Positions 1-64,000 of a DNA stretch of 64,000 nucleotides are shown here, piece by piece; position 1 is the first letter of the stretch; every line of letters starts with the position of its first letter. Source of the DNA: Myroides odoratimimus (GTDB lineage Bacteria > Bacteroidota > Bacteroidia > Flavobacteriales > Flavobacteriaceae); NCBI RefSeq assembly GCF_001485415.1, contig NZ_BCMQ01000007.1, positions 1 through 64,000 on the forward strand, read 5' to 3'. The translations under genes and the position numbers were made by a program. The notes under the pieces were generated by a model. That model had not been told where the DNA came from, ran no database searches, and saw only the letters and a list, made by a program, of their open reading frames with translations.

Positions 1-20
1 GTCGCCGCCTTTCTTTATAG

Positions 21-55
21 AATCCCCAATCTCGTATGAGGTTGGGGATTTTTTG
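21..55 (+). terminator. Rho-independent terminator of an upstream gene
   Basis: A 13-bp stem (21-33 with 38-50, one G-U pair) closes on a short loop and is followed by a T-run. It ends a gene that lies outside the window on the left. Confidence 0.8.
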
Positions 56-118
56 TTTATATGGATTAGTCATATTTTGTTTCTGCAGACAAGATGTTGT
101 ACTATATTTCTGTTTAAG

Positions 119-152
119 TTTGTTAAAGTTGCGAAAAAAAGATGTTACTTTG
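119..152 (+). promoter_or_regulatory. Possible promoter of the AsmA-like gene
   Basis: TTTG at 119-122 and TTACTTTG at 145-152 resemble the Bacteroidota -33 and -7 boxes. The -7 box has one mismatch to TAnnTTTG and the spacing of 22 bp is at the long end. Confidence 0.35.
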
Positions 153-178
153 TACGCATATTGAAGATTAAGTAAGCT

Positions 179-3100
179 ATGTTGAAAACTGTAAAAAAAA
201 TTCTTATTAGATTAGGAATAGGCATTGGAGTATTATGTGTATTAGTATTAGCACTAATGTATATTGTACCAGTATTTTATGCAGATCAAATAAATGTTAA
301 GGTAAAGGAATTAATGAAAGAATCCATCAAGGGAGAAGTAGACTTTGAGAAAATTGATCTATCATTTTATAATAGATTTCCTTTATTAACAGCTACAGTA
401 GTTAATCCTAGTATAGCTGGTGTACAATTAGATTCATTGTATTCTGATCATTTATTTGAAGCTAAATCTGTTAGTTTAGGTGTCGATATCTTTAGTATAG
501 TAGGTGGTAAATTAGCTTTTAATAGAATATACGTAGATAGTCCTATTGTTCACATTAATGTTACAGAAAAAGGAGAAGCAAATTATGATGTTTTTGTACC
601 ATCAGATGAAAAAGAAGAAAGCGATGAGAGTCTTGAATTAAAGATTGACGAACTTCATATTGATAATGCAGAAATAATCTATAATGATTTAGCTAGTAAG
701 TTGAGTTTCATAGCTTCTGATTTTGATTATGTTGGTCAAGGAAATATGAGCGATGATGTATTTGATTTGTTGAGTAAAGCAAGTATACATTCTTTTGATT
801 TGAATTTTGATGGAGTTCACTATGTGAAAGAAAAACCTATTTTAGCTAAGCTTCAAACTAAAGTAGATACAAAGTCTTTAACATTTGTCTTTGAAAAGAA
901 CGACTTACGTATTAAAGGTTTACCTGTTGATTTTAAAGGACATTTTGGTTTTATTGAGAATGGCTATGATATGCTTTTTGATATTAAAACAGAGAATGCT
1001 ACTCTAGAACAACTGTTATCAGTAATACCACCAGAGTATCAATATTGGTTGGATGATACTAAATTTGCTGGAGATGTTAATGGTAAGTTTTTATTAAAAG
1101 GTAAATATGTTATTGTTGATACTTTAAGTCCTAATGTAGATTTATCATTGAAGTTAAAGAATGGATTTATACAAAATAAACAAGTTAGTAAGCCTTTAGA
1201 AAATGTAGAACTTGACTTTGCTTATTCAATGCCAAAGTTAGATATAGAAAAAGGAAAAGTGTCTATTAATAAGTTGGCTTTTGATTTAGATAATAAACAT
1301 ACTGATATCAATGCAGAAGTTGAGGGCTTGACCGTTATCAATGCAAAAGGAAAGATAAATTCAATAGTTAATCTTGATTTATTTCAAAAAGCAATAGGTA
1401 TTGAAGGATTTGCTATGCGTGGTGAATTAGCTTTGGATGGAGCTTTTGATGGAACTTACTCTAAAGGTATTATTGAAAGAAGAACCTTACGTAAGGTATA
1501 TAGAGACAGTACTATCACTAGTATTCCTCAATTCGATTTAAAAGGATCTATAAAAGATGGATATTTTAAGTTAGAACAATTACCAGAAGCATTAGAAGCT
1601 ATTAACTTTAACTTTGATATAGCAGCTAAGGATTCTAATTATAAAAATACTTCTGTTAGAATTGCTGATATTTCGTTATCTGCTATGAGTAATTTTATAA
1701 AAGGTAATATATATCTAAAGAATCTACGTGATTACAATATTGAGGCGGATGTAGATGCTAAAGTGGACTTAGAGAATATAAAGGAATTCATACCTATAGA
1801 AGATATTGTGCTTAGAGGTGTGATTGATGCAAAGGGTAGTATAAAGGGAACATACGAGCCAAAGCGTAAACTATTCCCTGTAATTGATTCTGAAATTAAG
1901 TTTGTCAATGGATATGTTCAATTTAAACGTATACCTGACTTACCAATAGAGAATATTCAGATTCATACGATCATTAAGAGTAAGCGTGGATCTCTACATG
2001 ACTTAACAATTAAAGTCTTACCAATTGACTTTAAAATAGCAGGAGAACCTTTCCAATTAGCTGCTAGTTTGTATAATTTAAATAACTTAAATTATAATGT
2101 GAAGTCAAAAGGAACATTGAATATAGGTAACCTATATAAGTTGTTTAAGATTGATGGAATAGATGTACGCGGTAGATTATTAACGAGTCTTTTCTTAAGT
2201 GGATTACAAAGTGATGCTGTAAAAGGAGATTTTGATAAATTAAAGAATGGTGGGAAATTTGAAGTAGACAATATAACTGTGACTTCTGAGATGTTCCCAA
2301 AACCATTACATATTAAAAAAGGAGTATTCAAGTTCTATAAAGAAAAGATGAAGTTTGAGAAATTTGAAGCTACTTATGGTAGTTCTAAATTTTCTATGAA
2401 TGGATACTTGACGAATGTGATTGGTTATATGCTGAAAGGAGATACTTTAAAAGGGAACTTTGATTTACAAACTCCTTATATGAATGTTGATGAATTTATG
2501 ATGTTTGCAAATAATAAAACTAGTAATGTCACAACAGCAAATACATCTAACGCAGGTGTTATTCAGGTTCCTAAAGACATTAATATTGCCTTTAATGCTG
2601 TAGCTGATAAGATTAAATACACAGAATACAATATTGAAAACTTTACAGGTAATCTAGTTGTTTTTAAAGGAGGTATAGATTTGAAAGATACTAAGTTTAA
2701 TTTGATAGGAACAAATGTTGCTATGAATGGAACTTATGAACCAACAGGTTATAGAAGTGCATTGTTTAGTTATCATTTAAAAGCTTCTGAATTTGATATT
2801 CAAAGAGCATATAAAGAAATTACTTTGTTTAGAGAAATGGTGACAATGGCGAAGGATGCTTACGGAACGGTTTCTTTAGATTATAGTTTGAAAGGGAAAT
2901 TAAACAGTAGTATGTTCCCTGTAATGAAGAGCATTGAAGGTCAAGGTACATTATCATTAGCAAATATTAGTTTTAAAGGATTTAAACTTTTAGGAGCTAT
3001 TGCAGATAAGACGGATGCTAAATCGTTAGAAAAAGGAACATTATCTGACGTTAATATTAAATCATCTATTAAAGATAATGTAATGACTATTGAACGAACT

Positions 3101-3415
3101 AAAATGAAGATGGCTGGTTTTAGGCCACGTTTTGAGGGACAAGTAAGTTTAGATGGAGATTTAAATATTGGATTTAGATTGGGATTGCCTCCATTAGGTA
3201 TTATAGGAATACCAATGAGAATAACAGGTAATGCAGAAGATTTTAAAATTAAGTTAGGTAGATATAAAGCAAGTGAAGTATTGGGACAAGGAGCAAAGGA
3301 TGATGACGAAGATGAGGATGAAGGTACAGATGTAAAATCAGTGAATGATTCTATCCCTGCTCTACCAGAGGTACTGCAAGTACAAGCCCCTGATAGTCTT
3401 CCTAAGTCGGCATAA
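179..3415 (+). CDS. AsmA-like protein, inner-membrane anchored
   Basis: A 1078-aa protein with an N-terminal membrane segment at about residues 10-35 and a very long beta-rich periplasmic part. It looks like the AsmA/TamB-like families that are thought to bridge the envelope and move phospholipids or assist outer-membrane biogenesis; the C-terminal 250 residues are the most AsmA_2-like part. The extreme C-terminus is an acidic stretch (DDDEDEDEGTD) followed by a Pro/Ser-rich tail. It stands as a single transcription unit between two terminators. The family call rests on overall architecture, not on a catalytic motif, so the exact role is open. Confidence 0.75.
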   Translation: MLKTVKKILIRLGIGIGVLCVLVLALMYIVPVFYADQINVKVKELMKESIKGEVDFEKIDLSFYNRFPLLTATVVNPSIAGVQLDSLYSDHLFEAKSVSLGVDIFSIVGGKLAFNRIYVDSPIVHINVTEKGEANYDVFVPSDEKEESDESLELKIDELHIDNAEIIYNDLASKLSFIASDFDYVGQGNMSDDVFDLLSKASIHSFDLNFDGVHYVKEKPILAKLQTKVDTKSLTFVFEKNDLRIKGLPVDFKGHFGFIENGYDMLFDIKTENATLEQLLSVIPPEYQYWLDDTKFAGDVNGKFLLKGKYVIVDTLSPNVDLSLKLKNGFIQNKQVSKPLENVELDFAYSMPKLDIEKGKVSINKLAFDLDNKHTDINAEVEGLTVINAKGKINSIVNLDLFQKAIGIEGFAMRGELALDGAFDGTYSKGIIERRTLRKVYRDSTITSIPQFDLKGSIKDGYFKLEQLPEALEAINFNFDIAAKDSNYKNTSVRIADISLSAMSNFIKGNIYLKNLRDYNIEADVDAKVDLENIKEFIPIEDIVLRGVIDAKGSIKGTYEPKRKLFPVIDSEIKFVNGYVQFKRIPDLPIENIQIHTIIKSKRGSLHDLTIKVLPIDFKIAGEPFQLAASLYNLNNLNYNVKSKGTLNIGNLYKLFKIDGIDVRGRLLTSLFLSGLQSDAVKGDFDKLKNGGKFEVDNITVTSEMFPKPLHIKKGVFKFYKEKMKFEKFEATYGSSKFSMNGYLTNVIGYMLKGDTLKGNFDLQTPYMNVDEFMMFANNKTSNVTTANTSNAGVIQVPKDINIAFNAVADKIKYTEYNIENFTGNLVVFKGGIDLKDTKFNLIGTNVAMNGTYEPTGYRSALFSYHLKASEFDIQRAYKEITLFREMVTMAKDAYGTVSLDYSLKGKLNSSMFPVMKSIEGQGTLSLANISFKGFKLLGAIADKTDAKSLEKGTLSDVNIKSSIKDNVMTIERTKMKMAGFRPRFEGQVSLDGDLNIGFRLGLPPLGIIGIPMRITGNAEDFKIKLGRYKASEVLGQGAKDDDEDEDEGTDVKSVNDSIPALPEVLQVQAPDSLPKSA

Positions 3416-3422
3416 GTAAAAA

Positions 3423-3449
3423 GCTCAGAGATTCTCTGGGCTTTTTTTA
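3423..3449 (+). terminator. Terminator after the AsmA-like gene
   Basis: GCTCAGAG pairs with CTCTGGGC over a 3-nt loop and is followed by seven T residues. Confidence 0.8.
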
Positions 3450-3496
3450 TTTATATGTGATTTAAGTTATATTTTTGACTTGTAAAACAAAATAAA

Positions 3497-4087
3497 ATGA
3501 ATACTTACACCAAGTTAAACGATATAGAAAATCTTCTTATACAACAAAGTACTGTAGAAGAACCAATGCATGTCTATCAGGTAGATAGCCCTGTGGAAGA
3601 ACAAGTGCTTAGAATGAGATGTGAAGAAGTATTACCGACAGATGAGAACTTAAAATATCTGATTGCGAGAATGTATAAAACTGTTCGCAATGAAGAGAAA
3701 CCTGGAGTAGGGATAGCAGCACCTCAGGTAGGTATCAATAGAAGAGTTTTTCTAGTGCAACGAATGGATAAAAAAGGAGAACCATTCGAATTCTTTATTA
3801 ATCCAGAGATTGTATGGTATTCTAAAATATTGAGAAGAGGAGAAGAAGGGTGTTTATCTATTGCTAATGAATATGGAGAAGTATATAGAAGCTTAGCTAT
3901 TCAGATTACTTACTATGATTTAAGTGGAGAGCATTTCCAAGAAGTGATAGAAGGTTTTACAGCTGTCATTATACAACATGAATTTGATCACCTGAATGGA
4001 GTGTTGTTTACTGATCGTATTAAAGAACAAGAAAATAATGAATATTATAATGCATCTCCTACCAGCGAGATTGTTTACCAGAGATAA
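3497..4087 (+). CDS. def: Peptide deformylase
   Basis: A 196-aa metallohydrolase that removes the formyl group from the N-terminal methionine of new proteins. All three family motifs are present: GVGIAAPQVG (about residues 70-79), EGCLS with metal ligand Cys119, and HEFDH with His161, Glu162 and His165. It carries a roughly 45-residue N-terminal extension before the usual deformylase core, so it may be a second, divergent deformylase and not the housekeeping copy usually found beside other core genes. Its 3' end overlaps the start of the next gene, which suggests one transcript. Confidence 0.93.
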   Translation: MNTYTKLNDIENLLIQQSTVEEPMHVYQVDSPVEEQVLRMRCEEVLPTDENLKYLIARMYKTVRNEEKPGVGIAAPQVGINRRVFLVQRMDKKGEPFEFFINPEIVWYSKILRRGEEGCLSIANEYGEVYRSLAIQITYYDLSGEHFQEVIEGFTAVIIQHEFDHLNGVLFTDRIKEQENNEYYNASPTSEIVYQR

Positions 4088-4913
4088 ATTACAGATTGTA
4101 GTATTTCTACTTTTTACTACTTGGTGTCTTACGTATAACTTTACTTATGCTCAGACTGTTGATTATAAGTGTTCTTATGATGATTTAGAGCTTAGTTGTC
4201 CATCTGATGATGCAGAAGTAGAACGATTATATAAAGTAGGCTTAGAAGCTCTTAATTCACCTAAGTATTATAATATCGCAGGTAAAGTGTTTTTTAGTTT
4301 AATAGAAAGAGATAAAACACTTTGTGATGCATATTTCTTCACTGGAGTGGCTTTAACTAAACAAAATAAACACGAAGCCGCAGTAACGTATTATTACTAT
4401 GCTGATAGTTTAGCTAGTAAGAGTAATTCAGTGTTTAAAGAGGAATTAGCAGAAGCAGCTTTAAGAGTTGGAAATATTGGTTTAGCGAGAAAGAAATACG
4501 AAGAATTGATCAAGGACTTTCCCAATGACCCTGATGGATATTATGGAATAGGACTTACTGCTACTTCTTTAGGAGACATTGCTAATGGACTACAAAAATT
4601 AAGTATTGCAGAAGAGTTGTATATAACAGAGAATACCTGGACGGAGCAACGACAGCAAGAAGTATATTTAATGAAGGGAATACTCTTTATAGCGGATACT
4701 CAGTATGAGGCAGGTTTAGAATATTTAGATAAGTGCCAAACTACTTTTAATACGCTAGATGACTTTAATGCTAATTATGCACTTGCTTCAGACGAATTAT
4801 TTAAAGAGACTAAGGATGAAAGTTATAAAACGAAAGCCTTAGAAGCTTTAAGCAGAATCAAAGATAAAGGAAAACTGAACGAGACTTTTCTCAAACGTTT
4901 TCAAGATAAATAG
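4050..4913 (+). CDS. Secreted tetratricopeptide-repeat protein
   Basis: The gene overlaps the end of def in another frame. I place the start at the ATG at 4050 (4038 is also possible) because it gives a clean signal peptide: a positive N-region, the hydrophobic stretch IVVFLLFTTWCLTYNFTYA, and cleavage after AYAQ-like residues. The mature part of about 250 residues consists of TPR-like helical repeats (for example GLEALNSPKYYNIAGKVF and YFFTGVALTKQNKHEAAVTY), so it is probably a periplasmic scaffold. No enzyme motif is visible and the function is unknown. Confidence 0.7.
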   Translation: MHLLPARLFTRDKLQIVVFLLFTTWCLTYNFTYAQTVDYKCSYDDLELSCPSDDAEVERLYKVGLEALNSPKYYNIAGKVFFSLIERDKTLCDAYFFTGVALTKQNKHEAAVTYYYYADSLASKSNSVFKEELAEAALRVGNIGLARKKYEELIKDFPNDPDGYYGIGLTATSLGDIANGLQKLSIAEELYITENTWTEQRQQEVYLMKGILFIADTQYEAGLEYLDKCQTTFNTLDDFNANYALASDELFKETKDESYKTKALEALSRIKDKGKLNETFLKRFQDK

Positions 4914-4920
4914 AATAAGT

Positions 4921-4956
4921 AAAGGGATTGTGATCTTACTCGCAGTCCCTTTTTAT
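4921..4956 (+). terminator. Terminator after the TPR gene
   Basis: AAAGGGA (4921-4927) pairs with TCCCTTT (4946-4952), followed by T residues. It lies between convergent genes and could serve both. Confidence 0.65.
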
Positions 4957-4982
4957 ATTGCTACTACGGAGTAGTACCAAGC

Positions 4983-5660
4983 TTATTTAAGGGATAAGTT
5001 CACCTCAAAACCAACCCCTCTTAAACTCAGGATACTTATTGATTCATCGTGTTGAAAGTATTTTCTCAAGCGAGTGACGAATACATCTAAGCTACGTCCA
5101 TTAAAGTAGTCTGCAGATGGCCAAAGCTTCTGTAAGATCTCTTCACGAGAGATAATATCACCATTATGACTGATTAATAGAAGTAATAAATCTCTTTCTC
5201 GTTCTGTCAGACGTATCGTTTCAGAGGGATGACTCAGCTTTAGCTGTATAGGATTAAAAGTATAGCTGCCTAATAAGTACTGTTCTGTTTTTGGTACAGC
5301 AGTTCGCTTTAGGATATTCTCTATTCGAAGCTTTAGTTCTTCAGGATCACATGTTTTAGATATATAATCATCAGCACCTAACTTTAACCCCATTAAGCGG
5401 TCAATACTTTGGTTCTTTGCTGTTAAGAATAAGAAAGGCAAGTTAGGTAATACCGTATTAATCTCTTTCGATAAGGTAAAACCATCTTTCTGAGGGAGCA
5501 TAATATCTAATATCGCTAAGTCAAAGTGTTCTTGTGTTACAGTATCTATAACTTCTTCTGGAGTAGTGAACCATTTTACCTCAAAACCACAGATACCTAA
5601 ATACTGTTGGATAACTGTACCATAATCAATATCATCCTCTACTAATAACAATTTATACAT
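4983..5660 (-). CDS. OmpR-family response regulator
   Basis: A 225-aa regulator with a receiver domain (acidic pocket E8/D9/D10, phospho-acceptor Asp52 in LDIML, Thr80, Lys102) and a C-terminal winged helix (about residues 128-222) ending in LRGVGFEV, the usual end of OmpR-type DNA-binding domains. The normally conserved KPF after the receiver lysine is KTC here, an unusual change in the switch region. It overlaps the histidine-kinase gene by 8 bp, so the two are co-translated partners. The likely target is the receptor gene starting at 7108, which has 11-bp repeats in front of it. It resembles the Bacteroides RprY type. Confidence 0.93.
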   Translation of the reverse strand: MYKLLLVEDDIDYGTVIQQYLGICGFEVKWFTTPEEVIDTVTQEHFDLAILDIMLPQKDGFTLSKEINTVLPNLPFLFLTAKNQSIDRLMGLKLGADDYISKTCDPEELKLRIENILKRTAVPKTEQYLLGSYTFNPIQLKLSHPSETIRLTERERDLLLLLISHNGDIISREEILQKLWPSADYFNGRSLDVFVTRLRKYFQHDESISILSLRGVGFEVNLSLK

Positions 5661-6987
5661 AAGGTATTGTGATTTTAAAAGTAGTCCCTACTTGTAGTTT
5701 ACTATTTATATTAATACTTCCGTGAAGTGATTTTACTATTTGTTGTACTTGGTATAATCCGATGCCTAGTCCTTGGGTATTATGGATATTGCCTTCTCGT
5801 ATTCTATAGAATTTCTTGAAGACATCACTCTGTTTATCCTTAGCGATACCCATTCCGTTATCTATAATTGTGATAGTATACTGATTAGCTTCTGATGAGA
5901 TAATACATTTAATCTCTGTTCCACCATATTTAATACTGTTTTCTAATAGATTAAGAAGTACAGTTTCTATTTTAGTTTTAGAGAGATTTAGTTCATCTTT
6001 AGCATTCCATTCTATAGCTAATAGTACTTCAGGATACAGGTTTTGGATATCCTCTATCAGTACTAAAGCATCTTCTTTTTTATAACCTTCTTCTTCATCT
6101 GATAGGATAGGATTAAGGCTATTCTGTAATCGGTCTAATCGATCTACTTGACGGAGTAGAAGGTTCACTGTAGGAGACTCATATTCTTTCGACAGATTCT
6201 TACAACCATATTTTAGAGTAGCGATAGGTAGTTTAAACTCATGAGAGACATTATCTACCATATTGTAGAGATTAGTTATTTCTCTTTCCTTTCTTTTGAT
6301 AGCTTTATAAGTAGTATAATATAATATGAGAATAAAAACACAGATTAGAATAGAACCACTTAAAAGGGGAAATAACTGCCTTAGTGTTAAGCTTAAATAA
6401 TTAGTTACCTCTATAAATCTTTCTTGGTAAATAGTGATATGTAGTTTATAACTATCAGGACATTCTGTGCATGTATCACCTTCATCCTTTATACTAGTCT
6501 CATTAATTTCCCATTCAGAAGTATTTATTCTTTGGGGAGCGTTCAGTTTTCGCTTTGTTTCTAAAAGGACAAAAGGTTTATCTAATAACTCCTCTTTGCT
6601 ATCATGTATAACTACTTGTTTGATAACTATTTTTGCAGCCACTTCATATCCTAAGGTAGAGAACGTACTGTCTATCTTTTTTGTAAACAATTCATTATTC
6701 TTGTCTAGGACAGAAGTAAAGTCTGTTTTGATATTTTCTAAGGTTGTTTTTTGCTGCAGTAGGTCTAAAAAAGAAGTATACAGTAAATTTTCTTTTGTTA
6801 AGCTAATTTCTTTGTAGAAATGCTCCTCTAGTAAATCATCCATTTTTTGATGAGAGATACTACTTATTTCTTTTTGTTTTAGTTTAACTGCTTGCATGAA
6901 ATAAAAAATCATTACCCCTACAAGAAGTATATAAAACAAACAAAAGATGATTAAGTAATATTTAGAATTTAGCTTTTTCATATACAC
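5653..6987 (-). CDS. Sensor histidine kinase
   Basis: A 444-aa membrane kinase with two transmembrane segments (about residues 10-30 and 207-227) bracketing a 175-residue extracytoplasmic sensor. The kinase core follows: H-box NVSHEFKLPIATLKYG with His249, N-box LLNLLENSIKYGG, G1 DNGMGIA and G2 GLGIGLYQ. There is no obvious HAMP domain; the second membrane segment runs straight into the helix before the H-box. It phosphorylates the regulator encoded immediately downstream. The sensor contains a Cys pair (CTEC) that could bind metal or be redox-active, which is speculation. Confidence 0.93.
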   Translation of the reverse strand: MYMKKLNSKYYLIIFCLFYILLVGVMIFYFMQAVKLKQKEISSISHQKMDDLLEEHFYKEISLTKENLLYTSFLDLLQQKTTLENIKTDFTSVLDKNNELFTKKIDSTFSTLGYEVAAKIVIKQVVIHDSKEELLDKPFVLLETKRKLNAPQRINTSEWEINETSIKDEGDTCTECPDSYKLHITIYQERFIEVTNYLSLTLRQLFPLLSGSILICVFILILYYTTYKAIKRKEREITNLYNMVDNVSHEFKLPIATLKYGCKNLSKEYESPTVNLLLRQVDRLDRLQNSLNPILSDEEEGYKKEDALVLIEDIQNLYPEVLLAIEWNAKDELNLSKTKIETVLLNLLENSIKYGGTEIKCIISSEANQYTITIIDNGMGIAKDKQSDVFKKFYRIREGNIHNTQGLGIGLYQVQQIVKSLHGSININSKLQVGTTFKITIPYV

Positions 6988-7032
6988 AAATATACTTTAA
7001 AAAGAGAGTAATACATCAAGAGGCTTTTGCTG

Positions 7033-7061
7033 TTAACCGTTCATTAACCGTTCATTAACCG
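7033..7061 (+). promoter_or_regulatory. Three TTAACCG direct repeats, probable response-regulator site
   Basis: TTAACCG occurs at 7033-7039, 7044-7050 and 7055-7061, a strict 11-bp period with TTCA between the copies. OmpR-type regulators bind direct repeats spaced about one helical turn. The repeats end 20 bp before the -7 box at 7082. Confidence 0.6.
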
Positions 7062-7081
7062 CCTTCTTTTTCTGAATACAG

Positions 7082-7089
7082 CACCTTTG
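7082..7089 (+). promoter_or_regulatory. -7 box of the receptor promoter
   Basis: CACCTTTG matches TAnnTTTG at seven of eight positions. The last TTAACCG repeat takes the place of a -33 box, as expected for an activator-dependent promoter. Confidence 0.5.
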
Positions 7090-7107
7090 TTTAAAATTAA
7101 TGAAATT

Positions 7108-9468
7108 ATGGTACGCATACTTATTTTATGGAGCATATTATTGTTAAGTGTATTAGTAAATGCACAAACAACAAACTCTCAGATCAAAGGAAAAGTAATA
7201 GACAATAAAAAGGAATTATTGGCTTTTGTTACTGTTGTAGCTAAAGATGCAGATGGCAAGATAGTACAGTCTGTTTATACAGATGAACAAGGTGTTTATG
7301 ATTTAGACGCTAATACATTGATTACCCAATTAGAATTTAGTTATGTAGGATTTAAATCTCAGACGATAGCTTTAGGTACCACTTCAGCTGTAGTAGAGTT
7401 AGCAGAAGATAATGCTATTTTAGAAGAAGTAATGATTACCGCTAAGCGTCCTACTATAAAAAGAGAGATAGACAGATTAGTATTTAATGTGCAAGACACA
7501 CCATTAGCGACTACGAATGCGTGGGATATTCTGAAACAAACACCTGGGGTCAATGCGATAGGAGATAACCTAAGTATCCGTGGGAGCTCTAGTATATTGG
7601 TGACGATTAACGATAGAAAGGTGATGCTGACAGGAGAGCAGTTAAAAGAGATGCTTGAATCTACAGATGGTACACAGGTAGAGGCTGTAGAAGTTATTAC
7701 TAATCCTCCTGCTAAGTATGATGCTCAGGGGGGAACAGTATTGAACATTAAATTAAAAAAGAACGTAAACTTAGGATATAAAGGGAGTGTAACAGATCGT
7801 TTTAAACAAACTACCTATGCAGTTAACACCTTAGGTACACAACATTTTTACTCTGGTGATAAAGTGAATTTATCTGGAAATTATTCTTATACAAAAGGAT
7901 CAGGAGTACGCTATAATGAAGACAACGTTATCTATGAGACCGGAGAGCGTTGGAGTACAGACCTGACTCGTATGAATAAGATGAGAGGAAGACATAGTTT
8001 TAATGCGGAGATGGATGTAAAGGTAGATAGTACATTGACACTGACATTAGGAGGGGATGGCTATATTAATGAGCAAACCAAAGGTGATTATGTCATCCCT
8101 ACATTAATCTATAATAAAGAGTGGATTGTAGAATCTAACTATACTACTTTTAATAAGAAGCGTGCTAATATGGATACGTACACAGGGTATTTTATGTTAG
8201 ACAAGAAGTTTAGTCAAGAGAAAAACTTATTATGGTCTTCTTATTTTACGTATGATAACCAGAAAGATAACCAAGATGTACGAACTGAATTAAACTTTAA
8301 AAATCAAGTACCAACTGAACGCTTTTTCGCAACGAAAGATAACTCGCGTACACGATTAGCTGTATCTGGTATTGATTATACGATAGATAAAGAAACAACG
8401 AAGTGGGAGTTAGGAGGAAAGTATAGTATTGTCAAAGCTTTATATTCATTAGACTTTTTTGATACTAAAACAGGGAATCCTAATAAAGACAAGAGTAACG
8501 ATTATGATTATCAAGAAATCAACTGGGCAGGATATACTTCATTTACGAAGCAATGGGATAAATGGCAGATTAAAGCAGGATTGAGAGGAGAGTACACAGG
8601 CATTCAGACGAAGAGCACAGGGGTAGGGAGTGACACACAGTCATACTTTAAGTTATTTCCTACAGCCTATGTGAAGTATGATGTAACAGACGATCATCAT
8701 TTGGGCTTTTCGTATGGCAAGCGCATTGACAGACCTTCGTATTCTTGGATGAACCCAGCGAAGAGTTATTATAATTTGTTTTCTTACTTTCAAGGAGACC
8801 CTGATTTAAAACCAACAATCAGTCATAATTTTAGTCTGAGTTATGATTATAAAGAGTGGAGTTTAGAGATGTACTATAAGAGAGAGCAGAATCCATCTAT
8901 GGAAATATCATATCAAGAGGATGCTACTAATACATTAGTATATCACTATACAAATATAGATAAGAGACAGGTAGCAGGGATGAGTTTAAACACGCCGTAT
9001 AAAGTAGGAGAGTGGCTGACTCTAAATAGCTATTTAAGATTAGAGTATAAGGAAGATTACTTTTATGGTCTAGATAAGAAGTTGTATAAGAATGATGCAT
9101 TCGGTTTTGGAGGGCAACTATATGCTTCTGCACTTTTAGAAAAAAAGAGTAATTGGAAAGCGATGTTGACTTATAGTTTTTATACACCAGGTGTACAAGG
9201 AACTTTTAGAATAAGTAGTTATCAGCGTACAGACTTTATCATGAGTAGAGAGTTCTTGAAGAATAAGTTATCTGCTAATTTGTATGTGTATAATATTTTT
9301 GGTAGTGACAGACAGATCATTAGTACTAACTATGCGAATCAAAATAACTACTTTAAAGACTATAGCGATACACAAGGTTTTGCTATTTCTTTAAAGTATA
9401 ATTTAGGAAACCAAAAGGTAAAATACAGTTCTAAAGAAATAGAGATGACAGAAAAAGACAGACTTTAG
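7108..9468 (+). CDS. Outer-membrane beta-barrel receptor (TonB-dependent-like)
   Basis: The start is the ATG at 7108, giving 786 aa; an in-frame TTG at 7087 lies inside the promoter and is rejected. There is a signal peptide (MVRILILWSILLLSVLVNAQ), a carboxypeptidase-regulatory-like beta-sandwich (about residues 22-100), a plug domain with NLSIRGSSSILVTINDRK and NPPAKYDAQGG, and a barrel of about 550 residues of the OMP_b-brl_3 type. These proteins sit in the outer membrane and import or sense large ligands; the substrate cannot be read from sequence. It is divergent from the two-component system, which probably controls it. Confidence 0.85.
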   Translation: MVRILILWSILLLSVLVNAQTTNSQIKGKVIDNKKELLAFVTVVAKDADGKIVQSVYTDEQGVYDLDANTLITQLEFSYVGFKSQTIALGTTSAVVELAEDNAILEEVMITAKRPTIKREIDRLVFNVQDTPLATTNAWDILKQTPGVNAIGDNLSIRGSSSILVTINDRKVMLTGEQLKEMLESTDGTQVEAVEVITNPPAKYDAQGGTVLNIKLKKNVNLGYKGSVTDRFKQTTYAVNTLGTQHFYSGDKVNLSGNYSYTKGSGVRYNEDNVIYETGERWSTDLTRMNKMRGRHSFNAEMDVKVDSTLTLTLGGDGYINEQTKGDYVIPTLIYNKEWIVESNYTTFNKKRANMDTYTGYFMLDKKFSQEKNLLWSSYFTYDNQKDNQDVRTELNFKNQVPTERFFATKDNSRTRLAVSGIDYTIDKETTKWELGGKYSIVKALYSLDFFDTKTGNPNKDKSNDYDYQEINWAGYTSFTKQWDKWQIKAGLRGEYTGIQTKSTGVGSDTQSYFKLFPTAYVKYDVTDDHHLGFSYGKRIDRPSYSWMNPAKSYYNLFSYFQGDPDLKPTISHNFSLSYDYKEWSLEMYYKREQNPSMEISYQEDATNTLVYHYTNIDKRQVAGMSLNTPYKVGEWLTLNSYLRLEYKEDYFYGLDKKLYKNDAFGFGGQLYASALLEKKSNWKAMLTYSFYTPGVQGTFRISSYQRTDFIMSREFLKNKLSANLYVYNIFGSDRQIISTNYANQNNYFKDYSDTQGFAISLKYNLGNQKVKYSSKEIEMTEKDRL

Positions 9469-9612
9469 TATAAGATGACTATGAGTTAACACTTTAATAA
9501 TAACTCTTAGAATTCTTGAATTTAAAAATGACAATTTCTTTACGCACTAAACATCTAGAGATAATAATGGAAGAATAGATTTGACTTCATTAATCAACTA
9601 GTAGTAACGTAA

Positions 9613-12600
9613 ATGAAAAAAAAATTACAATTAGCAGGTTTGGTATGTGCGACTTTATTTAGTGCACAAGTTTTTGCTCAAACCACACAAGCTTCTATCC
9701 AAGGGATCGTATTACAGGATAATGCGATCCAACAGGGAAAAGAAGTTATGATTAGAAATACCTCTACAGGATTTACCACCCGCACTAAGACGAATGCTAA
9801 TGGGGAGTTTGTCTTTAAAGAAATTCCATTAGGAGGTCCTTATATCGTTGTTACACAGGATGAGACTGGTGGAGAAGTAAAAAAAACGGGGTACTACGTA
9901 AACCAAGGTGATAATGTATTCGTAGATATTGTTATTGGATTAGATGATCAGCATTTAGAAGAAATCGTTATTGATGGAAAGAGCTTAAAGAATCAGAAGG
10001 AGTCTTTGGGGGCAGCGACTACTTTTACAGCAAGCTCTATAAAGAATTTACCTATTAACGGACGTAATTTTGCTAACCTAACGGATTTATCACCTTTATC
10101 GAATGGAGGGTCTATAGGAGGACAACTAGGATCTTCTATTAACTTTACGATAGATGGTACTACTGCTAAGAATCCTACATCAGGAGGGGCGACTACTAGT
10201 AGAAGTGGTGCTCCATATTCTGTATCTATGGAGGCAGTACGTGAGTTTCAGGTAGTGACGAATCAGTATGATGTGACATTAGGAAGAAGTGGAGGAGGAA
10301 CCGTAAGTGCAGTGACTAAATCTGGAACCAATGAGTTCTCAGCTTCGATGTTCTCTTATATGCGTGCAGATTGGTTATCTAGCCCGTATGATATCAACGG
10401 AAATAAGAAAGGGGATAGAGATTACTCTACTTATCAATATGGACTATCTTTAAGTGGCCCGATTATTAAGGATAAACTACATTATTTTGTAGCATGGGAT
10501 CACCAGTTAGACACTCGATCACTAGTGATTGCAGATATTAATGGGCCAGCAGATGAGGATAGATACGGTATTACTAACCAGACTTTAGATAAGTTCGTAG
10601 GTATTGCTCGTGATAAATATGGTGTGTCTAATAATCCTCAGTACGGAACATTTGACAAGAGAAGAAACTCTGATGCAGCCTTCTTACGTTTAGATTGGCA
10701 GATTAACGAGAACAACTTATTGACGGTTAGAAATAACCTTACATATGACTATAATCCACTAGGATTAGGAGATAACACACAGATTAATCTATACGAATCT
10801 TATGGTACAGATAAGAGTGTTGACAACAGTTTATTAGCTACATTAAGAACGAATATCAGTCCTAAGCTGACTAATGAGTTAAAAGTACAGTACTTATATA
10901 CATTCCAGGATAGTCATCAGAGTGCAGAGTTACCAGGATGGTATATACCACGTGCTATTGTGGAGAACGTAACTTCTAATATTGGAGGAGGTGTGCGCTC
11001 AGCGAATATACAGTTGGGAGGACACCGTTTTGCACAAGAGAAGTTCACCAACAATGTTTTTCAGGTTGTAAATAATTTATACTATAACACAGATAAAGTA
11101 AACTATACTTTCGGTGTTGACGTGATGCAGACTAATTCTAAGTCAGTATATGGTAGTGAAGTGAATGGACGTTTCCATTTTAATAATGATCCTGCTCTAG
11201 GATATTCATCTATGGATAGCTTTGAGAATCTAAGACCTTATAGATATTATAGAGAAGTACCTTTAGTAGATGACCTTACTGTCGATGGGAATATATTAAA
11301 TGCGGGTATCTATGGACAAATGAAGACTTCTTTATATCCTGGTTTAGATATGACTTTAGGGCTTCGTTTAGATTATGCGAAGTATCCGACAGCTAAGTTT
11401 AACCAGTTAGTATATGATGAGCTAGGACTAAGAACAGACAATAACTTTAAGTCTTTGATTGTACAGCCACGTATTCAGTTTGATTGGAATATCAATGAGA
11501 ACAATACAGACTATATCCGTCTAGGTGGAGGTATCTTTGGTTCGGATGTGAATAACTATGCATTGATTAACAACCTTACTTTTGATGGAAGTAAGCTAGC
11601 TACTGTGGATGTAATGGGAGCTGATGTACCTACTCCAGACTTTGAAGCTTATAGAAAAGATAAAAACACAATACCTTCTTTGACTCAACATCAGTTAAGC
11701 ACAATCAACTTCACAGGAAAAGATGCAAAAGTACCGATGGTGTATAAGGCTAACTTATCGTATACACACTTCTTCAGCAGTAGATTTAAGGTGAGTGTGA
11801 CAGGGTATATGAACTTAGCTCGTAATAACTACTTCTATAAAGATAGAAATATGGTGGATAAACCATTCTTTACTTTAGACAATGAAGGAGGAAGAGGTGT
11901 ATTCGTCCCTGCAGAAACTATTTTAGCGAACGGTGCTTCTGATTGGAAACAAGGTAGAAAATCAAACCAACTAGGTCGTGTATTAGAGTTAGTAAGTGAA
12001 GGAAAAGTAAATAACTATGCTTTAGTATTTGACACGAATTATAACTATTACAGAGATGGACAGATAGCAGTGAGTTATACTTGGAACTCTACTAAGGACA
12101 ATACTTCTTATAATGGAAACGTAGCTAACTCGGCTACACTAGGACTACCAGTAGCAGATGACCCTAGAGATTTAAGCAAGATGAGCTATTCTGATAATCA
12201 CTTTAGACATAAGTTAGTAGTGTATGGTAATGCACCTAGTTTCTACGGAGTGAATGTAGGAGTGAGATTCTCTGGTATTGGAGGAACGAGATATAGCTTA
12301 TTATCAGGAGGTAATACGAATGGAGATTTTGTTAGTGGTAATAATGACTTAGCGTATGTATTTGATATCAATGATCCTAAGACTCCACAGCATATTAAGG
12401 ATGGATTACAAGCGATTATGGATAATCCAGAAGTAAGCAGTAGCCTTAAAAATTATATCCAAGATAGCTATGGTAAAATAGCAGAGAGAAACGGAGGAAA
12501 GAATAGCTTCTATGGTGTATTTGATTTGCGTATAGCGAAGACTTTCCATGTTAAAGGGAAACACAAGTTTGAGCTATCAGCAGATGTATTTAACGTAGCG

Positions 12601-12813
12601 AACTTATTGAATAAAGATTGGGGAGTGAATAAATCTATGAGAACGCAGTCTCTATATGCTTTAGGGGTACCTAAGAAAGGGGAGACAGCTGCTTTACCAG
12701 GTTTTGATCAAGCTACACAACAATTTAATTATAGAGTAAATACAAAAGGGACTCCTGTCAATAGAGGAAACCCATACCAAATACAAATAGGGTTAAAATA
12801 TAGTTTTAATTAA
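9613..12813 (+). CDS. TonB-dependent receptor, Oar-like
   Basis: A 1066-aa outer-membrane protein with signal peptide (first 22 residues, ending VFAQ), a carboxypeptidase-regulatory-like domain (about 25-110), a plug domain containing LPINGRNFANLTDLSP and a Gly-rich GGTVSAVTKSGTNEF segment, and a long barrel ending in the typical aromatic C-terminus QIQIGLKYSFN. The layout matches the Oar/OmpA-related TonB receptors common in Bacteroidota. It is a single gene with its own terminator. The substrate is unknown; proteins of this type have been linked to adhesion, development and peptide uptake. Confidence 0.85.
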   Translation: MKKKLQLAGLVCATLFSAQVFAQTTQASIQGIVLQDNAIQQGKEVMIRNTSTGFTTRTKTNANGEFVFKEIPLGGPYIVVTQDETGGEVKKTGYYVNQGDNVFVDIVIGLDDQHLEEIVIDGKSLKNQKESLGAATTFTASSIKNLPINGRNFANLTDLSPLSNGGSIGGQLGSSINFTIDGTTAKNPTSGGATTSRSGAPYSVSMEAVREFQVVTNQYDVTLGRSGGGTVSAVTKSGTNEFSASMFSYMRADWLSSPYDINGNKKGDRDYSTYQYGLSLSGPIIKDKLHYFVAWDHQLDTRSLVIADINGPADEDRYGITNQTLDKFVGIARDKYGVSNNPQYGTFDKRRNSDAAFLRLDWQINENNLLTVRNNLTYDYNPLGLGDNTQINLYESYGTDKSVDNSLLATLRTNISPKLTNELKVQYLYTFQDSHQSAELPGWYIPRAIVENVTSNIGGGVRSANIQLGGHRFAQEKFTNNVFQVVNNLYYNTDKVNYTFGVDVMQTNSKSVYGSEVNGRFHFNNDPALGYSSMDSFENLRPYRYYREVPLVDDLTVDGNILNAGIYGQMKTSLYPGLDMTLGLRLDYAKYPTAKFNQLVYDELGLRTDNNFKSLIVQPRIQFDWNINENNTDYIRLGGGIFGSDVNNYALINNLTFDGSKLATVDVMGADVPTPDFEAYRKDKNTIPSLTQHQLSTINFTGKDAKVPMVYKANLSYTHFFSSRFKVSVTGYMNLARNNYFYKDRNMVDKPFFTLDNEGGRGVFVPAETILANGASDWKQGRKSNQLGRVLELVSEGKVNNYALVFDTNYNYYRDGQIAVSYTWNSTKDNTSYNGNVANSATLGLPVADDPRDLSKMSYSDNHFRHKLVVYGNAPSFYGVNVGVRFSGIGGTRYSLLSGGNTNGDFVSGNNDLAYVFDINDPKTPQHIKDGLQAIMDNPEVSSSLKNYIQDSYGKIAERNGGKNSFYGVFDLRIAKTFHVKGKHKFELSADVFNVANLLNKDWGVNKSMRTQSLYALGVPKKGETAALPGFDQATQQFNYRVNTKGTPVNRGNPYQIQIGLKYSFN

Positions 12814-12857
12814 TGCTTTCATAGTTAATAGATTATCAGGTTAATGCACTAATTCTT

Positions 12858-12895
12858 AAAAGTGGGACTCGTCAGAGTTCCACTTTTGTTTTTAT
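12858..12895 (+). terminator. Terminator after the Oar-like gene
   Basis: A 13-bp stem, AAAAGTGGGACTC (12858-12870) with GAGTTCCACTTTT, one G-U pair, followed by a T-rich tail. Confidence 0.8.
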
Positions 12896-12960
12896 TATAC
12901 AATAGTAAAAGTGGCTTGATGTACTAATTTGTTGTAATTTTAAAGGTTAAATACAAGAAT

Positions 12961-14430
12961 ATGGAATTTGATTACTTTGACAAGATTAGGAAGATTAGAA
13001 CGGGTATCCGATTCTACAGTGAGCTTCTAATAGAGGCTTCGTGGAATATGTGGAATATCAAAACGAGGGTAGGTATTTTCTTCTTTTCTTTAGTCGCTGC
13101 ACTGTTAGGTACTTATTTTTTAGCTCCAGATGTTTTTAGTGAAGCTCAGAAATACACCATGTTTATTTTAATATTCTCTATATTACTCTGGGCGACAGAA
13201 GCCATTCCTCCCTTTGCGGTAGGGATTATGATTATAGGTTTTCTCGTCTATACCATGGGGAATATACAGGGAGCCACGATTTCGCCCCAGGAGATATCAG
13301 ATACCTGGTCAGACAGTGTGATCTGGATATTCTTAGGAGGTTTCTTCTTGAGTGAAGGAATGCGGAAGACCAATCTTGACTTGTCGTTGTTTAAGAAGAC
13401 CATTTCTATTTTTGGCTCTAATCCTAATATGCTAGTATTAGGTATTATCATTGTTACTTCAGTTCTATCCTTGATTATCTCGAATACAGCGACTGCTGCT
13501 ATGGTATTAGCTTCAGTGATGCCCTTGATAGATAGAGAGGGGAAAGACTCTAATATGTCTAAGGCTATCTTAGTCAGTATTCCAGCTGCTGCTACCTTTG
13601 CAGGGATGATGAGTATGGTATCTACACCTCCTAACTTAATCGTAGTGAACGTATTGAAATCTAAAGGATTCGATGTTACGTTTTCTCAGTGGTTGTTATT
13701 AGGGTTCTTACCAGCCGTAGTTTTATTAGGAACATTCTGGTATGCTGTAGTGCGCAAGTATACTTCTAAGGTAAAAGGATTAGATGTTTCGTTTGCAAAC
13801 AAAGCCTTAGAAATGACGAATAGTATGCGCTTACAGCGTCTAGCCGTTATTATCATCTTAGGAGTGACAGTATTGATGTGGATGTTAGGAAGTAGATTAC
13901 ATATACCTACAGCAGGAGCCGCGATGGTGCCTATTATGTTCTTGCCGATGTTGGGGATTATCACAGCAGAGGACGTGCGCAGATTGCCTTGGGATACCTT
14001 GATGCTAGTAGCGGGAGGGTTATCTCTAGGGATGGCTATTAAAGAGCTACTAGCACCATATTACTCTCAGTTCTTAGCAGGGATGGAGTTTAATATGATC
14101 GTGATGATGATTATTTTCGCAGTAGTGACAGTGTTGTTTTCTAATATTATGAGTAGTACTGCTACAGCTACTATTGTGATTAATATTGCCGCTATTGTAC
14201 TACCTACAGATCAGTTATTACCGGTAGGGTTAGTGGTAGGACTTTGTTCTTCGTGTGGATTATTCTTACCAGTATCTACGCCGCCTAATGCCATTGTCTT
14301 TGGTACAGGGATGTTGAAGCAAAAGGACTTCGTACTCGGTGGATTATTTGGAGCGATATTAGGTACTACGATTATCATCTTATGGGTGTTATTCTTACAG
14401 TATTTCACAGGTTTCTTTGAAGCAATATAA
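12961..14430 (+). CDS. Sodium/anion symporter of the DASS (SLC13) family
   Basis: A 489-aa polytopic membrane protein with about 12 hydrophobic segments. The two pseudo-symmetric DASS signatures are visible: ISNTATAAMV with STPPNLIVVN in the first half, and MSSTATATIV with STPPNAIVFG in the second. The SNT-type motifs hold sodium and the substrate carboxylates. It probably imports di- or tricarboxylates (succinate, malate, citrate) or possibly sulfate with sodium. It has its own unit and ends at a strong terminator shared with the convergent GDPD gene. Confidence 0.88.
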   Translation: MEFDYFDKIRKIRTGIRFYSELLIEASWNMWNIKTRVGIFFFSLVAALLGTYFLAPDVFSEAQKYTMFILIFSILLWATEAIPPFAVGIMIIGFLVYTMGNIQGATISPQEISDTWSDSVIWIFLGGFFLSEGMRKTNLDLSLFKKTISIFGSNPNMLVLGIIIVTSVLSLIISNTATAAMVLASVMPLIDREGKDSNMSKAILVSIPAAATFAGMMSMVSTPPNLIVVNVLKSKGFDVTFSQWLLLGFLPAVVLLGTFWYAVVRKYTSKVKGLDVSFANKALEMTNSMRLQRLAVIIILGVTVLMWMLGSRLHIPTAGAAMVPIMFLPMLGIITAEDVRRLPWDTLMLVAGGLSLGMAIKELLAPYYSQFLAGMEFNMIVMMIIFAVVTVLFSNIMSSTATATIVINIAAIVLPTDQLLPVGLVVGLCSSCGLFLPVSTPPNAIVFGTGMLKQKDFVLGGLFGAILGTTIIILWVLFLQYFTGFFEAI

Positions 14431-14452
14431 AGTATAAATAACGAATAAAATA

Positions 14453-14484
14453 AAAGGCGTATTCACACTGAATACGCCTTTCTG
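14453..14484. terminator. Bidirectional terminator
   Basis: A perfect 12-bp inverted repeat (14453-14464 with 14470-14481, 5-nt loop) between convergent genes, with A/T runs on both sides. Confidence 0.85.
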
Positions 14485-14509
14485 CTTAAAATAACCTAAC
14501 CAAAATGTA

Positions 14510-15256
14510 TTATATTCTCTCTGGGAAGTTGGTGATGATACCGTCTACTTTTAAGTCTTTTAGACGTTGGATATCTTTCTCCTCATTCGCAGTATATGGA
14601 TATATTTTTAACTTAGCTTGTTTGATTTTACTCACGTTTTTCTCATTCAATGTTTTGAAGTAAGGATTGATCGCTACAGCCTTGATCTTATGTGCAAATT
14701 TAATAGCATCAGCTGGCTCTTTAGAAGTCAGTACAGCGATGTCTAAATTAGGATCTAGAGCAGCTATTTTTTCTAATTCATCCCATTTAAAACTAGAGAT
14801 GATAAAGTCTGCATTCGTCCATCCTTTTTGTTTGAACTGTTGGATGATAGCGTATGTACCTTCTGCGGTATTCGCTCCTTTTAGTTCTATATTTAATACC
14901 GCTTTCCTATTGATAGCAGCAATAATATCTTCTAGGGTAGGCATTTTATATTTACCATCTACTAGTAGCGCTTGTAGTTCTGCTTGAGTATATTGTTCGA
15001 TATTTCCTTTACCGTTCGTTAGTCGTTCTAAGGTATCATCATGATGTACCATTAGAGCGCCATCTTTTACTTTAAAAACGTCTATTTCGATTGCATCAGA
15101 TTTCATCTCTACAGCTTTCAGTACAGATTCTACTGTGTTCTCCGTTACGTGCCCCATAGCACCTCTATGTGCGATACGCAATACTTTATTATCTTGTGCA
15201 AATGCAAATGAACTCATAGCTAAACATAAAACTAATAGTCTCTTTTGGAATCTCAT
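14510..15256 (-). CDS. Glycerophosphodiester phosphodiesterase
   Basis: A 248-aa secreted TIM-barrel enzyme that hydrolyses glycerophosphodiesters to glycerol-3-phosphate and an alcohol. It shows the signal peptide MRFQKRLLVLCLAMSSFAFA and the GDPD motifs AHRG...ENT (about residues 29-41), EIDV, and VHHDDTLERLTNG, which supply the catalytic histidines and metal-binding acidic residues. It is single, between convergent terminators. A periplasmic role in phospholipid head-group scavenging is the normal function of the family. Confidence 0.9.
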   Translation of the reverse strand: MRFQKRLLVLCLAMSSFAFAQDNKVLRIAHRGAMGHVTENTVESVLKAVEMKSDAIEIDVFKVKDGALMVHHDDTLERLTNGKGNIEQYTQAELQALLVDGKYKMPTLEDIIAAINRKAVLNIELKGANTAEGTYAIIQQFKQKGWTNADFIISSFKWDELEKIAALDPNLDIAVLTSKEPADAIKFAHKIKAVAINPYFKTLNEKNVSKIKQAKLKIYPYTANEEKDIQRLKDLKVDGIITNFPERI

Positions 15257-15420
15257 GGTATCTGTTTTAATTGATTAGGACAAAGATGAATGTTTTATGT
15301 ATTGTCAACTTTACCTTAATATTATTGTTGTGTAAACAAACTAAAATAAACGCCTTGATAGGAGAGAAGCCAGAGACGGTATGATTAAATAATTTTTTAG
15401 ATTCTAAAAGAAAGGTACAA

Positions 15421-15449
15421 AAAAAGCTGTTCAGTGAAGAACAGCTTTT
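15421..15449 (-). terminator. Terminator of rimO
   Basis: An 11-bp stem AAAAGCTGTTC / GAACAGCTTTT with a 6-nt loop; the T-run is on the minus strand, just past the rimO stop. Confidence 0.8.
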
Positions 15450-15454
15450 AAATA

Positions 15455-16768
15455 TTATTTTACTGGTGTACCGAATAAGTCAAACTCATAAGCACTATCG
15501 ATGTGGATATCTGCATATTCACCTATTTTCAGATAGTGTTTAGTAGCGTCTATTCTTACCTCGTTATCTACGTCTGGGCTATCGAACTCAGTACGTCCTA
15601 TAAACTCAGTACCTTCTTTTCTATCAATGATACAACGGAATGTCTGTCCTATCTTCTCTTGGTTTAGATCAAAAGAGATTTGTGCTTGGATTTCCATGAT
15701 TTCGTTTGCACGAGCTTGTTTTACTTCCTCTGGAACATCGTCTTCTAGTAAATAAGCATGTGTGTTTTCTTCATGAGAGTAAGTAAAACATCCTAAGCGT
15801 TCAAACTTCATTTCTTGTACCCAATCTTTTAAGATTTGGAAGTCTTCTTCTGTTTCTCCTGGGTATCCTACGATCAATGTCGTACGAATAGCCATACCTG
15901 GTACAGCTTCTCTAAACTCTTTTAATAGCTTAGTAGTCTTCGCTTGTGTAGTACCACGGCGCATAGACTTTAAGATATTGTCAGAGATATGTTGTAGAGG
16001 GATGTCTAGGTAGTTACAGATCTTAGGTTCTCTCTTCATTAGTTCTAATACATCCATAGGGAATCCTGTAGGGAATGCATAGTGAAGACGGATCCATTCG
16101 ATACCTTCTACTTTCGCTAAGTTCTCTAATAGCTCTGCTAAGTTTCTCTTTTTGTATAAATCTAATCCGTAGTAAGTCAAATCTTGAGCGATCAAGATTA
16201 ACTCTTTTACTCCGTTTTTAGCTAATCCCTCAGCTTCTTTTACTAATTTCTCGATAGGTTGAGATACGTGTGCTCCTCTCATTAAAGGGATAGCACAGAA
16301 GCTACAAGGACGGTCACATCCTTCAGCGATTTTAAGGTAAGCGTAGTTTTTAGGAGTAGTCGTCAGACGCTCTCCTAATAATTCGTGTTTATAGTCAGCT
16401 CCTAATGCTTTTAATAACAAAGGTAAATCTGTCGTACCAAAGTATTGATCTACATTAGGGATTTCAGCTTCTAAATCAGGTCTGTATCGCTCAGATAAAC
16501 ATCCAGTAACGAAGACCTTGTCAACAATACCTTCCTCTTTTTTCTCTACGTATTCTAAGATTGTGTTTACTGATTCCGCTTTTGCGTTATTAATAAAACC
16601 ACAAGTGTTGATCACCACAATATTAGCTTCATCATTAGCAGCCTCATGTGTTACCTCTTTTCCACTTGCTTTTAATTGTCCCATTAACACTTCACTATCG
16701 TAAACGTTTTTTGAACAACCTAAAGTAATTACGTTGATTTTATTCTTTTTTAAAGTTTTGGTTCTCAT
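15455..16768 (-). CDS. rimO: Ribosomal protein S12 methylthiotransferase
   Basis: A radical-SAM enzyme that adds a methylthio group to a conserved aspartate of ribosomal protein S12. It has the N-terminal UPF0004 domain with NVITLGCSKN, the radical-SAM cluster motif CDRPCSFC followed by AIPLMRG, and the C-terminal TRAM domain. I choose the ATG at 16768 (437 aa, MRTKTLKKNK...); the upstream ATG at 16792 would add only eight unlikely residues. The SAM motif followed by IPLMRG and the overall length identify RimO, not the related MiaB. Confidence 0.93.
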   Translation of the reverse strand: MRTKTLKKNKINVITLGCSKNVYDSEVLMGQLKASGKEVTHEAANDEANIVVINTCGFINNAKAESVNTILEYVEKKEEGIVDKVFVTGCLSERYRPDLEAEIPNVDQYFGTTDLPLLLKALGADYKHELLGERLTTTPKNYAYLKIAEGCDRPCSFCAIPLMRGAHVSQPIEKLVKEAEGLAKNGVKELILIAQDLTYYGLDLYKKRNLAELLENLAKVEGIEWIRLHYAFPTGFPMDVLELMKREPKICNYLDIPLQHISDNILKSMRRGTTQAKTTKLLKEFREAVPGMAIRTTLIVGYPGETEEDFQILKDWVQEMKFERLGCFTYSHEENTHAYLLEDDVPEEVKQARANEIMEIQAQISFDLNQEKIGQTFRCIIDRKEGTEFIGRTEFDSPDVDNEVRIDATKHYLKIGEYADIHIDSAYEFDLFGTPVK

Positions 16769-17022
16769 TGATTTAAAAAAATTGGACTGCAAAATTACAT
16801 TTTTTTTAGCTACAAACTAAGCGCTTTAGTATAATTATGTGAATCTAGTAGTCTAATTATAAGCATTCTGTTTTAGAACCTTGATTTTATGAGGGATATA
16901 AATCAATCGATGTAAGAGATAAGATTTGATTGTACAGCGCCATCGTTGTCTTTTAATTTTAGGTGTTTACGAAACACCTAAAGATTTTGAAGAGTCCTGT
17001 TTCTTAAGAATAATATTTACCC

Positions 17023-17115
17023 CTTCAATATTGCGACAACACCTCTTCAATGTTCCTTCAAGAAAAGTGCTTTAAACTAGAGCAATCTTGGGGAAATGTT
17101 GAAGAAGTGTTGAAG
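17023..17115. repeat. Dispersed 93-bp repeat, copy 1
   Basis: It aligns without gaps to 46628-46720. The right 39 bp differ at only two positions. The left part carries three CTTCAA-type blocks and the right part two TTGAAG blocks in the opposite sense, so each copy can fold on itself. See copy 2. Confidence 0.7.
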
Positions 17116-17518
17116 GAATAGGTATGAAGGCTTGTTTTTAGTAGGATAGTGAGGTGTTAAGGTTGAATGGTAATAAAAGGGTGTTTTTTAGTAATGATTT
17201 GATATTTAGGTTTTTATTGTTATTTGTTCTCGATATGAGTATAAAAAAGATATAATTTTTTATAAGAAAAGGATAGTGATAGTAGGGGGAAAACTGGTTT
17301 TGAGTAAAAAAGGAGTAAAATAAAGGGGATAAATTACTATAAAACGATTCTTAAGGGGCGAAATAGATCAATAAATAGAAGTAAAAGAGAAAATGAAGAA
17401 GAATAAATTTAGTCTTCGTTTTGGACTATATCATGAGATAAAGTAGGGGGTCTAAACGAACAAATAGTGCTGAGGTTCTATTTATACGGTATGTGTGGTA
17501 AATGATGAGAATAAAAAA

Positions 17519-17544
17519 GAGGCTATCGAATAAATGATAGCCTC
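17519..17544 (-). terminator. Terminator of the outer-membrane protein gene at 17574
   Basis: A 9-bp stem GAGGCTATC / GATAGCCTC with a T-run on the minus strand. Confidence 0.8.
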
Positions 17545-17573
17545 TCGGTATATTGTTTGTTTATGTGTCTTTA

Positions 17574-18425
17574 TTATAATCTAAAGATACCACCGAATAC
17601 GATGATTGTTTCTCCGAACCAGAAGTTGTGCATAGCTCTATCTGATTTGCTAGCTGTAGTACGTACATCATACATATCAATGTATCCACCTTTTAACTCT
17701 GCTTGAACGAAGAAGTGTTTAAAGAAAGTCACGTTAAGACCTGCTTTAGCTGATAGACCAAATCCAGAAACGTGGAATTCGTCATATCTTTCTTTACCTA
17801 ATAAAGTAGTATTTGTTTTTGGGAATACAATACCAGCTCCAACACCTTCAGTTAAGTTGATCTGAACTTTATCTGTGTTCCATACTCCAAAAAGTTTAGA
17901 GATGTCATCCACACGGTTTAACTCTACGTTGATATAGTTTAATCCGTCTGTGTGTTCGAACATTAAGAAATCTTCAGTTAGATTTACTTGGTTAGGGTGT
18001 CCAGGGATAGTTTCTCCGTAAGAACCTTGACCAGGGTAGTATCCTAAGATACCTACTGTTTGGTTTTGATCCATTACATATTTCATGTGATCAACTCCTA
18101 AAGAGATATTATATTTATCAGTGATAAAGTAACCTACTCTTAAGTTCGTTTGTGGAATAGTCATACGAGTAGGGTTAAGGTAGTCGATATGCCATCCTTT
18201 AGGTTTGTCAGATGCTTCTACATTCTGTAAGATGAAGTCATAGTCATCACCTCTAAATCGAATGTCAGAATTACTGAAAGTACCGCGGTTACCTCCCCAG
18301 TAAATGTAGAATTTACCTTTGTTAGAATCTGTATAACGCAGAGGAGTAGTTACACCTTCTTGAGCAAAACTTGTAGCAGTAGCAAGCAAGCATATTGCAG
18401 CGAAAAGTTTAAAAATATACTTCAT
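17574..18425 (-). CDS. Outer-membrane beta-barrel protein, function unknown
   Basis: The start is the ATG at 18425 (283 aa), which gives the signal peptide MKYIFKLFAAICLLATATSF-AQ; an upstream in-frame ATG adds a poly-Asn leader that does not fit. The mature part alternates short hydrophobic and polar stretches typical of a barrel of about ten strands (for example TNLRVGYFITDKYNISLGVD and FFVQAELKGGYIDMYDV) and ends in FGGIFRL. No enzymatic motif is visible. It follows a FadL-like gene on the same strand but is separated from it by a terminator, so it is probably transcribed alone. Confidence 0.7.
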   Translation of the reverse strand: MKYIFKLFAAICLLATATSFAQEGVTTPLRYTDSNKGKFYIYWGGNRGTFSNSDIRFRGDDYDFILQNVEASDKPKGWHIDYLNPTRMTIPQTNLRVGYFITDKYNISLGVDHMKYVMDQNQTVGILGYYPGQGSYGETIPGHPNQVNLTEDFLMFEHTDGLNYINVELNRVDDISKLFGVWNTDKVQINLTEGVGAGIVFPKTNTTLLGKERYDEFHVSGFGLSAKAGLNVTFFKHFFVQAELKGGYIDMYDVRTTASKSDRAMHNFWFGETIIVFGGIFRL

Positions 18426-18479
18426 TATTTGCTTATTATTATTTTTATAAAAATCGAACTGCAAAGGTATAATAAAAAA

Positions 18480-18511
18480 ATCTCTTTATCAGTTTATCCG
18501 ATAAAGAGATT
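18480..18511 (-). terminator. Terminator of the FadL-like gene
   Basis: ATCTCTTTATC / GATAAAGAGAT with a T-run (seven A on the plus strand) on the minus strand. Confidence 0.8.
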
Positions 18512-18534
18512 AAGTACTTAAACTTCTAATCTAA

Positions 18535-20070
18535 TTAGAAATTAATGTTGTATGTCAAACTTACAAAGTTATCTGTCGTTTTAATATTAGCAGGCTTATA
18601 AGGATTTATACCTGTAGTATCAACTAAGTAAGAATTATAAGACTGTGAAGTTCTAGAATAAGACAAGTCTAAACGAGAACTACCGAAAGTATATCCGATA
18701 CCTGCAGAGTAGCCATTTAGGTCACTATACATTTTATAATCCTTCTTATAAGGACTCTGCTCGAAGCGATATCCAGCTCTTAAGCTTACTTGCTTGATAA
18801 TGTATTCTCCTCCGACACGTACTTCACTTGCTCCTGTCATCATGGTATTGATTCCTTGGTTTAAGCCGTAGTAAGTATCATTACCTGTAGGTCTGAACTC
18901 GTTATTGCTATAATCTTTGAATGTATAATCTACACTAATCAGTCCTTTATCTTTAAAGATATAAGCTAAACTCCCTGTGTATTTAGAAGGGGTTCTCAGT
19001 CTATAACGATCGAATACATTCACTACTCTAGGATCTACTACAGCATTATTCTCACCTACACGAGATGTAGAAAGCCCTTGGATTAATTCATCCTTTAGAG
19101 AGTACCAAGTAGGTGACTCGTATGCCAGACCTGCTCTTAAAGATTCCGTAATCTGTCCAATAGCTCCTATATTAAATGAGAATCCTGTCCCATAAGTATA
19201 GACTTCATTAAAGTAACTCATTGACTGAATAGATCCTTTTCCTCCTGGTGTAGCGATAGTCTCCTGAGCAAGGCTGCTCTGAGTGTAATCTACTACGTGA
19301 ATATTCAGGTTTGCTCCTACGTAGAATCGTTGCCCAAGTTGTGCTGCAAAGTTAGCTGCAAACTTGTTTGTGAACCCGCTGTTGCTAAATGTTCTAGCTT
19401 GGTTATACTGACTATTTTGATTATAGTTCGCTGTATATGTTCCGTCTTGTGTACCTTTATTGATTAACCATGCTTCGTGTGCTAAGTAGGTTTGTTGTCC
19501 TACGAACCCTCCATTATGACCAGCATACATATAGGCTTGCTCTGCAGAGTTAGCTTGTGGTTGTGCGATACCATGGGGTACTTTAGCTCCATTAGCCATG
19601 TTTAGGAAATAGTCTCCTAAACTATTGTGTGTATTCGTTCCTCTGAATAAGATGTCGTTTCTTAGATTCTTAGTGCTCTCATAGTTAAGTCCTATCGTGA
19701 ACTTTTTCATCGTAGCGTTGTCATTGTAGTTGTTAAAAACAAATACTGCTCCCATCTGACCTAAGTCTAGACCATCATAGTTTTTTGACGTATTATTACC
19801 ATAGTAGTTAGCTTTATTGTTTCTAGCTAAATAAGATAAACTGAAAGCTGCTGTATTATAATTAAATATAGCTCCCCCTGCCGGGTTAATATTCGTGGCA
19901 GATAAATCTCCCCCTACTGCACCAAAAGCTCCACTCATTCCTCTAAAACGAGCTGTACCATTTAGATCTGATTGATTATATCTCATGACATCTGTAGGTG
20001 CAGTTTCTTGAGCATAGGCTGCTGCGGATAGTAAGATAGAACTTACTAATGTATAAAAATACTTGTTCAT
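18535..20070 (-). CDS. FadL/OmpP1-family outer-membrane transporter
   Basis: A 511-aa protein with signal peptide MNKYFYTLVSSILLSAAAYAQ and an N-terminal region GTARFRGMSGAFGAVGGDLSA-INPAG, the segment by which flavobacterial FadL/TodX-like porins are recognised. The rest is a 14-strand-type barrel ending in SLTYNINF. Members import hydrophobic compounds such as long-chain fatty acids or aromatics. The next gene downstream of its terminator is another outer-membrane protein and the one upstream a lipoprotein, making a small envelope cluster. The substrate is not predictable from sequence. Confidence 0.82.
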   Translation of the reverse strand: MNKYFYTLVSSILLSAAAYAQETAPTDVMRYNQSDLNGTARFRGMSGAFGAVGGDLSATNINPAGGAIFNYNTAAFSLSYLARNNKANYYGNNTSKNYDGLDLGQMGAVFVFNNYNDNATMKKFTIGLNYESTKNLRNDILFRGTNTHNSLGDYFLNMANGAKVPHGIAQPQANSAEQAYMYAGHNGGFVGQQTYLAHEAWLINKGTQDGTYTANYNQNSQYNQARTFSNSGFTNKFAANFAAQLGQRFYVGANLNIHVVDYTQSSLAQETIATPGGKGSIQSMSYFNEVYTYGTGFSFNIGAIGQITESLRAGLAYESPTWYSLKDELIQGLSTSRVGENNAVVDPRVVNVFDRYRLRTPSKYTGSLAYIFKDKGLISVDYTFKDYSNNEFRPTGNDTYYGLNQGINTMMTGASEVRVGGEYIIKQVSLRAGYRFEQSPYKKDYKMYSDLNGYSAGIGYTFGSSRLDLSYSRTSQSYNSYLVDTTGINPYKPANIKTTDNFVSLTYNINF

Positions 20071-20095
20071 TTTTTCTGTCTTGTTTACTTATATA

Positions 20096-21133
20096 TTATC
20101 TACTGTAACTACTGCGTGAACTACCTCCACCGCTAGAAGAGCTTCTAGATCCTCCACTGTAACTACTTCCACTACTGCGCGAGTATGAAGAAGAAGGGGT
20201 AGAGTAGCTGCTACGTGAATAAGAACTTCTGGAGTTATTATTATAGTTGCTATTGCTATTATTAGAAGAGTTATTGTTATAACGAGCGTTGTTATATGAA
20301 CTAGTACCGTAAGAAGATCTTGAGTAAGAACTTCTAGAGTTGTTGTTATAACCTGAGTTGCTGTTTCCTCTATTATTCGTTTGGTAGCTTGATCTGCTAT
20401 AACTCGATCTACTGCTATTAGAGTAGTTACTATTACTTCTTCCAGAGTAGCTACTTCTTGTATAGGCAGAGTTGCTATTCCCTCTATATCCGTTGTTAGA
20501 GTTGTATGATGATCTAGTGTAGCTAGATCTTCCTCCTGTAGGATAAGCTACATTATTATAGTAGTAATTAGGTCTGTGTGAGTAGTATCCTCCATAATAA
20601 GGATAGCCATAATAGCCACCCCATGGACGACCATAGTATCCACCGCCCCAGCCCCAACCGAAGCTCATACCAAATCCACCACCCCAATAGTATGGGCTAT
20701 AGAAAGGATCGTAATAACCACCCCAATAACTGCCATAGTATGGATAACCATAGCCACCATATCCATAGTAAGGGTATCCGTAACTATTATTATAGTAATT
20801 AATACTTACACTGCTAGGCTCAGTACCCCAAGAGCCGTAAGATACAGCTTGTTTCGGTTTGTGTTGAATAACACTGTCATTGACTGGTGAAGTATATTGA
20901 TTTACATCAGTGAAATATTCAAACTCGTCACTTTTTGACTTGAAATACTCCGCATAGTAATTAGCGTCAGGATTTTGATTGTTGCGATATTGTTGAGTAT
21001 TCTCACCTTGACTATATATACCATCGTGATAAGAGGTATTATAATACGAACCACAAGAAACAGTTAATCCTCCTATAAGCAAAAACATACCTAATTTGCT
21101 TAATAATCTAGAAGTTTGGATAATTGTTTTCAT
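20096..21133 (-). CDS. Low-complexity lipoprotein rich in Gly/Tyr/Trp and Ser/Arg/Asn
   Basis: A 345-aa protein with a lipobox (GGLTVSC, Cys27) and therefore probably membrane anchored. Three zones follow: a charged region to about residue 110, an aromatic-glycine zone (about 115-195, with motifs such as GYPYYGYGG and WGGGYYG), and a Ser/Arg/Asn/Tyr tail built on a recurring RSSYSRSSY motif. No fold or function is recognised; the composition suggests a disordered, possibly surface-exposed or polymer-forming protein. It sits 25 bp upstream of the FadL-like gene and may share its transcript. Confidence 0.65.
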   Translation of the reverse strand: MKTIIQTSRLLSKLGMFLLIGGLTVSCGSYYNTSYHDGIYSQGENTQQYRNNQNPDANYYAEYFKSKSDEFEYFTDVNQYTSPVNDSVIQHKPKQAVSYGSWGTEPSSVSINYYNNSYGYPYYGYGGYGYPYYGSYWGGYYDPFYSPYYWGGGFGMSFGWGWGGGYYGRPWGGYYGYPYYGGYYSHRPNYYYNNVAYPTGGRSSYTRSSYNSNNGYRGNSNSAYTRSSYSGRSNSNYSNSSRSSYSRSSYQTNNRGNSNSGYNNNSRSSYSRSSYGTSSYNNARYNNNSSNNSNSNYNNNSRSSYSRSSYSTPSSSYSRSSGSSYSGGSRSSSSGGGSSRSSYSR

Positions 21134-21149
21134 TTCGTTGTTTTTTTAA

Positions 21150-21180
21150 TTGTCGGTCAAAACAAATTTAGTTAGTTTTG
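21150..21180 (+). promoter_or_regulatory. Promoter of proS
   Basis: TTG at 21150-21152, a 20-bp spacer and TAGTTTTG at 21173-21180, a full match to the Bacteroidota consensus. On the minus strand TAAATTTG (21163-21170) is a plausible -7 box for the divergent lipoprotein gene. Confidence 0.7.
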
Positions 21181-21236
21181 TGGAATTATTATAGTTAATT
21201 AAGAGTTAAACAATTTTAACTGCTAATATATTAAAA

Positions 21237-22712
21237 ATGAGCAAGAATATTACTAAAAGAAGTGAGGACTACTCTAAATGGTACAATGAATTAGTTGTCA
21301 AAGCAGATTTGGCAGAGAATTCAGGTGTACGTGGATGTATGGTTATCAAGCCTTACGGGTATGCTATCTGGGAGAAGATGCAAGCAGAGTTAGACAAGAA
21401 ATTTAAAGAAACTGGTCACCAAAATGCTTATTTCCCCTTGTTTATCCCCAAATCTTATTTTAGTAAGGAGGCAAGTCACGTAGATGGATTTGCTAAGGAG
21501 TGTGCAGTTGTAACTCATTACCGATTAAAAACAGGAGAAGACGGAAAAACGATAGAGGTAGATCCAGATGCTAAGTTAGAGGAGGAGTTAATCGTACGTC
21601 CTACATCAGAAACAATTATTTGGGATACATATAGAAAGTGGATTGAGTCATACCGTGACTTACCAATCTTAGTGAATCAATGGGCGAACGTAGTTCGTTG
21701 GGAAATGAGAACTCGTCTATTCTTAAGAACAGCTGAGTTTTTATGGCAAGAAGGTCATACTGCGCATGCTACTGAGAAAGAAGCTGTGGCAGAGGCAGAA
21801 CAAATGTTAGACGTATATGCAGACTTTGCAGAGAACTTTATGGCTATTCCGGTAGTAAAAGGATTCAAAACAGAGAATGAGCGTTTCGCAGGAGCTATTG
21901 AGACTTACTGTATTGAGGCACTAATGCAAGATGGTAAAGCATTACAAGCGGGTACATCACATTTCTTAGGACAAAACTTTGCTAAGGCATTTGATGTTAA
22001 GTTTACTTCACAAGAAGGGAAACAAGAGCACGTATGGGCTACATCATGGGGAGTGAGTACTCGTCTGATGGGAGCATTAATCATGACTCACTCTGATGAC
22101 AATGGTTTAGTATTGCCACCAAACTTAGCACCTATACAAGTAGTTATCGTACCTATTCATAAAACTGACGAGCAGTTAGATGCTATTCGTGAGGAAGTGA
22201 AAAAGATTACAGATAGATTTAAGAAATTAAATATTTCTTTCAAATTTGATGATCGTACAGCATATAAGCCAGGATGGAAATTTGCTGAGTACGAACTAAA
22301 AGGAGTGCCTGTGCGTGTAGCTGTAGGGCCTAAAGATCTAGAGAATGGAACTTTCGAAGTTGCACGTCGTGATACGCTTACTAAAGAGGTGGTGTCTAAA
22401 GAGGGTATCGTAGAATATATCCAAGATCTATTAGAGACTATCCAAAGTAACTTATTTAAGAAAGCTTACGATTATAGAGCTGAGCATATCACTGAGGTGA
22501 ATTCTTTTGAAGAATTTAAAGAAGTGCTAGAAGGTAAGGGAGGATTTATTTCTGCACACTGGGATGGTACTGTTGAGACAGAAGAAAAGATCAAAGACCT
22601 TACAAAAGCTACAATTCGCTGTATTCCAATTGATAGAAAAGAGGAAGAGGGAATATGTGTGCTAACAGGCAAGCCTTCTAAGGGTAGAGTATTATTTGCA
22701 AAAGCATATTAA
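21237..22712 (+). CDS. proS: Prolyl-tRNA synthetase
   Basis: A 491-aa class II synthetase of the archaeal/eukaryotic-like short form (type 3), without the editing insertion of the long bacterial ProRS. Visible are motif 2 ([20 protein letters not shown]), the motif 3 region ([30 protein letters not shown]), the anticodon-binding domain after about residue 300, and the extra C-terminal domain ending in KAY. It charges tRNA-Pro in the cytoplasm. It is directly followed by six tRNA-Glu genes that have their own promoter. Confidence 0.95.
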
Positions 22713-22735
22713 TTTCATTTTTTTTTGTTTTTCTC

Positions 22736-22765
22736 TTGCGGGATAAAAAATTTATTGTAGTTTTG
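22736..22765 (+). promoter_or_regulatory. Promoter of the tRNA-Glu array
   Basis: TTG at 22736-22738, a 19-bp spacer and TAGTTTTG at 22758-22765: a consensus Bacteroidota promoter ending 22 bp before the first tRNA. Confidence 0.8.
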
Positions 22766-22787
22766 CATCCGCATTAGAGAAACAAAT

Positions 22788-22859
22788 GGTCCGTTCGTCT
22801 AGGGGTTAGGACGCCAGGTTTTCATCCTGGTAACAGGGGTTCGATTCCCCTACGGACTA
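22788..22859 (+). tRNA. tRNA-Glu (anticodon UUC), copy 1 of 6
   Basis: A 72-nt cloverleaf: acceptor GGTCCGT/ACGGACT, D-arm with AGGGGTTAGG, anticodon loop TTTTCAT with anticodon TTC, T-arm CAGGGGTTCGATTCCCCT. The CCA is not encoded. First of six identical copies. Confidence 0.97.
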
Positions 22860-22897
22860 CAGAGTTCTCTTTAAAGAGGATTTATCTAATGCAAATT

Positions 22898-22969
22898 GGT
22901 CCGTTCGTCTAGGGGTTAGGACGCCAGGTTTTCATCCTGGTAACAGGGGTTCGATTCCCCTACGGACTA
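22898..22969 (+). tRNA. tRNA-Glu (UUC), copy 2 of 6
   Basis: Identical to copy 1 over all 72 nt; 38-nt spacer from copy 1. Confidence 0.97.
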
Positions 22970-23007
22970 CAAAAGTTCTTTGACTAAAAAATATATAAAT
23001 AATTATT

Positions 23008-23079
23008 GGTCCGTTCGTCTAGGGGTTAGGACGCCAGGTTTTCATCCTGGTAACAGGGGTTCGATTCCCCTACGGACTA
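23008..23079 (+). tRNA. tRNA-Glu (UUC), copy 3 of 6
   Basis: Identical to copy 1; 38-nt spacer from copy 2. Confidence 0.97.
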
Positions 23080-23117
23080 CAGATTCTCTTTTTGAGAGTT
23101 TATAGATTATAATTATT

Positions 23118-23189
23118 GGTCCGTTCGTCTAGGGGTTAGGACGCCAGGTTTTCATCCTGGTAACAGGGGTTCGATTCCCCTACGGACTA
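23118..23189 (+). tRNA. tRNA-Glu (UUC), copy 4 of 6
   Basis: Identical to copy 1; 38-nt spacer from copy 3. Confidence 0.97.
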
Positions 23190-23226
23190 CAGATCTTCTT
23201 TTGGGGATTTATATATTACAATTATT

Positions 23227-23298
23227 GGTCCGTTCGTCTAGGGGTTAGGACGCCAGGTTTTCATCCTGGTAACAGGGGTTCGATTCCCCTACGGACTA
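23227..23298 (+). tRNA. tRNA-Glu (UUC), copy 5 of 6
   Basis: Identical to copy 1; 37-nt spacer from copy 4. Confidence 0.97.
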
Positions 23299-23338
23299 CA
23301 GATTCTCTTTTTGAGAATTTTATTTATTACAATTAATT

Positions 23339-23410
23339 GGTCCGTTCGTCTAGGGGTTAGGACGCCAGGTTTTCATCCTGGTAACAGGGGTTCGATTCCC
23401 CTACGGACTA
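23339..23410 (+). tRNA. tRNA-Glu (UUC), copy 6 of 6
   Basis: Identical to copy 1; 40-nt spacer from copy 5. The S20 gene starts 40 nt downstream without an obvious terminator or promoter between, so S20 may be read from the same transcript. Confidence 0.97.
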
Positions 23411-23450
23411 CAAGAGAAAAATAGTATAGACTTAATAAAATATTTAAGAA

Positions 23451-23702
23451 ATGGCAAATCATAAGTCAGCTTTAAAAAGAATTAGAAGTAACGAAAAGAA
23501 AAGAGTATTAAACAGATATCAGCACAAAACAACTCGTAATGCTATCAAAGCTTTACGTTTGATCGAAGATCAAAAAGATGCTGCTGCTAAATTACCTGTA
23601 GTTGTTTCTATGATTGATAAATTAGCTAAGAAAAATATCATTCATGACAACAAAGCTTCTAACTTGAAATCAAAATTAACAAAACACGTTGCTGCTTTAT
23701 AG
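23451..23702 (+). CDS. rpsT: 30S ribosomal protein S20
   Basis: An 83-aa highly basic protein starting MANHKSALKRIRSNEKKR and ending KLTKHVAAL, the classical S20 sequence. It binds the 5' domain of 16S rRNA. It begins 40 nt after the last tRNA-Glu and ends at a strong terminator. Confidence 0.97.
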   Translation: MANHKSALKRIRSNEKKRVLNRYQHKTTRNAIKALRLIEDQKDAAAKLPVVVSMIDKLAKKNIIHDNKASNLKSKLTKHVAAL

Positions 23703-23743
23703 TATTATAGAGACAACGATTTGGTTTGTAAGTAAAAAATATC

Positions 23744-23770
23744 AAGCTCTCAATACTGAGAGCTTTTTTT
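23744..23770 (+). terminator. Terminator of rpsT
   Basis: A 9-bp stem AAGCTCTCA / TGAGAGCTT, 4-nt loop, then a T-run. Confidence 0.85.
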
Positions 23771-23771
23771 G

Positions 23772-23804
23772 TTGATACTATTCATTTTTAAATGAATATA
23801 TTTG
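23772..23804 (+). promoter_or_regulatory. Promoter of typA
   Basis: TATATTTG at 23797-23804 is a perfect -7 box; TTG at 23772-23774 lies 22 bp upstream. Confidence 0.6.
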
Positions 23805-23839
23805 CAGCGAGAAAGAAATTCTAATTTTAAAATCCCTAT

Positions 23840-25639
23840 ATGACACCAATTAGGAATATTGCTATTATAGCACACGTTGACCACGGTAAAACTACTATGG
23901 TTGATAAAATTTTACACCACTGTCAATTATTTCGTGAGAATGAAACATCAGGAGAGTTGATTTTAGACAACGAAGATATCGAAAGAGAAAGAGGTATTAC
24001 TATTACTTCTAAGAACGTTTCGGTAAGCTATAAAGGAACAAAAATTAACATTATCGATACTCCAGGTCACGCGGATTTCGGAGGAGAGGTAGAACGTGTT
24101 TTAAATATGGCTGATGGTGTTCTTTTGATTGTAGATGCTTTTGAGGGACCAATGCCTCAAACTCGTTTCGTACTTCAAAAGGCGATTAGTTTAGGTTTAA
24201 AACCATGTGTGGTTGTTAACAAAGTAGACAAAGAAAACTGTACTCCAGAGGAAGTACACGAGAAAGTGTTTGACTTAATGTTTGAACTTGGAGCAGAAGA
24301 ATGGCAGATGGATTTCCCAGCTGTATATGGTTCTGCTAAAAACAACTGGATGTCTGATGATTGGAAAAAACCAACAGACTCTTTCGAACCATTATTAGAT
24401 ATGGTTTTAGAGCATATTCCAGCTGCTAAAATGAATGAAGGTACTCCTCAGATGTTAATCACATCTTTAGATTACTCTACATTTACAGGACGTATTGCTA
24501 TTGGTCGTTTACATAGAGGTATTTTAAAAGAGGGAATGAATGTTTCTTTAATTAAGAGAGACGGTAAAACTGTTAAATCTAAAATTAAAGAGGTTCATAC
24601 TTTTGAAGGATTAGGACGTAAAAAAGTATCTGAAGTACACGCAGGTGATATCTGTGCTGTAGTAGGTATCGAAGGATTTGAGATCGGTGACGTAATCGCT
24701 GACTTCGAAAACCCAGAAGCATTACCAACTATCACTATCGATGAGCCAACAATGAGTATGTTATTTACTATTAATGACTCTCCATTCTTCGGTAAAGAAG
24801 GTAAATACGTTACATCTAGACACATCAAAGATCGTTTAGCTAAAGAGTTAGAGAAAAACTTAGCTCTACGTGTAAACGAAACGGATAGTGCTGATAAATT
24901 TATGGTATTCGGACGTGGTGTATTGCACTTATCTGTATTGATCGAGACAATGCGTCGTGAAGGATACGAATTACAAATCGGACAACCACAGGTAATCATC
25001 AAAGAAGTTGATGGTGTTAAATGTGAGCCGATAGAAGAATTAACTATTGATATTCCTGAGAACTTATCTGGACGTGCTGTAGAATATGTTACTTTGAAAA
25101 AAGGTGAGATGTTAAGTATGGAGCCTAAAGGTGATCGTATGATTATTAAATTCTTAATTCCTTCTAGAGGTATTATCGGTTTAAGAAACCAGTTATTAAC
25201 AGCTACTGCTGGTGAGGCTATTATGTCACACCGTTTCTTAGAATACCAACCATACAAAGGAGAAATCGCTGGACGTAACAATGGTTCATTAATTTCTATG
25301 GAGAATGGTAAGGCTATTCCTTATTCTATCGATAAGTTACAAGACCGTGGTAAATTCTTCGTTGATCCTAACGAGGATATCTATGAAGGACAGGTAATCG
25401 GTGAGAATACACGTAGTGATGATATGACTGTTAACGTTACTAAAACGAAAAAACTATCTAACGTACGTTCTTCAGGTGCTGATGATAAAGCTAGAATTGT
25501 TCCAGCTATCAAATTCTCATTAGAGGAAGCATTAGAGTACATCCAAAAAGATGAATACGTTGAGGTGACTCCTAAGTCATTACGTTTAAGAAAAATCTTC
25601 TTAAAAGAGACAGATCGTAAACGTAATACTATCAAATAA
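23840..25639 (+). CDS. typA: Ribosome-associated GTPase TypA/BipA
   Basis: A 599-aa translational GTPase of the EF-G type that binds ribosomes and helps 50S assembly under stress and cold. The G motifs are clear: AHVDHGKTT (G1, residues 10-18), RGITI (G2), DTPGHADFGGEV (G3), NKVD (G4). Domains II, III and V follow, with the TypA-specific C-terminal domain from about residue 480. Length fits the family. It has its own promoter and terminator. Confidence 0.96.
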   Translation: MTPIRNIAIIAHVDHGKTTMVDKILHHCQLFRENETSGELILDNEDIERERGITITSKNVSVSYKGTKINIIDTPGHADFGGEVERVLNMADGVLLIVDAFEGPMPQTRFVLQKAISLGLKPCVVVNKVDKENCTPEEVHEKVFDLMFELGAEEWQMDFPAVYGSAKNNWMSDDWKKPTDSFEPLLDMVLEHIPAAKMNEGTPQMLITSLDYSTFTGRIAIGRLHRGILKEGMNVSLIKRDGKTVKSKIKEVHTFEGLGRKKVSEVHAGDICAVVGIEGFEIGDVIADFENPEALPTITIDEPTMSMLFTINDSPFFGKEGKYVTSRHIKDRLAKELEKNLALRVNETDSADKFMVFGRGVLHLSVLIETMRREGYELQIGQPQVIIKEVDGVKCEPIEELTIDIPENLSGRAVEYVTLKKGEMLSMEPKGDRMIIKFLIPSRGIIGLRNQLLTATAGEAIMSHRFLEYQPYKGEIAGRNNGSLISMENGKAIPYSIDKLQDRGKFFVDPNEDIYEGQVIGENTRSDDMTVNVTKTKKLSNVRSSGADDKARIVPAIKFSLEEALEYIQKDEYVEVTPKSLRLRKIFLKETDRKRNTIK

Positions 25640-25665
25640 TAAAAAATATTATTTTTAGAGATAAG

Positions 25666-25697
25666 AAAAACCGACCAGTGATGGTCGGTTTTTTTAT
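25666..25697 (+). terminator. Terminator of typA
   Basis: An 11-bp stem AAAAACCGACC / GGTCGGTTTTT followed by T residues. Confidence 0.85.
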
Positions 25698-26008
25698 TTT
25701 GCAAAGTTTTAATATTGAAGAAAGTTTTTGGTGCTTTGTTTTTTTGTATATTTCACGAAGTATCCTTATGAGAAGAGCTTTTTTGACTTAATACGACATT
25801 TTTATTTAAAAAAATGAATTGCGTAGTTTGGAATAAAATTCAAAAGAAAATATGTAAAAATGGATTATTTAAATAGATGTAATGAGAGAAATAAGGATAG
25901 AGAAGTATAGTTTTTGATAGAATGATAATTTTATAAATGGCTGTAAAAAGTCTGAAATATTATTAAATTTGTAATTTGTATAAGAAAACACAACCTTAGG
26001 TTATAAAT
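25698..26008. other. Intergenic region before the E2 gene
   Basis: AT-rich, no coding sequence seen. The likely promoter is TAAATTTG at 25964-25971, a perfect -7 box with no clear -33 box, about 38 bp before the E2 start codon. Confidence 0.5.
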
Positions 26009-27319
26009 ATGGCAAAGTTCGAATTGAAATTACCCAAAATGGGAGAGAGTGTTGCAGAGGCAACAATTACAAACTGGTTGAAGAATGTAGGGGATCATAT
26101 TGACGCTGATGAAACAGTATTAGAAATTGCTACAGACAAAGTTGATAGTGAGGTTCCATCAGAGGTTGAAGGAACTTTAGTAGAGATTTTATTCCAAGTA
26201 GATGATGTTGTTCAAGTAGGACAAACAATCGCAATCATAGAAACAGAAGGTGATGTTCCTGCATCAGCTCCAGCAGCAAGCAGTGCACCTGCAGAGGCAA
26301 AAGCTGTAGCGGAGACTGTAGCAGTAGCACAAGATACAGTAGCTACGCCTGTTGATTTTTCAGACTCTGATAAGTTCTTTTCTCCATTAGTTAAAAATAT
26401 AGCTAAAGAAGAAGGGGTATCTGTAGCTGAATTAGAAGCGATAGCGGGTACTGGTAAAGATGGAAGAGTAACTAAGAATGATATCTTAGATTATATTAAA
26501 AATAGAGGAAACCAACCTCAAGCTGCAGCTGTAAAAGTAGAAACGCCAAAGGCTACTCCTGCTCCAGCGGCTCAAACTGCTTCTAAAGCAGCTCCAGTAT
26601 CTGTAAACGGTGCTGACGAAATCGTAGAGATGGACCGTATGCGTAAGCTGATCTCAGGATATATGGTGAAGTCTGTACAGACTTCTGCTCACGTACAGTC
26701 ATTCATCGAAGTAGATGTGACGAATATTGTGAACTGGAGAAATAAAGTGAAGAATTCATTCGAGAAGAGAGAAGGAGAGAAACTTACGTTCACACCTATC
26801 TTTATGGAGGCTGTAGCGAAGGCATTAAAAGACTTCCCTGGAATGAATATCTCTGTAGAAGGTGATTATATCATTAAGAAGAAAAATATTAACTTAGGTA
26901 TGGCTGCTGCATTACCAAACGGAAACTTAATTGTACCAGTAATTAAAAATGCTGATCAGTTAAACTTAGTAGGTATGGCTAAAGCGGTTAATGACTTAGG
27001 TAATCGTGCTAAAGCTGGTAAATTAAAACCAGACGATACTCAAGGTAGTACGTATACAGTAACTAACGTTGGTACTTTTGGAAGTGTATTCGGTACGCCA
27101 ATTATCAACCAACCAGAGGTAGGTATCCTTGCATTAGGAGCTATCCGTAAAGTACCTGCTGTTATCGAAACTCCAGAAGGAGACTTTATCGGTATCCGTC
27201 AGAAAATGTTCTTATCTCACAGCTATGACCATAGAGTAGTAGATGGAGCATTAGGAGGACAGTTCGTACAGAGAGTGGCTCAAATATTAGAAGCATTCGA
27301 TCCTAATAGAGAGATATAA
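26009..27319 (+). CDS. Dihydrolipoyl acyltransferase (E2) of a 2-oxoacid dehydrogenase
   Basis: A 436-aa core enzyme that passes an acyl group from lipoate to CoA. Domains in order: lipoyl domain (1-77, with lipoylated Lys44 in IATDKVDSEV), an Ala/Pro-rich linker, the E3/E1-binding domain (about 125-162, SPLVKNIAKEEGVSV), a second Ala/Pro linker, and the catalytic domain (about 205-436) with the active site SYDHRVVDGALGG. The DKVDSEVP lipoyl motif and single lipoyl domain are typical of the branched-chain or 2-oxoglutarate type E2 and not of PDH E2, but I cannot decide between them. No E1 or E3 gene is adjacent. Confidence 0.92.
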   Translation: MAKFELKLPKMGESVAEATITNWLKNVGDHIDADETVLEIATDKVDSEVPSEVEGTLVEILFQVDDVVQVGQTIAIIETEGDVPASAPAASSAPAEAKAVAETVAVAQDTVATPVDFSDSDKFFSPLVKNIAKEEGVSVAELEAIAGTGKDGRVTKNDILDYIKNRGNQPQAAAVKVETPKATPAPAAQTASKAAPVSVNGADEIVEMDRMRKLISGYMVKSVQTSAHVQSFIEVDVTNIVNWRNKVKNSFEKREGEKLTFTPIFMEAVAKALKDFPGMNISVEGDYIIKKKNINLGMAAALPNGNLIVPVIKNADQLNLVGMAKAVNDLGNRAKAGKLKPDDTQGSTYTVTNVGTFGSVFGTPIINQPEVGILALGAIRKVPAVIETPEGDFIGIRQKMFLSHSYDHRVVDGALGGQFVQRVAQILEAFDPNREI

Positions 27320-27340
27320 TTCTTGATAAAATAAATATAG

Positions 27341-27371
27341 AACGGTTTCACAGTAGTGAGACCGTTTTTTT
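27341..27371 (+). terminator. Terminator of the E2 gene
   Basis: AACGGTTTCAC / GTGAGACCGTT (one G-U pair) followed by a T-run. Confidence 0.85.
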
Positions 27372-27403
27372 ATATCTTGTTTTGACCAAAAAATAACGAA
27401 ATA

Positions 27404-28105
27404 ATGAAGAATGCTTTTTTAAACTGGAGTAGTGGGAAGGATGCTGCTTATGCCTTATATCAGATACAACAAAGTAATGAGTTAGAAGTAGTGCGTCTAA
27501 TGACTACTGTTAATGAACATTTCGGGCGGGTATCTATGCATGGGATAAGAGAAGAAGTATTAAAACGACAAGCAGAATGCATAGGAATCTCTTTAGATAT
27601 AGTACACCTTCATGAAAAGCTCTCTCTACAGGAGTATGAAGCTATTATAATGACTCAATTGGAAGAGTATAAGCGTGTAGGTATATTGGATAGTATTTAT
27701 GGAGATATTCTCTTAGAAGACTTAAAAACGTTTAGAGAGGCACAGCTAGCAAGGTTAGGAATCACAGGCGTATTTCCACTGTGGAATAGAGATACAACAG
27801 CATTAATTCACGAAATGGTAGACTGTGGTTTGAAAACAATTGTCGTTTGTGTCAATGAGCAATATCTCGACAAAAGCTTTGTTGGACGTACGATAGATAA
27901 GCAGTTTATAGAAGATTTGCCTGATGGAGTTGATCCTTGTGGAGAGAATGGCGAGTTTCATACCTTTGTCTATGACGGGCCAATGTTTAAAAAGCCTGTT
28001 CCTTTTGAAGTAGGTGAGATGGTCTATAAGACCTATGATGCCCCTAAACAATGTCATCAAAAGGAAATATTACACTATGGCTTTTGGTTTTTAGATATTT
28101 TGTAA
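27404..28105 (+). CDS. ATP-pyrophosphatase, diphthine-ammonia-ligase-like (DUF71)
   Basis: A 233-aa adenine-nucleotide alpha-hydrolase with the PP-loop near the N-terminus (WSSGKDAAYAL, about residues 8-18; usually SGGKDS, here SSGKDA). The family activates a carboxylate with ATP and adds ammonia, as in the last step of diphthamide synthesis in eukaryotes and archaea. Bacteria lack diphthamide, so the bacterial substrate is unknown; a role in cofactor salvage has been suggested for relatives. Single gene with no clear partner. Confidence 0.82.
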   Translation: MKNAFLNWSSGKDAAYALYQIQQSNELEVVRLMTTVNEHFGRVSMHGIREEVLKRQAECIGISLDIVHLHEKLSLQEYEAIIMTQLEEYKRVGILDSIYGDILLEDLKTFREAQLARLGITGVFPLWNRDTTALIHEMVDCGLKTIVVCVNEQYLDKSFVGRTIDKQFIEDLPDGVDPCGENGEFHTFVYDGPMFKKPVPFEVGEMVYKTYDAPKQCHQKEILHYGFWFLDIL

Positions 28106-28197
28106 CTCTGTTTATTCTTGTATGGTAGAGATGAGGCTTCTAAGCTTCTATTGAATTTAGTAAATAGTGGTATTTATTAGAGCATTAATATAAGGAT

Positions 28198-28719
28198 TTA
28201 ACTTTCCCAATTAATATCTATCAAATGACCCTGTAAGTCTGTTCTTATCACAATTACGGCATCTGCGTATTCTTTACCAATACTGTAGTCAAATACTAAA
28301 TAATACTTTTTGTTTAGCTCATCTACTGGATACAACCAAATATGAACTAGTTTGAGTTTTTGATATAAGATAGTATTTCCTTCTTTGGATAGGTTATTTA
28401 TCCCCAATGACGCTAGCTCTTCTCTCTGTAATTCTTCTAAATGAAAGGTGATGTATTCTTGTACAAGACTTGTGTCAGAATTATAATCTTGTTGTAGATA
28501 TTCTTTGTTTCTATTGTTAAATGTAGGGATAGCTTCTATAAAATCTTCTTCATTGAGTTGAATCCTATTAAAGTCAATATTGATGTTTATTGTATCTTGT
28601 TGGACTACTATTCTTTTAAAATAAGAATGATCAGGAGAGGTGTTATTATGATGTATAAATAAGAAAATACCTAATATTGAACCTATAATAATTATAAACA
28701 ATAATATTCTTTTGGTCAT
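28198..28719 (-). CDS. Membrane-anchored protein, function unknown
   Basis: A 173-aa protein with one N-terminal membrane segment (ILLFIIIIGSILGIFLFI, residues 5-22) and an extracytoplasmic domain rich in acidic and aromatic residues. No family is recognised. It could be a membrane-tethered periplasmic domain. The gene stands alone on the minus strand. Confidence 0.55.
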   Translation of the reverse strand: MTKRILLFIIIIGSILGIFLFIHHNNTSPDHSYFKRIVVQQDTININIDFNRIQLNEEDFIEAIPTFNNRNKEYLQQDYNSDTSLVQEYITFHLEELQREELASLGINNLSKEGNTILYQKLKLVHIWLYPVDELNKKYYLVFDYSIGKEYADAVIVIRTDLQGHLIDINWES

Positions 28720-28880
28720 AGGAAGTGCTTTCTTTTTTGAGAATACAAAGTTACATGATTTTATGTGAGTGATTCATAATCATTTGCGATTATTATTTTT
28801 TGAAATGAATGAGTATTAAAGTAAAAAGCCTAGATAATATGAATTACCTAAGCTCTCAGTATATTTTAATAAGAGAATTA

Positions 28881-29423
28881 TTATATAAAGAATTCTCCTG
28901 TATCACTCATTCCCATAGGAAGAGCTGTTCTGTCTATCCATTCTTCTGTTTGTAAGCAAGGGATAGGTTGAGTGTGTAGTTTAAGTTCAAATCCTTCTCT
29001 TGCTTTCTGTACAATCTGCTCTTCTATATTAGAAGAGTTGGTCGCAAAGAATTCTTTGGTTTCTTCAGCAATATGCAGTAATACAATTTGTGTTTTATTA
29101 TCAATAGTGTGAATATCCAATACTTTATAGTAAGCGCCTGACTGTATCATTACTAATCCGTATTCTTCCATCTGAGGAACAAGAGCTGCTACATCTTTAG
29201 CATGAGCAGAGGCGATAAGGTAACGCAAGTTGGTAGTAAGTCCGCCTCCTTTATAAGTAGCATCTGTGAAACCGCATTCTTGTATAATCTGCCCAATATG
29301 ATATTTATCGATTAACTCTTGACTTAGTTCACAGTCGCGATAGAATAGGGCTAACCCTGCAAAAGTCATATTGAATATTTCTTCTATTTGTTGTTTGTCC
29401 ATTAGGTATGGGGGTTTGTTCAT
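28881..29423 (-). CDS. Protein of unknown function downstream of the WYL regulator
   Basis: A 180-aa soluble protein without membrane segments or a recognisable motif. Codon use is normal and the length is plausible. It starts 45 bp after the end of the WYL regulator on the same strand and is probably co-transcribed, so it may belong to the RNA-repair module. The start could be the ATG at 29423 or the internal one at 29402 (MDKQQIEEIF). Function not recognised. Confidence 0.6.
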   Translation of the reverse strand: MNKPPYLMDKQQIEEIFNMTFAGLALFYRDCELSQELIDKYHIGQIIQECGFTDATYKGGGLTTNLRYLIASAHAKDVAALVPQMEEYGLVMIQSGAYYKVLDIHTIDNKTQIVLLHIAEETKEFFATNSSNIEEQIVQKAREGFELKLHTQPIPCLQTEEWIDRTALPMGMSDTGEFFI

Positions 29424-29468
29424 TCAAAATAATAAGTGACGAAGTTACTTAATTTAGAAAGTATTCTT

Positions 29469-30503
29469 TTAAATTTCTTCTTTTTCTGTTGGGGGCATAT
29501 ACTGTTCATTCATTTTCATCACTCGCTTCATTATTCGTTTTTGTAATATCTTAGGAGCGATGACTTTCAGCGTTTCACCGAAGCCAAGTATTTCTCTCTC
29601 GAGTTCGAAGTTAAGAACCACATCTATGCGTATCTTCATACCTGTCTCATCTTCTTCTAATACTTGCTGAGAGTGGTGTAGGGGTTTGGTCTTTACGTAA
29701 GGCATATTATAGGCATTCACCCATAGTATTACCTTCTGAGCTCGATCTTGTTCTGTCTTAGTTACTCCAAGGGTATCATTATAATATCGGTCAAAGTCTA
29801 CTCCTTCATATTCTTTATAAGGTTCGTTTGCTAAGGCATATACATTGATGATACGGTCAAGTGCCAATGTCAGTAAATGTTTATGGCTACTACTGCGCAC
29901 GACTACAAACCACCTGTTGCGATACTCTTTTAATAAGTATGGATAGTAGATATTCTTAGTAGCTTCTTTAGACTTGAAAGATTTGTATTCTATTAGTAGG
30001 GTTTGTTTATTCTTAATGGCATCATATAAAGGACTGATAAATTTAATTCCCTTTAGCAAACTATTGCCCTCCATTTGTATATAGTTAGGCGCTTTCGTAC
30101 TACGGGTCAGTAAACTGTTATCCAACTTCGCAATGACTTCACTCATCTCATCTACTTGACTGAATCCGTTGAGGTGTTTCAGGATAGCGACTACTTCTTT
30201 TAGCTTTTCTGTATCTGCATCGTTGATAGGAGAGTTTTTGATGCTGTAGTTAGCATCCTCATAGGTATAATATTTTCTATCTACTACGATGATAGGAGCG
30301 TTATATCCAAGGCTATCACTACGCATTGCTTGTATGTCGAGCTGTATCGTACGCTTGCTGATACCAGTGTCTATACCTTCGTATTCGTATAGGGCATCAG
30401 CTACCTTCTCGATGAGGTCATTCAGTGTCCATTTTCTGAATCTGTTTCGTAGACATTCATCAATAATTCGGTAGCGCAATAGTGCTAATTTGTTCGTTGC
30501 CAT
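29469..30503 (-). CDS. WYL-domain transcriptional regulator
   Basis: A 344-aa regulator. I choose the ATG at 30503 (MATNKLALLRYRI); an upstream in-frame ATG at 30530 adds nine residues lying on the -7 box. Residues 1-80 form a winged HTH of the DeoR/YafY kind (FRKWTLNDLIEKVADAL, KRTIQLDIQAMR); the middle has the WYL ligand-binding fold (QTLLIEYKSF, YPYLLKEYRNRWFVV in place of strict W-Y-L); the C-terminus is the WCX region. WYL domains sense nucleic acids or nucleotides and often control defence and RNA-repair genes. It is divergent from the slipin-RtcB module and faces two matching dyads (30554-30572, 30654-30672). Confidence 0.88.
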   Translation of the reverse strand: MATNKLALLRYRIIDECLRNRFRKWTLNDLIEKVADALYEYEGIDTGISKRTIQLDIQAMRSDSLGYNAPIIVVDRKYYTYEDANYSIKNSPINDADTEKLKEVVAILKHLNGFSQVDEMSEVIAKLDNSLLTRSTKAPNYIQMEGNSLLKGIKFISPLYDAIKNKQTLLIEYKSFKSKEATKNIYYPYLLKEYRNRWFVVVRSSSHKHLLTLALDRIINVYALANEPYKEYEGVDFDRYYNDTLGVTKTEQDRAQKVILWVNAYNMPYVKTKPLHHSQQVLEEDETGMKIRIDVVLNFELEREILGFGETLKVIAPKILQKRIMKRVMKMNEQYMPPTEKEEI

Positions 30504-30527
30504 GCGTTTTATGTTATTTTTCTTAAT

Positions 30528-30535
30528 CAAATATA
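30528..30535 (-). promoter_or_regulatory. -7 box of the WYL regulator promoter
   Basis: TATATTTG on the minus strand is a perfect TAnnTTTG match, 25 bp upstream of the start codon. Confidence 0.6.
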
Positions 30536-30553
30536 CTTATTCTTCTCTTTATG

Positions 30554-30572
30554 TACGCAGTATAATTGCGTA
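30554..30572. promoter_or_regulatory. Dyad 1, candidate WYL operator
   Basis: TACGCA (30554-30559), a 7-bp spacer, TGCGTA (30567-30572): a perfect inverted repeat reaching the -33 region of the regulator's own promoter. Exactly 100 bp from dyad 2. Confidence 0.6.
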
Positions 30573-30653
30573 GTTGTTTTTTGTTTGAATTATTTATAAT
30601 TGTAATTAGCTGATATTTAGTGGTTAATAAAAAGTTTTACAAATATTTATTAG

Positions 30654-30672
30654 TGCGCAATTTGATTGCGTA
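30654..30672. promoter_or_regulatory. Dyad 2, candidate WYL operator
   Basis: TGCGCA (30654-30659), a 7-bp spacer, TGCGTA (30667-30672), the same layout as dyad 1. The -33 box TTTG (30661-30664) of the rightward promoter lies inside its spacer. Confidence 0.6.
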
Positions 30673-30690
30673 GGTAGGTATGCATCTTTG
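30661..30690 (+). promoter_or_regulatory. Promoter of the tRNA-like RNA / slipin transcript
   Basis: TTTG at 30661-30664, an 18-bp spacer and CATCTTTG at 30683-30690 (one mismatch to TAnnTTTG). Transcription would start near 30697, more than 500 nt before the slipin start codon, so the leader contains the tRNA-like RNA. Confidence 0.55.
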
Positions 30691-30696
30691 TACTGT

Positions 30697-31200
30697 TCGA
30701 AAGATACAAACCTTGGAAGCGTTTCAGTATAGCGCAGAAGTAAGGGGCAGTAGTTTACCTTATCCTGTTTGTAATCAGAAGAACAACTAATATGGGATTA
30801 GTAAAATGTTCATGTCGTAGGTTCGAATCCTACTATTACCTCAGGGTAATATAGATTAGCGGTTAGATCAGAACAATTGCCTTTTAAGCAATTTTGGAGA
30901 AGAAGAGGAACTTCATTAAAAATCCTCTCCATATAAAAAAGGTTCAGTTAAATAGTGTTTCTGTCTTTTCTTCATACAGTCTTAGACTAAGAGAATAAAA
31001 GACAACTTATCAAAGCCTGTAAAAACAAGCTATGCTGTAGAAGAGGGATAAGGGATGATATAGGGTGGATGACTTGCTCAGTGAGACATTCAGGACTATA
31101 CACAAGCTATTCTATTGTACAGTTTACTTCTTTTTCCGCCTGAGATAAGTGAAGGCTATTTAGACTGTTCTTTATGATAAAGACGTAAAATATTAAAAAT
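30697..31200 (+). ncRNA. Structured 500-nt leader or free-standing RNA
   Basis: No ORF is visible. Besides the tRNA-like domain (30807-30875) it holds several hairpins: TAAGG/CCTTA near 30740-30762, ACTAAT/ATTAGT at 30786-30802, ATTGC/GCAAT with a 7-nt loop at 30876-30892, a bulged hairpin ending in TCCTCTCC (about 30896-30930), and GTCTTTT/AAAAGAC at 30963-31003 enclosing AGTC/GACT. The direct repeat ACAAGCTAT occurs at 31025 and 31102. The 3' limit of the RNA cannot be read; it may be processed from the slipin mRNA. Confidence 0.5.
30807..30875 (+). ncRNA. Circularly permuted tRNA-like domain, open at the anticodon loop
   Basis: Read in order: anticodon-stem 3' strand TGTTC (30807-30811), 5-nt variable loop ATGTC, T-stem GTAGG, T-loop TTCGAAT, CCTAC (to 30833), acceptor 3' strand TATTACC (30834-30840), a TCAG loop, acceptor 5' strand GGTAATA (30845-30851), TA (positions 8-9), D-stem GATT, D-loop AGCGGTTA, GATC (to 30869), A26, anticodon-stem 5' strand GAACA (30871-30875). 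All stems pair fully (7, 5, 4 and 5 bp, one G-U) and invariant tRNA bases are present. The order is that of a permuted tRNA whose ends lie at the anticodon loop. Bacterial YrlA Y RNAs are known tRNA mimics and are the closest concept. Confidence 0.75.
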
Positions 31201-31208
31201 ATACAGCT

Positions 31209-32303
31209 ATGAAAAAGTTACAAGTAAAAACAAATCACGTTGCCTTAGTGTTTAAACAAGGAGAATTACAGAGAGTATATACTGCTGGTGAATACTGGTT
31301 ATGGGGTGAGAAAGAGGTGATGGAATACAATATGTCTGAGTACTTCGGTATGCGTAGAGATATAGAAGCTCTGTTATTAAATACAGAGTTAAGAGGAATG
31401 TTAGAGGTGATCGACGTGATGGATAATGAAGTGGTATTGGTGTATAAAAACAAAGTGTTTAATGTAGTATTAGGTGCTGGTAGACATATCTATTGGAAGG
31501 CTGCGACTGAGTACTCTTTTGAGCGGTATACTATAGATGGATTAGAAGTGGACAAGACTATCGCTCGTAATATCATGGGGAAAGGCAATATGTCAAACTT
31601 CGTGAGAATGTACACGGTAGGGGCTAATGAGAAAGGATTGTTATTCGTGGATGGGCAGTTCCAAGAGGTCTTGAATGCTGGTGAATACAGATATTGGAAA
31701 AACGATATCAAGGTACAAATCATCCTTGTCGATATACGTCAGCAAGTGATGGATATGAATGGGCAAGAGATATTGACGAAAGACAAAGTACAGTTGCGTA
31801 TCAACTTCAATTTGGTGTACCAAGTACAAGATTTGTTGAATGCCTATGTGGACAACAAGGAGGTGGAGAAACAGATGTATAATGTAGTGCAATTGATGTT
31901 AAGAGAGAAAGTCGGTAGAATGTCTTTTGATGAATTGATGGAGAGCAAAGAGAACTTGTCTTCTGAAATCTTGAATGGGGTGAAAGAAGAAATAGCATCT
32001 TTAGGTATCGAAGTAAAAAACTGTGGTATCAAAGATATCATCTTACCAGGGGATATCAGAGAGATCATGAATCAGGTGTTGATCGCCGAGAAAAAAGCTC
32101 AGGCAAATATGATCACGCGTAGAGAAGAGACAGCTGCTACACGTAGCTTGTTAAACACAGCGAAGTTGATGGAAGAGAACGAAATGCTAATGCGATTAAA
32201 AGAAATGGAATACATCGAAAAGATCGCTGATAAAGTAGGAGAAATCAGCTTGTCTGGTGGCGGTAATGTCTTGAAACAATTGAAAGAGGTGTTTTCAAGA
32301 TAG
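31209..32303 (+). CDS. Slipin-family SPFH/band-7 protein
   Basis: A 364-aa protein with the SPFH fold: two N-terminal repeats of a VALVFKQGE...AGEYWLWG / KGLLFVDGQ...AGEYRYWK type, then QEILTKDKVQLRINFNLVYQV and the slipin signature region with ISLGIEVKNCGIKDIILPGDIREIM, and a C-terminal coiled coil (EKKAQANMITRREETAATRSLLNTAK). No N-terminal membrane hairpin is evident, so it is probably cytoplasmic or peripherally bound. Slipins recur next to RtcB and RlaP in bacterial RNA-repair operons. It is the first protein gene after the structured leader. Confidence 0.88.
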   Translation: MKKLQVKTNHVALVFKQGELQRVYTAGEYWLWGEKEVMEYNMSEYFGMRRDIEALLLNTELRGMLEVIDVMDNEVVLVYKNKVFNVVLGAGRHIYWKAATEYSFERYTIDGLEVDKTIARNIMGKGNMSNFVRMYTVGANEKGLLFVDGQFQEVLNAGEYRYWKNDIKVQIILVDIRQQVMDMNGQEILTKDKVQLRINFNLVYQVQDLLNAYVDNKEVEKQMYNVVQLMLREKVGRMSFDELMESKENLSSEILNGVKEEIASLGIEVKNCGIKDIILPGDIREIMNQVLIAEKKAQANMITRREETAATRSLLNTAKLMEENEMLMRLKEMEYIEKIADKVGEISLSGGGNVLKQLKEVFSR

Positions 32304-32313
32304 TTTACGGTTG

Positions 32314-32325
32314 ACTGTTAACAGT
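32314..32325. repeat. Short palindrome ACTGTTAACAGT
   Basis: A 12-bp perfect palindrome within a longer segment that shares GTTGACTGT with 38678-38686; a related 20-bp palindrome lies at 54752-54771. Confidence 0.4.
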
Positions 32326-32335
32326 GGATGGTAAA

Positions 32336-32457
32336 GAGGTAGTAGTTTAATTAGGTAAAACGTGGAGTATAGTAATTATGCAATTACCAAAAGGTCAAGT
32401 GTGATTTACTCCACTGAGGGACTCCAAGATGCAGGTTCGATTCCTGTCTGTTTCACA
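32336..32457 (+). ncRNA. tRNA-like RNA with a 54-nt insert replacing the anticodon loop
   Basis: Normal tRNA order. Acceptor GAGGTAG (32336-32342) pairs with CTGTTTC (32448-32454; three G-U). TA at positions 8-9. D-stem GTTT/AAAC (32345-32348, 32358-32361) with D-loop AATTAGGTA. Anticodon stem TGGAG (32363-32367) with CTCCA (32422-32426). T-arm GCAGG-TTCGATT-CCTGT (32431-32447). Then A, CA. The anticodon loop is replaced by 32368-32421, which contains hairpin GTAATT/AATTAC and an AGGTCAAG motif shared with the two helices downstream. A competing pairing is GTGGAGT (32362-32368) with ACTCCAC (32408-32414). Probably cut out of the operon transcript by RNase P and RNase Z. Confidence 0.7.
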
Positions 32458-32462
32458 ATAAT

Positions 32463-32530
32463 AATCAAGGTCAAGTGGGTTTTACTTCTTTACACTTTTG
32501 GATAGCTAATAAGCCCACCCTTACCTGATT
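32463..32530 (+). ncRNA. Bulged helix B (Y-RNA-like stem)
   Basis: Stem, 5' to 3': AATC-(a)-AGGT-(c)-AAG-TGGGTTT at 32463-32482 pairs with AAGCCCA-(cc)-CTT-ACCT-GATT at 32511-32530, 18 bp with conserved bulges and a 28-nt loop. It has the same layout and bulges as helix C, with compensatory changes between them. Confidence 0.7.
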
Positions 32531-32586
32531 TAACAAAAGAATGATAGGTTAGAGCGACCTAATAAAAGCTCAAAATAAAGATTAGT

Positions 32587-32651
32587 AATTGAGGTCAAGT
32601 AGGTTTTACTTCTAAACATTTCCCTTGTATCAAACCTGCCCTTACCTGATT
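32587..32651 (+). ncRNA. Bulged helix C (Y-RNA-like stem)
   Basis: AATT-(g)-AGGT-(c)-AAG-TAGGTTT at 32587-32606 pairs with AAACCTG-(cc)-CTT-ACCT-GATT at 32632-32651. Compared with helix B, the second pair of the inner stem changes G-C to A-T and others shift between Watson-Crick and G-U, so the helix is preserved. It ends 14 nt before the next gene and could also act on its translation. Confidence 0.7.
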
Positions 32652-32664
32652 AAATTTAATAATT

Positions 32665-34893
32665 ATGAAAACAAATGTATTAAGAGTAGCGATTAGAAAT
32701 CAAGCTATTTATGTTGCAGATACAGCTATAACTGTAACGTTTAATAAAGAAGTATTCTCTTTTGTAGAGAATGTGAGAAAGCTTGGATTTGGGTTGAGTG
32801 AAGAGTTGTTGAATGCGTTAAAATACGTTGATTCTGAAACATACCAAGTTATTTATAACACTTTGCAAGGTATATTAGGAACCAAGCACAATTGGACTCC
32901 GTTAGTGAAAGATTGGTTAATACCAACAGGAGAAACAGACTTAGACCATTATATTACTTATATGGCAAATTGGTTTGGTACTTCTAATGATGAGACGTTA
33001 AGTTGTGGACATAAGATTCCTAAAAAGACCTTTCCCTTAGAACGATATAACGGATGTCCATTCTGTGGGACGCCATTTGAGTTTGAACAATTAAAGTTGT
33101 ATGGTGGAGGTAGTAAAATGAAGGTATTGGACTTATGGCAAGATCAAGAGGCAACTACTTATTTAGAAGGTTTGATTAAGGCTAATACTGCTTTGGATGC
33201 GACGCAGATAGACTCGTTAAAAATGTTGTTGGCAGTATATCCTTTGCCTGCGGCAGAGGTGAAGATGAAGGAGACATTGATGTTGTTAATCGACTGTTAT
33301 GTAGAGGCAGGTGAGATAGCTAAGGCGGGAGCGTTGTTAAAAAGCCCAACAGATATCATGAGATACTTGTGGTATAAGAAAACAGGTTTCTTACAATTGA
33401 TACTGCCAAAGACTATTATCGCTCGTCAAGCGAAGAATCACGCTCATTTTAAGATGAGGTTAGATTCGAGTAATAGAGCGAAAGAAGATGTGAAAGAAAA
33501 CTTGAAGTTAAAGTATTCGAGAAAAGAAGCATTAATGGTGGCTACTTGGTTAAACGAGATGGCGATGGATATCGAGTTGATGTGTGAGAATATGCACCCT
33601 AAACGCGGTATGTGGATCCGTTTCATCAGAGCCTTGCGTTTAGCTGAATACAGCAAGAGAACGGGGTTTGAACAATTAACAGAGTTATTAGATGTATTCT
33701 ATAATCAAATCTATACTGTGACAGCAGGTAGAATAGAACACTACAGATTAAAGATGGATGCAGACCGCGCTTTTGCATTGCTAAAGTCGCGTCCTGGGTT
33801 ATTCGCTCGTTCATTGTTTTCAAGTATGTTGTGTTTTGGTGACGACGTTACTTTAGAACACTTTGCTAAGGTGGTAGATAAAGTACCAATGAGGTTGTTA
33901 TTGACGTTGAATATGTATGCAGATACGTATTTTGACCCAACTGCCAGTAGAGTAATGAAGCCATTAGGTGGAGTGAATAAAGTGATAGCTGTGAATCAAT
34001 GGGTAAAAGCGTATGATGAGGCTACATTAAAAGCAATGGTGGGTAAGATAGAGTCTTTTGTGTTGACAGAAGTGATGCGTCGATTTGCAATGCAAAAGAA
34101 TGAGAATAAAACAATCTATATCAGCGAGGATTTGTATAACATTCCTTTAGCAATAGGGGATAGAGCAGATAATGTTCAAGACTTGCCTGTAGCGTTAATG
34201 GGGACTAAGTTTCCATTAGAAGGACATGAGGTAAGATTGTTTATGCAGTGGGGGGCAGGTTTGCCTGCTCAACATTTAGATATGGATTTGAGCTGTCATA
34301 TCGCTTATACAGATAAGGTAGAAGTGTGTAGTTATTACAGCTTGTCGCCATTAGGATGTCAGCATAGTGGAGATATCAGAAGTATTCCTAATCAGATAGG
34401 TACTGCCGAGTATATAAACATAGATGTGCAAGCATTGAGAAGAGCAAAGACGAAGTATGTAACTTTTACAAGCAATGCTTATAGTAATGGAGCTATAACG
34501 CCAAACTTGGTAGTAGGGTGGATGGATGCTAAGTATCCGATGACTGTATCAAACAATAAGGGCGTAGCGTACGATCCGTCAGCTGTAATTCACCAAGTAC
34601 GTGTGACAAATAGCTTGACAAAAGGATTGGTATTTGGGGTGTTGGATGTTGAGAAAGGAGAGATTATATGGTTAGAGATGGCATTCGGTGGACAAAATAT
34701 ACAGTCATTGGATAGCAAAACATTAAACATATTCTTAAAGAAGTTAGAAGCCAAAACGAAAGTAGCAGATTTGTTAATGATTAAGGCTCAAGCACAAGGA
34801 ATGAACATTGTGTATTCAGTAGAAGCAGCAGATGAGGTGTACGATGCTAAATGGGCTATTGATTCGGCTAATGTGATGAGGTTAATTAGTTGA
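32665..34893 (+). CDS. RING-like zinc finger protein with helical repeats and TerD-like C-terminus
   Basis: A 742-aa cytoplasmic protein. Residues 114-134 have C-G-H ... C-P-F-C (LSCGHKIPKKTFPLERYNG then CPFC), a half-RING or treble-clef knuckle. A long alpha-helical middle (about 180-500) looks like HEAT or TROVE-type repeats but has no decisive signature. The C-terminal part (about 530-700), with LDMDLSCHIAYTD, CQHSGDIRS and INIDVQALRRAKTKYVTF, resembles the TerD beta-sandwich. It recalls the MXAN_6230/SCO0854 RING-domain proteins; this is from memory and moderate in confidence. Placed between tRNA-like RNAs and RNA-repair enzymes, it may be the RNA-binding or scaffold component, in the position a TROVE/Rsr protein has in other systems. 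Confidence 0.6.
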   Translation: MKTNVLRVAIRNQAIYVADTAITVTFNKEVFSFVENVRKLGFGLSEELLNALKYVDSETYQVIYNTLQGILGTKHNWTPLVKDWLIPTGETDLDHYITYMANWFGTSNDETLSCGHKIPKKTFPLERYNGCPFCGTPFEFEQLKLYGGGSKMKVLDLWQDQEATTYLEGLIKANTALDATQIDSLKMLLAVYPLPAAEVKMKETLMLLIDCYVEAGEIAKAGALLKSPTDIMRYLWYKKTGFLQLILPKTIIARQAKNHAHFKMRLDSSNRAKEDVKENLKLKYSRKEALMVATWLNEMAMDIELMCENMHPKRGMWIRFIRALRLAEYSKRTGFEQLTELLDVFYNQIYTVTAGRIEHYRLKMDADRAFALLKSRPGLFARSLFSSMLCFGDDVTLEHFAKVVDKVPMRLLLTLNMYADTYFDPTASRVMKPLGGVNKVIAVNQWVKAYDEATLKAMVGKIESFVLTEVMRRFAMQKNENKTIYISEDLYNIPLAIGDRADNVQDLPVALMGTKFPLEGHEVRLFMQWGAGLPAQHLDMDLSCHIAYTDKVEVCSYYSLSPLGCQHSGDIRSIPNQIGTAEYINIDVQALRRAKTKYVTFTSNAYSNGAITPNLVVGWMDAKYPMTVSNNKGVAYDPSAVIHQVRVTNSLTKGLVFGVLDVEKGEIIWLEMAFGGQNIQSLDSKTLNIFLKKLEAKTKVADLLMIKAQAQGMNIVYSVEAADEVYDAKWAIDSANVMRLIS

Positions 34894-34990
34894 CAGTTAA
34901 TGGTGTTGTAGAGATTCAATTTCTTGCGTCTTGACTCACTGTAAAACAATAACCATAAGCCATTCTTCTTGTCCCACTTTTTGATACCAA

Positions 34991-35031
34991 AAGCGACTAT
35001 AATGAGTCAAATGAGTTCATTATAGTCACTT
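34991..35031 (+). promoter_or_regulatory. Strong dyad upstream of the RlaP genes
   Basis: GACTATAATGA (34995-35005) pairs perfectly with TCATTATAGTC (35017-35027) over an 11-nt loop, and AAG/CTT outside. No T-run follows on the plus strand, so it is not a normal terminator; it lies just upstream of a -7 box and may be a regulator site or an mRNA processing hairpin. Confidence 0.5.
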
Positions 35032-35057
35032 CAAAAAAAGCATGAAAGGTGAATAAG

Positions 35058-35065
35058 TAGTTTTG
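35058..35065 (+). promoter_or_regulatory. -7 box before the RlaP pair
   Basis: TAGTTTTG is a perfect TAnnTTTG match 25 bp before the start codon. No -33 TTG is present at the right distance, which fits an activated promoter. Confidence 0.5.
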
Positions 35066-35090
35066 TGAGGAATCAATAAGATAAAATGCT

Positions 35091-35843
35091 ATGAAAGAGA
35101 TAATATTAAAAAAGATAAAAGAAATAGAAGAGTCACATAACATAGAAGTATTGTATGCGTGTGAGTCAGGAAGTAGAGCTTGGGGTTTTGCTTCTGAGGA
35201 CAGTGATTACGATGTTCGATTGGTTTATAAGCAGAAGATAGATAATTATTTGAGTGTGGTAGATACAAGTGATTTTATAGATATGCCGATAGATGAGGTA
35301 TGGGACTTTAATGCTTGGGATATCAAGAAGGTATTGGTATTGCTAATTAAGTCTAATACAACAGTGTTTGAGTGGTTACAATCGCCTATTGTTTATAAAG
35401 AGGCAGAAGGGTTTAGAGTAGCAATGTGGGCATTGAGCCATGACTATTATTGCCAACAGACACATACACATCATTATCTGGGCTTAGCAAAGAAGATGTT
35501 GTTGGAGCATACGGATGAGCAGGTGAAGTACAAGACACTGTTCTATATCCTTAGAGCACTATTGTCTGCTAAGTGGAATGTAGAGTTTAATAGGATAGCA
35601 CCTATGGAGTTTAAGCCCTTGCTAAAGGTGGTTAATGATGATAAGCTTACTGCATACATACTCTTATTGATAAAAGAGAAAGAAGGCTTGACTGAGAAGG
35701 ACTGGTACACTTGGGATGCGAGGTTAAAGGACTATGTGTATGACTTGTATGAGAGTTTGTCTAAGGTTACAGTGGTAAAGAGCAAGGGAAGTTTTGACAA
35801 TGAATTGGTAAATAGGTTTTTTAGAAAGGAGGTAAGACAATGA
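35091..35843 (+). CDS. RlaP-type nucleotidyltransferase 1
   Basis: A 250-aa member of the polymerase-beta-like superfamily (COG3541/RlaP). The catalytic motif is intact: ESGSRAWGF (GSRAWG at residues 27-32) followed by the metal-binding DSDYD (37-41). The C-terminal helical part is typical of the family. RlaP genes recur beside RtcB and slipins and are thought to add or modify nucleotides at RNA ends during repair; no substrate has been proven that I know of. The stop codon overlaps the start of the second copy (ATGA), so both are translated together and may form a heterodimer. Confidence 0.88.
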   Translation: MKEIILKKIKEIEESHNIEVLYACESGSRAWGFASEDSDYDVRLVYKQKIDNYLSVVDTSDFIDMPIDEVWDFNAWDIKKVLVLLIKSNTTVFEWLQSPIVYKEAEGFRVAMWALSHDYYCQQTHTHHYLGLAKKMLLEHTDEQVKYKTLFYILRALLSAKWNVEFNRIAPMEFKPLLKVVNDDKLTAYILLLIKEKEGLTEKDWYTWDARLKDYVYDLYESLSKVTVVKSKGSFDNELVNRFFRKEVRQ

Positions 35844-36898
35844 CAATAACAGAGATGAAAGACAGAGGATTGCTCCTGTTCGAATGTATAAGTGGGAGTA
35901 GGGCATATGGCTTAGCAACTAAAGATTCGGATACGGATATAAGAGGAGTGTATTACTTGCCTAAAGAACAGTTTTACGGTATGGATTACCTTCCACAGAT
36001 CAGCAATGAGACTAATGATATCGTGTATTATGAGATAGGGCGTTTTATAGAGTTGTTGAGTAAGAATAACCCTAATATACTGGAACTGTTAGCTACACCT
36101 GATGAGATGGTGCTGTATAAGCATCCCGTAATGGATAAGATAGTGATGAGAGATTATCTGTCTAAGTTGTCTAAAGATACTTTTGCTGGATATGCAATGA
36201 GTCAAGTGAAGAAAGCTAAGGGATTAAATAAGAAAGTGTTTAACCCAATGGGTCAGGAGCGAAAAGAGTTGCTCGACTTCTGTTATGTCTTAGAGGGGGT
36301 GCAAACTATGTCGTTAAGAGATTGGCTCAACAAGAAAGAGATAGCACAAGGGCAATGTGGATTGGTCAAGCTGTCTTCTCAAAAAGAGCTTTATGCACTA
36401 TTTTGTGATAAGGTAGGAGATAAGGGGTATAAAGGGATAGTGCGTTATGACAATTCGAATGAAGTAAGTCTGAGCAGTGTGGCTAAAGGTGAAGAGCTAA
36501 CAGCTTATTTGCTGTGCAAGGCAGATGATTACTCTACACATTGCAAGAAGTACAAAGAGTATTGGGATTGGGTAGAAAAGCGTAACGAGGCAAGGTATGT
36601 GACAACAATGAGCCATGCTGGTGGATACGACAGTAAGAATATGATGCATACGGTCAGGCTGATGCTCACTGTGCGAGACATCTTTATGACGGGTATAGTT
36701 ATAGTACGCAGTCCGTATAGAGAAGAATTGCTCAAGATAAAGTCCGGACATTATAGCTATGAAGAATTGTTAGATAAGGTAACAGAGTTACAAGAAGAAG
36801 TAGAACGACTGTATGTAGATTCGCCTTTGCCTAATCGACCTGACCTTGATAGGGCAGAAAAGGTATTGGTAGAGATAAGAGAGGAGTTGTATGGGTGA
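35840..36898 (+). CDS. RlaP-type nucleotidyltransferase 2
   Basis: A 352-aa paralogue with the same motif: ISGSRAYGL (GSRAYG at 19-24) and DSDTD (29-33), then GVYYLP. The longer C-terminal part (about 220-350) ends in a helical hairpin (LDKVTELQEEVERLYVDSPLP) with a basic and acidic pattern. Overlap of 4 bp with the first copy. Two different RlaP proteins in tandem suggests that one acts on 5' and the other on 3' ends or on different RNAs, which is inference. Confidence 0.88.
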   Translation: MTITEMKDRGLLLFECISGSRAYGLATKDSDTDIRGVYYLPKEQFYGMDYLPQISNETNDIVYYEIGRFIELLSKNNPNILELLATPDEMVLYKHPVMDKIVMRDYLSKLSKDTFAGYAMSQVKKAKGLNKKVFNPMGQERKELLDFCYVLEGVQTMSLRDWLNKKEIAQGQCGLVKLSSQKELYALFCDKVGDKGYKGIVRYDNSNEVSLSSVAKGEELTAYLLCKADDYSTHCKKYKEYWDWVEKRNEARYVTTMSHAGGYDSKNMMHTVRLMLTVRDIFMTGIVIVRSPYREELLKIKSGHYSYEELLDKVTELQEEVERLYVDSPLPNRPDLDRAEKVLVEIREELYG

Positions 36899-36970
36899 AT
36901 GACTAGCGGTTTTGTAGAGGCGCAAGATATTGTGTCTCAATTCTAAATAAGCGTGATAGATGGTTAAGTA

Positions 36971-37245
36971 TTATAGAACTGACTCATGATAAATACCCTT
37001 GTCGTTGATTAAGCAACACCATTTAGCAATGTGGTTAGGTATTGGGTTAAGGATAGCAATACCTTCCGCGAGTAAGTTATCAGGAGTGCCATATTCATCA
37101 GAATCATCCATATAGATTAGTACATTGTTGCCTTCCTGTAAATAACGTTACCTAAGGAGTCAGTTTTATAGTCCGTTTGGGAGAGTAGTACTATGTTGAA
37201 ATCTATCATTTCATTGAAGTCAACATATAGACGGGGTTCTTTCAT
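36971..37245 (-). pseudogene. Frameshifted small conserved Bacteroidota protein
   Basis: On the minus strand an ATG at 37245 opens MKEPRLYVDFNEMIDFNIVL..., which runs into a stop; one base away the reading continues as LQEGNNVLIYMDDSDEYG...CLINDKGIYHESVL and stops at 36971. Together they give a protein of about 91 residues of the kind YVDFN...GxxVLIYMDD-DENG-PDDLLAEG, common in Bacteroidota as an uncharacterised protein. The shift lies near 37140-37155 and needs one missing base. It could be a real decay event or a sequencing error. Confidence 0.6.
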
Positions 37246-37299
37246 TCATTCTGAGAATAGAACGATAAAGATAAGAGGATTTTATTGAATAAGTGAGTT

Positions 37300-37319
37300 A
37301 ATTCACTGCTTAGTGAATT
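37300..37319. promoter_or_regulatory. Dyad at the lipoprotein-rtcB promoter
   Basis: AATTCACT (37300-37307), 4-nt spacer, AGTGAATT (37312-37319), a perfect dyad covering the expected -33 position of the promoter with -7 box TATATTTG at 37331-37338. A candidate operator, different in sequence from the WYL dyads. Confidence 0.55.
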
Positions 37320-37330
37320 GTGAAAAATAA

Positions 37331-37338
37331 TATATTTG
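37331..37338 (+). promoter_or_regulatory. -7 box of the lipoprotein-rtcB unit
   Basis: TATATTTG, a perfect match to TAnnTTTG, 28 bp before the lipoprotein start. Confidence 0.6.
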
Positions 37339-37365
37339 CGAGCAGTTTAAAAACAACAAAACAAT

Positions 37366-38625
37366 ATGAAAAAACTCTTAGTATCACTTACAGCGCTATT
37401 TGCCTTTTTTGGGTGTCAGAATAAACAGACGCAAGATACTGTTGTTAATGTATCTAATCAGACTGTTGTGTTCAGTTCTAGTGGCAAGGTAGTCAACTTT
37501 GACTTAGATAATAAAAAAGTAGTGTGGGAATACACTTCTGCACAAGATGAAGGCGCAAACAGAAACAAGTTCACTTTTGATGAGAATACGTTGTATATGC
37601 CTTTTGAGAGTGGAAAGTTAGTCGCTTTAGATTTCTTGACAGGGAAAGAGAAGTGGGTATTCACAGCTCCTCAGACTGGTGTAATGGATATGGCTGTAGG
37701 CGACGAAGGCAGTAATGCAGCCGACAGAGGAGAGCCTTACTTTATGAGTCAACCTCTACAGTATCAAGACAAGGTGTATATGGTCAGTATAGGTGGAGGA
37801 AATGATCCTTACTTCTATGTGATTAATAAAACAGATGGTAGTGAATATAAAATAGAAGGGATAGAGACGAAGTACAATCTTTCTCAACCGGTTCTATGTC
37901 AAGAGATGGTATTCGTTAATTCGGGTATTTACTTAAACAAGTATTCACTGAAAGGAACTGGTACGAGCTATGGCATGTATGACGGTATCACATTTGACAG
38001 CCCGTTATACGCACAGATGCGTAGTGATGGAGAAACGTTGTACTTTGGAGAAGAAGACGGTATGTTCTATGCTATTCCCTTTAATGAGAATGCTGATGTG
38101 AAGGGAGACAATGACGATATTATGGATCCAAAGAATAATTTTAAAGACAACTTGTCTATTTATAAATGGAGATATCAGTCTAAAGAATACTCTAGGTTAG
38201 CGACTAATGCTGATAGTAATACAGCACTATATGGAAAAACTTATGTAGTACAAGTGCGCAAATCAGATAGTGATGCTCAAGCTCTAATAGGGCTAAATGC
38301 TAAGACAGGTGAAGAGCAATGGAGTTATGGTTCAACAGAAGAAATTGTGAATTGGCACAAATCAGGAGAGCATCTTATTGGGTACACTATGACTATGGTG
38401 TTTGTATTAGACTTTCAAGGTAAAGAATTAGCAACTTACCCAATCACAGAGGAGTTTAAACCATTGACCAATATTGAAGAAACAAAAGATGGACAGTTGG
38501 TGTTCTTAACAACACGAGGAGTAACAACAATAGATAAAACAAGTAAACAGGCTAAGGTACTCATTGCTTATGAAACAAAAGAGGAGTATCACAATACAGC
38601 TTATATAAAATATTTTAAGAATTAG
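37366..38625 (+). CDS. PQQ-like beta-propeller lipoprotein
   Basis: A 419-aa protein with a lipobox (LFAFFGC, Cys17) and at least five propeller blades of the PQQ/WD type (KVVNFDLDNKKVVWEY, KLVALDFLTGKEKWVF, ALIGLNAKTGEEQWSY). The anchored propeller would face the periplasm or lie in the outer membrane and probably mediates protein contacts, like BamB. It is placed 74 bp before rtcB on the same strand, an odd partner for a cytoplasmic RNA ligase. No cofactor-binding or catalytic residues are evident. Confidence 0.78.
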   Translation: MKKLLVSLTALFAFFGCQNKQTQDTVVNVSNQTVVFSSSGKVVNFDLDNKKVVWEYTSAQDEGANRNKFTFDENTLYMPFESGKLVALDFLTGKEKWVFTAPQTGVMDMAVGDEGSNAADRGEPYFMSQPLQYQDKVYMVSIGGGNDPYFYVINKTDGSEYKIEGIETKYNLSQPVLCQEMVFVNSGIYLNKYSLKGTGTSYGMYDGITFDSPLYAQMRSDGETLYFGEEDGMFYAIPFNENADVKGDNDDIMDPKNNFKDNLSIYKWRYQSKEYSRLATNADSNTALYGKTYVVQVRKSDSDAQALIGLNAKTGEEQWSYGSTEEIVNWHKSGEHLIGYTMTMVFVLDFQGKELATYPITEEFKPLTNIEETKDGQLVFLTTRGVTTIDKTSKQAKVLIAYETKEEYHNTAYIKYFKN

Positions 38626-38651
38626 TTAATTAGTTAATTGGTTAACGGTGG

Positions 38652-38679
38652 ACGGTTTACAGTTCACAGCGTAAACCGT
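38652..38679. repeat. Inverted repeat between lipoprotein and rtcB genes
   Basis: ACGGTTTAC (38652-38660) with GTAAACCGT (38671-38679), 10-nt loop, in a spacer built of GTTAAC/GTTTAC-type words that recur at 32303-32330. Probably a small dispersed repeat; no T-run, so it is not a strong terminator. Confidence 0.45.
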
Positions 38680-38699
38680 TGACTGTAAATTGAGAAACT

Positions 38700-40130
38700 A
38701 TGAAAGATAATACACCGATTAATGGAAATGATTTAATTGTTTTAGGATACCCACAAACAGAGTTATTGGGTATTGCTCTAAAAGCGAATAAGAAAAGAAC
38801 AGGTTATACGAAGGTGGAGATGTTAGCACATTATAAAGCAGTGCTTACTAATGCAGAAGATTACTTAAACGATAAGGTATTTGGGAAGTTGGCTACCGCT
38901 ATTATAGAAGGCGTGGGACAACGTGTAGAAGAAGAGGTTATTCCACTGAGAGAGGAGGCTGTAGGGTATACAGTATACGGTGCTGATCATATAGAAGACG
39001 GAGCGATTAAGCAGATGCAAACTGCGGTAAAGCTACCTGTGGCTGTAGCAGGTGCGTTAATGCCTGATGCACATCAAGGATATGGATTACCTATCGGAGG
39101 AGTATTAGCTACTGAGAATGCTGTGATACCTTATGGTGTAGGAGTAGATATTGGGTGTAGAATGGCGTTGTCTATTTTTGATATTAAAGGTGTGGAGTTC
39201 TACGGTATGGAAGACTTATTGAAAGAACAGTTGGTTAAGCATACTAAGTTTGGAGCAGGGCATGGATTCCAAGGACAATATAAAGCACAACATGATGTCT
39301 TAGATAGAGGAGAGTTTAATCTAAACCCATTTATTAAGAACTTACAAGATAAAGCTTGGGAACAACTGGGGTCTTCAGGTGGAGGTAATCACTTTGTAGA
39401 ATGGGGATTGATGGAGTTCATGGAGAGAGATGAGGTATTGAATATAGATAAAGGGACTTACTTAGCTTTACTAACACATTCAGGATCTCGTGGAATGGGA
39501 GCGACTATAGCAGGTAGATATACGCAAATCGCTAAAGATATCTGTAAGTTACCTTATGAAGCAAAAAACTTGGCTTACCTTGATCTAAACTCAGAAGCAG
39601 GACAAGAGTATTGGGCGATGATGAACTTGGCAGGGGATTATGCTTCAGCTTGTCATGAGGTCATTCATGATAAACTAACTAAAGCAATAGGTGCTGAGGT
39701 ATTAGCCAAAGTGGAGAATCACCATAATTTTGCGTGGAAGGAGATGTACCAAGGTAGAGAGGTTATTGTACATCGTAAAGGAGCTACTCCTGCGAGTAAA
39801 GGAGTGATGGGGATTATACCAGGCTCTATGACTGCGCCAGGATTCTTAGTGAGAGGTAAAGGAGAAGAGGAAGCTTTAAACTCTGCTTCACATGGAGCAG
39901 GACGTCAGATGAGCAGAACACAAGCTATCAAGACTCTGAAAGCAGCTGATATAAAAGCAGTATTGTCAGATCATGGTGTAGAGTTAATAGGAGCAGGTAA
40001 AGATGAAGCTCCTATGGCTTATAAAGATATTCATCAGGTGATGGCTGCACAGGGAGAGTTAGTCGATGTAGTAGCGATGTTTACGCCTAAGATTGTCCGA
40101 ATGGCTGATGATGGGAGTAAAGAGGATTAA
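38700..40130 (+). CDS. rtcB: RNA-splicing/repair ligase RtcB
   Basis: A 476-aa GTP- and manganese-dependent ligase that joins 2',3'-cyclic-phosphate or 3'-phosphate ends to 5'-OH ends. All key sites are visible: DAHQG (Asp123, His125), GVDIGC (Cys153), GGGNHFVEWG (His231), LTHSGSRG (His260), NHHNF (341-342) and HRKGATPAS with the start of the GMP-linking region at His358. An N-terminal segment of about 90 residues precedes the core. In archaea and animals it joins tRNA exons; in bacteria it repairs broken tRNA and rRNA. It ends the module and is followed by a terminator. Confidence 0.95.
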   Translation: MKDNTPINGNDLIVLGYPQTELLGIALKANKKRTGYTKVEMLAHYKAVLTNAEDYLNDKVFGKLATAIIEGVGQRVEEEVIPLREEAVGYTVYGADHIEDGAIKQMQTAVKLPVAVAGALMPDAHQGYGLPIGGVLATENAVIPYGVGVDIGCRMALSIFDIKGVEFYGMEDLLKEQLVKHTKFGAGHGFQGQYKAQHDVLDRGEFNLNPFIKNLQDKAWEQLGSSGGGNHFVEWGLMEFMERDEVLNIDKGTYLALLTHSGSRGMGATIAGRYTQIAKDICKLPYEAKNLAYLDLNSEAGQEYWAMMNLAGDYASACHEVIHDKLTKAIGAEVLAKVENHHNFAWKEMYQGREVIVHRKGATPASKGVMGIIPGSMTAPGFLVRGKGEEEALNSASHGAGRQMSRTQAIKTLKAADIKAVLSDHGVELIGAGKDEAPMAYKDIHQVMAAQGELVDVVAMFTPKIVRMADDGSKED

Positions 40131-40150
40131 TAGATAATAAAAATATGTAG

Positions 40151-40188
40151 AACAAGGTCACTGACAAGAGTTAGTGGCCTTGTTTGTT
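40151..40188 (+). terminator. Terminator of rtcB
   Basis: AACAAGGTCACT / AGTGGCCTTGTT (one G-U) followed by TTGTTTAATT. Confidence 0.7.
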
Positions 40189-40458
40189 TAATTATAAAGT
40201 GAACATTAGAAAAGGTTGTTTTTTTACTAAGAAAGAGAATATATTGATTAAAATGTATTTTTCTGTAAATGATAAGAATTGTACATCTTTCGGAGTGGGT
40301 TTAGGTTGTTGTTGTGTAATATTTCATTATTATCATTGAAGTGTTTTTTTTATAGACTACAATGTGTTAAAAATGAATGTTATAAATAATGAATGTCAAT
40401 TTTTAGCGTTTCTTATAGTAATTATGATTACTTTGTTAGAAATAAAAATTGGAGATTT
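40189..40458. other. Intergenic region after rtcB
   Basis: AT-rich, no gene or clear structure seen; it presumably carries the promoter of the following secreted-protein gene. Confidence 0.4.
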
Positions 40459-40872
40459 ATGGCGAAGAGAAAAGATATAAGAAGTTATTTAACTATATTT
40501 CTTTTGGTATGTAGTATAAGTGTATTCGCAAAAGAGAAAACAAGTGTGGTGAAGCGAGATTGTAATGTACAATTAGCTAAAATAATAAAGGATAGCGACT
40601 TCGAATACCCTAACAAGGATTATTATGTAAGAATAGAAGATACCACTGGGGGGACTGTGATTATTAAGGCGTATGTTCGAAATAATCTATCTGATAATCC
40701 TAAACAACAACAGATGGTAGAAAGTGTAGTGTCGTGGTTTATTATACAGCCTCAGCGAGATGGGATATATCAATCTATGAATGCTTTGGATCCTGAAGAA
40801 CCAGACTTTAAGAAGCTAAAAATAGATACTAAAGCTTTTGAATCACTAGTAAAATGTATTGATAAGAAATAA
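40459..40872 (+). CDS. Small secreted protein, function unknown
   Basis: The start is the ATG at 40459 (137 aa), which gives the signal peptide MAKRKDIRSYLTIFLLVCSISVFA; the reading frame is open upstream but adds a non-signal leader. The mature part has a Cys at each end (DCNVQ and KCIDKK) that could form a disulfide and a central VIIKAYVRNN strand. No family is recognised. Confidence 0.55.
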   Translation: MAKRKDIRSYLTIFLLVCSISVFAKEKTSVVKRDCNVQLAKIIKDSDFEYPNKDYYVRIEDTTGGTVIIKAYVRNNLSDNPKQQQMVESVVSWFIIQPQRDGIYQSMNALDPEEPDFKKLKIDTKAFESLVKCIDKK

Positions 40873-40878
40873 TTAAAG

Positions 40879-40914
40879 AAGCCTACTAATAGAATACTTA
40901 GTAGGCTTTTTTAG
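40879..40914. terminator. Bidirectional terminator
   Basis: An 11-bp perfect stem AAGCCTACTAA / TTAGTAGGCTT between convergent genes with T-runs on both sides. Confidence 0.85.
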
Positions 40915-40915
40915 T

Positions 40916-41425
40916 TTAATTGATAAATGTAATTACAGCCTCATTGTTTTTTGCTGCAGTACTATAAATCTCTCGTATTGTATTGATGTTAGCAGATAGG
41001 TATTCCCATATTTCTTCTTTATCTGCTTCTGACCAAAATGAAGGATATATTTCTTCTTCATTAAGTTTTTGAGGAGAGAACCTCTTTCTCAATTCTTCAT
41101 TTGATAGTTGAGTCAGTAGATTGTGTATTTCTTTGACTTGTTCTGTTGTAACAAAACGAGCAGGACCATATCCTATATCCTGATTCTCATCTAAAGTATG
41201 TGAACCAAATATTGCCATAGCTAATGGATGTTCTAAGTAGTCATCTACATTGTTTGCAAATAAAAAAGCAATAGCTTCCCAAGACTTGTCTATATCTACC
41301 AGAGCTTCATCTATATCGTTCTCATCGTAATCTTTGTAGATTCTTTCTTCAAATAAATTGCTATCCTGTACATAGCTTGTTAGTTCTTCTTGACTTACTC
41401 GAAGCAGGTTTCCAATCATTCCCAT
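40916..41425 (-). CDS. DUF1877 (YfbM-like) protein
   Basis: A 169-aa soluble protein with the YfbM/DUF1877 pattern: MGMIGNLLRVSQEELTSY at the N-terminus, LDIDKSWEAIAFL-like middle, and GYGPARFVTTEQVKEI. The fold is known from E. coli YfbM but the function is not. The next gene on the same strand begins 17 bp away, so it may be co-transcribed with the erythromycin-esterase-like gene. Confidence 0.75.
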   Translation of the reverse strand: MGMIGNLLRVSQEELTSYVQDSNLFEERIYKDYDENDIDEALVDIDKSWEAIAFLFANNVDDYLEHPLAMAIFGSHTLDENQDIGYGPARFVTTEQVKEIHNLLTQLSNEELRKRFSPQKLNEEEIYPSFWSEADKEEIWEYLSANINTIREIYSTAAKNNEAVITFIN

Positions 41426-41442
41426 AGTATATTTTTTAGTAA

Positions 41443-42699
41443 TTAAAAATGTTCTGAAGCATTCGTTGTATTCATAAAGATAAAACCATCGAAGTGTTCT
41501 CTTAGTTTCACATTAGGAATAGTCATGTATTTTGTTTGTTCTTCTTGAGTCATTATTTTATACCCTATCCAGTTCATTTTTTTAGGTGTATCAAATATAC
41601 TTGAAGGAGTATTTTTAAAGTTGACAAAATAGTTCTTCTCAGTGTACTGCTCCATCTGTTGTTCTAATGAATTATCTTGTACTGTAGGTAAGTCATACGA
41701 AGCGTATTTACTTTCTTTTACATCTATATTATCGTTCATTGCACTGAAGGTACCATTGGCAGTAAAAGTTGCTAAAGAGTAAAACTCATTACCATATTGC
41801 TTTTTGATATATTCTCCCATTGGATCAATAAAAGATGGAGTAAGACCGATGTGCGCATTATGAGCGATGATAATTATCTTCTGATTAAGTAGAGATTGTG
41901 TTCTCATCGCTGTCTCCGCCATAGCGTAGTCTCGTGTATAATTTTCATTTCTTTGACCTACTTCATAGAACATTCTAAAACCTAGCTCTAAATTATACAA
42001 TGCAATCTTTGCATCTGTAGAAAGTTTATCACCGTATTTAATAGTCATTTCTTTTGTTAATTGAAAAGCTTGTGTACCTACTTTGATCAAGTTGTCATAA
42101 TCTTTTTCAAAGGTTTCATCATTGGATTTTGCCCAATTATAATCGAGTACCTTAGCTGCTTCAGCTAGTTTTAAACAGTTTTCATAATATGTTTTATTGC
42201 GTGCTAAATCTTTTTCACTTAATAGAATTAAAGTACTATTGTGAAGAAAATTGGTGTCAACACCAGTTAGCGTAACCTTTTCTTTATTCTTTTTGTTATA
42301 AGATCTTATCCATAAGAATAGATTTTCTATCTCCTTGGTTTGCCATACCGAGACTAAGTTTGTTTTCATCTCTTTTTGTAGATCTCCATTAGAGTTAATA
42401 ACCTTATTAATCATATAAGTATCTCCATAAGCATTTTCAAAAGAGATGACTCTATAGTTGTGATTAGTGACTAAGTCCTTGATTAACTCTACTCTTAAAT
42501 CATTGAATTCTTTAGTACCATGTGTTCCTTCACCTAGTGCTACTATTGTATGATCTTTTATCGCATTAGTGATAGGAGAGAGTCCCTTGTATTGATTGTT
42601 ATTCTTGTTATAAGAGAAAGGAATAACTTCTTTGTCTTGTGCTATACTTGTTAAGGAAACCAGTATAAACAAGCTTACTAAAGTTCTTTTTATTGTCAT
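41443..42699 (-). CDS. Erythromycin-esterase-family protein
   Basis: A 418-aa secreted protein with signal peptide MTIKRTLVSLFILVSLTSIAQ. Motifs of the Ere/EreA-like hydrolases are present: ALGEGTHGTKEF with the catalytic-type His, ISFENAYGD, and IIIAHNAHIG. Some members open macrolide lactone rings, many others act on unknown esters. Chromosomal position, core-like base composition and lack of mobile elements suggest an intrinsic gene; macrolide activity cannot be claimed from sequence. Confidence 0.85.
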   Translation of the reverse strand: MTIKRTLVSLFILVSLTSIAQDKEVIPFSYNKNNNQYKGLSPITNAIKDHTIVALGEGTHGTKEFNDLRVELIKDLVTNHNYRVISFENAYGDTYMINKVINSNGDLQKEMKTNLVSVWQTKEIENLFLWIRSYNKKNKEKVTLTGVDTNFLHNSTLILLSEKDLARNKTYYENCLKLAEAAKVLDYNWAKSNDETFEKDYDNLIKVGTQAFQLTKEMTIKYGDKLSTDAKIALYNLELGFRMFYEVGQRNENYTRDYAMAETAMRTQSLLNQKIIIIAHNAHIGLTPSFIDPMGEYIKKQYGNEFYSLATFTANGTFSAMNDNIDVKESKYASYDLPTVQDNSLEQQMEQYTEKNYFVNFKNTPSSIFDTPKKMNWIGYKIMTQEEQTKYMTIPNVKLREHFDGFIFMNTTNASEHF

Positions 42700-42790
42700 A
42701 ATTTGCTGGTTGATTTAGCCTTAAAGATAATTTATTTTAACAAGGAAATATCTTTAAAGTTGTATTTACTTTTCTATTTTGACTCTCCTT

Positions 42791-43507
42791 TTAAGACTGT
42801 GCCCAATAGAATTCGCAGTTGTCAAAGTTTAGGTTTTTTAAGTCCTCTTCTTTGATTAGTACACTGAACACTCCATCGTCATTAAAGTTGTTCTCTCCTA
42901 TCTGCCACAGTACTATTTTATCAGAATGAATAAACTCTTCTACCTCTTCCTTACCTAATTGACAATGAGTGAATATACCGAATATTTTAGAGAGATAGGT
43001 TCCTCCGAAGTAGTCCCAGTACATTCCATTCTCATCTACATCGTCTTCTTCATATTCATCCTCAGGCTGTCTATATCGATCAGAGAAAGGCTCTGTATCA
43101 GCAGTGATTTCATTGATAAGTACCCCATAGAAGAAATTGTCCTCATGCTCTACGATATGCCTTACCAATTGATGATTAGGTACATCTGTATAGATAACCT
43201 TTCCCGTATCAGTTAGGATATCTGCAAAGAAAATGAGCTGCCCTGTCTTTGGTAATAACCCTGTTTTATCATGTGGAGAACATAACGCCAAATCTATTTG
43301 GCCTGCATAGTATAATCCTTCAGGATGATCTACTCCAGGAGGTAAGTCGATTACAGGACCGCCATAACGAGATTGGCCTAGAGAAATGTCTATCTCTGTG
43401 TGTAACACATCTGTTTCTTTCATCCAACTTTGTCTCCCTAGTGAAGCAGGGATATATTGGCGTTTATCAGCCGAAAATTTTATAATATCAAAAGGTTTAT
43501 CGTACAT
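42791..43507 (-). CDS. DUF1963 (YwqG-like) protein
   Basis: A 238-aa soluble acidic protein. The YwqG pattern is visible: YYAGQIDLALCSPHDKTGLLP-GQLIFFAD, followed by an acidic insert (DEYEEDDVDENG) and the C-terminal FSVLIKEEDLKNLNFDN-CEFYWAQS. Related proteins appear in toxin-immunity and unknown contexts; no toxin lies next to it here. Divergent from the following membrane protein. Confidence 0.7.
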   Translation of the reverse strand: MYDKPFDIIKFSADKRQYIPASLGRQSWMKETDVLHTEIDISLGQSRYGGPVIDLPPGVDHPEGLYYAGQIDLALCSPHDKTGLLPKTGQLIFFADILTDTGKVIYTDVPNHQLVRHIVEHEDNFFYGVLINEITADTEPFSDRYRQPEDEYEEDDVDENGMYWDYFGGTYLSKIFGIFTHCQLGKEEVEEFIHSDKIVLWQIGENNFNDDGVFSVLIKEEDLKNLNFDNCEFYWAQS

Positions 43508-43560
43508 TGGTTTTGTGTTTTTTTAGCTAGTGCAAGATATAGAAACAAACTTTTAATTAT

Positions 43561-44004
43561 ATGAACCAGAAAGAACAAAAAACAAGAAAGAAGTGGGGTC
43601 ACCTCATGTATTATGGACTGTTGTTTATCATCATGTCTTTTGTACAGACTAGTATAGCGATGTATCATTTTAAAGATCAACCTTCAGGAGATATTACATT
43701 TAATTTCTTTCAAGATATCTTTCTAAGTGCCTTATTCGTTAGCCTATTTTATATATTACTGCTGGTATTTATTATTAAGATTCCGCGTTTTAGTATTCAG
43801 ATTATTATTCACAGTATGCTACTAGTGGGATTATGGTTTTTACAAGACCTAAGTATTTTCATTGATAGGGAAGCTTCATGGAGTACATATTCTTTTACAG
43901 AATCTATTAGTTATACCTGGATGTATAGCAGAATATCGCTATTATATGCATTAGTGATTTATATTTTTCTCTCTTTCAGACTTTATAGACATTATACTAA
44001 GTAA
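43561..44004 (+). CDS. Small integral membrane protein, function unknown
   Basis: A 147-aa protein with four hydrophobic segments (about 17-35, 50-72, 78-97, 120-140) and a basic N-terminus. No family is recognised. It is divergent from the DUF1963 gene with a 53-bp gap that must hold both promoters. Confidence 0.55.
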   Translation: MNQKEQKTRKKWGHLMYYGLLFIIMSFVQTSIAMYHFKDQPSGDITFNFFQDIFLSALFVSLFYILLLVFIIKIPRFSIQIIIHSMLLVGLWFLQDLSIFIDREASWSTYSFTESISYTWMYSRISLLYALVIYIFLSFRLYRHYTK

Positions 44005-44211
44005 GCTTGTGTAAAGCTTGACCTTCTCTGTGATTAACTGTAATATATGACAATATAGAACCCTTTTTAAGGAAATAATGAATTGCTATAGTAAGCGAGT
44101 TTTATCCCAATAAACGCAAATCAGATAATAAGCTTAAAACCTTGAATTAATTTAATTCAATATGTTAAATATTTATTTGAGTATATATGCTTTTAGCTTA
44201 GTAAAAACGTA

Positions 44212-44219
44212 TATATTTG
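44212..44219 (+). promoter_or_regulatory. -7 box before the gene at 44264
   Basis: TATATTTG, a perfect match to the -7 consensus 44 bp before the start codon; no clear -33 box. Confidence 0.45.
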
Positions 44220-44263
44220 TTAAATTAGTTAATTTGGTTTGTATAGATGTCTAATTTAAGTTA

Positions 44264-45184
44264 ATGAGGGTTTTAGATCGTATTGTTTTGTTTCTTTTCA
44301 TTACAGGTATAAATTGTATTTATGCTAGGCAAGAACACGTATATATCGACAAACACGCTGAGGGGGTAGAATCCAATGAATTACAGCATAGTGTAGAGAT
44401 CATCATGACTCATCTAGACATTGATGCCTATTACCAATATGTAGATTTTGATAATATAGCCCTTAAAGAAAGCACGATTACCACCTCACATTTTGTTTAC
44501 CTTATACCTTATCAGACTTCGAGTATGTCTGATTGGAATGTGTGTATAGCGATATTAAATGAAGCTAATGAGATTGTAATATCAGGTGTAGCAAAACATG
44601 TTTGGGATTATCAGGCGGATGTTTCTTTTTATCCAGTGATAAGTTTTGATCAACCTTATATCTATAATAAGAACATAGAACTCAATATCACAGTAGATAT
44701 TCTAAAGACAGGAGAGGTTGAAGATAAAGAAGTAGTCTCTAATCAGAAGTTAGTCTTTGTTCCTAATGAGCATAAAGACAAACTGATCAATATTCTCCAA
44801 TACGAGTATAATACTGTATTAAAGCATGATGATGCTAAGGGGTATAGGTATAGTTTCAGCGTGAATAATAATGACAAACTAACGATAGAATCTGAGATGA
44901 CAGAAGAGTTTTATAATCTAAATCTGGTCAGAGAACACAATATCAGTATCAGTACACTACCGCAACTCAAACAAAAATGTACTATTGCGAATCAAAAAGC
45001 AGCTCCTTTTTTAGTGAAAGAACAGAGAGAAGATTCTTTTTTAACAGCTTATTTTATGCAGCGATTTACAGAAGCTTATATCTATTATAAAGAGGAGGAA
45101 AAGTATAAACCATTATCAGCGGTTGTACCACGTGTAAATATTCTTAGCTTATATGAGAAGTGTATGATACAAAACAAACCCTAA
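44264..45184 (+). CDS. Secreted protein, function unknown
   Basis: A 306-aa protein with signal peptide MRVLDRIVLFLFITGINCIYA. The mature part is rich in Tyr, Asp and Asn with alternating strands (HVYIDKHAEG, FVYLIPYQTS, ISFDQPYIY), suggesting a beta-rich periplasmic or surface domain. No motif is recognised. It is followed by a hairpin that may be its terminator. Confidence 0.55.
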   Translation: MRVLDRIVLFLFITGINCIYARQEHVYIDKHAEGVESNELQHSVEIIMTHLDIDAYYQYVDFDNIALKESTITTSHFVYLIPYQTSSMSDWNVCIAILNEANEIVISGVAKHVWDYQADVSFYPVISFDQPYIYNKNIELNITVDILKTGEVEDKEVVSNQKLVFVPNEHKDKLINILQYEYNTVLKHDDAKGYRYSFSVNNNDKLTIESEMTEEFYNLNLVREHNISISTLPQLKQKCTIANQKAAPFLVKEQREDSFLTAYFMQRFTEAYIYYKEEEKYKPLSAVVPRVNILSLYEKCMIQNKP

Positions 45185-45194
45185 ATAAAGTAAA

Positions 45195-45220
45195 AATGCC
45201 TCTATAATAGGAGGCATTCT
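45195..45220 (+). terminator. Probable terminator of the gene at 44264
   Basis: AATGCCTC / GAGGCATT, 8-bp stem, with only a weak T tail. Confidence 0.5.
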
Positions 45221-45821
45221 AATAGGCTAAATCAGTGGTGTGTTTTGTTAGAAGTTTTCGACGACTCCCTAATTCGTTAAAGCAAATATATTATAAGCTT
45301 CTGTTGCGAATATATTAATTTTTTAGAAGTAAAACTTCTAAAGGGTGCAAATGTATCAAGTTTAAACAGAATAAACTTGTCTTTAAAAGACTTTTAGATG
45401 AGTTTATTGGACATTATGCTGAAAAATGGATGTTAATTTGTGCTTTTTTTGTTTTAATAGTATTGATTATTGTTAAATGTTGTGATAAGGATGTTGAAAT
45501 ATAGTAAATAATGAACCGCTTGTATCTAGTTAGCTATTTTTTACTATTCATTTTGCCATGATTGATATGAGACCAACTATATTATCTACTTGATTTATGG
45601 GAATTAGTGAATTATATTTTTCTTTTTTTAGCTGTTTAAGTAGAAATGCACTGTCAAAGCTTTAGAAATAGCATAACCTTTTTTCTCATAATAAATACAA
45701 CTGTATAGCAGAAGAATAGCATTCTTTATCAACTTAGAATAAAGAATGCTATCCTAGCTAATACGTTTTAGTACCTTATTTATTGCATCGCTTATTGATT
45801 TGTGACTTTAGCTGCTTTATA
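45221..45821. other. Intergenic region without visible genes
   Basis: About 600 bp, AT-rich. It holds an 11-nt near-repeat GCAAATATATTA / GCGAATATATTA (45288-45325), a short palindrome AGAAGTaaaACTTCT, and a perfect 14-bp hairpin (45716-45729 with 45739-45752) that may terminate the minus-strand DUF6266 gene although its T-run is weak. No coding sequence seen. Confidence 0.45.
45716..45752. terminator. Hairpin downstream of the DUF6266 gene
   Basis: ATAGCATTCTTTAT pairs perfectly with ATAAAGAATGCTAT over a 9-nt loop. Poor T-run on either strand, so it could be a terminator or an mRNA-stabilising hairpin. Confidence 0.45.
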
Positions 45822-46478
45822 TCATTTTTGGATTAACTCTATAGGTGCATGATACACACTAGTGCTATGCATAGCATGATTAGCAGATTTCCACACACTC
45901 CAAAAGTGAATAGTACCTGTCTGCCAATTAGCAGGAAGCTCAAAATGAGTGTATTTATCTGCTCTTTTGCCAATATTTTCAGTAATATAGAAGGTGTTAA
46001 GCTCATCGTTAAAAGCAATCATCGTCAATTGATCATCAGTATTCGTCAACGAATTAATGAATGAATCATCCCATTTGACTTTGACCTTATTCTCTTTTAA
46101 AAAGCTAATCTTCTGTATCGCCGCTGGAGTTAATACTCCTATGGATAGCAATACACGTTGAGGAATAATATGAATCATATTATCAATCAGAAATACTCCG
46201 TTCTTCATGATCTCAGACCGTATCTGATCATAGCCCGTTTTAGTCTTATCCTCGGTCTCCAATACAGGGTAATGCATATTGACGAAGTCCTTTATCCCTT
46301 TCAAGAATTTGACTACTACCGTTAATTTACTTCGCTGTATAATTTGTTTCTCGCTAGCCTCCTTTGTGCTTTTTGGCGCTAAGCTTCTGATTATATTCTT
46401 TCCTCTGTATTTATACCCAACTACTGTACCTACTTTACCCTGTACACCACCTAGGATACCTTCTTTAATTTCTGCAAT
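45822..46478 (-). CDS. DUF6266 family protein with ATT in place of the start codon
   Basis: Full-length reading gives about 218 aa, the usual size of this Bacteroidota family. The N-terminus reads -AEIKEGILGGVQGKVGTVVG-YKYRGKNIIRSLAPK, the family signature, but the codon before Ala-Glu-Ile-Lys is ATT at 46478-46476 instead of ATG, and no in-frame ATG lies upstream before a stop. An in-frame TTG at 46304 would cut off the signature half. So either ATT is used, or the gene has lost its start. The family function is unknown. The base composition matches its surroundings. Confidence 0.65.
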   Translation of the reverse strand: MAEIKEGILGGVQGKVGTVVGYKYRGKNIIRSLAPKSTKEASEKQIIQRSKLTVVVKFLKGIKDFVNMHYPVLETEDKTKTGYDQIRSEIMKNGVFLIDNMIHIIPQRVLLSIGVLTPAAIQKISFLKENKVKVKWDDSFINSLTNTDDQLTMIAFNDELNTFYITENIGKRADKYTHFELPANWQTGTIHFWSVWKSANHAMHSTSVYHAPIELIQK

Positions 46479-47126
46479 AATTATCGTTTTTTAGTTTTAT
46501 ACAAGGTATAGATAATCAGTTGTTTATAAAATAAAGGAATCAAATATATTATCTATAAATAAGGAGTATATATCGCTTTAAAATTTTGATTCGTGATACT
46601 ATCATCTCTGTAGTTCATCTCTTATTTCTTCAACACTGCGTCAATATTTCTTCAAGATTCCTTCAACAAACTACCTCTCTCCTAGAGCAATCTTGGGGTA
46701 TTGTTGAAGAAGTGTTGAAGAACTTCACTTAAAGCTAGATACAGTCTACCTTCATCCATACATAACTGCTTAGTATAAAAGAATCTATTATTTATGTAAT
46801 ATTTTGATATAGTGAAAGGTAGGGTGTTTTTTTGAAAAATAGAATAGGGGGTAATTTTTGAATGGGGGGGGAGGAAGTTGATGTTGGTTACGGAAAACCT
46901 CATATAGGAACATAATAGTTTAGTTAAGTTTGAATGAAAATATAATAGAGTATTGAACTTTTTTATTATATTTTGATAAGAAACATATGGAGTTAAGGAA
47001 AGGGATAAATGAGTTTCTTTTGATAAATATGACTAATTTTGATTTTGGGGTAAATAGAATCCTAAGTTATTTTAGGGTATTAAGAGATAACATGAAAAAT
47101 ATTTTTACTAAATATTATAAGAAAGT
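46479..47126. other. Long intergenic region with dispersed-repeat copy 2
   Basis: No convincing gene. It holds repeat copy 2 (46628-46720) and a purine-rich tract with G-runs (46820-46872, including a run of seven G) reminiscent of the tract following copy 1. Then AT-rich sequence up to the NUDIX gene. Confidence 0.55.
46628..46720. repeat. Dispersed 93-bp repeat, copy 2
   Basis: Ungapped match to 17023-17115. The 39 bp from CTAGAGCAATCTTGGGG to GTGTTGAAG (46682-46720) differ at two positions. CTTCAACACT at the left is the inverse of AGTGTTGAAG at the right end, so the unit can form a long interrupted hairpin. Confidence 0.7.
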
Positions 47127-47522
47127 ATGAAAAAAGTAGAAGTTGTAGCGGCAATTTTAATACATGAAAATGATATTCTTTGTGCGCAGAGAGCAGAAAG
47201 TAAATTAGATTATATTTCAAAAAAGTTTGAATTTCCTGGTGGTAAGATAGAAGAAGGAGAAACAAAAAAAGAAGCTTTAAGGAGAGAGCTAATAGAAGAA
47301 TTAAATATAAGCCCAGCGATCAATGAATTATATATGACTGTAGTTCATCAGTATAAAGACTTCGAATTAACAATGCACAGTTTTTTATGTCAGATGGATA
47401 ATAAAGATGTGACATTGAATGAACATATATCTTCAGTATGGCTAAAGAGAGAAGAACTATTAACATTGGATTGGGCTGCTGCTGATTTACCTATTGTACA
47501 TAAACTGATAAAGAATGAGTAG
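47127..47522 (+). CDS. NUDIX hydrolase, MutT-like
   Basis: A 131-aa protein with a complete NUDIX box, GGKIEEGETKKEALRRELIEEL (about residues 38-59), and a MutT-like N-terminus VEVVAAILIHENDILCAQR. Such enzymes hydrolyse nucleoside triphosphates, often oxidised ones such as 8-oxo-dGTP. It overlaps the following helicase-nuclease gene by 8 bp, so the two form a unit; the NUDIX enzyme may supply or remove a nucleotide signal, which is inference. Confidence 0.88.
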   Translation: MKKVEVVAAILIHENDILCAQRAESKLDYISKKFEFPGGKIEEGETKKEALRRELIEELNISPAINELYMTVVHQYKDFELTMHSFLCQMDNKDVTLNEHISSVWLKREELLTLDWAAADLPIVHKLIKNE

Positions 47523-50500
47523 TTTGTTTAATGATAATTTTAGCAATGCTATTTATAAGGGTTTTTTGGATAAAACTATTACTGCAGAACAAGGGTATCT
47601 ACCTAGGCTATTAACTAATAAAGATATTCCTAAAGAAAAAGTATTGTCTACTATAATAAATGAGTTCGATACTTGTATAGAGTTCTGTATTTCTGTTGCA
47701 TTTGTTACAACAAGTGGAATAGCCGTATTATTGAATAGTTTAATTGCTTTAGAAAAGAAAGGTGTAAAAGGAAGAGTATTAGTCTCTCAATATCTAGATT
47801 TTACGCAACCTGAAGCACTTAAAAAGCTTAAGACTTTTAAGAATATTGAGTTAAAAATATCTACTGAAGGCAATACTCATTCAAAAGGATATATTTTTAA
47901 AAAGGATAATTATTATAATATAATAATAGGGAGTAGTAATTTAACCTCTAAAGCTCTAACTGTTAATAAAGAATGGAATTTAAAAATATCAGGTTTAGAT
48001 TCTAGTGATATTGTTGATAATGTTTTGAATGAGTTTAATACAGATTTTGAACAAGCAATATCTGTGACAGATGATTATATATCTTCATATGAAAAAACTT
48101 ATTTAAGTAAAAGGTTAGTAAGAGATAAGTTAAGTACAGCGGATAGAGAAGAAGATGTGGTAATAGAGCCTAATACAATGCAAGAGGTAGCTTTATCTAA
48201 CTTAGAAAAGTTAAGAGTAAAAGGGGAGAATAAAGGACTTATTATCTCTGCTACAGGAACTGGTAAAACATATTTATCAGCATTTGATGTTAGAAACTTT
48301 AATCCAAAGAGATTGTTGTTTGTTGTCCATCGTTTAAATATAGCAAATGATGCATTAAACACATTTAAAAGCTTAATTGGAGATATTAAAACATATGGTG
48401 TCTTTTCTGGAGATCAACGTAATATAGATGCTGATTTTATTTTCTCAACAGTACAAACAATATCAAAAGAAGAGAATCTTAATAGATTCTCTAAAGACTT
48501 TTTTGATTATATAATTATAGATGAATCTCATCGATCTGGGGGGAGTTCTTACTTAAGACTAATAGAATATTTTACACCGAAGTTTTTATTAGGTATGACA
48601 GCTACGCCCGAGCGTACAGATGGATTTGATATATTTAGTCTTTTTAATCATAATATAGCATATGAAATTAGGCTGCATAATGCTATGAAAGAGAATATGT
48701 TGAGTAACTTTCATTATTTTGGAATTTCAGATTTAATAGTTAACAATGAGGAAATAGAAAATGTTCGAGATTTTAACTTAATTACAGAATATGAGAGAGC
48801 TGAAAAAATAATTGCAAATGCCAAACTATATGGTTGTGATAATGGTATTACGAGAGGATTAGTTTTTTGTGCTACTAATGATGAGGCGAGTTTTTTAGCA
48901 GAAAGATTTAATGAACAAGGTTTAAGGTCTATTGCTTTATCAGGAAAGAGCTCAGAACATGAAAGAGCAATAGCTATAGAAAAACTTGAATCAGAAGACA
49001 ATATTGATAAGTTAGATTATATTTTTACCGTTGATATTTTTAATGAAGGTATAGATATACCTAAAGTGAATCAGATATTGATGATTAGGCCTACAGAGTC
49101 TGCTATTGTTTTTGTTCAGCAGTTAGGAAGAGGATTGAGAAAGACACAGAATAAAGACTTTTTAACTGTAGTAGATTTTATTGGTAATTATAAGAATAAC
49201 TATTTAATACCAATTGCTTTATATGGAGATACAACATACAATAAAGATACTTTACGCAAACTAATATCTGAAGGGAGTAAGAATCTACCAGGTTCTTCAA
49301 CGATTAATTTTGATGAGATTACTAAAGAGAGAATCTATCAGTCAATAGCAACTGCAAATATGTCTGCTTTAGTTGATTTAAAGAAAGACTATCAAACATT
49401 AAAATATAGGCTTGGTAGAATACCAATGATGATGGATTTTTTAAATAATGAGTTAAGAGATCCTTTTCAGTTTGTCAGTTATTCAAAATCATATTATAAT
49501 TTTGTAGTTAAAGTGGATAATAGTTTTGAAAGTGTTTTAAATGCACATAAATTAAACCTTCTCAATCTATTTTCACAGGAGATTAATAATGCAAAAAGAA
49601 TAGAAGAGAGCTTATTACTTAAAGAACTCATAGAAAAAGGAGCTTTAAGTGTACTAACATTTAAAGAGATAATAAATGATAGATTTAATTACCTTTTATT
49701 AGATGAGACTATAGAATCATGTTTATCTAATCTAAACTTTAGATTTATTAAAAAGAAGCAGAATGTAGTTGTTAAAGAGAATAATATTATAAAATTTCAT
49801 GATGAGTTTTTAGAGCTTTTGGACGATGTGATTTTTAAAAGCTTTTTGGTTGACTCTATAGATTATTCTATTAATATGTATGAGGCAAATTATACATCAA
49901 CAAACTATAAAAAAGGATTGTTATTGTATAATAAGTACAGCCGCAAAGATGTTTGTCGTTTATTAAACTGGGAGACTGATATTAGTAGTACTGTATATGG
50001 TTATAGAACTGTAAATAAAATAACACCTTGCTTTGTTACTTATCATAAATCAGATGACATTGAACAAACAATAAAATATAATGATCACTTTATTAATCCT
50101 TCTGTGTTTGCTTGGGAGTCAAGATCTCAAAGAAAGGTGGATAGTAAAGAGATTCTGAATGTAATAGGTTCTGAGCGTATTCTATTGTTTGTTAAAAAAG
50201 AGGATGGGGAGGGAACTGATTTTTATTATATGGGAGATGTTAGTATTATTGATAATACCATTGAGCAAGCATTTATGCCTAATTCAGAAATACCAGTTGT
50301 TCATTTTAAGTTTCAATTAGAACAGCCTGTTAATAATGAGTTGTATAATTATATTGTTACAAGTGTTAGTGATGAAGATGAAACAGATGGATTAGATAAA
50401 CCACAGAATAGTGAAAAATATACAATTCCATTATATGATTTTTATGCGGCAGCAGGTAGTTTTAGTGAATTACAAGCAGAAAAGGATTTTGAGGAAATTG

Positions 50501-50856
50501 AAGTAGAACCAAAATATACAAAAGATGGAGAGTACTTTGCATGTAAGGTAGTTGGAGAGTCTATGAATAGGAGAATTCCGAATGGTGCTATTTGTATTTT
50601 TAAGAAGATAGAAGCTGGTTCTAGGAATGGTAAGATAGTTTTGGTTGAGAATAGAGATGTTCAAGATCCTGACTTTAATTCTGCATTTACTGTTAAGACC
50701 TATTCAAGCCAAAAAAGAGTGACTGAAGATGGTTGGGAGCATACAGAAATAATATTAAGACCAAACTCTTATGATGATTCATATCGTGATATAATTATAG
50801 ATTCAGAGAATGCAGATAGTATGTCTATAGTGGGAGAATTTATAAAAGTGATATAA
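47515..50856 (+). CDS. PLD nuclease-superfamily 2 helicase-S24 peptidase fusion
   Basis: A 1113-aa multidomain protein. Domains in order: phospholipase-D-type nuclease (about 40-180, HSK at 122-124 and GSSN at 139-142); superfamily 2 helicase (Walker A ATGTGKT at 246-252, Walker B DESH at 336-339, TATPERTDGFD, and motif VI region QQLGRGLRKT); a DUF3427-like region (about 600-960); and a LexA/S24-type domain at the C-terminus with GESMNRRIPNG (about 1014) and a Lys in FTVKTYSS as possible Ser-Lys dyad. It probably acts on DNA ends in repair or phage defence, possibly controlled by self-cleavage like LexA or UmuD. It forms a unit with the NUDIX gene. Confidence 0.82.
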   Translation: MSSLFNDNFSNAIYKGFLDKTITAEQGYLPRLLTNKDIPKEKVLSTIINEFDTCIEFCISVAFVTTSGIAVLLNSLIALEKKGVKGRVLVSQYLDFTQPEALKKLKTFKNIELKISTEGNTHSKGYIFKKDNYYNIIIGSSNLTSKALTVNKEWNLKISGLDSSDIVDNVLNEFNTDFEQAISVTDDYISSYEKTYLSKRLVRDKLSTADREEDVVIEPNTMQEVALSNLEKLRVKGENKGLIISATGTGKTYLSAFDVRNFNPKRLLFVVHRLNIANDALNTFKSLIGDIKTYGVFSGDQRNIDADFIFSTVQTISKEENLNRFSKDFFDYIIIDESHRSGGSSYLRLIEYFTPKFLLGMTATPERTDGFDIFSLFNHNIAYEIRLHNAMKENMLSNFHYFGISDLIVNNEEIENVRDFNLITEYERAEKIIANAKLYGCDNGITRGLVFCATNDEASFLAERFNEQGLRSIALSGKSSEHERAIAIEKLESEDNIDKLDYIFTVDIFNEGIDIPKVNQILMIRPTESAIVFVQQLGRGLRKTQNKDFLTVVDFIGNYKNNYLIPIALYGDTTYNKDTLRKLISEGSKNLPGSSTINFDEITKERIYQSIATANMSALVDLKKDYQTLKYRLGRIPMMMDFLNNELRDPFQFVSYSKSYYNFVVKVDNSFESVLNAHKLNLLNLFSQEINNAKRIEESLLLKELIEKGALSVLTFKEIINDRFNYLLLDETIESCLSNLNFRFIKKKQNVVVKENNIIKFHDEFLELLDDVIFKSFLVDSIDYSINMYEANYTSTNYKKGLLLYNKYSRKDVCRLLNWETDISSTVYGYRTVNKITPCFVTYHKSDDIEQTIKYNDHFINPSVFAWESRSQRKVDSKEILNVIGSERILLFVKKEDGEGTDFYYMGDVSIIDNTIEQAFMPNSEIPVVHFKFQLEQPVNNELYNYIVTSVSDEDETDGLDKPQNSEKYTIPLYDFYAAAGSFSELQAEKDFEEIEVEPKYTKDGEYFACKVVGESMNRRIPNGAICIFKKIEAGSRNGKIVLVENRDVQDPDFNSAFTVKTYSSQKRVTEDGWEHTEIILRPNSYDDSYRDIIIDSENADSMSIVGEFIKVI

Positions 50857-50886
50857 TATCTGAATTAAGAATAATAAAGACAATTG

Positions 50887-50915
50887 AAAGGATGCATAAT
50901 AAGCATCCTTTTGTT
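50887..50915 (+). terminator. Terminator of the helicase unit
   Basis: A 9-bp stem AAAGGATGC / GCATCCTTT followed by TGTTGTTT. Confidence 0.75.
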
Positions 50916-51212
50916 GTTTAGAATAGTATACTACTGTATAAAACTTCAGGGCTTATTTTTTCTCAGAATATTATCTAAATAGTATACTACATGATTTTTT
51001 AGGATGAGGGATAATTCTTAACTTCGCCTGCCGAAAAGAAACAGTTCATAAGAAGGTTGTTTTTGTAGTAAACAATAGGACTTAGAGGGCTGTTTAGCTA
51101 TTTGTATTTTGTGCTAGATAAAGGGTGTGAGATTAGAAATAGCGAGGTTATATACGCTGAGTTTTATAAGGTAAATAGAATCAGGTATATAGATTTAAAT
51201 TAATCAGTGAAG
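50916..51212. other. Intergenic region before the Fic-like gene
   Basis: No gene seen. It carries a direct near-repeat around the word AGTATACTAC (50926 and 50980) of unknown meaning. Confidence 0.4.
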
Positions 51213-52718
51213 ATGACTTATACAGAGGTAAAAATAAAGATAGATAACTTACAGCAACAGGTAGAGGCACTAGGAGGATTGAATAGTGAGCAATTTGTAA
51301 CGCTGTCAGAGAAGTATAGATTAGAGTGTAACTATTACTCTAACGGTACAGAGGGAAATACACTGACTAAAGAAGAGATACGCAGCATGATTGCGGGAAT
51401 GGTGAATGTGGAGAATAAGCCTCTTCGTGATTTGATGGAAATCAAGAAGCACGATGAGGTCTTAAAAGATATGTTAGGTGGAGGGCTAGTAGAAGTGCAT
51501 CTGTCTGAGAAGTATATCAAAGAGCTTTACGCTAAGCTGATGTATGAAGAAGATGCAGAGAAGAAGCTAACGATAGGACAATGGAAGCAATCTCCTAATG
51601 AGATGGTTACTTATAAGGGGGATAAATATCCTTATACGGGAGTGGCAGAGGTCAAAGCTGAGATGAAGGAGTTGATTAATCGTACGAATGAGGCTATTGA
51701 TTACATACTGAAAGGAAAGAAATATGCACCGCACCCTATCGATGTGGCATTAAACTTTCATGTTGATTTCTTGAAGATTAGCCCTTTTGATAGAGGGAAT
51801 AGAGTTATCGCACGTATGCTGAGTAATCAGATTTTGATTGCATTTGTATATACTCCGTTTTGGATTACAGATAAGGAGAACAAGGCGTATGAACAATACC
51901 TTGCGGATGTATTATGCTATGAGGGAGCTAAAGATGATTTGTTTGGTCATATAGGTCAACAAATTCTTCGTTCGCAACAGATGGTGGTGGATATTCAAGA
52001 AGGGAAGTCTATTGAAGAATCTGAGAAGTTCTACAACCAAATAGAGATGCTTAAGCGTCAATTAAAAGCGAAAGAAGAAGAGCAGAGTAAGGTAAAATCA
52101 GCTGCCTGGTTAGAGTCTATATTTGCGAATTCGATACGTCCTTTATTTACAGAAGTAGAAAATAATGTAACGGAGAGTTTTGGAGACTTATTTGATGAAA
52201 TTATAGGTCAGTATACTTTAGATGTTTCAGAAGAGGAGTTAGAAGAGGAGTTAGAAGAGGAGTTAGAAGAGGAGTTAGAAGAGGAGTTAGAAGAATTACT
52301 TTCTGATACTATAGAGCACCAAGATGAGGAGTCTATTATTAATGAAGAGGAAGTAGTAGAAGAAGAGTCTATGATTAGTGAGGAAGAAAGTGTTGCTACT
52401 GAAGATGAGGTATCAGAAGAGAATGAAGTAGAAGAGGAAAGTTCTAATGAAATAGATTTAGACAACCCAAATATTGTATGGGATAGAGTTGAAGGAATAC
52501 AATCTGTTATCCGTTTAGATGGATTCAAACTAATAGAAGGAGCAGAAGCTATAGAAGTAGGTTTAGCTTGTGTGTTTACTGAATTGACTTATATGATAGA
52601 CTTAGGCAATGGTACAGTATTCGAAAAAGAGTATGATCAACAATTAGAAACTAAGGATATTAAAGCAATTAGTGATTATACATGTGAGTTGATTGTCAAA
52701 AAAATCAATGAGATATAA
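51213..52718 (+). CDS. Fic-like protein with degenerate active site and Glu-rich repeats
   Basis: I take the ATG at 51213 (501 aa); a GTG two codons upstream is also in frame. The N-terminal part contains SNGTEGN, matching the Fic inhibitory motif (S/T)xxxE(G/N). The Fic core is recognisable in HVDFLKISPFDRGNRVIARML, but the catalytic His of HPFxxGNGR is Ser and one Gly of GNGR is missing, so AMP transfer by the usual mechanism is unlikely. A coiled-coil linker follows, then five exact ELEE/EEEL repeats (12-bp units, 52230-52289), a long acidic region and a small C-terminal domain. Possibly a regulatory pseudo-enzyme. Single gene with its own terminator. Confidence 0.72.
   Translation: MTYTEVKIKIDNLQQQVEALGGLNSEQFVTLSEKYRLECNYYSNGTEGNTLTKEEIRSMIAGMVNVENKPLRDLMEIKKHDEVLKDMLGGGLVEVHLSEKYIKELYAKLMYEEDAEKKLTIGQWKQSPNEMVTYKGDKYPYTGVAEVKAEMKELINRTNEAIDYILKGKKYAPHPIDVALNFHVDFLKISPFDRGNRVIARMLSNQILIAFVYTPFWITDKENKAYEQYLADVLCYEGAKDDLFGHIGQQILRSQQMVVDIQEGKSIEESEKFYNQIEMLKRQLKAKEEEQSKVKSAAWLESIFANSIRPLFTEVENNVTESFGDLFDEIIGQYTLDVSEEELEEELEEELEEELEEELEELLSDTIEHQDEESIINEEEVVEEESMISEEESVATEDEVSEENEVEEESSNEIDLDNPNIVWDRVEGIQSVIRLDGFKLIEGAEAIEVGLACVFTELTYMIDLGNGTVFEKEYDQQLETKDIKAISDYTCELIVKKINEI
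52230..52289 (+). repeat. 12-bp minisatellite, five copies
   Basis: GAAGAGGAGTTA is repeated five times exactly, in frame, followed by a partial copy. Copy-number change would lengthen or shorten the protein by four residues without breaking the frame. Confidence 0.9.
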
Positions 52719-52744
52719 GAATTTTAAAAGATATACTAGAAGAG

Positions 52745-52772
52745 AAGCACTGTTTATGACAGTGCTTTTTTT
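52745..52772 (+). terminator. Terminator of the Fic-like gene
   Basis: AAGCACTGT / ACAGTGCTT, 9-bp perfect stem and a T-run. Confidence 0.85.
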
Positions 52773-52861
52773 GTGGATAAAAGATAATTATTTTGATATT
52801 ATTCATTGATTTGGAATGTTCTTTGATGATAATTAAGTGTTTAGTTTTAAAATACTTAGTT

Positions 52862-53101
52862 ATGGATATAGAAGCTCACTTACATCCTAATTATAGGATT
52901 TGTAGTATGTCTCCAGTGGAGATAAAAGAAGAACTGTCTACGTGGACAAGAGAAGAAATGATTGCATGGCTGTGTTGGAGTAGTCCTACAGGGATTTTTA
53001 TAGATAGTGAGGCTATCGTAGAGTATGGAGATATTATCTGGAGAAATGAAGCGATAGATTTAATTATGTATAAGATAGAAATCATGCAGAAAGAAGAATA
53101 A
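52862..53101 (+). CDS. Small acidic protein, function unknown
   Basis: The start is the ATG at 52862 (79 aa, MDIEAHLHPNYRICSMSP); the frame is open further upstream, but that part is hydrophobic and begins in the preceding promoter region. The sequence is rich in Trp, Glu and Ile (WTREEMIAWLCW) and looks like a compact helical protein. No family recognised. Confidence 0.5.
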   Translation: MDIEAHLHPNYRICSMSPVEIKEELSTWTREEMIAWLCWSSPTGIFIDSEAIVEYGDIIWRNEAIDLIMYKIEIMQKEE

Positions 53102-53306
53102 GTGGTTTAATGTAAAATACATATTAGCCAAATGGTATAAAGCAATTCTACTTTATATTTCTTTCATTAGCTCTAAAACCATACTATAGTATGCTTTTAT
53201 CACTAATTCAGACCTCTTTTGTATAATTCCTTTTCGTTTATATGTCTATCGCTCATTCTGGGTTAAAAAGAGTATCTTTAAATAACTTATTTAGATGTAG
53301 ATAGTT

Positions 53307-54140
53307 ATGAAATACCCTTTTATTGCTTTTGGATTATTTGTATTAGTAGGATGTCAATCATCTAAAGAGAAGAATAAATATATTGAAGAACGTCAAATTA
53401 GTGAGGCGCAAGTAGTTAAACAGGATAGTATTATTACCCAATATGCTACTAATGGAGCCCATCAGTATAATTACTACTTAGATATGAATAAGTGGCAAAC
53501 CAATTTAGATGAAGGGCTGAAGCAGGATAGCACAATAGCTTATCTATGGCAACAGAAAGCAATGCCTTATTTTAAAAATAGGAAGTATGAGGTAGGTATG
53601 GAATATTTAGATAAAGCTGTACGCTATGATGTGAAGCGTTATTTGCCTTATAGGGCTTTTATTAAGTGTGTATTTCTTAAGACTTATAAAGATGCAATTG
53701 CAGATTTTGAAGAATGTCTAACTCGTTGGGGAGATAGGTATGAAATGGATCATACATATACCTTTTATATCGGATTGTCTTATTTACAATTGAATGAATT
53801 TGACACAGCAGAACAATACTTTTTAAGAGCAGTAGAGAAGCAGAAAGAAATGTTTCAAGATATACACCACGTTGATTTGTTCTATTTAGGGATTGTCAAG
53901 TATGAACAAGAATTGTATCAAGATGCAATTAACTATTTTGATATGGCGATTAAGGAGTATAAAGAGTTCTCTGATGCATACTTCTATAAGACTCTTTGTC
54001 AAGATAAGTTGAATGAGAAAGGAGCAGATGCAACTTTTAAACTATTCAAGAAGTATAATAAGAAGGGATACTCTATCAATGAAGCGAATGCTATCTATGA
54101 ACTATATCCTTATCAGATAAAACGACAGTATGCAAATTAG
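53307..54140 (+). CDS. TPR lipoprotein
   Basis: A 277-aa protein with lipobox LFVLVGC (Cys16) and at least four TPR-like units (YLWQQKAMPYFKNRKYEVGM, TFYIGLSYLQLNEFDTAEQY, LFYLGIVKYEQELYQDAINY). It is probably an envelope scaffold. A related but separate lipoprotein gene follows 61 bp downstream. No substrate or partner is indicated. Confidence 0.7.
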   Translation: MKYPFIAFGLFVLVGCQSSKEKNKYIEERQISEAQVVKQDSIITQYATNGAHQYNYYLDMNKWQTNLDEGLKQDSTIAYLWQQKAMPYFKNRKYEVGMEYLDKAVRYDVKRYLPYRAFIKCVFLKTYKDAIADFEECLTRWGDRYEMDHTYTFYIGLSYLQLNEFDTAEQYFLRAVEKQKEMFQDIHHVDLFYLGIVKYEQELYQDAINYFDMAIKEYKEFSDAYFYKTLCQDKLNEKGADATFKLFKKYNKKGYSINEANAIYELYPYQIKRQYAN

Positions 54141-54201
54141 TTGTTTTTAGGGATGCTGTTTAGTTGTAATAATATTTACATTTGCTGAAAATATAGAAGG
54201 T

Positions 54202-54738
54202 ATGAAAAGAGCGTTAATGCTGATATGTATAGTAGCTATAACGATGAGCTGCAAACAGAATAATACAACTGAGGAGAAAGCTGTAGAACAGGCTGGTACG
54301 GAGACGACCGTATCTGTTTCTGAAAGCGAGCTAGTAAAACAGTTACAAAGTGAGCTATTAGTTCCGATGGAGATTAGTGATAAAGAGGCTAAAGAAGTGA
54401 CTAAGAAGTATGGATTAGAGTTTGGAGGAAGTTGCTACGCTTGCGACGTTGCTAATATTATTATAGATGGAGAGATGATAAACTTGATGAATGCATGTGA
54501 TTTGCAAACACAAATTTCTTATAAGATTACTAAAATAGAAGAGAAGGATAAGATGATAACCATACATACTCCATTAAATGAGTTCGTTTTTGAAAGAGTA
54601 GATGATTATCCTGTATATCAATTAACTGTAAAAGGACAGGTAATCGATCAAGAGTTGTATAGACCTGCAGGCTTTTATACTTTAAAGAGCTTATTAGAGT
54701 CTTTTGATATTCACGATTGTGGTGATTTTGAAGGATAG
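54202..54738 (+). CDS. Small lipoprotein, function unknown
   Basis: A 178-aa protein with lipobox IAITMSC (Cys17), a Thr/Glu-rich linker and a globular part with a CYAC motif (GGSCYACDVANI) that could be redox-active or bind metal, plus a further Cys near the C-terminus (HDCGDF). It follows the TPR lipoprotein on the same strand and may be co-transcribed with it. No family recognised. Confidence 0.6.
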   Translation: MKRALMLICIVAITMSCKQNNTTEEKAVEQAGTETTVSVSESELVKQLQSELLVPMEISDKEAKEVTKKYGLEFGGSCYACDVANIIIDGEMINLMNACDLQTQISYKITKIEEKDKMITIHTPLNEFVFERVDDYPVYQLTVKGQVIDQELYRPAGFYTLKSLLESFDIHDCGDFEG

Positions 54739-54751
54739 GAGTAGGTTTGCA

Positions 54752-54771
54752 GTGTACTGTTAACAGTACAC
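54752..54771. repeat. 20-bp perfect palindrome
   Basis: GTGTACTGTT / AACAGTACAC, centred on GTTAAC. Related in sequence to 32314-32325. Located just before a terminator; either a dispersed repeat or a regulator site. Confidence 0.5.
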
Positions 54772-54793
54772 AGTGACCAATAAAAAGATATAA

Positions 54794-54828
54794 AAAAAGT
54801 CGAAGTTAGTGCTTCGACTTTTTTGTTT
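54794..54828 (+). terminator. Terminator of the lipoprotein genes
   Basis: A 12-bp stem AAAAAGTCGAAG / CTTCGACTTTTT with a T-run. Confidence 0.85.
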
Positions 54829-54886
54829 TTGTTCGTAACGAATAGATAGTTTTTAATACTTATCTTGTAGTATAAATTAAAAAGAT

Positions 54887-55792
54887 ATGTTAACCCTCTT
54901 AAAATACTTAATAGAAATACGTTTTAGAAAGTATATCTCTAAAGGGGACTATACAGCTATGTCATTAATCATCGGATTATATATTGGTACAGCTGTGTTG
55001 GCATATTTTAATTATGAAGTAGTTCGTGGTCTTTTTTATTTTGTATTCCTAGATGTTATTCTATATCACTTGAGTAGAACAGATATAGAATTATTAAAAG
55101 TATATAAACATTATCGGATAGTATTGTGGTTTGAATATCTGTTGTATAGTTTTCCTTTTTTAGTTGTGCTGATAGCGAACCGAGAGTATGTGGGAATGGG
55201 GAGTGTAGTCGTGTTATATTACCTCTTATCTTTTATCCCCAAGAAACAGTCAACTGTGGTTAAGTATCCTTTTTCTTTAGTTGATCCTTTTTGGAGGATT
55301 AGTTTTAGGAAGTTTAAATTGTTATGGATATTACCTCTGGTGATCTTGTTTAGTATAATGGGAGTGAGATACAGCAATGAAAACTTGGTTATAGGGAGTT
55401 TTGTCTTGGCAGGAATCTTAACAATGATACCAACTTTTGAAAGAGAAAGGGAAACAGAGATTATGACAAGTGTGTTAAGTGGTAGAGAGTATATGGAAGA
55501 GCAGGTAAAAGGACAGATGTTTAATTCTTTACTAGTTATAATGCCTGTTTTACTATTGGTGTTAGCAATGTCTTTTGATTGGAACTATGTGTTTTGGGGA
55601 GTATTAGTTTTAATTTTACCAATGTGTAATACAATACTAAAATATCGTTTTTATAGAAGTGAATTAAAACATCAATTGTTTATAGCAAGTTGTCTTATAG
55701 GAATTGGATTGCCATTATTAGCGATGCCTTTTTTGTATAAACGAGCAATTCGTCAATTAAATCAGATAAAGAATGTTGAAAGTAAATATTAA
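54887..55792 (+). CDS. Membrane subunit of an ABC exporter
   Basis: A 301-aa protein with about six hydrophobic segments and a short basic loop at the C-terminus. It overlaps the following ATPase gene by 20 bp, which is the main reason to call it the permease. The sequence itself shows no named permease motif; YxxFLDVILYHLSR-like elements are also found in ABC-2 type permeases with few signatures. Substrate unknown. Confidence 0.7.
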   Translation: MLTLLKYLIEIRFRKYISKGDYTAMSLIIGLYIGTAVLAYFNYEVVRGLFYFVFLDVILYHLSRTDIELLKVYKHYRIVLWFEYLLYSFPFLVVLIANREYVGMGSVVVLYYLLSFIPKKQSTVVKYPFSLVDPFWRISFRKFKLLWILPLVILFSIMGVRYSNENLVIGSFVLAGILTMIPTFERERETEIMTSVLSGREYMEEQVKGQMFNSLLVIMPVLLLVLAMSFDWNYVFWGVLVLILPMCNTILKYRFYRSELKHQLFIASCLIGIGLPLLAMPFLYKRAIRQLNQIKNVESKY

Positions 55793-56405
55793 AGAAAAGA
55801 GCTATGGTAATCATCTTGTTCTAAAAGACATTCAATTTACTATAGATAAACCAGGTATTTATGGAGTAATGGGGAAAAATGGAGAGGGAAAGACTACGCT
55901 GTTTAAATGTATGCTTGGTTTAGAAAAATATAAAGGTACTGTTGAATTAAAAGACAAGGTTCTTTCTCTGCAAGAAGTAGGCTGGTGCAGTGCCGAACCT
56001 GCTGTATATGATGAGTTAACAGCAGAGGAGTTTTATACTTTTTACCAACATTTAATACAACAAAAAGGACTGGGGAATCAATTGTTGTTTGACTTGCCTT
56101 CTGATAAGTTAATCAAGGAATTCTCTACAGGGATGAGGAAAAAGGTCTATCTCAATGCTGTACTTCAGAAAGAGTATAAGATGTATATACTAGACGAACC
56201 TTTTAATGGGCTAGATATAGAGGCTAATTATTATTTGATGAAGTATCTAGAGCATTTGTCTCAAGAGAGTATCGTGTTTATCTCTTCACATATAGCGGAT
56301 GTGCTATACAAACATTGTCAAGCTATTTTTATGATAAAGGATAAAACTATTAAATGCTATGAGCAAGAGGAGTTTACTGAAATAGAAGAAGAATTTTTTA
56401 AATAG
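55773..56405 (+). CDS. ABC transporter ATPase
   Basis: A 210-aa ATPase with Walker A GKNGEGKTT (residues 33-41), signature FSTGMRKKV in place of LSGGQ, Walker B MYILDEPFNGLD and the switch His in ISSHIADV. It energises the membrane protein encoded just upstream. The small size and the altered signature are typical of simple ABC-2 exporters in Bacteroidota. Confidence 0.9.
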   Translation: MLKVNIKEKSYGNHLVLKDIQFTIDKPGIYGVMGKNGEGKTTLFKCMLGLEKYKGTVELKDKVLSLQEVGWCSAEPAVYDELTAEEFYTFYQHLIQQKGLGNQLLFDLPSDKLIKEFSTGMRKKVYLNAVLQKEYKMYILDEPFNGLDIEANYYLMKYLEHLSQESIVFISSHIADVLYKHCQAIFMIKDKTIKCYEQEEFTEIEEEFFK

Positions 56406-56411
56406 AAAGAA

Positions 56412-56798
56412 ATGATAAAATATAGTTATACCATTATGTATGTGGTAGATGTAGAGACTACTGTAAAGTTTTATGAAGAGGCATTTGGGTTTGTGCGTAA
56501 GTTCATCACTCCAGAGGCTGATTATGGAGAGTTGGTATCAGGAGATACTACGATTGCTTTTGCACAAGTAGGATTGGCAAGTAGTAATTTGAGTAAAGGG
56601 TATCAACAGGTGAATAAAGAGAAACCTTTTGGGATAGAGTTAGGCTTTGTTGTGGATGATGTACTCTCAGCTATCCAGAAGGTAGAACAAGCAGGAGGCA
56701 CAGTATATGAGCCTGTAACAGTAAAGCCTTGGGGACAGACGGTAGGGTATGTTTTAGATCATAATGGTTTCTTAATAGAGTTGTGTACAGCGATGTAA
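56412..56798 (+). CDS. VOC/glyoxalase-family protein
   Basis: A 128-aa protein of the vicinal-oxygen-chelate fold, with the N-terminal YVVDVETTVKFYEEAFGFV and the C-terminal WGQTVGYVLDHNGFLIELC; these halves carry the usual metal ligand positions. Members include glyoxalases, dioxygenases and antibiotic-binding proteins. It starts 6 bp after the ABC ATPase and may be in the same operon. Confidence 0.85.
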   Translation: MIKYSYTIMYVVDVETTVKFYEEAFGFVRKFITPEADYGELVSGDTTIAFAQVGLASSNLSKGYQQVNKEKPFGIELGFVVDDVLSAIQKVEQAGGTVYEPVTVKPWGQTVGYVLDHNGFLIELCTAM

Positions 56799-56913
56799 AG
56801 TATCCAAAAGGGATAAAGTTATTTTGTGATTTTGCTATACATTTGCATTCTAATTCAGTTATTTAGAAAGTTTTTATTGTTGAAATACCAAATTAGATAA
56901 AAGAAGATTGAGG

Positions 56914-57585
56914 ATGGTGTATCAAGGTGTTTATACTCATAAGAATAAGAGTATTCCTATTGAAATACATAACGATGGAGAATATCTCTCTGTAGAAATA
57001 GAAGGATTACTGTTTAAAGGGAGAGAGTTTACTGATTTATGTTATCAAGGAGATTTAGAAGAAGGAATCATTCATAGTACATGGATAACTCTTGCCTCAG
57101 ATCTAGATAACTGTTTGACAGATTGTCAATTTGAATTTACTGTATCTCAGTATTTATTGTCATCAGATGGGATTACAGAGCTTGAAGAATTAATGATGTG
57201 CTTTAGTCATGGTAGCTATAAAGAATCCGATAATGCAAGTTTCCATGAAGAAGTTAGGACTGAATTGACATGGAAGGAAGAGGTTTTGGTAGGGAAGAGT
57301 GGATTTGTTGAGGTAGCGTTTGACCAATTAAAGAAACAGTTGCCTCAAGGGTATTCATTTAAGAATTGTTATGGTTGTCTATATGGGGATTATAGTATTT
57401 ATGGAAATAGCTCTTTTGGAACAATGATGTGCTTTAAGCATATGAAGCAAAAGTATACTGAAGTAGGTAATAAAGAAGATTATAGTGATTTATGTGTAGA
57501 TGAAAGTGATCTTATCGAATGGGTACAAGAGATAAATTGTTGTGATGAGTTTGAGGTAAGAGGGAATGGTGGAGCTTATAGATAG
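56914..57585 (+). CDS. DUF6304-like protein
   Basis: The start is the ATG at 56914 (223 aa); an in-frame TTG at 56908 is rejected. A soluble acidic protein with a Cys-rich C-terminal part (NCYGCLYGDYSIYGNSSFG, MMCFKHMK, EINCCDEF) that may bind zinc. The NCYGCLYGDYS-YGN...FGTMMCF stretch recalls DUF6304 proteins; this is from memory. Function unknown. Confidence 0.6.
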   Translation: MVYQGVYTHKNKSIPIEIHNDGEYLSVEIEGLLFKGREFTDLCYQGDLEEGIIHSTWITLASDLDNCLTDCQFEFTVSQYLLSSDGITELEELMMCFSHGSYKESDNASFHEEVRTELTWKEEVLVGKSGFVEVAFDQLKKQLPQGYSFKNCYGCLYGDYSIYGNSSFGTMMCFKHMKQKYTEVGNKEDYSDLCVDESDLIEWVQEINCCDEFEVRGNGGAYR

Positions 57586-57710
57586 ATGAGGTGATTGAAT
57601 AGAAAATAATATTACACTAATACTGCAGAATGAAAAAGGAGTAGGAGTAAAAGGGAAGAGTTGTTTATTGTAATAGGTTAAGTTAAAGGAACAAGTTTAA
57701 GTTTTTGGTA

Positions 57711-58286
57711 ATGATGTATCTGTTGTTGATTGTTTTGATTATAGGAGGTCTAGTTTTTTATAAAAAAAACGCAGATAAGAAACGTATACCTATCAAAGAG
57801 TATACTTTAGTTTCGGAAGAATTAATTACAGTTTCTTTAAATAATGCAGAAGTAAGACAACACCGTTATCATTATGATTCTACTAAAGATAAAATTGCTT
57901 TTTTAAATAAAGACTTTAGATACAGTCTTGCTGAACAACGTGCTGGAATTGATAATATTTGGTTTCAAAAGAAACATACTACTGAATATGACCTAAAGCA
58001 AAATAGAATAAACTATATTGAAAGTTTAGAATTAAATGAAGTACGTATACCGCTGTTGTTTGATGGTAAAGAGATGCAAGCTGTTGCTGCAATGGATATA
58101 GATCGATCTACTCTAGAGATACATTTATTTAATGAGAAAGAAGTCAAGGTATTGGCTCAGAAATACGAAACAAAATCAGGAGAAGTGAAGTATGATTGTG
58201 TTTTTGGTTTTGATTTTCTCTTAAGTGATAGCAAGTATGGAGAGATGTACTATACTACCTATATGCTTTATAGTAATATAAGGTAA
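57711..58286 (+). CDS. Membrane-anchored protein, function unknown
   Basis: The start is the ATG at 57711 (191 aa; a TTG at 57705 is in frame). One N-terminal membrane segment (LLLIVLIIGGLVFY) is followed by a basic stretch and a domain with no recognised family. It is probably anchored in the inner membrane. Confidence 0.55.
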   Translation: MMYLLLIVLIIGGLVFYKKNADKKRIPIKEYTLVSEELITVSLNNAEVRQHRYHYDSTKDKIAFLNKDFRYSLAEQRAGIDNIWFQKKHTTEYDLKQNRINYIESLELNEVRIPLLFDGKEMQAVAAMDIDRSTLEIHLFNEKEVKVLAQKYETKSGEVKYDCVFGFDFLLSDSKYGEMYYTTYMLYSNIR

Positions 58287-58395
58287 GTAAGAGATTAATA
58301 GTCTTTATCTATCTAGATATAAATAAATGATGAGGAATTAATATGTAAGTATGAGTCTGTTTAAGGATATTTGTTTTTATAAAAAAGAATAGAAG

Positions 58396-59058
58396 ATGTA
58401 TATAGTAAATTTAGATATAGAGACAAACCAATTAGAAGAAACAAAAGCGTTTTATACAGAGGTATTGGATTTTGATATTATTGAAGAGTCAAAAGGTAGT
58501 TTTGCTGTACAGGCAGGAGAGACGATTCTTACATTTAAAGAAGTAAATACGCCTATCAATGTATATCACTTTGCTTTTAACATTCCTTCTAATCAGATAG
58601 AAGAAGCATTAATCTGGTCAAGAGAGCATGTTGATTTAATAGAGAATGTAGAAGGTAATTTGGTTACTCATTTTGAAGCATGGAAGGCGAAGTCTATTTA
58701 TTTTACAGATAACAACGGGAATATCTTAGAGTTTATAGCAAGAGAAGATATTTTACTTTCATTGAAAGGACCTTTTGATCCTGTACAAATTACTTGTATT
58801 AGTGAGATAGGTGTAGTGGTAGAGAAACCAATAGTCGAGGCAGAGAAGTTAATTCAAGAATATAATCTAAGCTATTTTAAAAAGGCAGAGCCTACAGAGC
58901 AATTCTTAGCTTTAGGTGATGATCAAGGTTTGATTATTATGGTGACACCTGATCGCAATTGGTATCCTACTAATATCCCTGCTAAGTTTACCAACTCAGA
59001 AATGATCGTAGAGAATAATGAAATGATGATTTCTTTAAAGAGTAAAGATTTGTATTAA
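58396..59058 (+). CDS. Two-domain VOC-family protein
   Basis: A 220-aa protein with the VOC pattern in the first half (LDIETNQLEETKAFYTEVLDF and IYFTDNNGNILEFIAR) and a second, weaker VOC-like half (ISEIGVVVEKPIVEAEKLI). Substrate unknown. It converges with the HxlR regulator and shares its terminator. Confidence 0.8.
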   Translation: MYIVNLDIETNQLEETKAFYTEVLDFDIIEESKGSFAVQAGETILTFKEVNTPINVYHFAFNIPSNQIEEALIWSREHVDLIENVEGNLVTHFEAWKAKSIYFTDNNGNILEFIAREDILLSLKGPFDPVQITCISEIGVVVEKPIVEAEKLIQEYNLSYFKKAEPTEQFLALGDDQGLIIMVTPDRNWYPTNIPAKFTNSEMIVENNEMMISLKSKDLY

Positions 59059-59066
59059 TAAAATAT

Positions 59067-59096
59067 AAAAGAGACTATTCGGTAGTCTCTTTTTCT
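59067..59096. terminator. Bidirectional terminator overlapping the end of the HxlR gene
   Basis: An 11-bp perfect stem AAAAGAGACTA / TAGTCTCTTTT with loop TTCGG, T-runs on both sides. The HxlR stop codon lies inside the stem. Confidence 0.85.
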
Positions 59097-59419
59097 TTTA
59101 ATAAGGTTTCGCCCCAAGTATTTAGTTTCCATAAAACTTCTACTAATTGTTCTCCTAGTGGGGTAAGGAAATATTCTACTCTAGGAGGAAGTTCATTATA
59201 ACTTACTTTGTACAAGACTCCGTCTTGTTCTAATTCTTTTAGTTGTTGGTTAAGTACACGACGGTCTACTTTCATGATTCCTTTTAGCATTTCGCTTGGT
59301 CGTTTATGACCTTGATTGATTTGCCAAACGATGGGAATTTTCCACTTTCCACTGATGGCATTCACTGCAAATTCAAGTGGACAAATTTTTTCTTCTATTG
59401 CTCGTGCTTTTGTATTCAT
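59075..59419 (-). CDS. HxlR-family transcriptional regulator
   Basis: A 114-aa winged-helix regulator with the HxlR pattern: CPLEFAVNAISGKWKIPIVWQI near the N-terminus (Cys13 is often the redox or electrophile sensor) and RRVLNQQLKELEQDGVLYK, then YFLTPLGEQL. It is divergent from the redoxin gene and is expected to control it in response to reactive species. Candidate operators lie between the two genes. Confidence 0.9.
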   Translation of the reverse strand: MNTKARAIEEKICPLEFAVNAISGKWKIPIVWQINQGHKRPSEMLKGIMKVDRRVLNQQLKELEQDGVLYKVSYNELPPRVEYFLTPLGEQLVEVLWKLNTWGETLLKEKETTE

Positions 59420-59431
59420 AAAAGTGACTTT

Positions 59432-59450
59432 TTTATCCCTATGGGGTAAA
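59432..59450. promoter_or_regulatory. Imperfect dyad upstream of HxlR
   Basis: TTTATCCC-TAT-GGGGTAAA, seven of eight pairs. A second candidate regulator site between the divergent genes. Confidence 0.35.
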
Positions 59451-59461
59451 TATATGCGGTA

Positions 59462-59492
59462 TTGTATGATAATAAAGTGATTATCATCTTTG
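59462..59492 (+). promoter_or_regulatory. Promoter of the redoxin gene
   Basis: TTG at 59462-59464, 20-bp spacer, CATCTTTG at 59485-59492 (one mismatch to TAnnTTTG). Confidence 0.55.
59467..59486. promoter_or_regulatory. Candidate HxlR operator
   Basis: TGATAAT (59467-59473), 6-bp spacer, ATTATCA (59480-59486), a perfect dyad lying between the -33 and -7 boxes of the redoxin promoter. Confidence 0.5.
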
Positions 59493-59510
59493 CAAAAATA
59501 AGATTTTAAT

Positions 59511-60146
59511 ATGAAAGAAATAAAACAAGCATTAGATACAATTACTCAAGGAATGCAATCACAAGTACCAGTGGAAATTCTAAACGCTTTTGGAAATTCT
59601 ATTGCAGATTTGCAAACAAAAAGTTTTGGCACAAAGTCAGAAGTAGGAATGATGTTTTCTTCTATAGAAGTGATAAATGAAAATAATCAGAAGGTTTCTA
59701 TTGACAAGTTGTTTCAAGGGAAAAAGACCTTAGTGAGTTTTGTACGAGGAAATTGGTGTCCTTTTTGTAATATAGAGACGGCTCATTTAATGAGTTATTA
59801 TCCAATGTTACAAGAAAAAGGAGTTGAGGTAATTGTGGTATCTCCAATGAATATAGAGCAACTTAGAGAATGGAAGAGAGAACTTCAAATGCCCTTTTCG
59901 GTTGTTCAGGATGAGGACTTAACATTAGGTGAGGCATTAGATATCAAATTTGAACTGCAGGATTTCGTACAGCCTCATTATGAAATGCTTGGAATAGATC
60001 TAAAGCATCTGAATCAAACAGAAAAAGCGGAGTTAAATATACCTGCTGTCTATTTAGTAGATGAAGAGGGAAGAATTAGCTTTAGATATATGGATGTGAA
60101 TTATGGTAATCGATTAGAATTGAAAGAGGTAATTAATGTTTTGTAA
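59511..60146 (+). CDS. Redoxin-family (AhpC/TSA-like) protein
   Basis: A 211-aa thioredoxin-fold protein with the active site FVRGNWCPFCNIET (CxxC, about residues 83-86) and an N-terminal helical part. It lacks the usual PxxxTxxC of typical peroxiredoxins, but CPFC and the layout match the thiol peroxidase-like proteins common in Bacteroidota. Probably reduces peroxides or acts as a thiol oxidoreductase. Divergent from and likely controlled by HxlR. Confidence 0.85.
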   Translation: MKEIKQALDTITQGMQSQVPVEILNAFGNSIADLQTKSFGTKSEVGMMFSSIEVINENNQKVSIDKLFQGKKTLVSFVRGNWCPFCNIETAHLMSYYPMLQEKGVEVIVVSPMNIEQLREWKRELQMPFSVVQDEDLTLGEALDIKFELQDFVQPHYEMLGIDLKHLNQTEKAELNIPAVYLVDEEGRISFRYMDVNYGNRLELKEVINVL

Positions 60147-60201
60147 CATTTAGACTGTATATTTATCTTTACAGTAGAGTCCTAATATTATATAGATAAA
60201 G

Positions 60202-60230
60202 AATAAAGCTCGTAAGAGCTTTATTTTGTT
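60202..60230 (+). terminator. Terminator of the redoxin gene
   Basis: A 10-bp perfect stem AATAAAGCTC / GAGCTTTATT, 4-nt loop, followed by TTGTTTT. Confidence 0.75.
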
Positions 60231-60236
60231 TTAAGA

Positions 60237-61037
60237 ATGTTCATTATGGAGAATAGAAAAGGAGCAAGGTCAATTAAAGATATTCCTGAAGATGTTTTAG
60301 CGATGTTAAATAAAGGTGAGTTGTCAAGTGTGAATTTGACAGAATGGCTAGCTATTGATCAGAGGTTGTTGGTACAGCATGTATTATCAGATTTAAAAAA
60401 AGACATTTATATAGACATAGTATTAGATGCTATAGAGAGTATAAAAAAGCCAACAGTGAATTCTATTAATCAGTGTATAGGATATACTCTGTTTTGTTTA
60501 ACAAAAGAAAATGAAGATGAAGAATTGTTTGAGCTACTGAAAAAGCATAAAAGTGATTTAGTACGCTGTTGGGCGACCTATTTCATAGGTTATGATGAAA
60601 CATTAAGTATCAGTGAAAAGCTAGAAGAGATTAAATACTTTGCGGCGGATGCTCATTTTGGTGTTAGAGAAATTTGTTGGATGGCGGTACGTGCTGATAT
60701 CACAGATAATCTAGAGGAAAGTATACAACTACTACTTGACTGGACTAGTGATAAAAATGAATACATAAGAAGGTTTGCGACAGAGTCAACTCGACCTAGA
60801 GGAGTGTGGTGTAAACATATTGACAAACTAAAAGAGGATCCTGAAATGGGACTTCCTTTATTAGAAGCTTTGAAAGGAGATACTTCTAAGTATGTGAAGG
60901 ATAGTGTCGGTAATTGGTTAAATGATGCATCTAAAACAAGGCCTGATTTTGTTATAGGAATTTGTAATCAATGGGAAAACGAAAGCACTTCTAAGGATAT
61001 TTTATACATCATAAAGAAAGCAACAAGAAGCTTGTAA
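60237..61037 (+). CDS. HEAT-repeat DNA alkylation repair protein, AlkC/AlkD-like
   Basis: A 266-aa all-helical protein with the AlkC/AlkD-type pattern in the C-terminal half: YIRRFATESTRPRGVWCKHI, then LPLLEALKGDTSKYVKDSVG-NWLNDASKTRPDFV. These HEAT-repeat glycosylases remove positively charged alkylated bases. The Trp/Asp residues expected for the active cleft are partly visible (W in RGVW). The start may also be the ATG at 60246. Single gene. Confidence 0.78.
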   Translation: MFIMENRKGARSIKDIPEDVLAMLNKGELSSVNLTEWLAIDQRLLVQHVLSDLKKDIYIDIVLDAIESIKKPTVNSINQCIGYTLFCLTKENEDEELFELLKKHKSDLVRCWATYFIGYDETLSISEKLEEIKYFAADAHFGVREICWMAVRADITDNLEESIQLLLDWTSDKNEYIRRFATESTRPRGVWCKHIDKLKEDPEMGLPLLEALKGDTSKYVKDSVGNWLNDASKTRPDFVIGICNQWENESTSKDILYIIKKATRSL

Positions 61038-61515
61038 ATAAAAAAAAATATGTGTTTTTAATAAAAAATATCTTGTTTCGCGCTTTTATGAGATTTTCAC
61101 AATGTCAATGATTGACGTAATGTGAATTGTTAGTGTTGTTTTTTACTTTTTTGTTGAACTGTTTTAATAGTTTTTGTTTGGATATATTTTTAATATTGAA
61201 ATTTCGTTGTTTTATTAATTTCAATATTGTTTGAAATTAAGGTTATATTTATATTATATGTTTATTTTTTGTTTTTTTGATAAAAATGAGTGTTTGACTT
61301 TTTTAAAACGTATTTGTATATATTAAAAAAATACAAATAATTTGAATTGTTTAAGATATAATTGGTTTTTATATTATTTTTTATCAAAAAAAATAGGTTA
61401 TAGTGTCTCAAAGTTTCTTAAAAATGGATAGTAATTTAAAAATAATATATAATGTTGTGATAACTAATGTTTTAGTATCTTTATCAATGAAAAGAAAATT
61501 AAATTTTGTTGTTTT
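61038..61515. other. Very AT-rich intergenic region
   Basis: No gene seen. A likely promoter for the next gene is TTG (61455-61457) - 18 bp - TATCTTTA (61476-61483, one mismatch). The region is among the most AT-rich in the window and could be curved DNA. Confidence 0.45.
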
Positions 61516-61920
61516 ATGAAAGCAGAAGTACAATTCAATGACTTCACAGGAAGTATTGCGGCTGATATATCAGATATCATCGCAGCAAAAAAAGGGAATT
61601 ACATCAGTAGTATTGGGGAGTACTTTGATGTAGATCAAGAAAGATTTAAAGTTGTAGGAATATCTTTGACAGGTATTAGTGACTTTAAAGCAACTCTAAT
61701 CTGTGTAGATAAACAAAAAAGCACAGAAAGTAAAGAGCACATTGTAAAAATGACCTTAGAGTTGGATGAAGAAGGACAGAAAGAAATGTTGAATTTATTA
61801 TTTAAACGTTTAAATCTTGTTCTATTTGATGCTGGTGAGAAGCATTATTCAACTTTAGAATGTGATGAAGAAATTGCATTTAACGAATATCATGTATATG
61901 ACTACTATGATGTAAACTAA
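61516..61920 (+). CDS. Small acidic protein, function unknown
   Basis: A 134-aa acidic cytoplasmic protein beginning MKAEVQFNDFTGSIAADISD. Predicted mixed alpha/beta. No motif recognised. It lies alone between an AT-rich gap and a strong terminator. Confidence 0.6.
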   Translation: MKAEVQFNDFTGSIAADISDIIAAKKGNYISSIGEYFDVDQERFKVVGISLTGISDFKATLICVDKQKSTESKEHIVKMTLELDEEGQKEMLNLLFKRLNLVLFDAGEKHYSTLECDEEIAFNEYHVYDYYDVN

Positions 61921-61947
61921 ATCTTTTAGTCTATTAAAAACTTAATA

Positions 61948-61980
61948 AACCTCTAGTTGTAAGACTAGAGGTTTTTTTAT
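61948..61980 (+). terminator. Terminator of the gene at 61516
   Basis: A 10-bp perfect stem AACCTCTAGT / ACTAGAGGTT with a T-run. Confidence 0.85.
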
Positions 61981-62015
61981 TAATATTGTTTTGAGATAAT
62001 TAATTGTCAGTTATA

Positions 62016-63035
62016 GTGAGGTATTTAATAGTATTAGTATTCTTTTCGTTGTCAATGTCTGTTGTTGCACAGGTTGATTCTACTTATGTAAGAGATCATA
62101 TAAAGTCTTATGGTGTTAAGTTTGCTTTTGGTAAGGATGTATTAGCGTTAGACTATACTTTAGAAGATAAAAAAAGCACACAGACTTTTGAGTCTAATAA
62201 ACCTGTGAGTATAGGGGTAGGTTTTTTATGGGGTAGTTCTTCTTTTAGTTTTAGTCATGGTTTTTCTTTTATGAGAGAAAAAGAAAAAGGGAAAACAAAA
62301 GCAACAGATTTTCAATATCATCATTATGGAGATAAATTTCTGATTGATTTATATTACAAACGAAATAAAGGATTTTATCGTTATACAGGAGATCATAAAG
62401 ATGATACCCCAACAGAGGATGATATATTTCCAGATTTTAAAATTCATATGTATGGAGCCTTGTTTCAATACGTATGGAATAATGAAAAGTATTCTTTAGG
62501 TGCTGCTTACGACTTTAATAAAGTACAAGTAAAATCTGCAGGTTCTTTATTATTAGGAGGAGGGGTGTTTTATTCATCACTACGGAATATTCCGGTTTTT
62601 TCTGAAGAGTTGCAAGATTATGATAAACGTACATATCATTTTGGTCCTAATATAGGGTATGGGTATAACTGGGTACCGTATAAAAAAGTATTGGTAGCAG
62701 GCGCATTTACATTTGGTGTGAATGGAGCAATAGAAGAAAACTTATTAACGAATAAAAGAATTTTTACAGTTAATCCTTCTGTAGTAGGGCGTTTTTCTCT
62801 TGGTTATATTGGGGAAGAATGGATAATTAGTGCATCTGCTATAGCGAATGGTTTATTTCTAAATATGAAAAAGGATTATCAAACAGGACTATTGACAAGT
62901 ACATTTAATCTTACTGTTATCAAACGATTTGATTTAAAGAGAGAAATCAGCTTTCTAAAAAAGGATTACAATTGGAAAGAAGCCATATTTGGAAGTAAAA
63001 GTAATGATGTGAACAATACCATAAATGAAGAATAA
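62016..63035 (+). CDS. DUF4421 family outer-membrane protein
   Basis: A 339-aa protein (GTG start at 62016; a TTG at 62004 is the alternative) with signal peptide VRYLIVLVFFSLSMSVVA-Q. The body is a barrel with the DUF4421 pattern: YGVKFAFGKDV, SIGVGFLWGSSSFSFSHGFS, GDKFLIDLYYKRNKGFY, and GIEENLLTNKR. The family is found in Bacteroidota outer membranes; the function is unknown. Single gene. Confidence 0.8.
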   Translation: MRYLIVLVFFSLSMSVVAQVDSTYVRDHIKSYGVKFAFGKDVLALDYTLEDKKSTQTFESNKPVSIGVGFLWGSSSFSFSHGFSFMREKEKGKTKATDFQYHHYGDKFLIDLYYKRNKGFYRYTGDHKDDTPTEDDIFPDFKIHMYGALFQYVWNNEKYSLGAAYDFNKVQVKSAGSLLLGGGVFYSSLRNIPVFSEELQDYDKRTYHFGPNIGYGYNWVPYKKVLVAGAFTFGVNGAIEENLLTNKRIFTVNPSVVGRFSLGYIGEEWIISASAIANGLFLNMKKDYQTGLLTSTFNLTVIKRFDLKREISFLKKDYNWKEAIFGSKSNDVNNTINEE

Positions 63036-63153
63036 CATCAATACACTTCTGAAATAAAAACTTTTTGCTTAGAGTTTAGATATTATGAAGAAAGTAGAGT
63101 TGTGGTTTAATATGTTTTTTATATCTTGAATCTCTAACTTTAGATGAGTAAAT

Positions 63154-63591
63154 ATGGAATTTAATAGTAATGATTTTAGGTTTTACCACCCATTAGAAAT
63201 AAGATGGAGTGATATGGACGCCTTAGGACATGTTAATAATGTAATCTATATAGACTACTTCCAAATCGGTAGAGGGTATTATATGAATCAGGCAAGTAAA
63301 ACGTGGGACTGGTTTAAGCACATGTTTGTTATCGCTAATATTTCTTGTAATTATATTAAAGAGATTAAGTTAGATGTAAGACACCCGAGAATTGGTGTAA
63401 GAATATCAAAAATGGGAGTTAAGAGTTTTGAGATTGAATACGCTATTGTTAGTGAAGGGGAGAATAGAGATCTAATCTTGCATGCGATAGGTACGAGTAC
63501 ACAGGTGATGATCGATATTAAAGAGAAAAAAACAATAGAGATTCCGACTTGGCTAAGAGAGGAAGTTTCTGTTTATGAACCAAGTTTATAA
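63154..63591 (+). CDS. Acyl-CoA thioesterase, 4HBT hotdog family
   Basis: A 145-aa hotdog-fold protein with the signature IRWSDMDALGHVNNVIYIDYFQIGR (Asp in WSDMDxxGHVNN is catalytic). It hydrolyses acyl-CoA to acid and CoA; the natural chain is unknown. Length is that of a single hotdog domain, which works as dimer or tetramer. Confidence 0.9.
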   Translation: MEFNSNDFRFYHPLEIRWSDMDALGHVNNVIYIDYFQIGRGYYMNQASKTWDWFKHMFVIANISCNYIKEIKLDVRHPRIGVRISKMGVKSFEIEYAIVSEGENRDLILHAIGTSTQVMIDIKEKKTIEIPTWLREEVSVYEPSL

Positions 63592-63661
63592 ATATTTAGA
63601 AAAGATAATATAGGAGCTATTTTTAATAGTATTTGATAACGGTAGTTTTTAAAATAGGTGG

Positions 63662-63710
63662 TAATAAACAGAGAGGAACTATCCATTGAATAGTTCCTCT
63701 CTGTTTATTA
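63662..63710. terminator. Strong bidirectional terminator
   Basis: A perfect 21-bp inverted repeat (63662-63682 with 63690-63710, 7-nt loop) between convergent genes. Confidence 0.85.
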
Positions 63711-63780
63711 GATATTATAATAGTCTAGCTTATTTTACACTTAGTAGAAAACCTTTTGATTCCTTGAAGGCTATATAATA

Positions 63781-64000
63781 TTAATAACGTTCATTTTTCC
63801 ATAAAGCAATATCTGCTAATATACGTTGAGTATCGGCATTTACTTCTTTTAAATGATTAGAAGTATATAATGTATATCGGGCTTTGTCTAACTGTAACCT
63901 TACTTCATAATCACTAATAATTTTTACAGTAATTTGTTTAGTCTTATCTGTGAATTCCTGAAATCTAGTGTTTTCTTTATTTTCTCTTAGTGTTAAATAT
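63781..64000 (-). CDS. 3' end of a gene that continues beyond the window
   Basis: The minus strand is open from the window edge to a stop at 63781. The visible C-terminal 72 residues read ...FQEFTDKTKQITVKIISD, YEVRLQLDKARYTLYT and end DIALWKNERY. No function can be assigned from this part. The codon use and lack of stops in this frame support a real gene. Confidence 0.6.
   Translation of the reverse strand, partial: YLTLRENKENTRFQEFTDKTKQITVKIISDYEVRLQLDKARYTLYTSNHLKEVNADTQRILADIALWKNERY

Follow-up and report, generated by a model that had tools for sequence, protein, structure and literature searches.

The locus

The window, i.e. the whole stretch of 64,000 nucleotides of Myroides odoratimimus that was analysed, contains an RNA-repair island. 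A gene for a WYL-domain regulator is transcribed divergently from an array of small RNA elements, and the array is followed by a gene for an SPFH/Band 7 (slipin-like) protein, which is the constant downstream partner of the RNA. Further downstream lie a second tRNA-like RNA, a gene for a protein of 742 amino acids similar to MXAN_6230 and SCO0854 (here P742), two genes for RlaP-type RNA-repair nucleotidyltransferases, and the gene for the RNA ligase RtcB. Coordinates are collected in Table 1.

Table 1. Positions of the elements of the array and of the island genes in the window
Feature	Position	Strand	Remarks
Divergent WYL-domain regulator	29469..30530	-	
Operator-like palindrome TACGCA-N8-TGCGTA	30554..30573	+	candidate site of the WYL regulator
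Second operator-like palindrome TGCGCA-N8-TGCGTA	30654..30673	+	
Conserved 5' mini-hairpin GCG-TTTCAGTATAG-CGC	30719..30735	+	stem in relatives GTG/CAC, GGG/CCC, GAG/CTC
Permuted tRNA-like unit	30807..30875	+	sequence, descriptor scan, minimum-energy fold; homologous units covary
Outer (anticodon-type) stem of the unit	30807-30811/30871-30875	+	
T arm of the unit	30817-30833	+	
Closed acceptor hairpin of the unit	30834-30851	+	
U8-A9 linker of the unit	30852-30853	+	
D arm of the unit	30854-30869	+	
Anticodon-type arm ATTGC-CTTTTAA-GCAAT	30876..30892	+	loop of tRNA-Lys UUU
3' hairpin GAGGA-ACTTCATTAAAAA-TCCTC	30905..30927	+	recognised by eye; relatives e.g. GCATC-ACTCTTAAAAA-GATGC
SPFH/Band 7 (slipin-like) protein	31209..32303	+	constant downstream partner of the RNA
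Second tRNA-like RNA, ordinary order	32336..32456	+	a long stem with AATTACC-AAA-AGGTCAA takes the place of the anticodon arm; related system, not a permuted unit
P742 (742 amino acids, MXAN_6230/SCO0854-like)	32665..34893	+	weak RING match, helical region, TerD-like C-terminal domain
RlaP RNA-repair nucleotidyltransferase 1	35091..35843	+	
RlaP-type nucleotidyltransferase 2	35840..36898	+	
RtcB RNA ligase	38700..40130	+	

Fold of the unit in the window

The unit begins with TGTTC-atgtc-[GTAGG.TTCGAAT.CCTAC]-<TATTACC.TCAG.GGTAATA>-ta-, i.e. one strand of the outer stem, the T arm, the acceptor and the linker, and ends with (GATT.AGCGGTTA.GATC)-a-GAACA, which provides the D arm and the other outer strand. 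The earlier note had described it as a circularly permuted tRNA-like RNA, opened at the anticodon loop. A descriptor scan and the minimum-energy fold both return this topology, all the pairings that the note had listed (acceptor 7/7, T 5/5, D 4/4 with one G-U, outer stem 5/5) are present in the sequence, and the canonical tRNA details were borne out.

The minimum-energy fold of the 69 nucleotides is exactly the permuted cloverleaf (-16.8 kcal/mol). The z-score of this energy is only -1.68, with 10 of 200 shuffles folding as well, and folding energy alone is therefore weak evidence; it was rejected as proof of the unit in favour of a comparison among relatives. Scored with a descriptor of the permuted cloverleaf, the window unit reaches 23.0, and in 2.56 Mb of first-order Markov shuffles of the window (both strands) the descriptor found nothing at 22 or above and a single match at 20 or above. 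The permuted cloverleaf at 30807-30875 is not a product of chance, and the observation is confirmed. In computed folds the D stem is weak (pair probability 0.16-0.32); the outer stem forms with a probability of 0.70-0.98 in a context of 161 nt and is paired otherwise in contexts of 221 and 301 nt, where its probability is 0.01-0.02. A long Y-type helix, AAGGGGCA/TGCCTTTT, was also predicted in the window and was not adopted because, judged by eye, it is apparently not kept in close relatives.

Units upstream of SPFH genes in related bacteria

SPFH orthologues were gathered by protein similarity and, separately, through an RNA model (R1). This gave 83 distinct orthologues including that of the window, from genomes of the genus, family, order and class of the window's organism, and 82 of them have at least 450 nt of upstream DNA. 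All 82 carry a permuted unit (score of at least 15) within 1.5 kb upstream. When only orthologues found by searches other than the RNA model are counted, the window's own included, a unit occurs upstream in 54 of 54, and this comparative result is the decisive support for the unit predicted in the window. Outside these upstream regions the loci of the 83 orthologues comprise 554,593 bases, counting both strands, and yielded four hits at 15 or above, one of them at 20 or above.

The 54 loci hold 93 units: one unit in 19 loci, two in 31 and three in 4, so that several units are present in 35 loci. The last unit always lies on the same strand as the SPFH gene, 244-866 nt before it (median 382; 54/54 loci). 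Acceptor loops are short, 3-8 nt under a descriptor that accepts only 3-9 nt; they measure 3 nt in 26 units, 4 nt in 42 and 5 nt in 14, i.e. 3-5 nt in 82 of the 93.

Model R1 found some match at E 0.01 in 279 of 299 genomes. Among the matches listed, many of the lower-scoring ones span 90-120 nt and fit ordinary tandem tRNA genes, and for this reason only 30 loci were used; a match in genome G069, although in the score range of this best set, was left out of it. In all 30, which include the window and its relative G020, an SPFH gene follows downstream on the same strand. A further model, R2, was trained solely on SPFH-linked units and run over 395 genomes. Its best 30 loci comprise 18 with an SPFH match (window included), one with a divergent Band_7 protein (L271) and one that is part of an SPFH locus already counted (L286). 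RtcB is encoded in L280, L283 and L285, a TROVE/Ro60 protein in L261, L262 and L266, only Y-stem motifs were seen in L282, and L265, L277 and L281 are plain tRNA arrays. Since units also occur beside Ro60 or RtcB genes with no SPFH gene in view, the module is not exclusive to SPFH.

Some individual loci were inspected by eye. L114, whose SPFH protein is 91% identical to that of the window, apparently carries, 5' of unit 1, a further permuted unit which is missing from the window, and arrays may therefore gain or lose modules quickly. One unit, of Leu type, seems to be opened in the long variable arm (L080) and another in the D loop (L084).

Covariation

An earlier alignment (A2) was made of units chosen for their pairing, and a further one, A4, was therefore built for an unbiased test. 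It contains the first unit of each locus, picked using only SPFH homology and the T arm, and was aligned with MAFFT, blind to structure; 53 of the 54 loci entered it, L179 being left out for having no unit within range. Under the permuted cloverleaf 89.8% of the paired cells of A4 are complementary, against 64.0% after shuffling and 39-47% when partners are slid. Double-change cells number 310 against 101 in the shuffled alignment, and the covariation score is 0.717 against 0.230 (shuffled) and 0.10-0.18 (slid).

Changes on both sides of a pair occur at 19 of the 21 pairs, i.e. at 4/4 in the D stem and 3/5 in the T stem, where the other two pairs are invariant, and throughout the acceptor and the outer stem. 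Compensatory changes in these last two stems had been set beforehand by the earlier note as a point on which its proposal could fail, and they were found at 7/7 and 5/5 pairs. RNAalifold, run unguided on A4, found the T, closed acceptor and D helices; the outer stem was not among the helices that it found. In fixed columns at least four of the five outer pairs are formed in 40 of the 53 units and fewer in 13.

Positions that make tertiary contacts in tRNA are also conserved among the 53 units: U8 in 53, A14 in 52 and the GG of the D loop in 53. The Levitt pair 15-48 covaries, being G-C in 35 units, A-U in 16, A-C in one and U-U in one (Fisher p 1.6e-12 over the 52 rows in which position 15 is G or A, not corrected for kinship). 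That the element is structurally a tRNA body with its opening at the anticodon stem and a closed acceptor end is close to certain; its RNA fold is a prediction that draws on strong covariation.

Ordinary tRNA clusters lie near some of the loci, and three of the 30 loci returned for R2 are plain tRNA arrays. An array might thus be the relic of an ordinary cluster of tandem tRNA genes in decay, its closed acceptor hairpins being accidental. When 35 pairs of adjacent units were compared, 98% of positions paired in the permuted register (partly by selection) and 47% in the ordinary tRNA register, against 45% for unrelated pairs of units. Pairing in the permuted and not in the ordinary register argues strongly against decayed clusters, as do the double compensatory changes and the retention of units in 54/54 loci, and such an origin is exceedingly improbable.

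Comparison with permuted tRNA genes

Permuted tRNA genes of algae and archaea share with the window unit a 3' half placed before the 5' half, the opening at the anticodon loop and the pairing of all cloverleaf stems; as they are described in part of one report, the topology corresponds to that of known genes with the junction at 37/38 (PMC3978253). With RtcB encoded in the same island, the unit could be imagined as such a gene: RtcB or another ligase would join the ends at the anticodon, and RNases P and Z would open the acceptor, giving a working or a circular tRNA. The acceptor loops leave little room for a leader, a trailer or a CCA end, however, and the loop of 4 nt in the window is too short for the end-processing sites of the algal and archaeal genes. 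The unit also stops at the anticodon stem, with anticodon-type loops located in separate hairpins beyond it, and PF01974, the family of tRNA-splicing endonucleases, is without a match in the genome. The ordinary tRNA model (RF00005) reaches 19.8 bits at 30746-30841, below the 29 needed. A functional permuted tRNA gene is thus very improbable, and the suggestion of the earlier note that RtcB might join the ends into a circular tRNA-like RNA is not supported, given the short loop, the missing endonuclease match and the end of the unit at the anticodon stem.

Comparison with YrlA and Ro60 RNAs

YrlA has been described, in the accessible part of a structural report, as a circular permutation of tRNA on the basis of its crystal structure (PMC11472068). 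A cmscan of 30300-31400 matched the Rfam YrlA family (RF02553) at 30809-30875 with 28.4 bits (E 9.4e-4 for 1.1 kb), under the Rfam gathering score of 69, and the structure line of the Rfam model has its helices in the order seen in the window unit. The pointer of the earlier note to YrlA therefore holds for the topology, which is the same in the Rfam model and in the printed structure. The loci of 20 relatives that were scanned gave no YrlA match at the gathering score.

The likeness to YrlA comprises a T arm, closed acceptor hairpin, D arm and outer stem in the same permuted order, a fold superposable on tRNA, and location in an RtcB RNA-repair locus, as in the rsr-yrlBA-rtcBA operon of Salmonella. 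No TROVE/Ro60 gene (PF05731) was found in the whole genome of the window, in a search that gave a match in one control genome, and the Ro60-type stem motif GGTGCCGT-N-TACTTC is in none of 83 SPFH upstream regions, one of which is only 70 nt long. On these two results the alternative that the anticodon stem continues into a Ro60-type Y stem, also raised in the earlier note, is not supported. SPFH-linked units moreover stand in tandem in 35/54 loci, are followed by anticodon-type arms and have SPFH in the place of Ro60. Because the Ro60 gene (in the window genome), the stem motif and a sufficient Rfam score are missing, the SPFH-linked form was not filed as a member of YrlA, and the element is best read as a relative of YrlA, or a look-alike, that is independent of Ro60 and coupled to SPFH.

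Model R2 also detects units beside Ro60 genes in genomes of the same bacterial class, a TROVE gene lying upstream of them in L261, L262 and L266; in L280 a Ro60-type vWA match is weak (24.6 bits, under the cut-off of 27.7). The units near Ro60 genes sit among repeated GGTGCCGTA-N-TTACTTC stems. Y RNA-type arrays, in which GGTGCCGTA-N-TACTTC stems recur alongside permuted units and single T arms, were seen in other genomes of the class (L261, L262, L266, L280, L282 and L285).

The accessible part of another report treats the YrlA module, the modification of YrlA by DusA and TruB, and the PNPase link (PMC8394870). For the tRNA-like domain, competitive inhibition of an anticodon nuclease is given as one possibility in the accessible text of Hughes et al. 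(PMC7790460), according to which YrlA fragments were not detected in Salmonella while an anticodon nuclease was active. Such mimics thus need not be cut.

Anticodon-type arms and other conserved elements

Arms were searched for as a perfect 5-bp stem with a loop of seven bases, 0-6 nt past a D arm. By this rule 41 arms occur in 36 of the 54 SPFH loci, and none was found in the other 18. The pattern Y32-U33-R37 of anticodon loops is present in 34 of the 41 arm loops, against 167 of 1091 control hairpins from the same upstream regions, and absent from 7. The exact loop of a tRNA of the sampled loci is found in 17 arms, against 63 of the 1091 controls, and the other 24 arm loops match no such tRNA loop exactly.

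The loops, mostly of anticodon type, are swapped while the stems stay fixed. Relative G020 is 91% identical to the window over 221 bases and has the same stem, ATTGC/GCAAT, around the loop CTGTCAC, which is that of tRNA-Asp GUC, as in the tRNA-Asp GUC of the window genome itself. The stem CTACA/TGTAG bears ten different loops, eight of them with U33. The arm has a predicted pair probability of 0.02-0.08 in the window, against 0.37-0.42 in G020.

A mini-hairpin GTG-TTTCTGTATAG-CAC, with variable stem letters, lies 5' of the units in many loci; the motif search did not find it in part of the SPFH loci. Upstream of the array, the palindrome TACGCA-N-TGCGTA (two letters variable) is present in 33/54 SPFH loci, with 38 matches in 80 kb of SPFH upstream DNA against 11 in 170 kb elsewhere. 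A consistent terminator between array and SPFH gene was not found (12/54 loci, against 4 in shuffles).

A second RNA family linked to P742

The tRNA-like RNA at 32336-32456 has a GGTCAA hairpin in the place of the anticodon arm, which is the permuted form with its loop at the other end; permuted GGTCAA hairpins, one or two, occur in 63 of 74 P742 loci. The core of this second family is GGTCAA-N5-9-TACT, partly with a pairing 3' strand and ATTACC. Its sites in the window are at 32393, 32469-32525 and 32593-32646, and it is also seen in loci L002-L075.

P742 is linked to these motifs. There are 341 GGTCAA motifs on the same strand in 70 of the 74 P742 loci, all of them at most 1.5 kb upstream of P742, against none elsewhere in 895,517 same-strand bases of these loci and one on the reverse strands. 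Four loci have no motif; three of these have less than 400 nt of upstream DNA, and L069 has the full upstream region. The motif resembles the Ro60-side stem GGTGCCGTA-N-TTACTTC, and may therefore mark a Y-like RNA whose protein has no similarity to TROVE. P742 was considered as a Ro60 homologue and rejected, as a profile comparison with three TROVE proteins showed no similarity (0.2% probability) and the helical part of P742 gave no fold match above the usual noise. No sequence match to P742 was found in the PDB, and its clear fold match is that of the TerD-like C-terminal domain.

The palindrome TACGCA-N-TGCGTA also occurs in 64 of 68 P742 loci. Being common to SPFH and P742 loci, it suggests that a single regulator, perhaps the WYL protein, may control both RNAs.

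RNA-repair genes in the neighbourhood

The link to RtcB made in the earlier note extends to relatives. In a set of 20 neighbourhoods, each of up to 12 kb, RtcB is encoded in 12 and a WYL protein in 10. In two others without RtcB in the stretch (L201 and L208) RNA_lig_T4_1 is followed by a PNKP-type kinase-phosphatase, which brings the neighbourhoods with a repair ligase to 14 of 20. In the remaining six neither RtcB nor a T4-type ligase was found, the domain scans having covered ten neighbour proteins in all. RtcB and enzymes of the T4 ligase plus PNKP type reseal cut tRNAs, and the T4 ligase-kinase pair mends tRNA-Lys cut at the anticodon.

Other proteins of these neighbourhoods are an RF-1-domain protein (L193), a calcineurin-like phosphoesterase (L196) and an RNase T-type exonuclease (L209). 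At L191:9661-10671 another SPFH/Band 7 gene lies downstream of the RlaP-type genes of the same island. The rtc locus of Pseudomonas aeruginosa likewise has an SPFH gene (protein PaFlo8) inside an RtcB/RtcA locus; compared by description only, it differs in that the accessible part of the report mentions no tRNA-mimic RNA (PMC13086221).

Possible function

RNAs made of such modules upstream of SPFH genes may act as bait for anticodon nucleases or for proteins that mend tRNAs, a reading to which a probability of roughly 0.5 is given; the function as bait or sensor, taken alone, falls somewhat short of even odds. The acceptor is sealed by a short loop, so that charging should not be possible, and the RNA would be recognised as a tRNA while being unusable as one. 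Unit 1 ends where the anticodon loop would be and would thus imitate a tRNA nicked at the anticodon, and later units would present an intact anticodon arm. A nuclease or repair protein bound in this way would spare real tRNAs, or report damage to the SPFH operon.

Any reading has to account for a tRNA body kept with its tertiary contacts, a sealed acceptor, first units that are open at the anticodon stem, anticodon-type loops that differ between species on constant stems, a constant place before SPFH, and repair enzymes in 14/20 neighbourhoods. Most of this would follow if the RNA were a bait or sensor whose targets are proteins acting on the anticodon loop. Against it stands the computed folding, in which the arm of the window is energetically disfavoured (0.02-0.08) and the outer stem loses to other pairings in longer contexts. 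So do the 18/54 loci in which no arm was found, the arm loops that lack the anticodon pattern (7/41) or match no sampled tRNA loop exactly (24/41), the 13/53 units with fewer than four outer pairs in fixed columns, the 8/20 neighbourhoods without RtcB, and the units beside Ro60 or RtcB genes with no SPFH gene in view.

The same-strand placement 244-866 nt upstream of SPFH suits a bait acting in trans no better than it suits a regulatory leader. In E. coli the thrS leader is a case of tRNA mimicry in an mRNA leader, and it serves as the model here. The array would be the 5' leader of the SPFH mRNA, mimicking a broken and an intact tRNA, and a tRNA-binding or repair protein of the island would repress expression until titrated by damaged tRNAs. 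The constant orientation in 54/54 loci, the lack of a consistent terminator between array and gene and the operator-like palindrome upstream in 33/54 loci are in keeping with such autoregulation. The distance to SPFH is long and variable, however, and the anticodon-type loops differ among relatives, unlike a fixed operator for one protein; autoregulation is possible and rather unlikely. The thrS leader also imitates parts of a tRNA upstream of a gene, whereas the array has a whole permuted tRNA body, a sealed acceptor and a repair island, with control only proposed.

Alternatively, the RNA could be the noncoding component of an SPFH ribonucleoprotein, by analogy with Y RNA and Ro60, its modules recruiting a tRNA-binding enzyme as YrlA recruits PNPase. 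One protein is associated with one linked RNA in each of three cases (SPFH with permuted units, P742 with GGTCAA motifs, Ro60 with Y-stem units), and the conserved 5' domain outside the units could be a protein site. No motif besides the units emerged as common to all SPFH leaders, however, the mini-hairpin being unseen in part of them, and SPFH proteins are not known as RNA binders. A ribonucleoprotein of this kind is unlikely. The autoregulatory leader and the SPFH ribonucleoprotein both compete seriously with the bait or sensor reading, and either could be combined with it.

A wider proposal, tentative and with the odds against it, is that these arrays are a new class of bacterial RNA, evolvable displays in which sealed permuted tRNA bodies would show a 'broken' tRNA together with intact anticodon arms. 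Constant stems would receive new loops whenever the local anticodon nucleases change, and the array would be bound, physically or genetically, to an SPFH protein that forms rings and to a set of RNA-ligase enzymes. It would then be a decoy system for the defence of translation across a bacterial class, parallel to and independent of the Ro60-Y RNA system.

No paper on such arrays was found in the open-licence literature, where YrlA, already in print as a circularly permuted tRNA in the accessible part of its structural report (PMC11472068), is the sole bacterial noncoding permuted tRNA mimic that was met. The array system, with its permuted module and anticodon-type arms, is widespread. The same module with another protein partner and no Ro60-type stem suggests that the feature retained with RNA repair is the tRNA mimicry and not the Ro60 stem. 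As anticodon loops differ among species, the question of decoy or sensor is directly testable.

Ordinary tRNA gene clusters adjoin islands or Ro60 loci in L032, L072, L080, L262, L266 and L269, and perhaps form a reserve that replaces tRNAs lost to nucleases. In the window, tRNA-Glu (TTC) genes stand six in tandem at 22788-23411, spaced by about 110 bases. Matches to the Rfam Flavo-1 RNA were seen at L158:1382-1453 and L040:2691-2781, with 54.0 and 63.4 bits, respectively.
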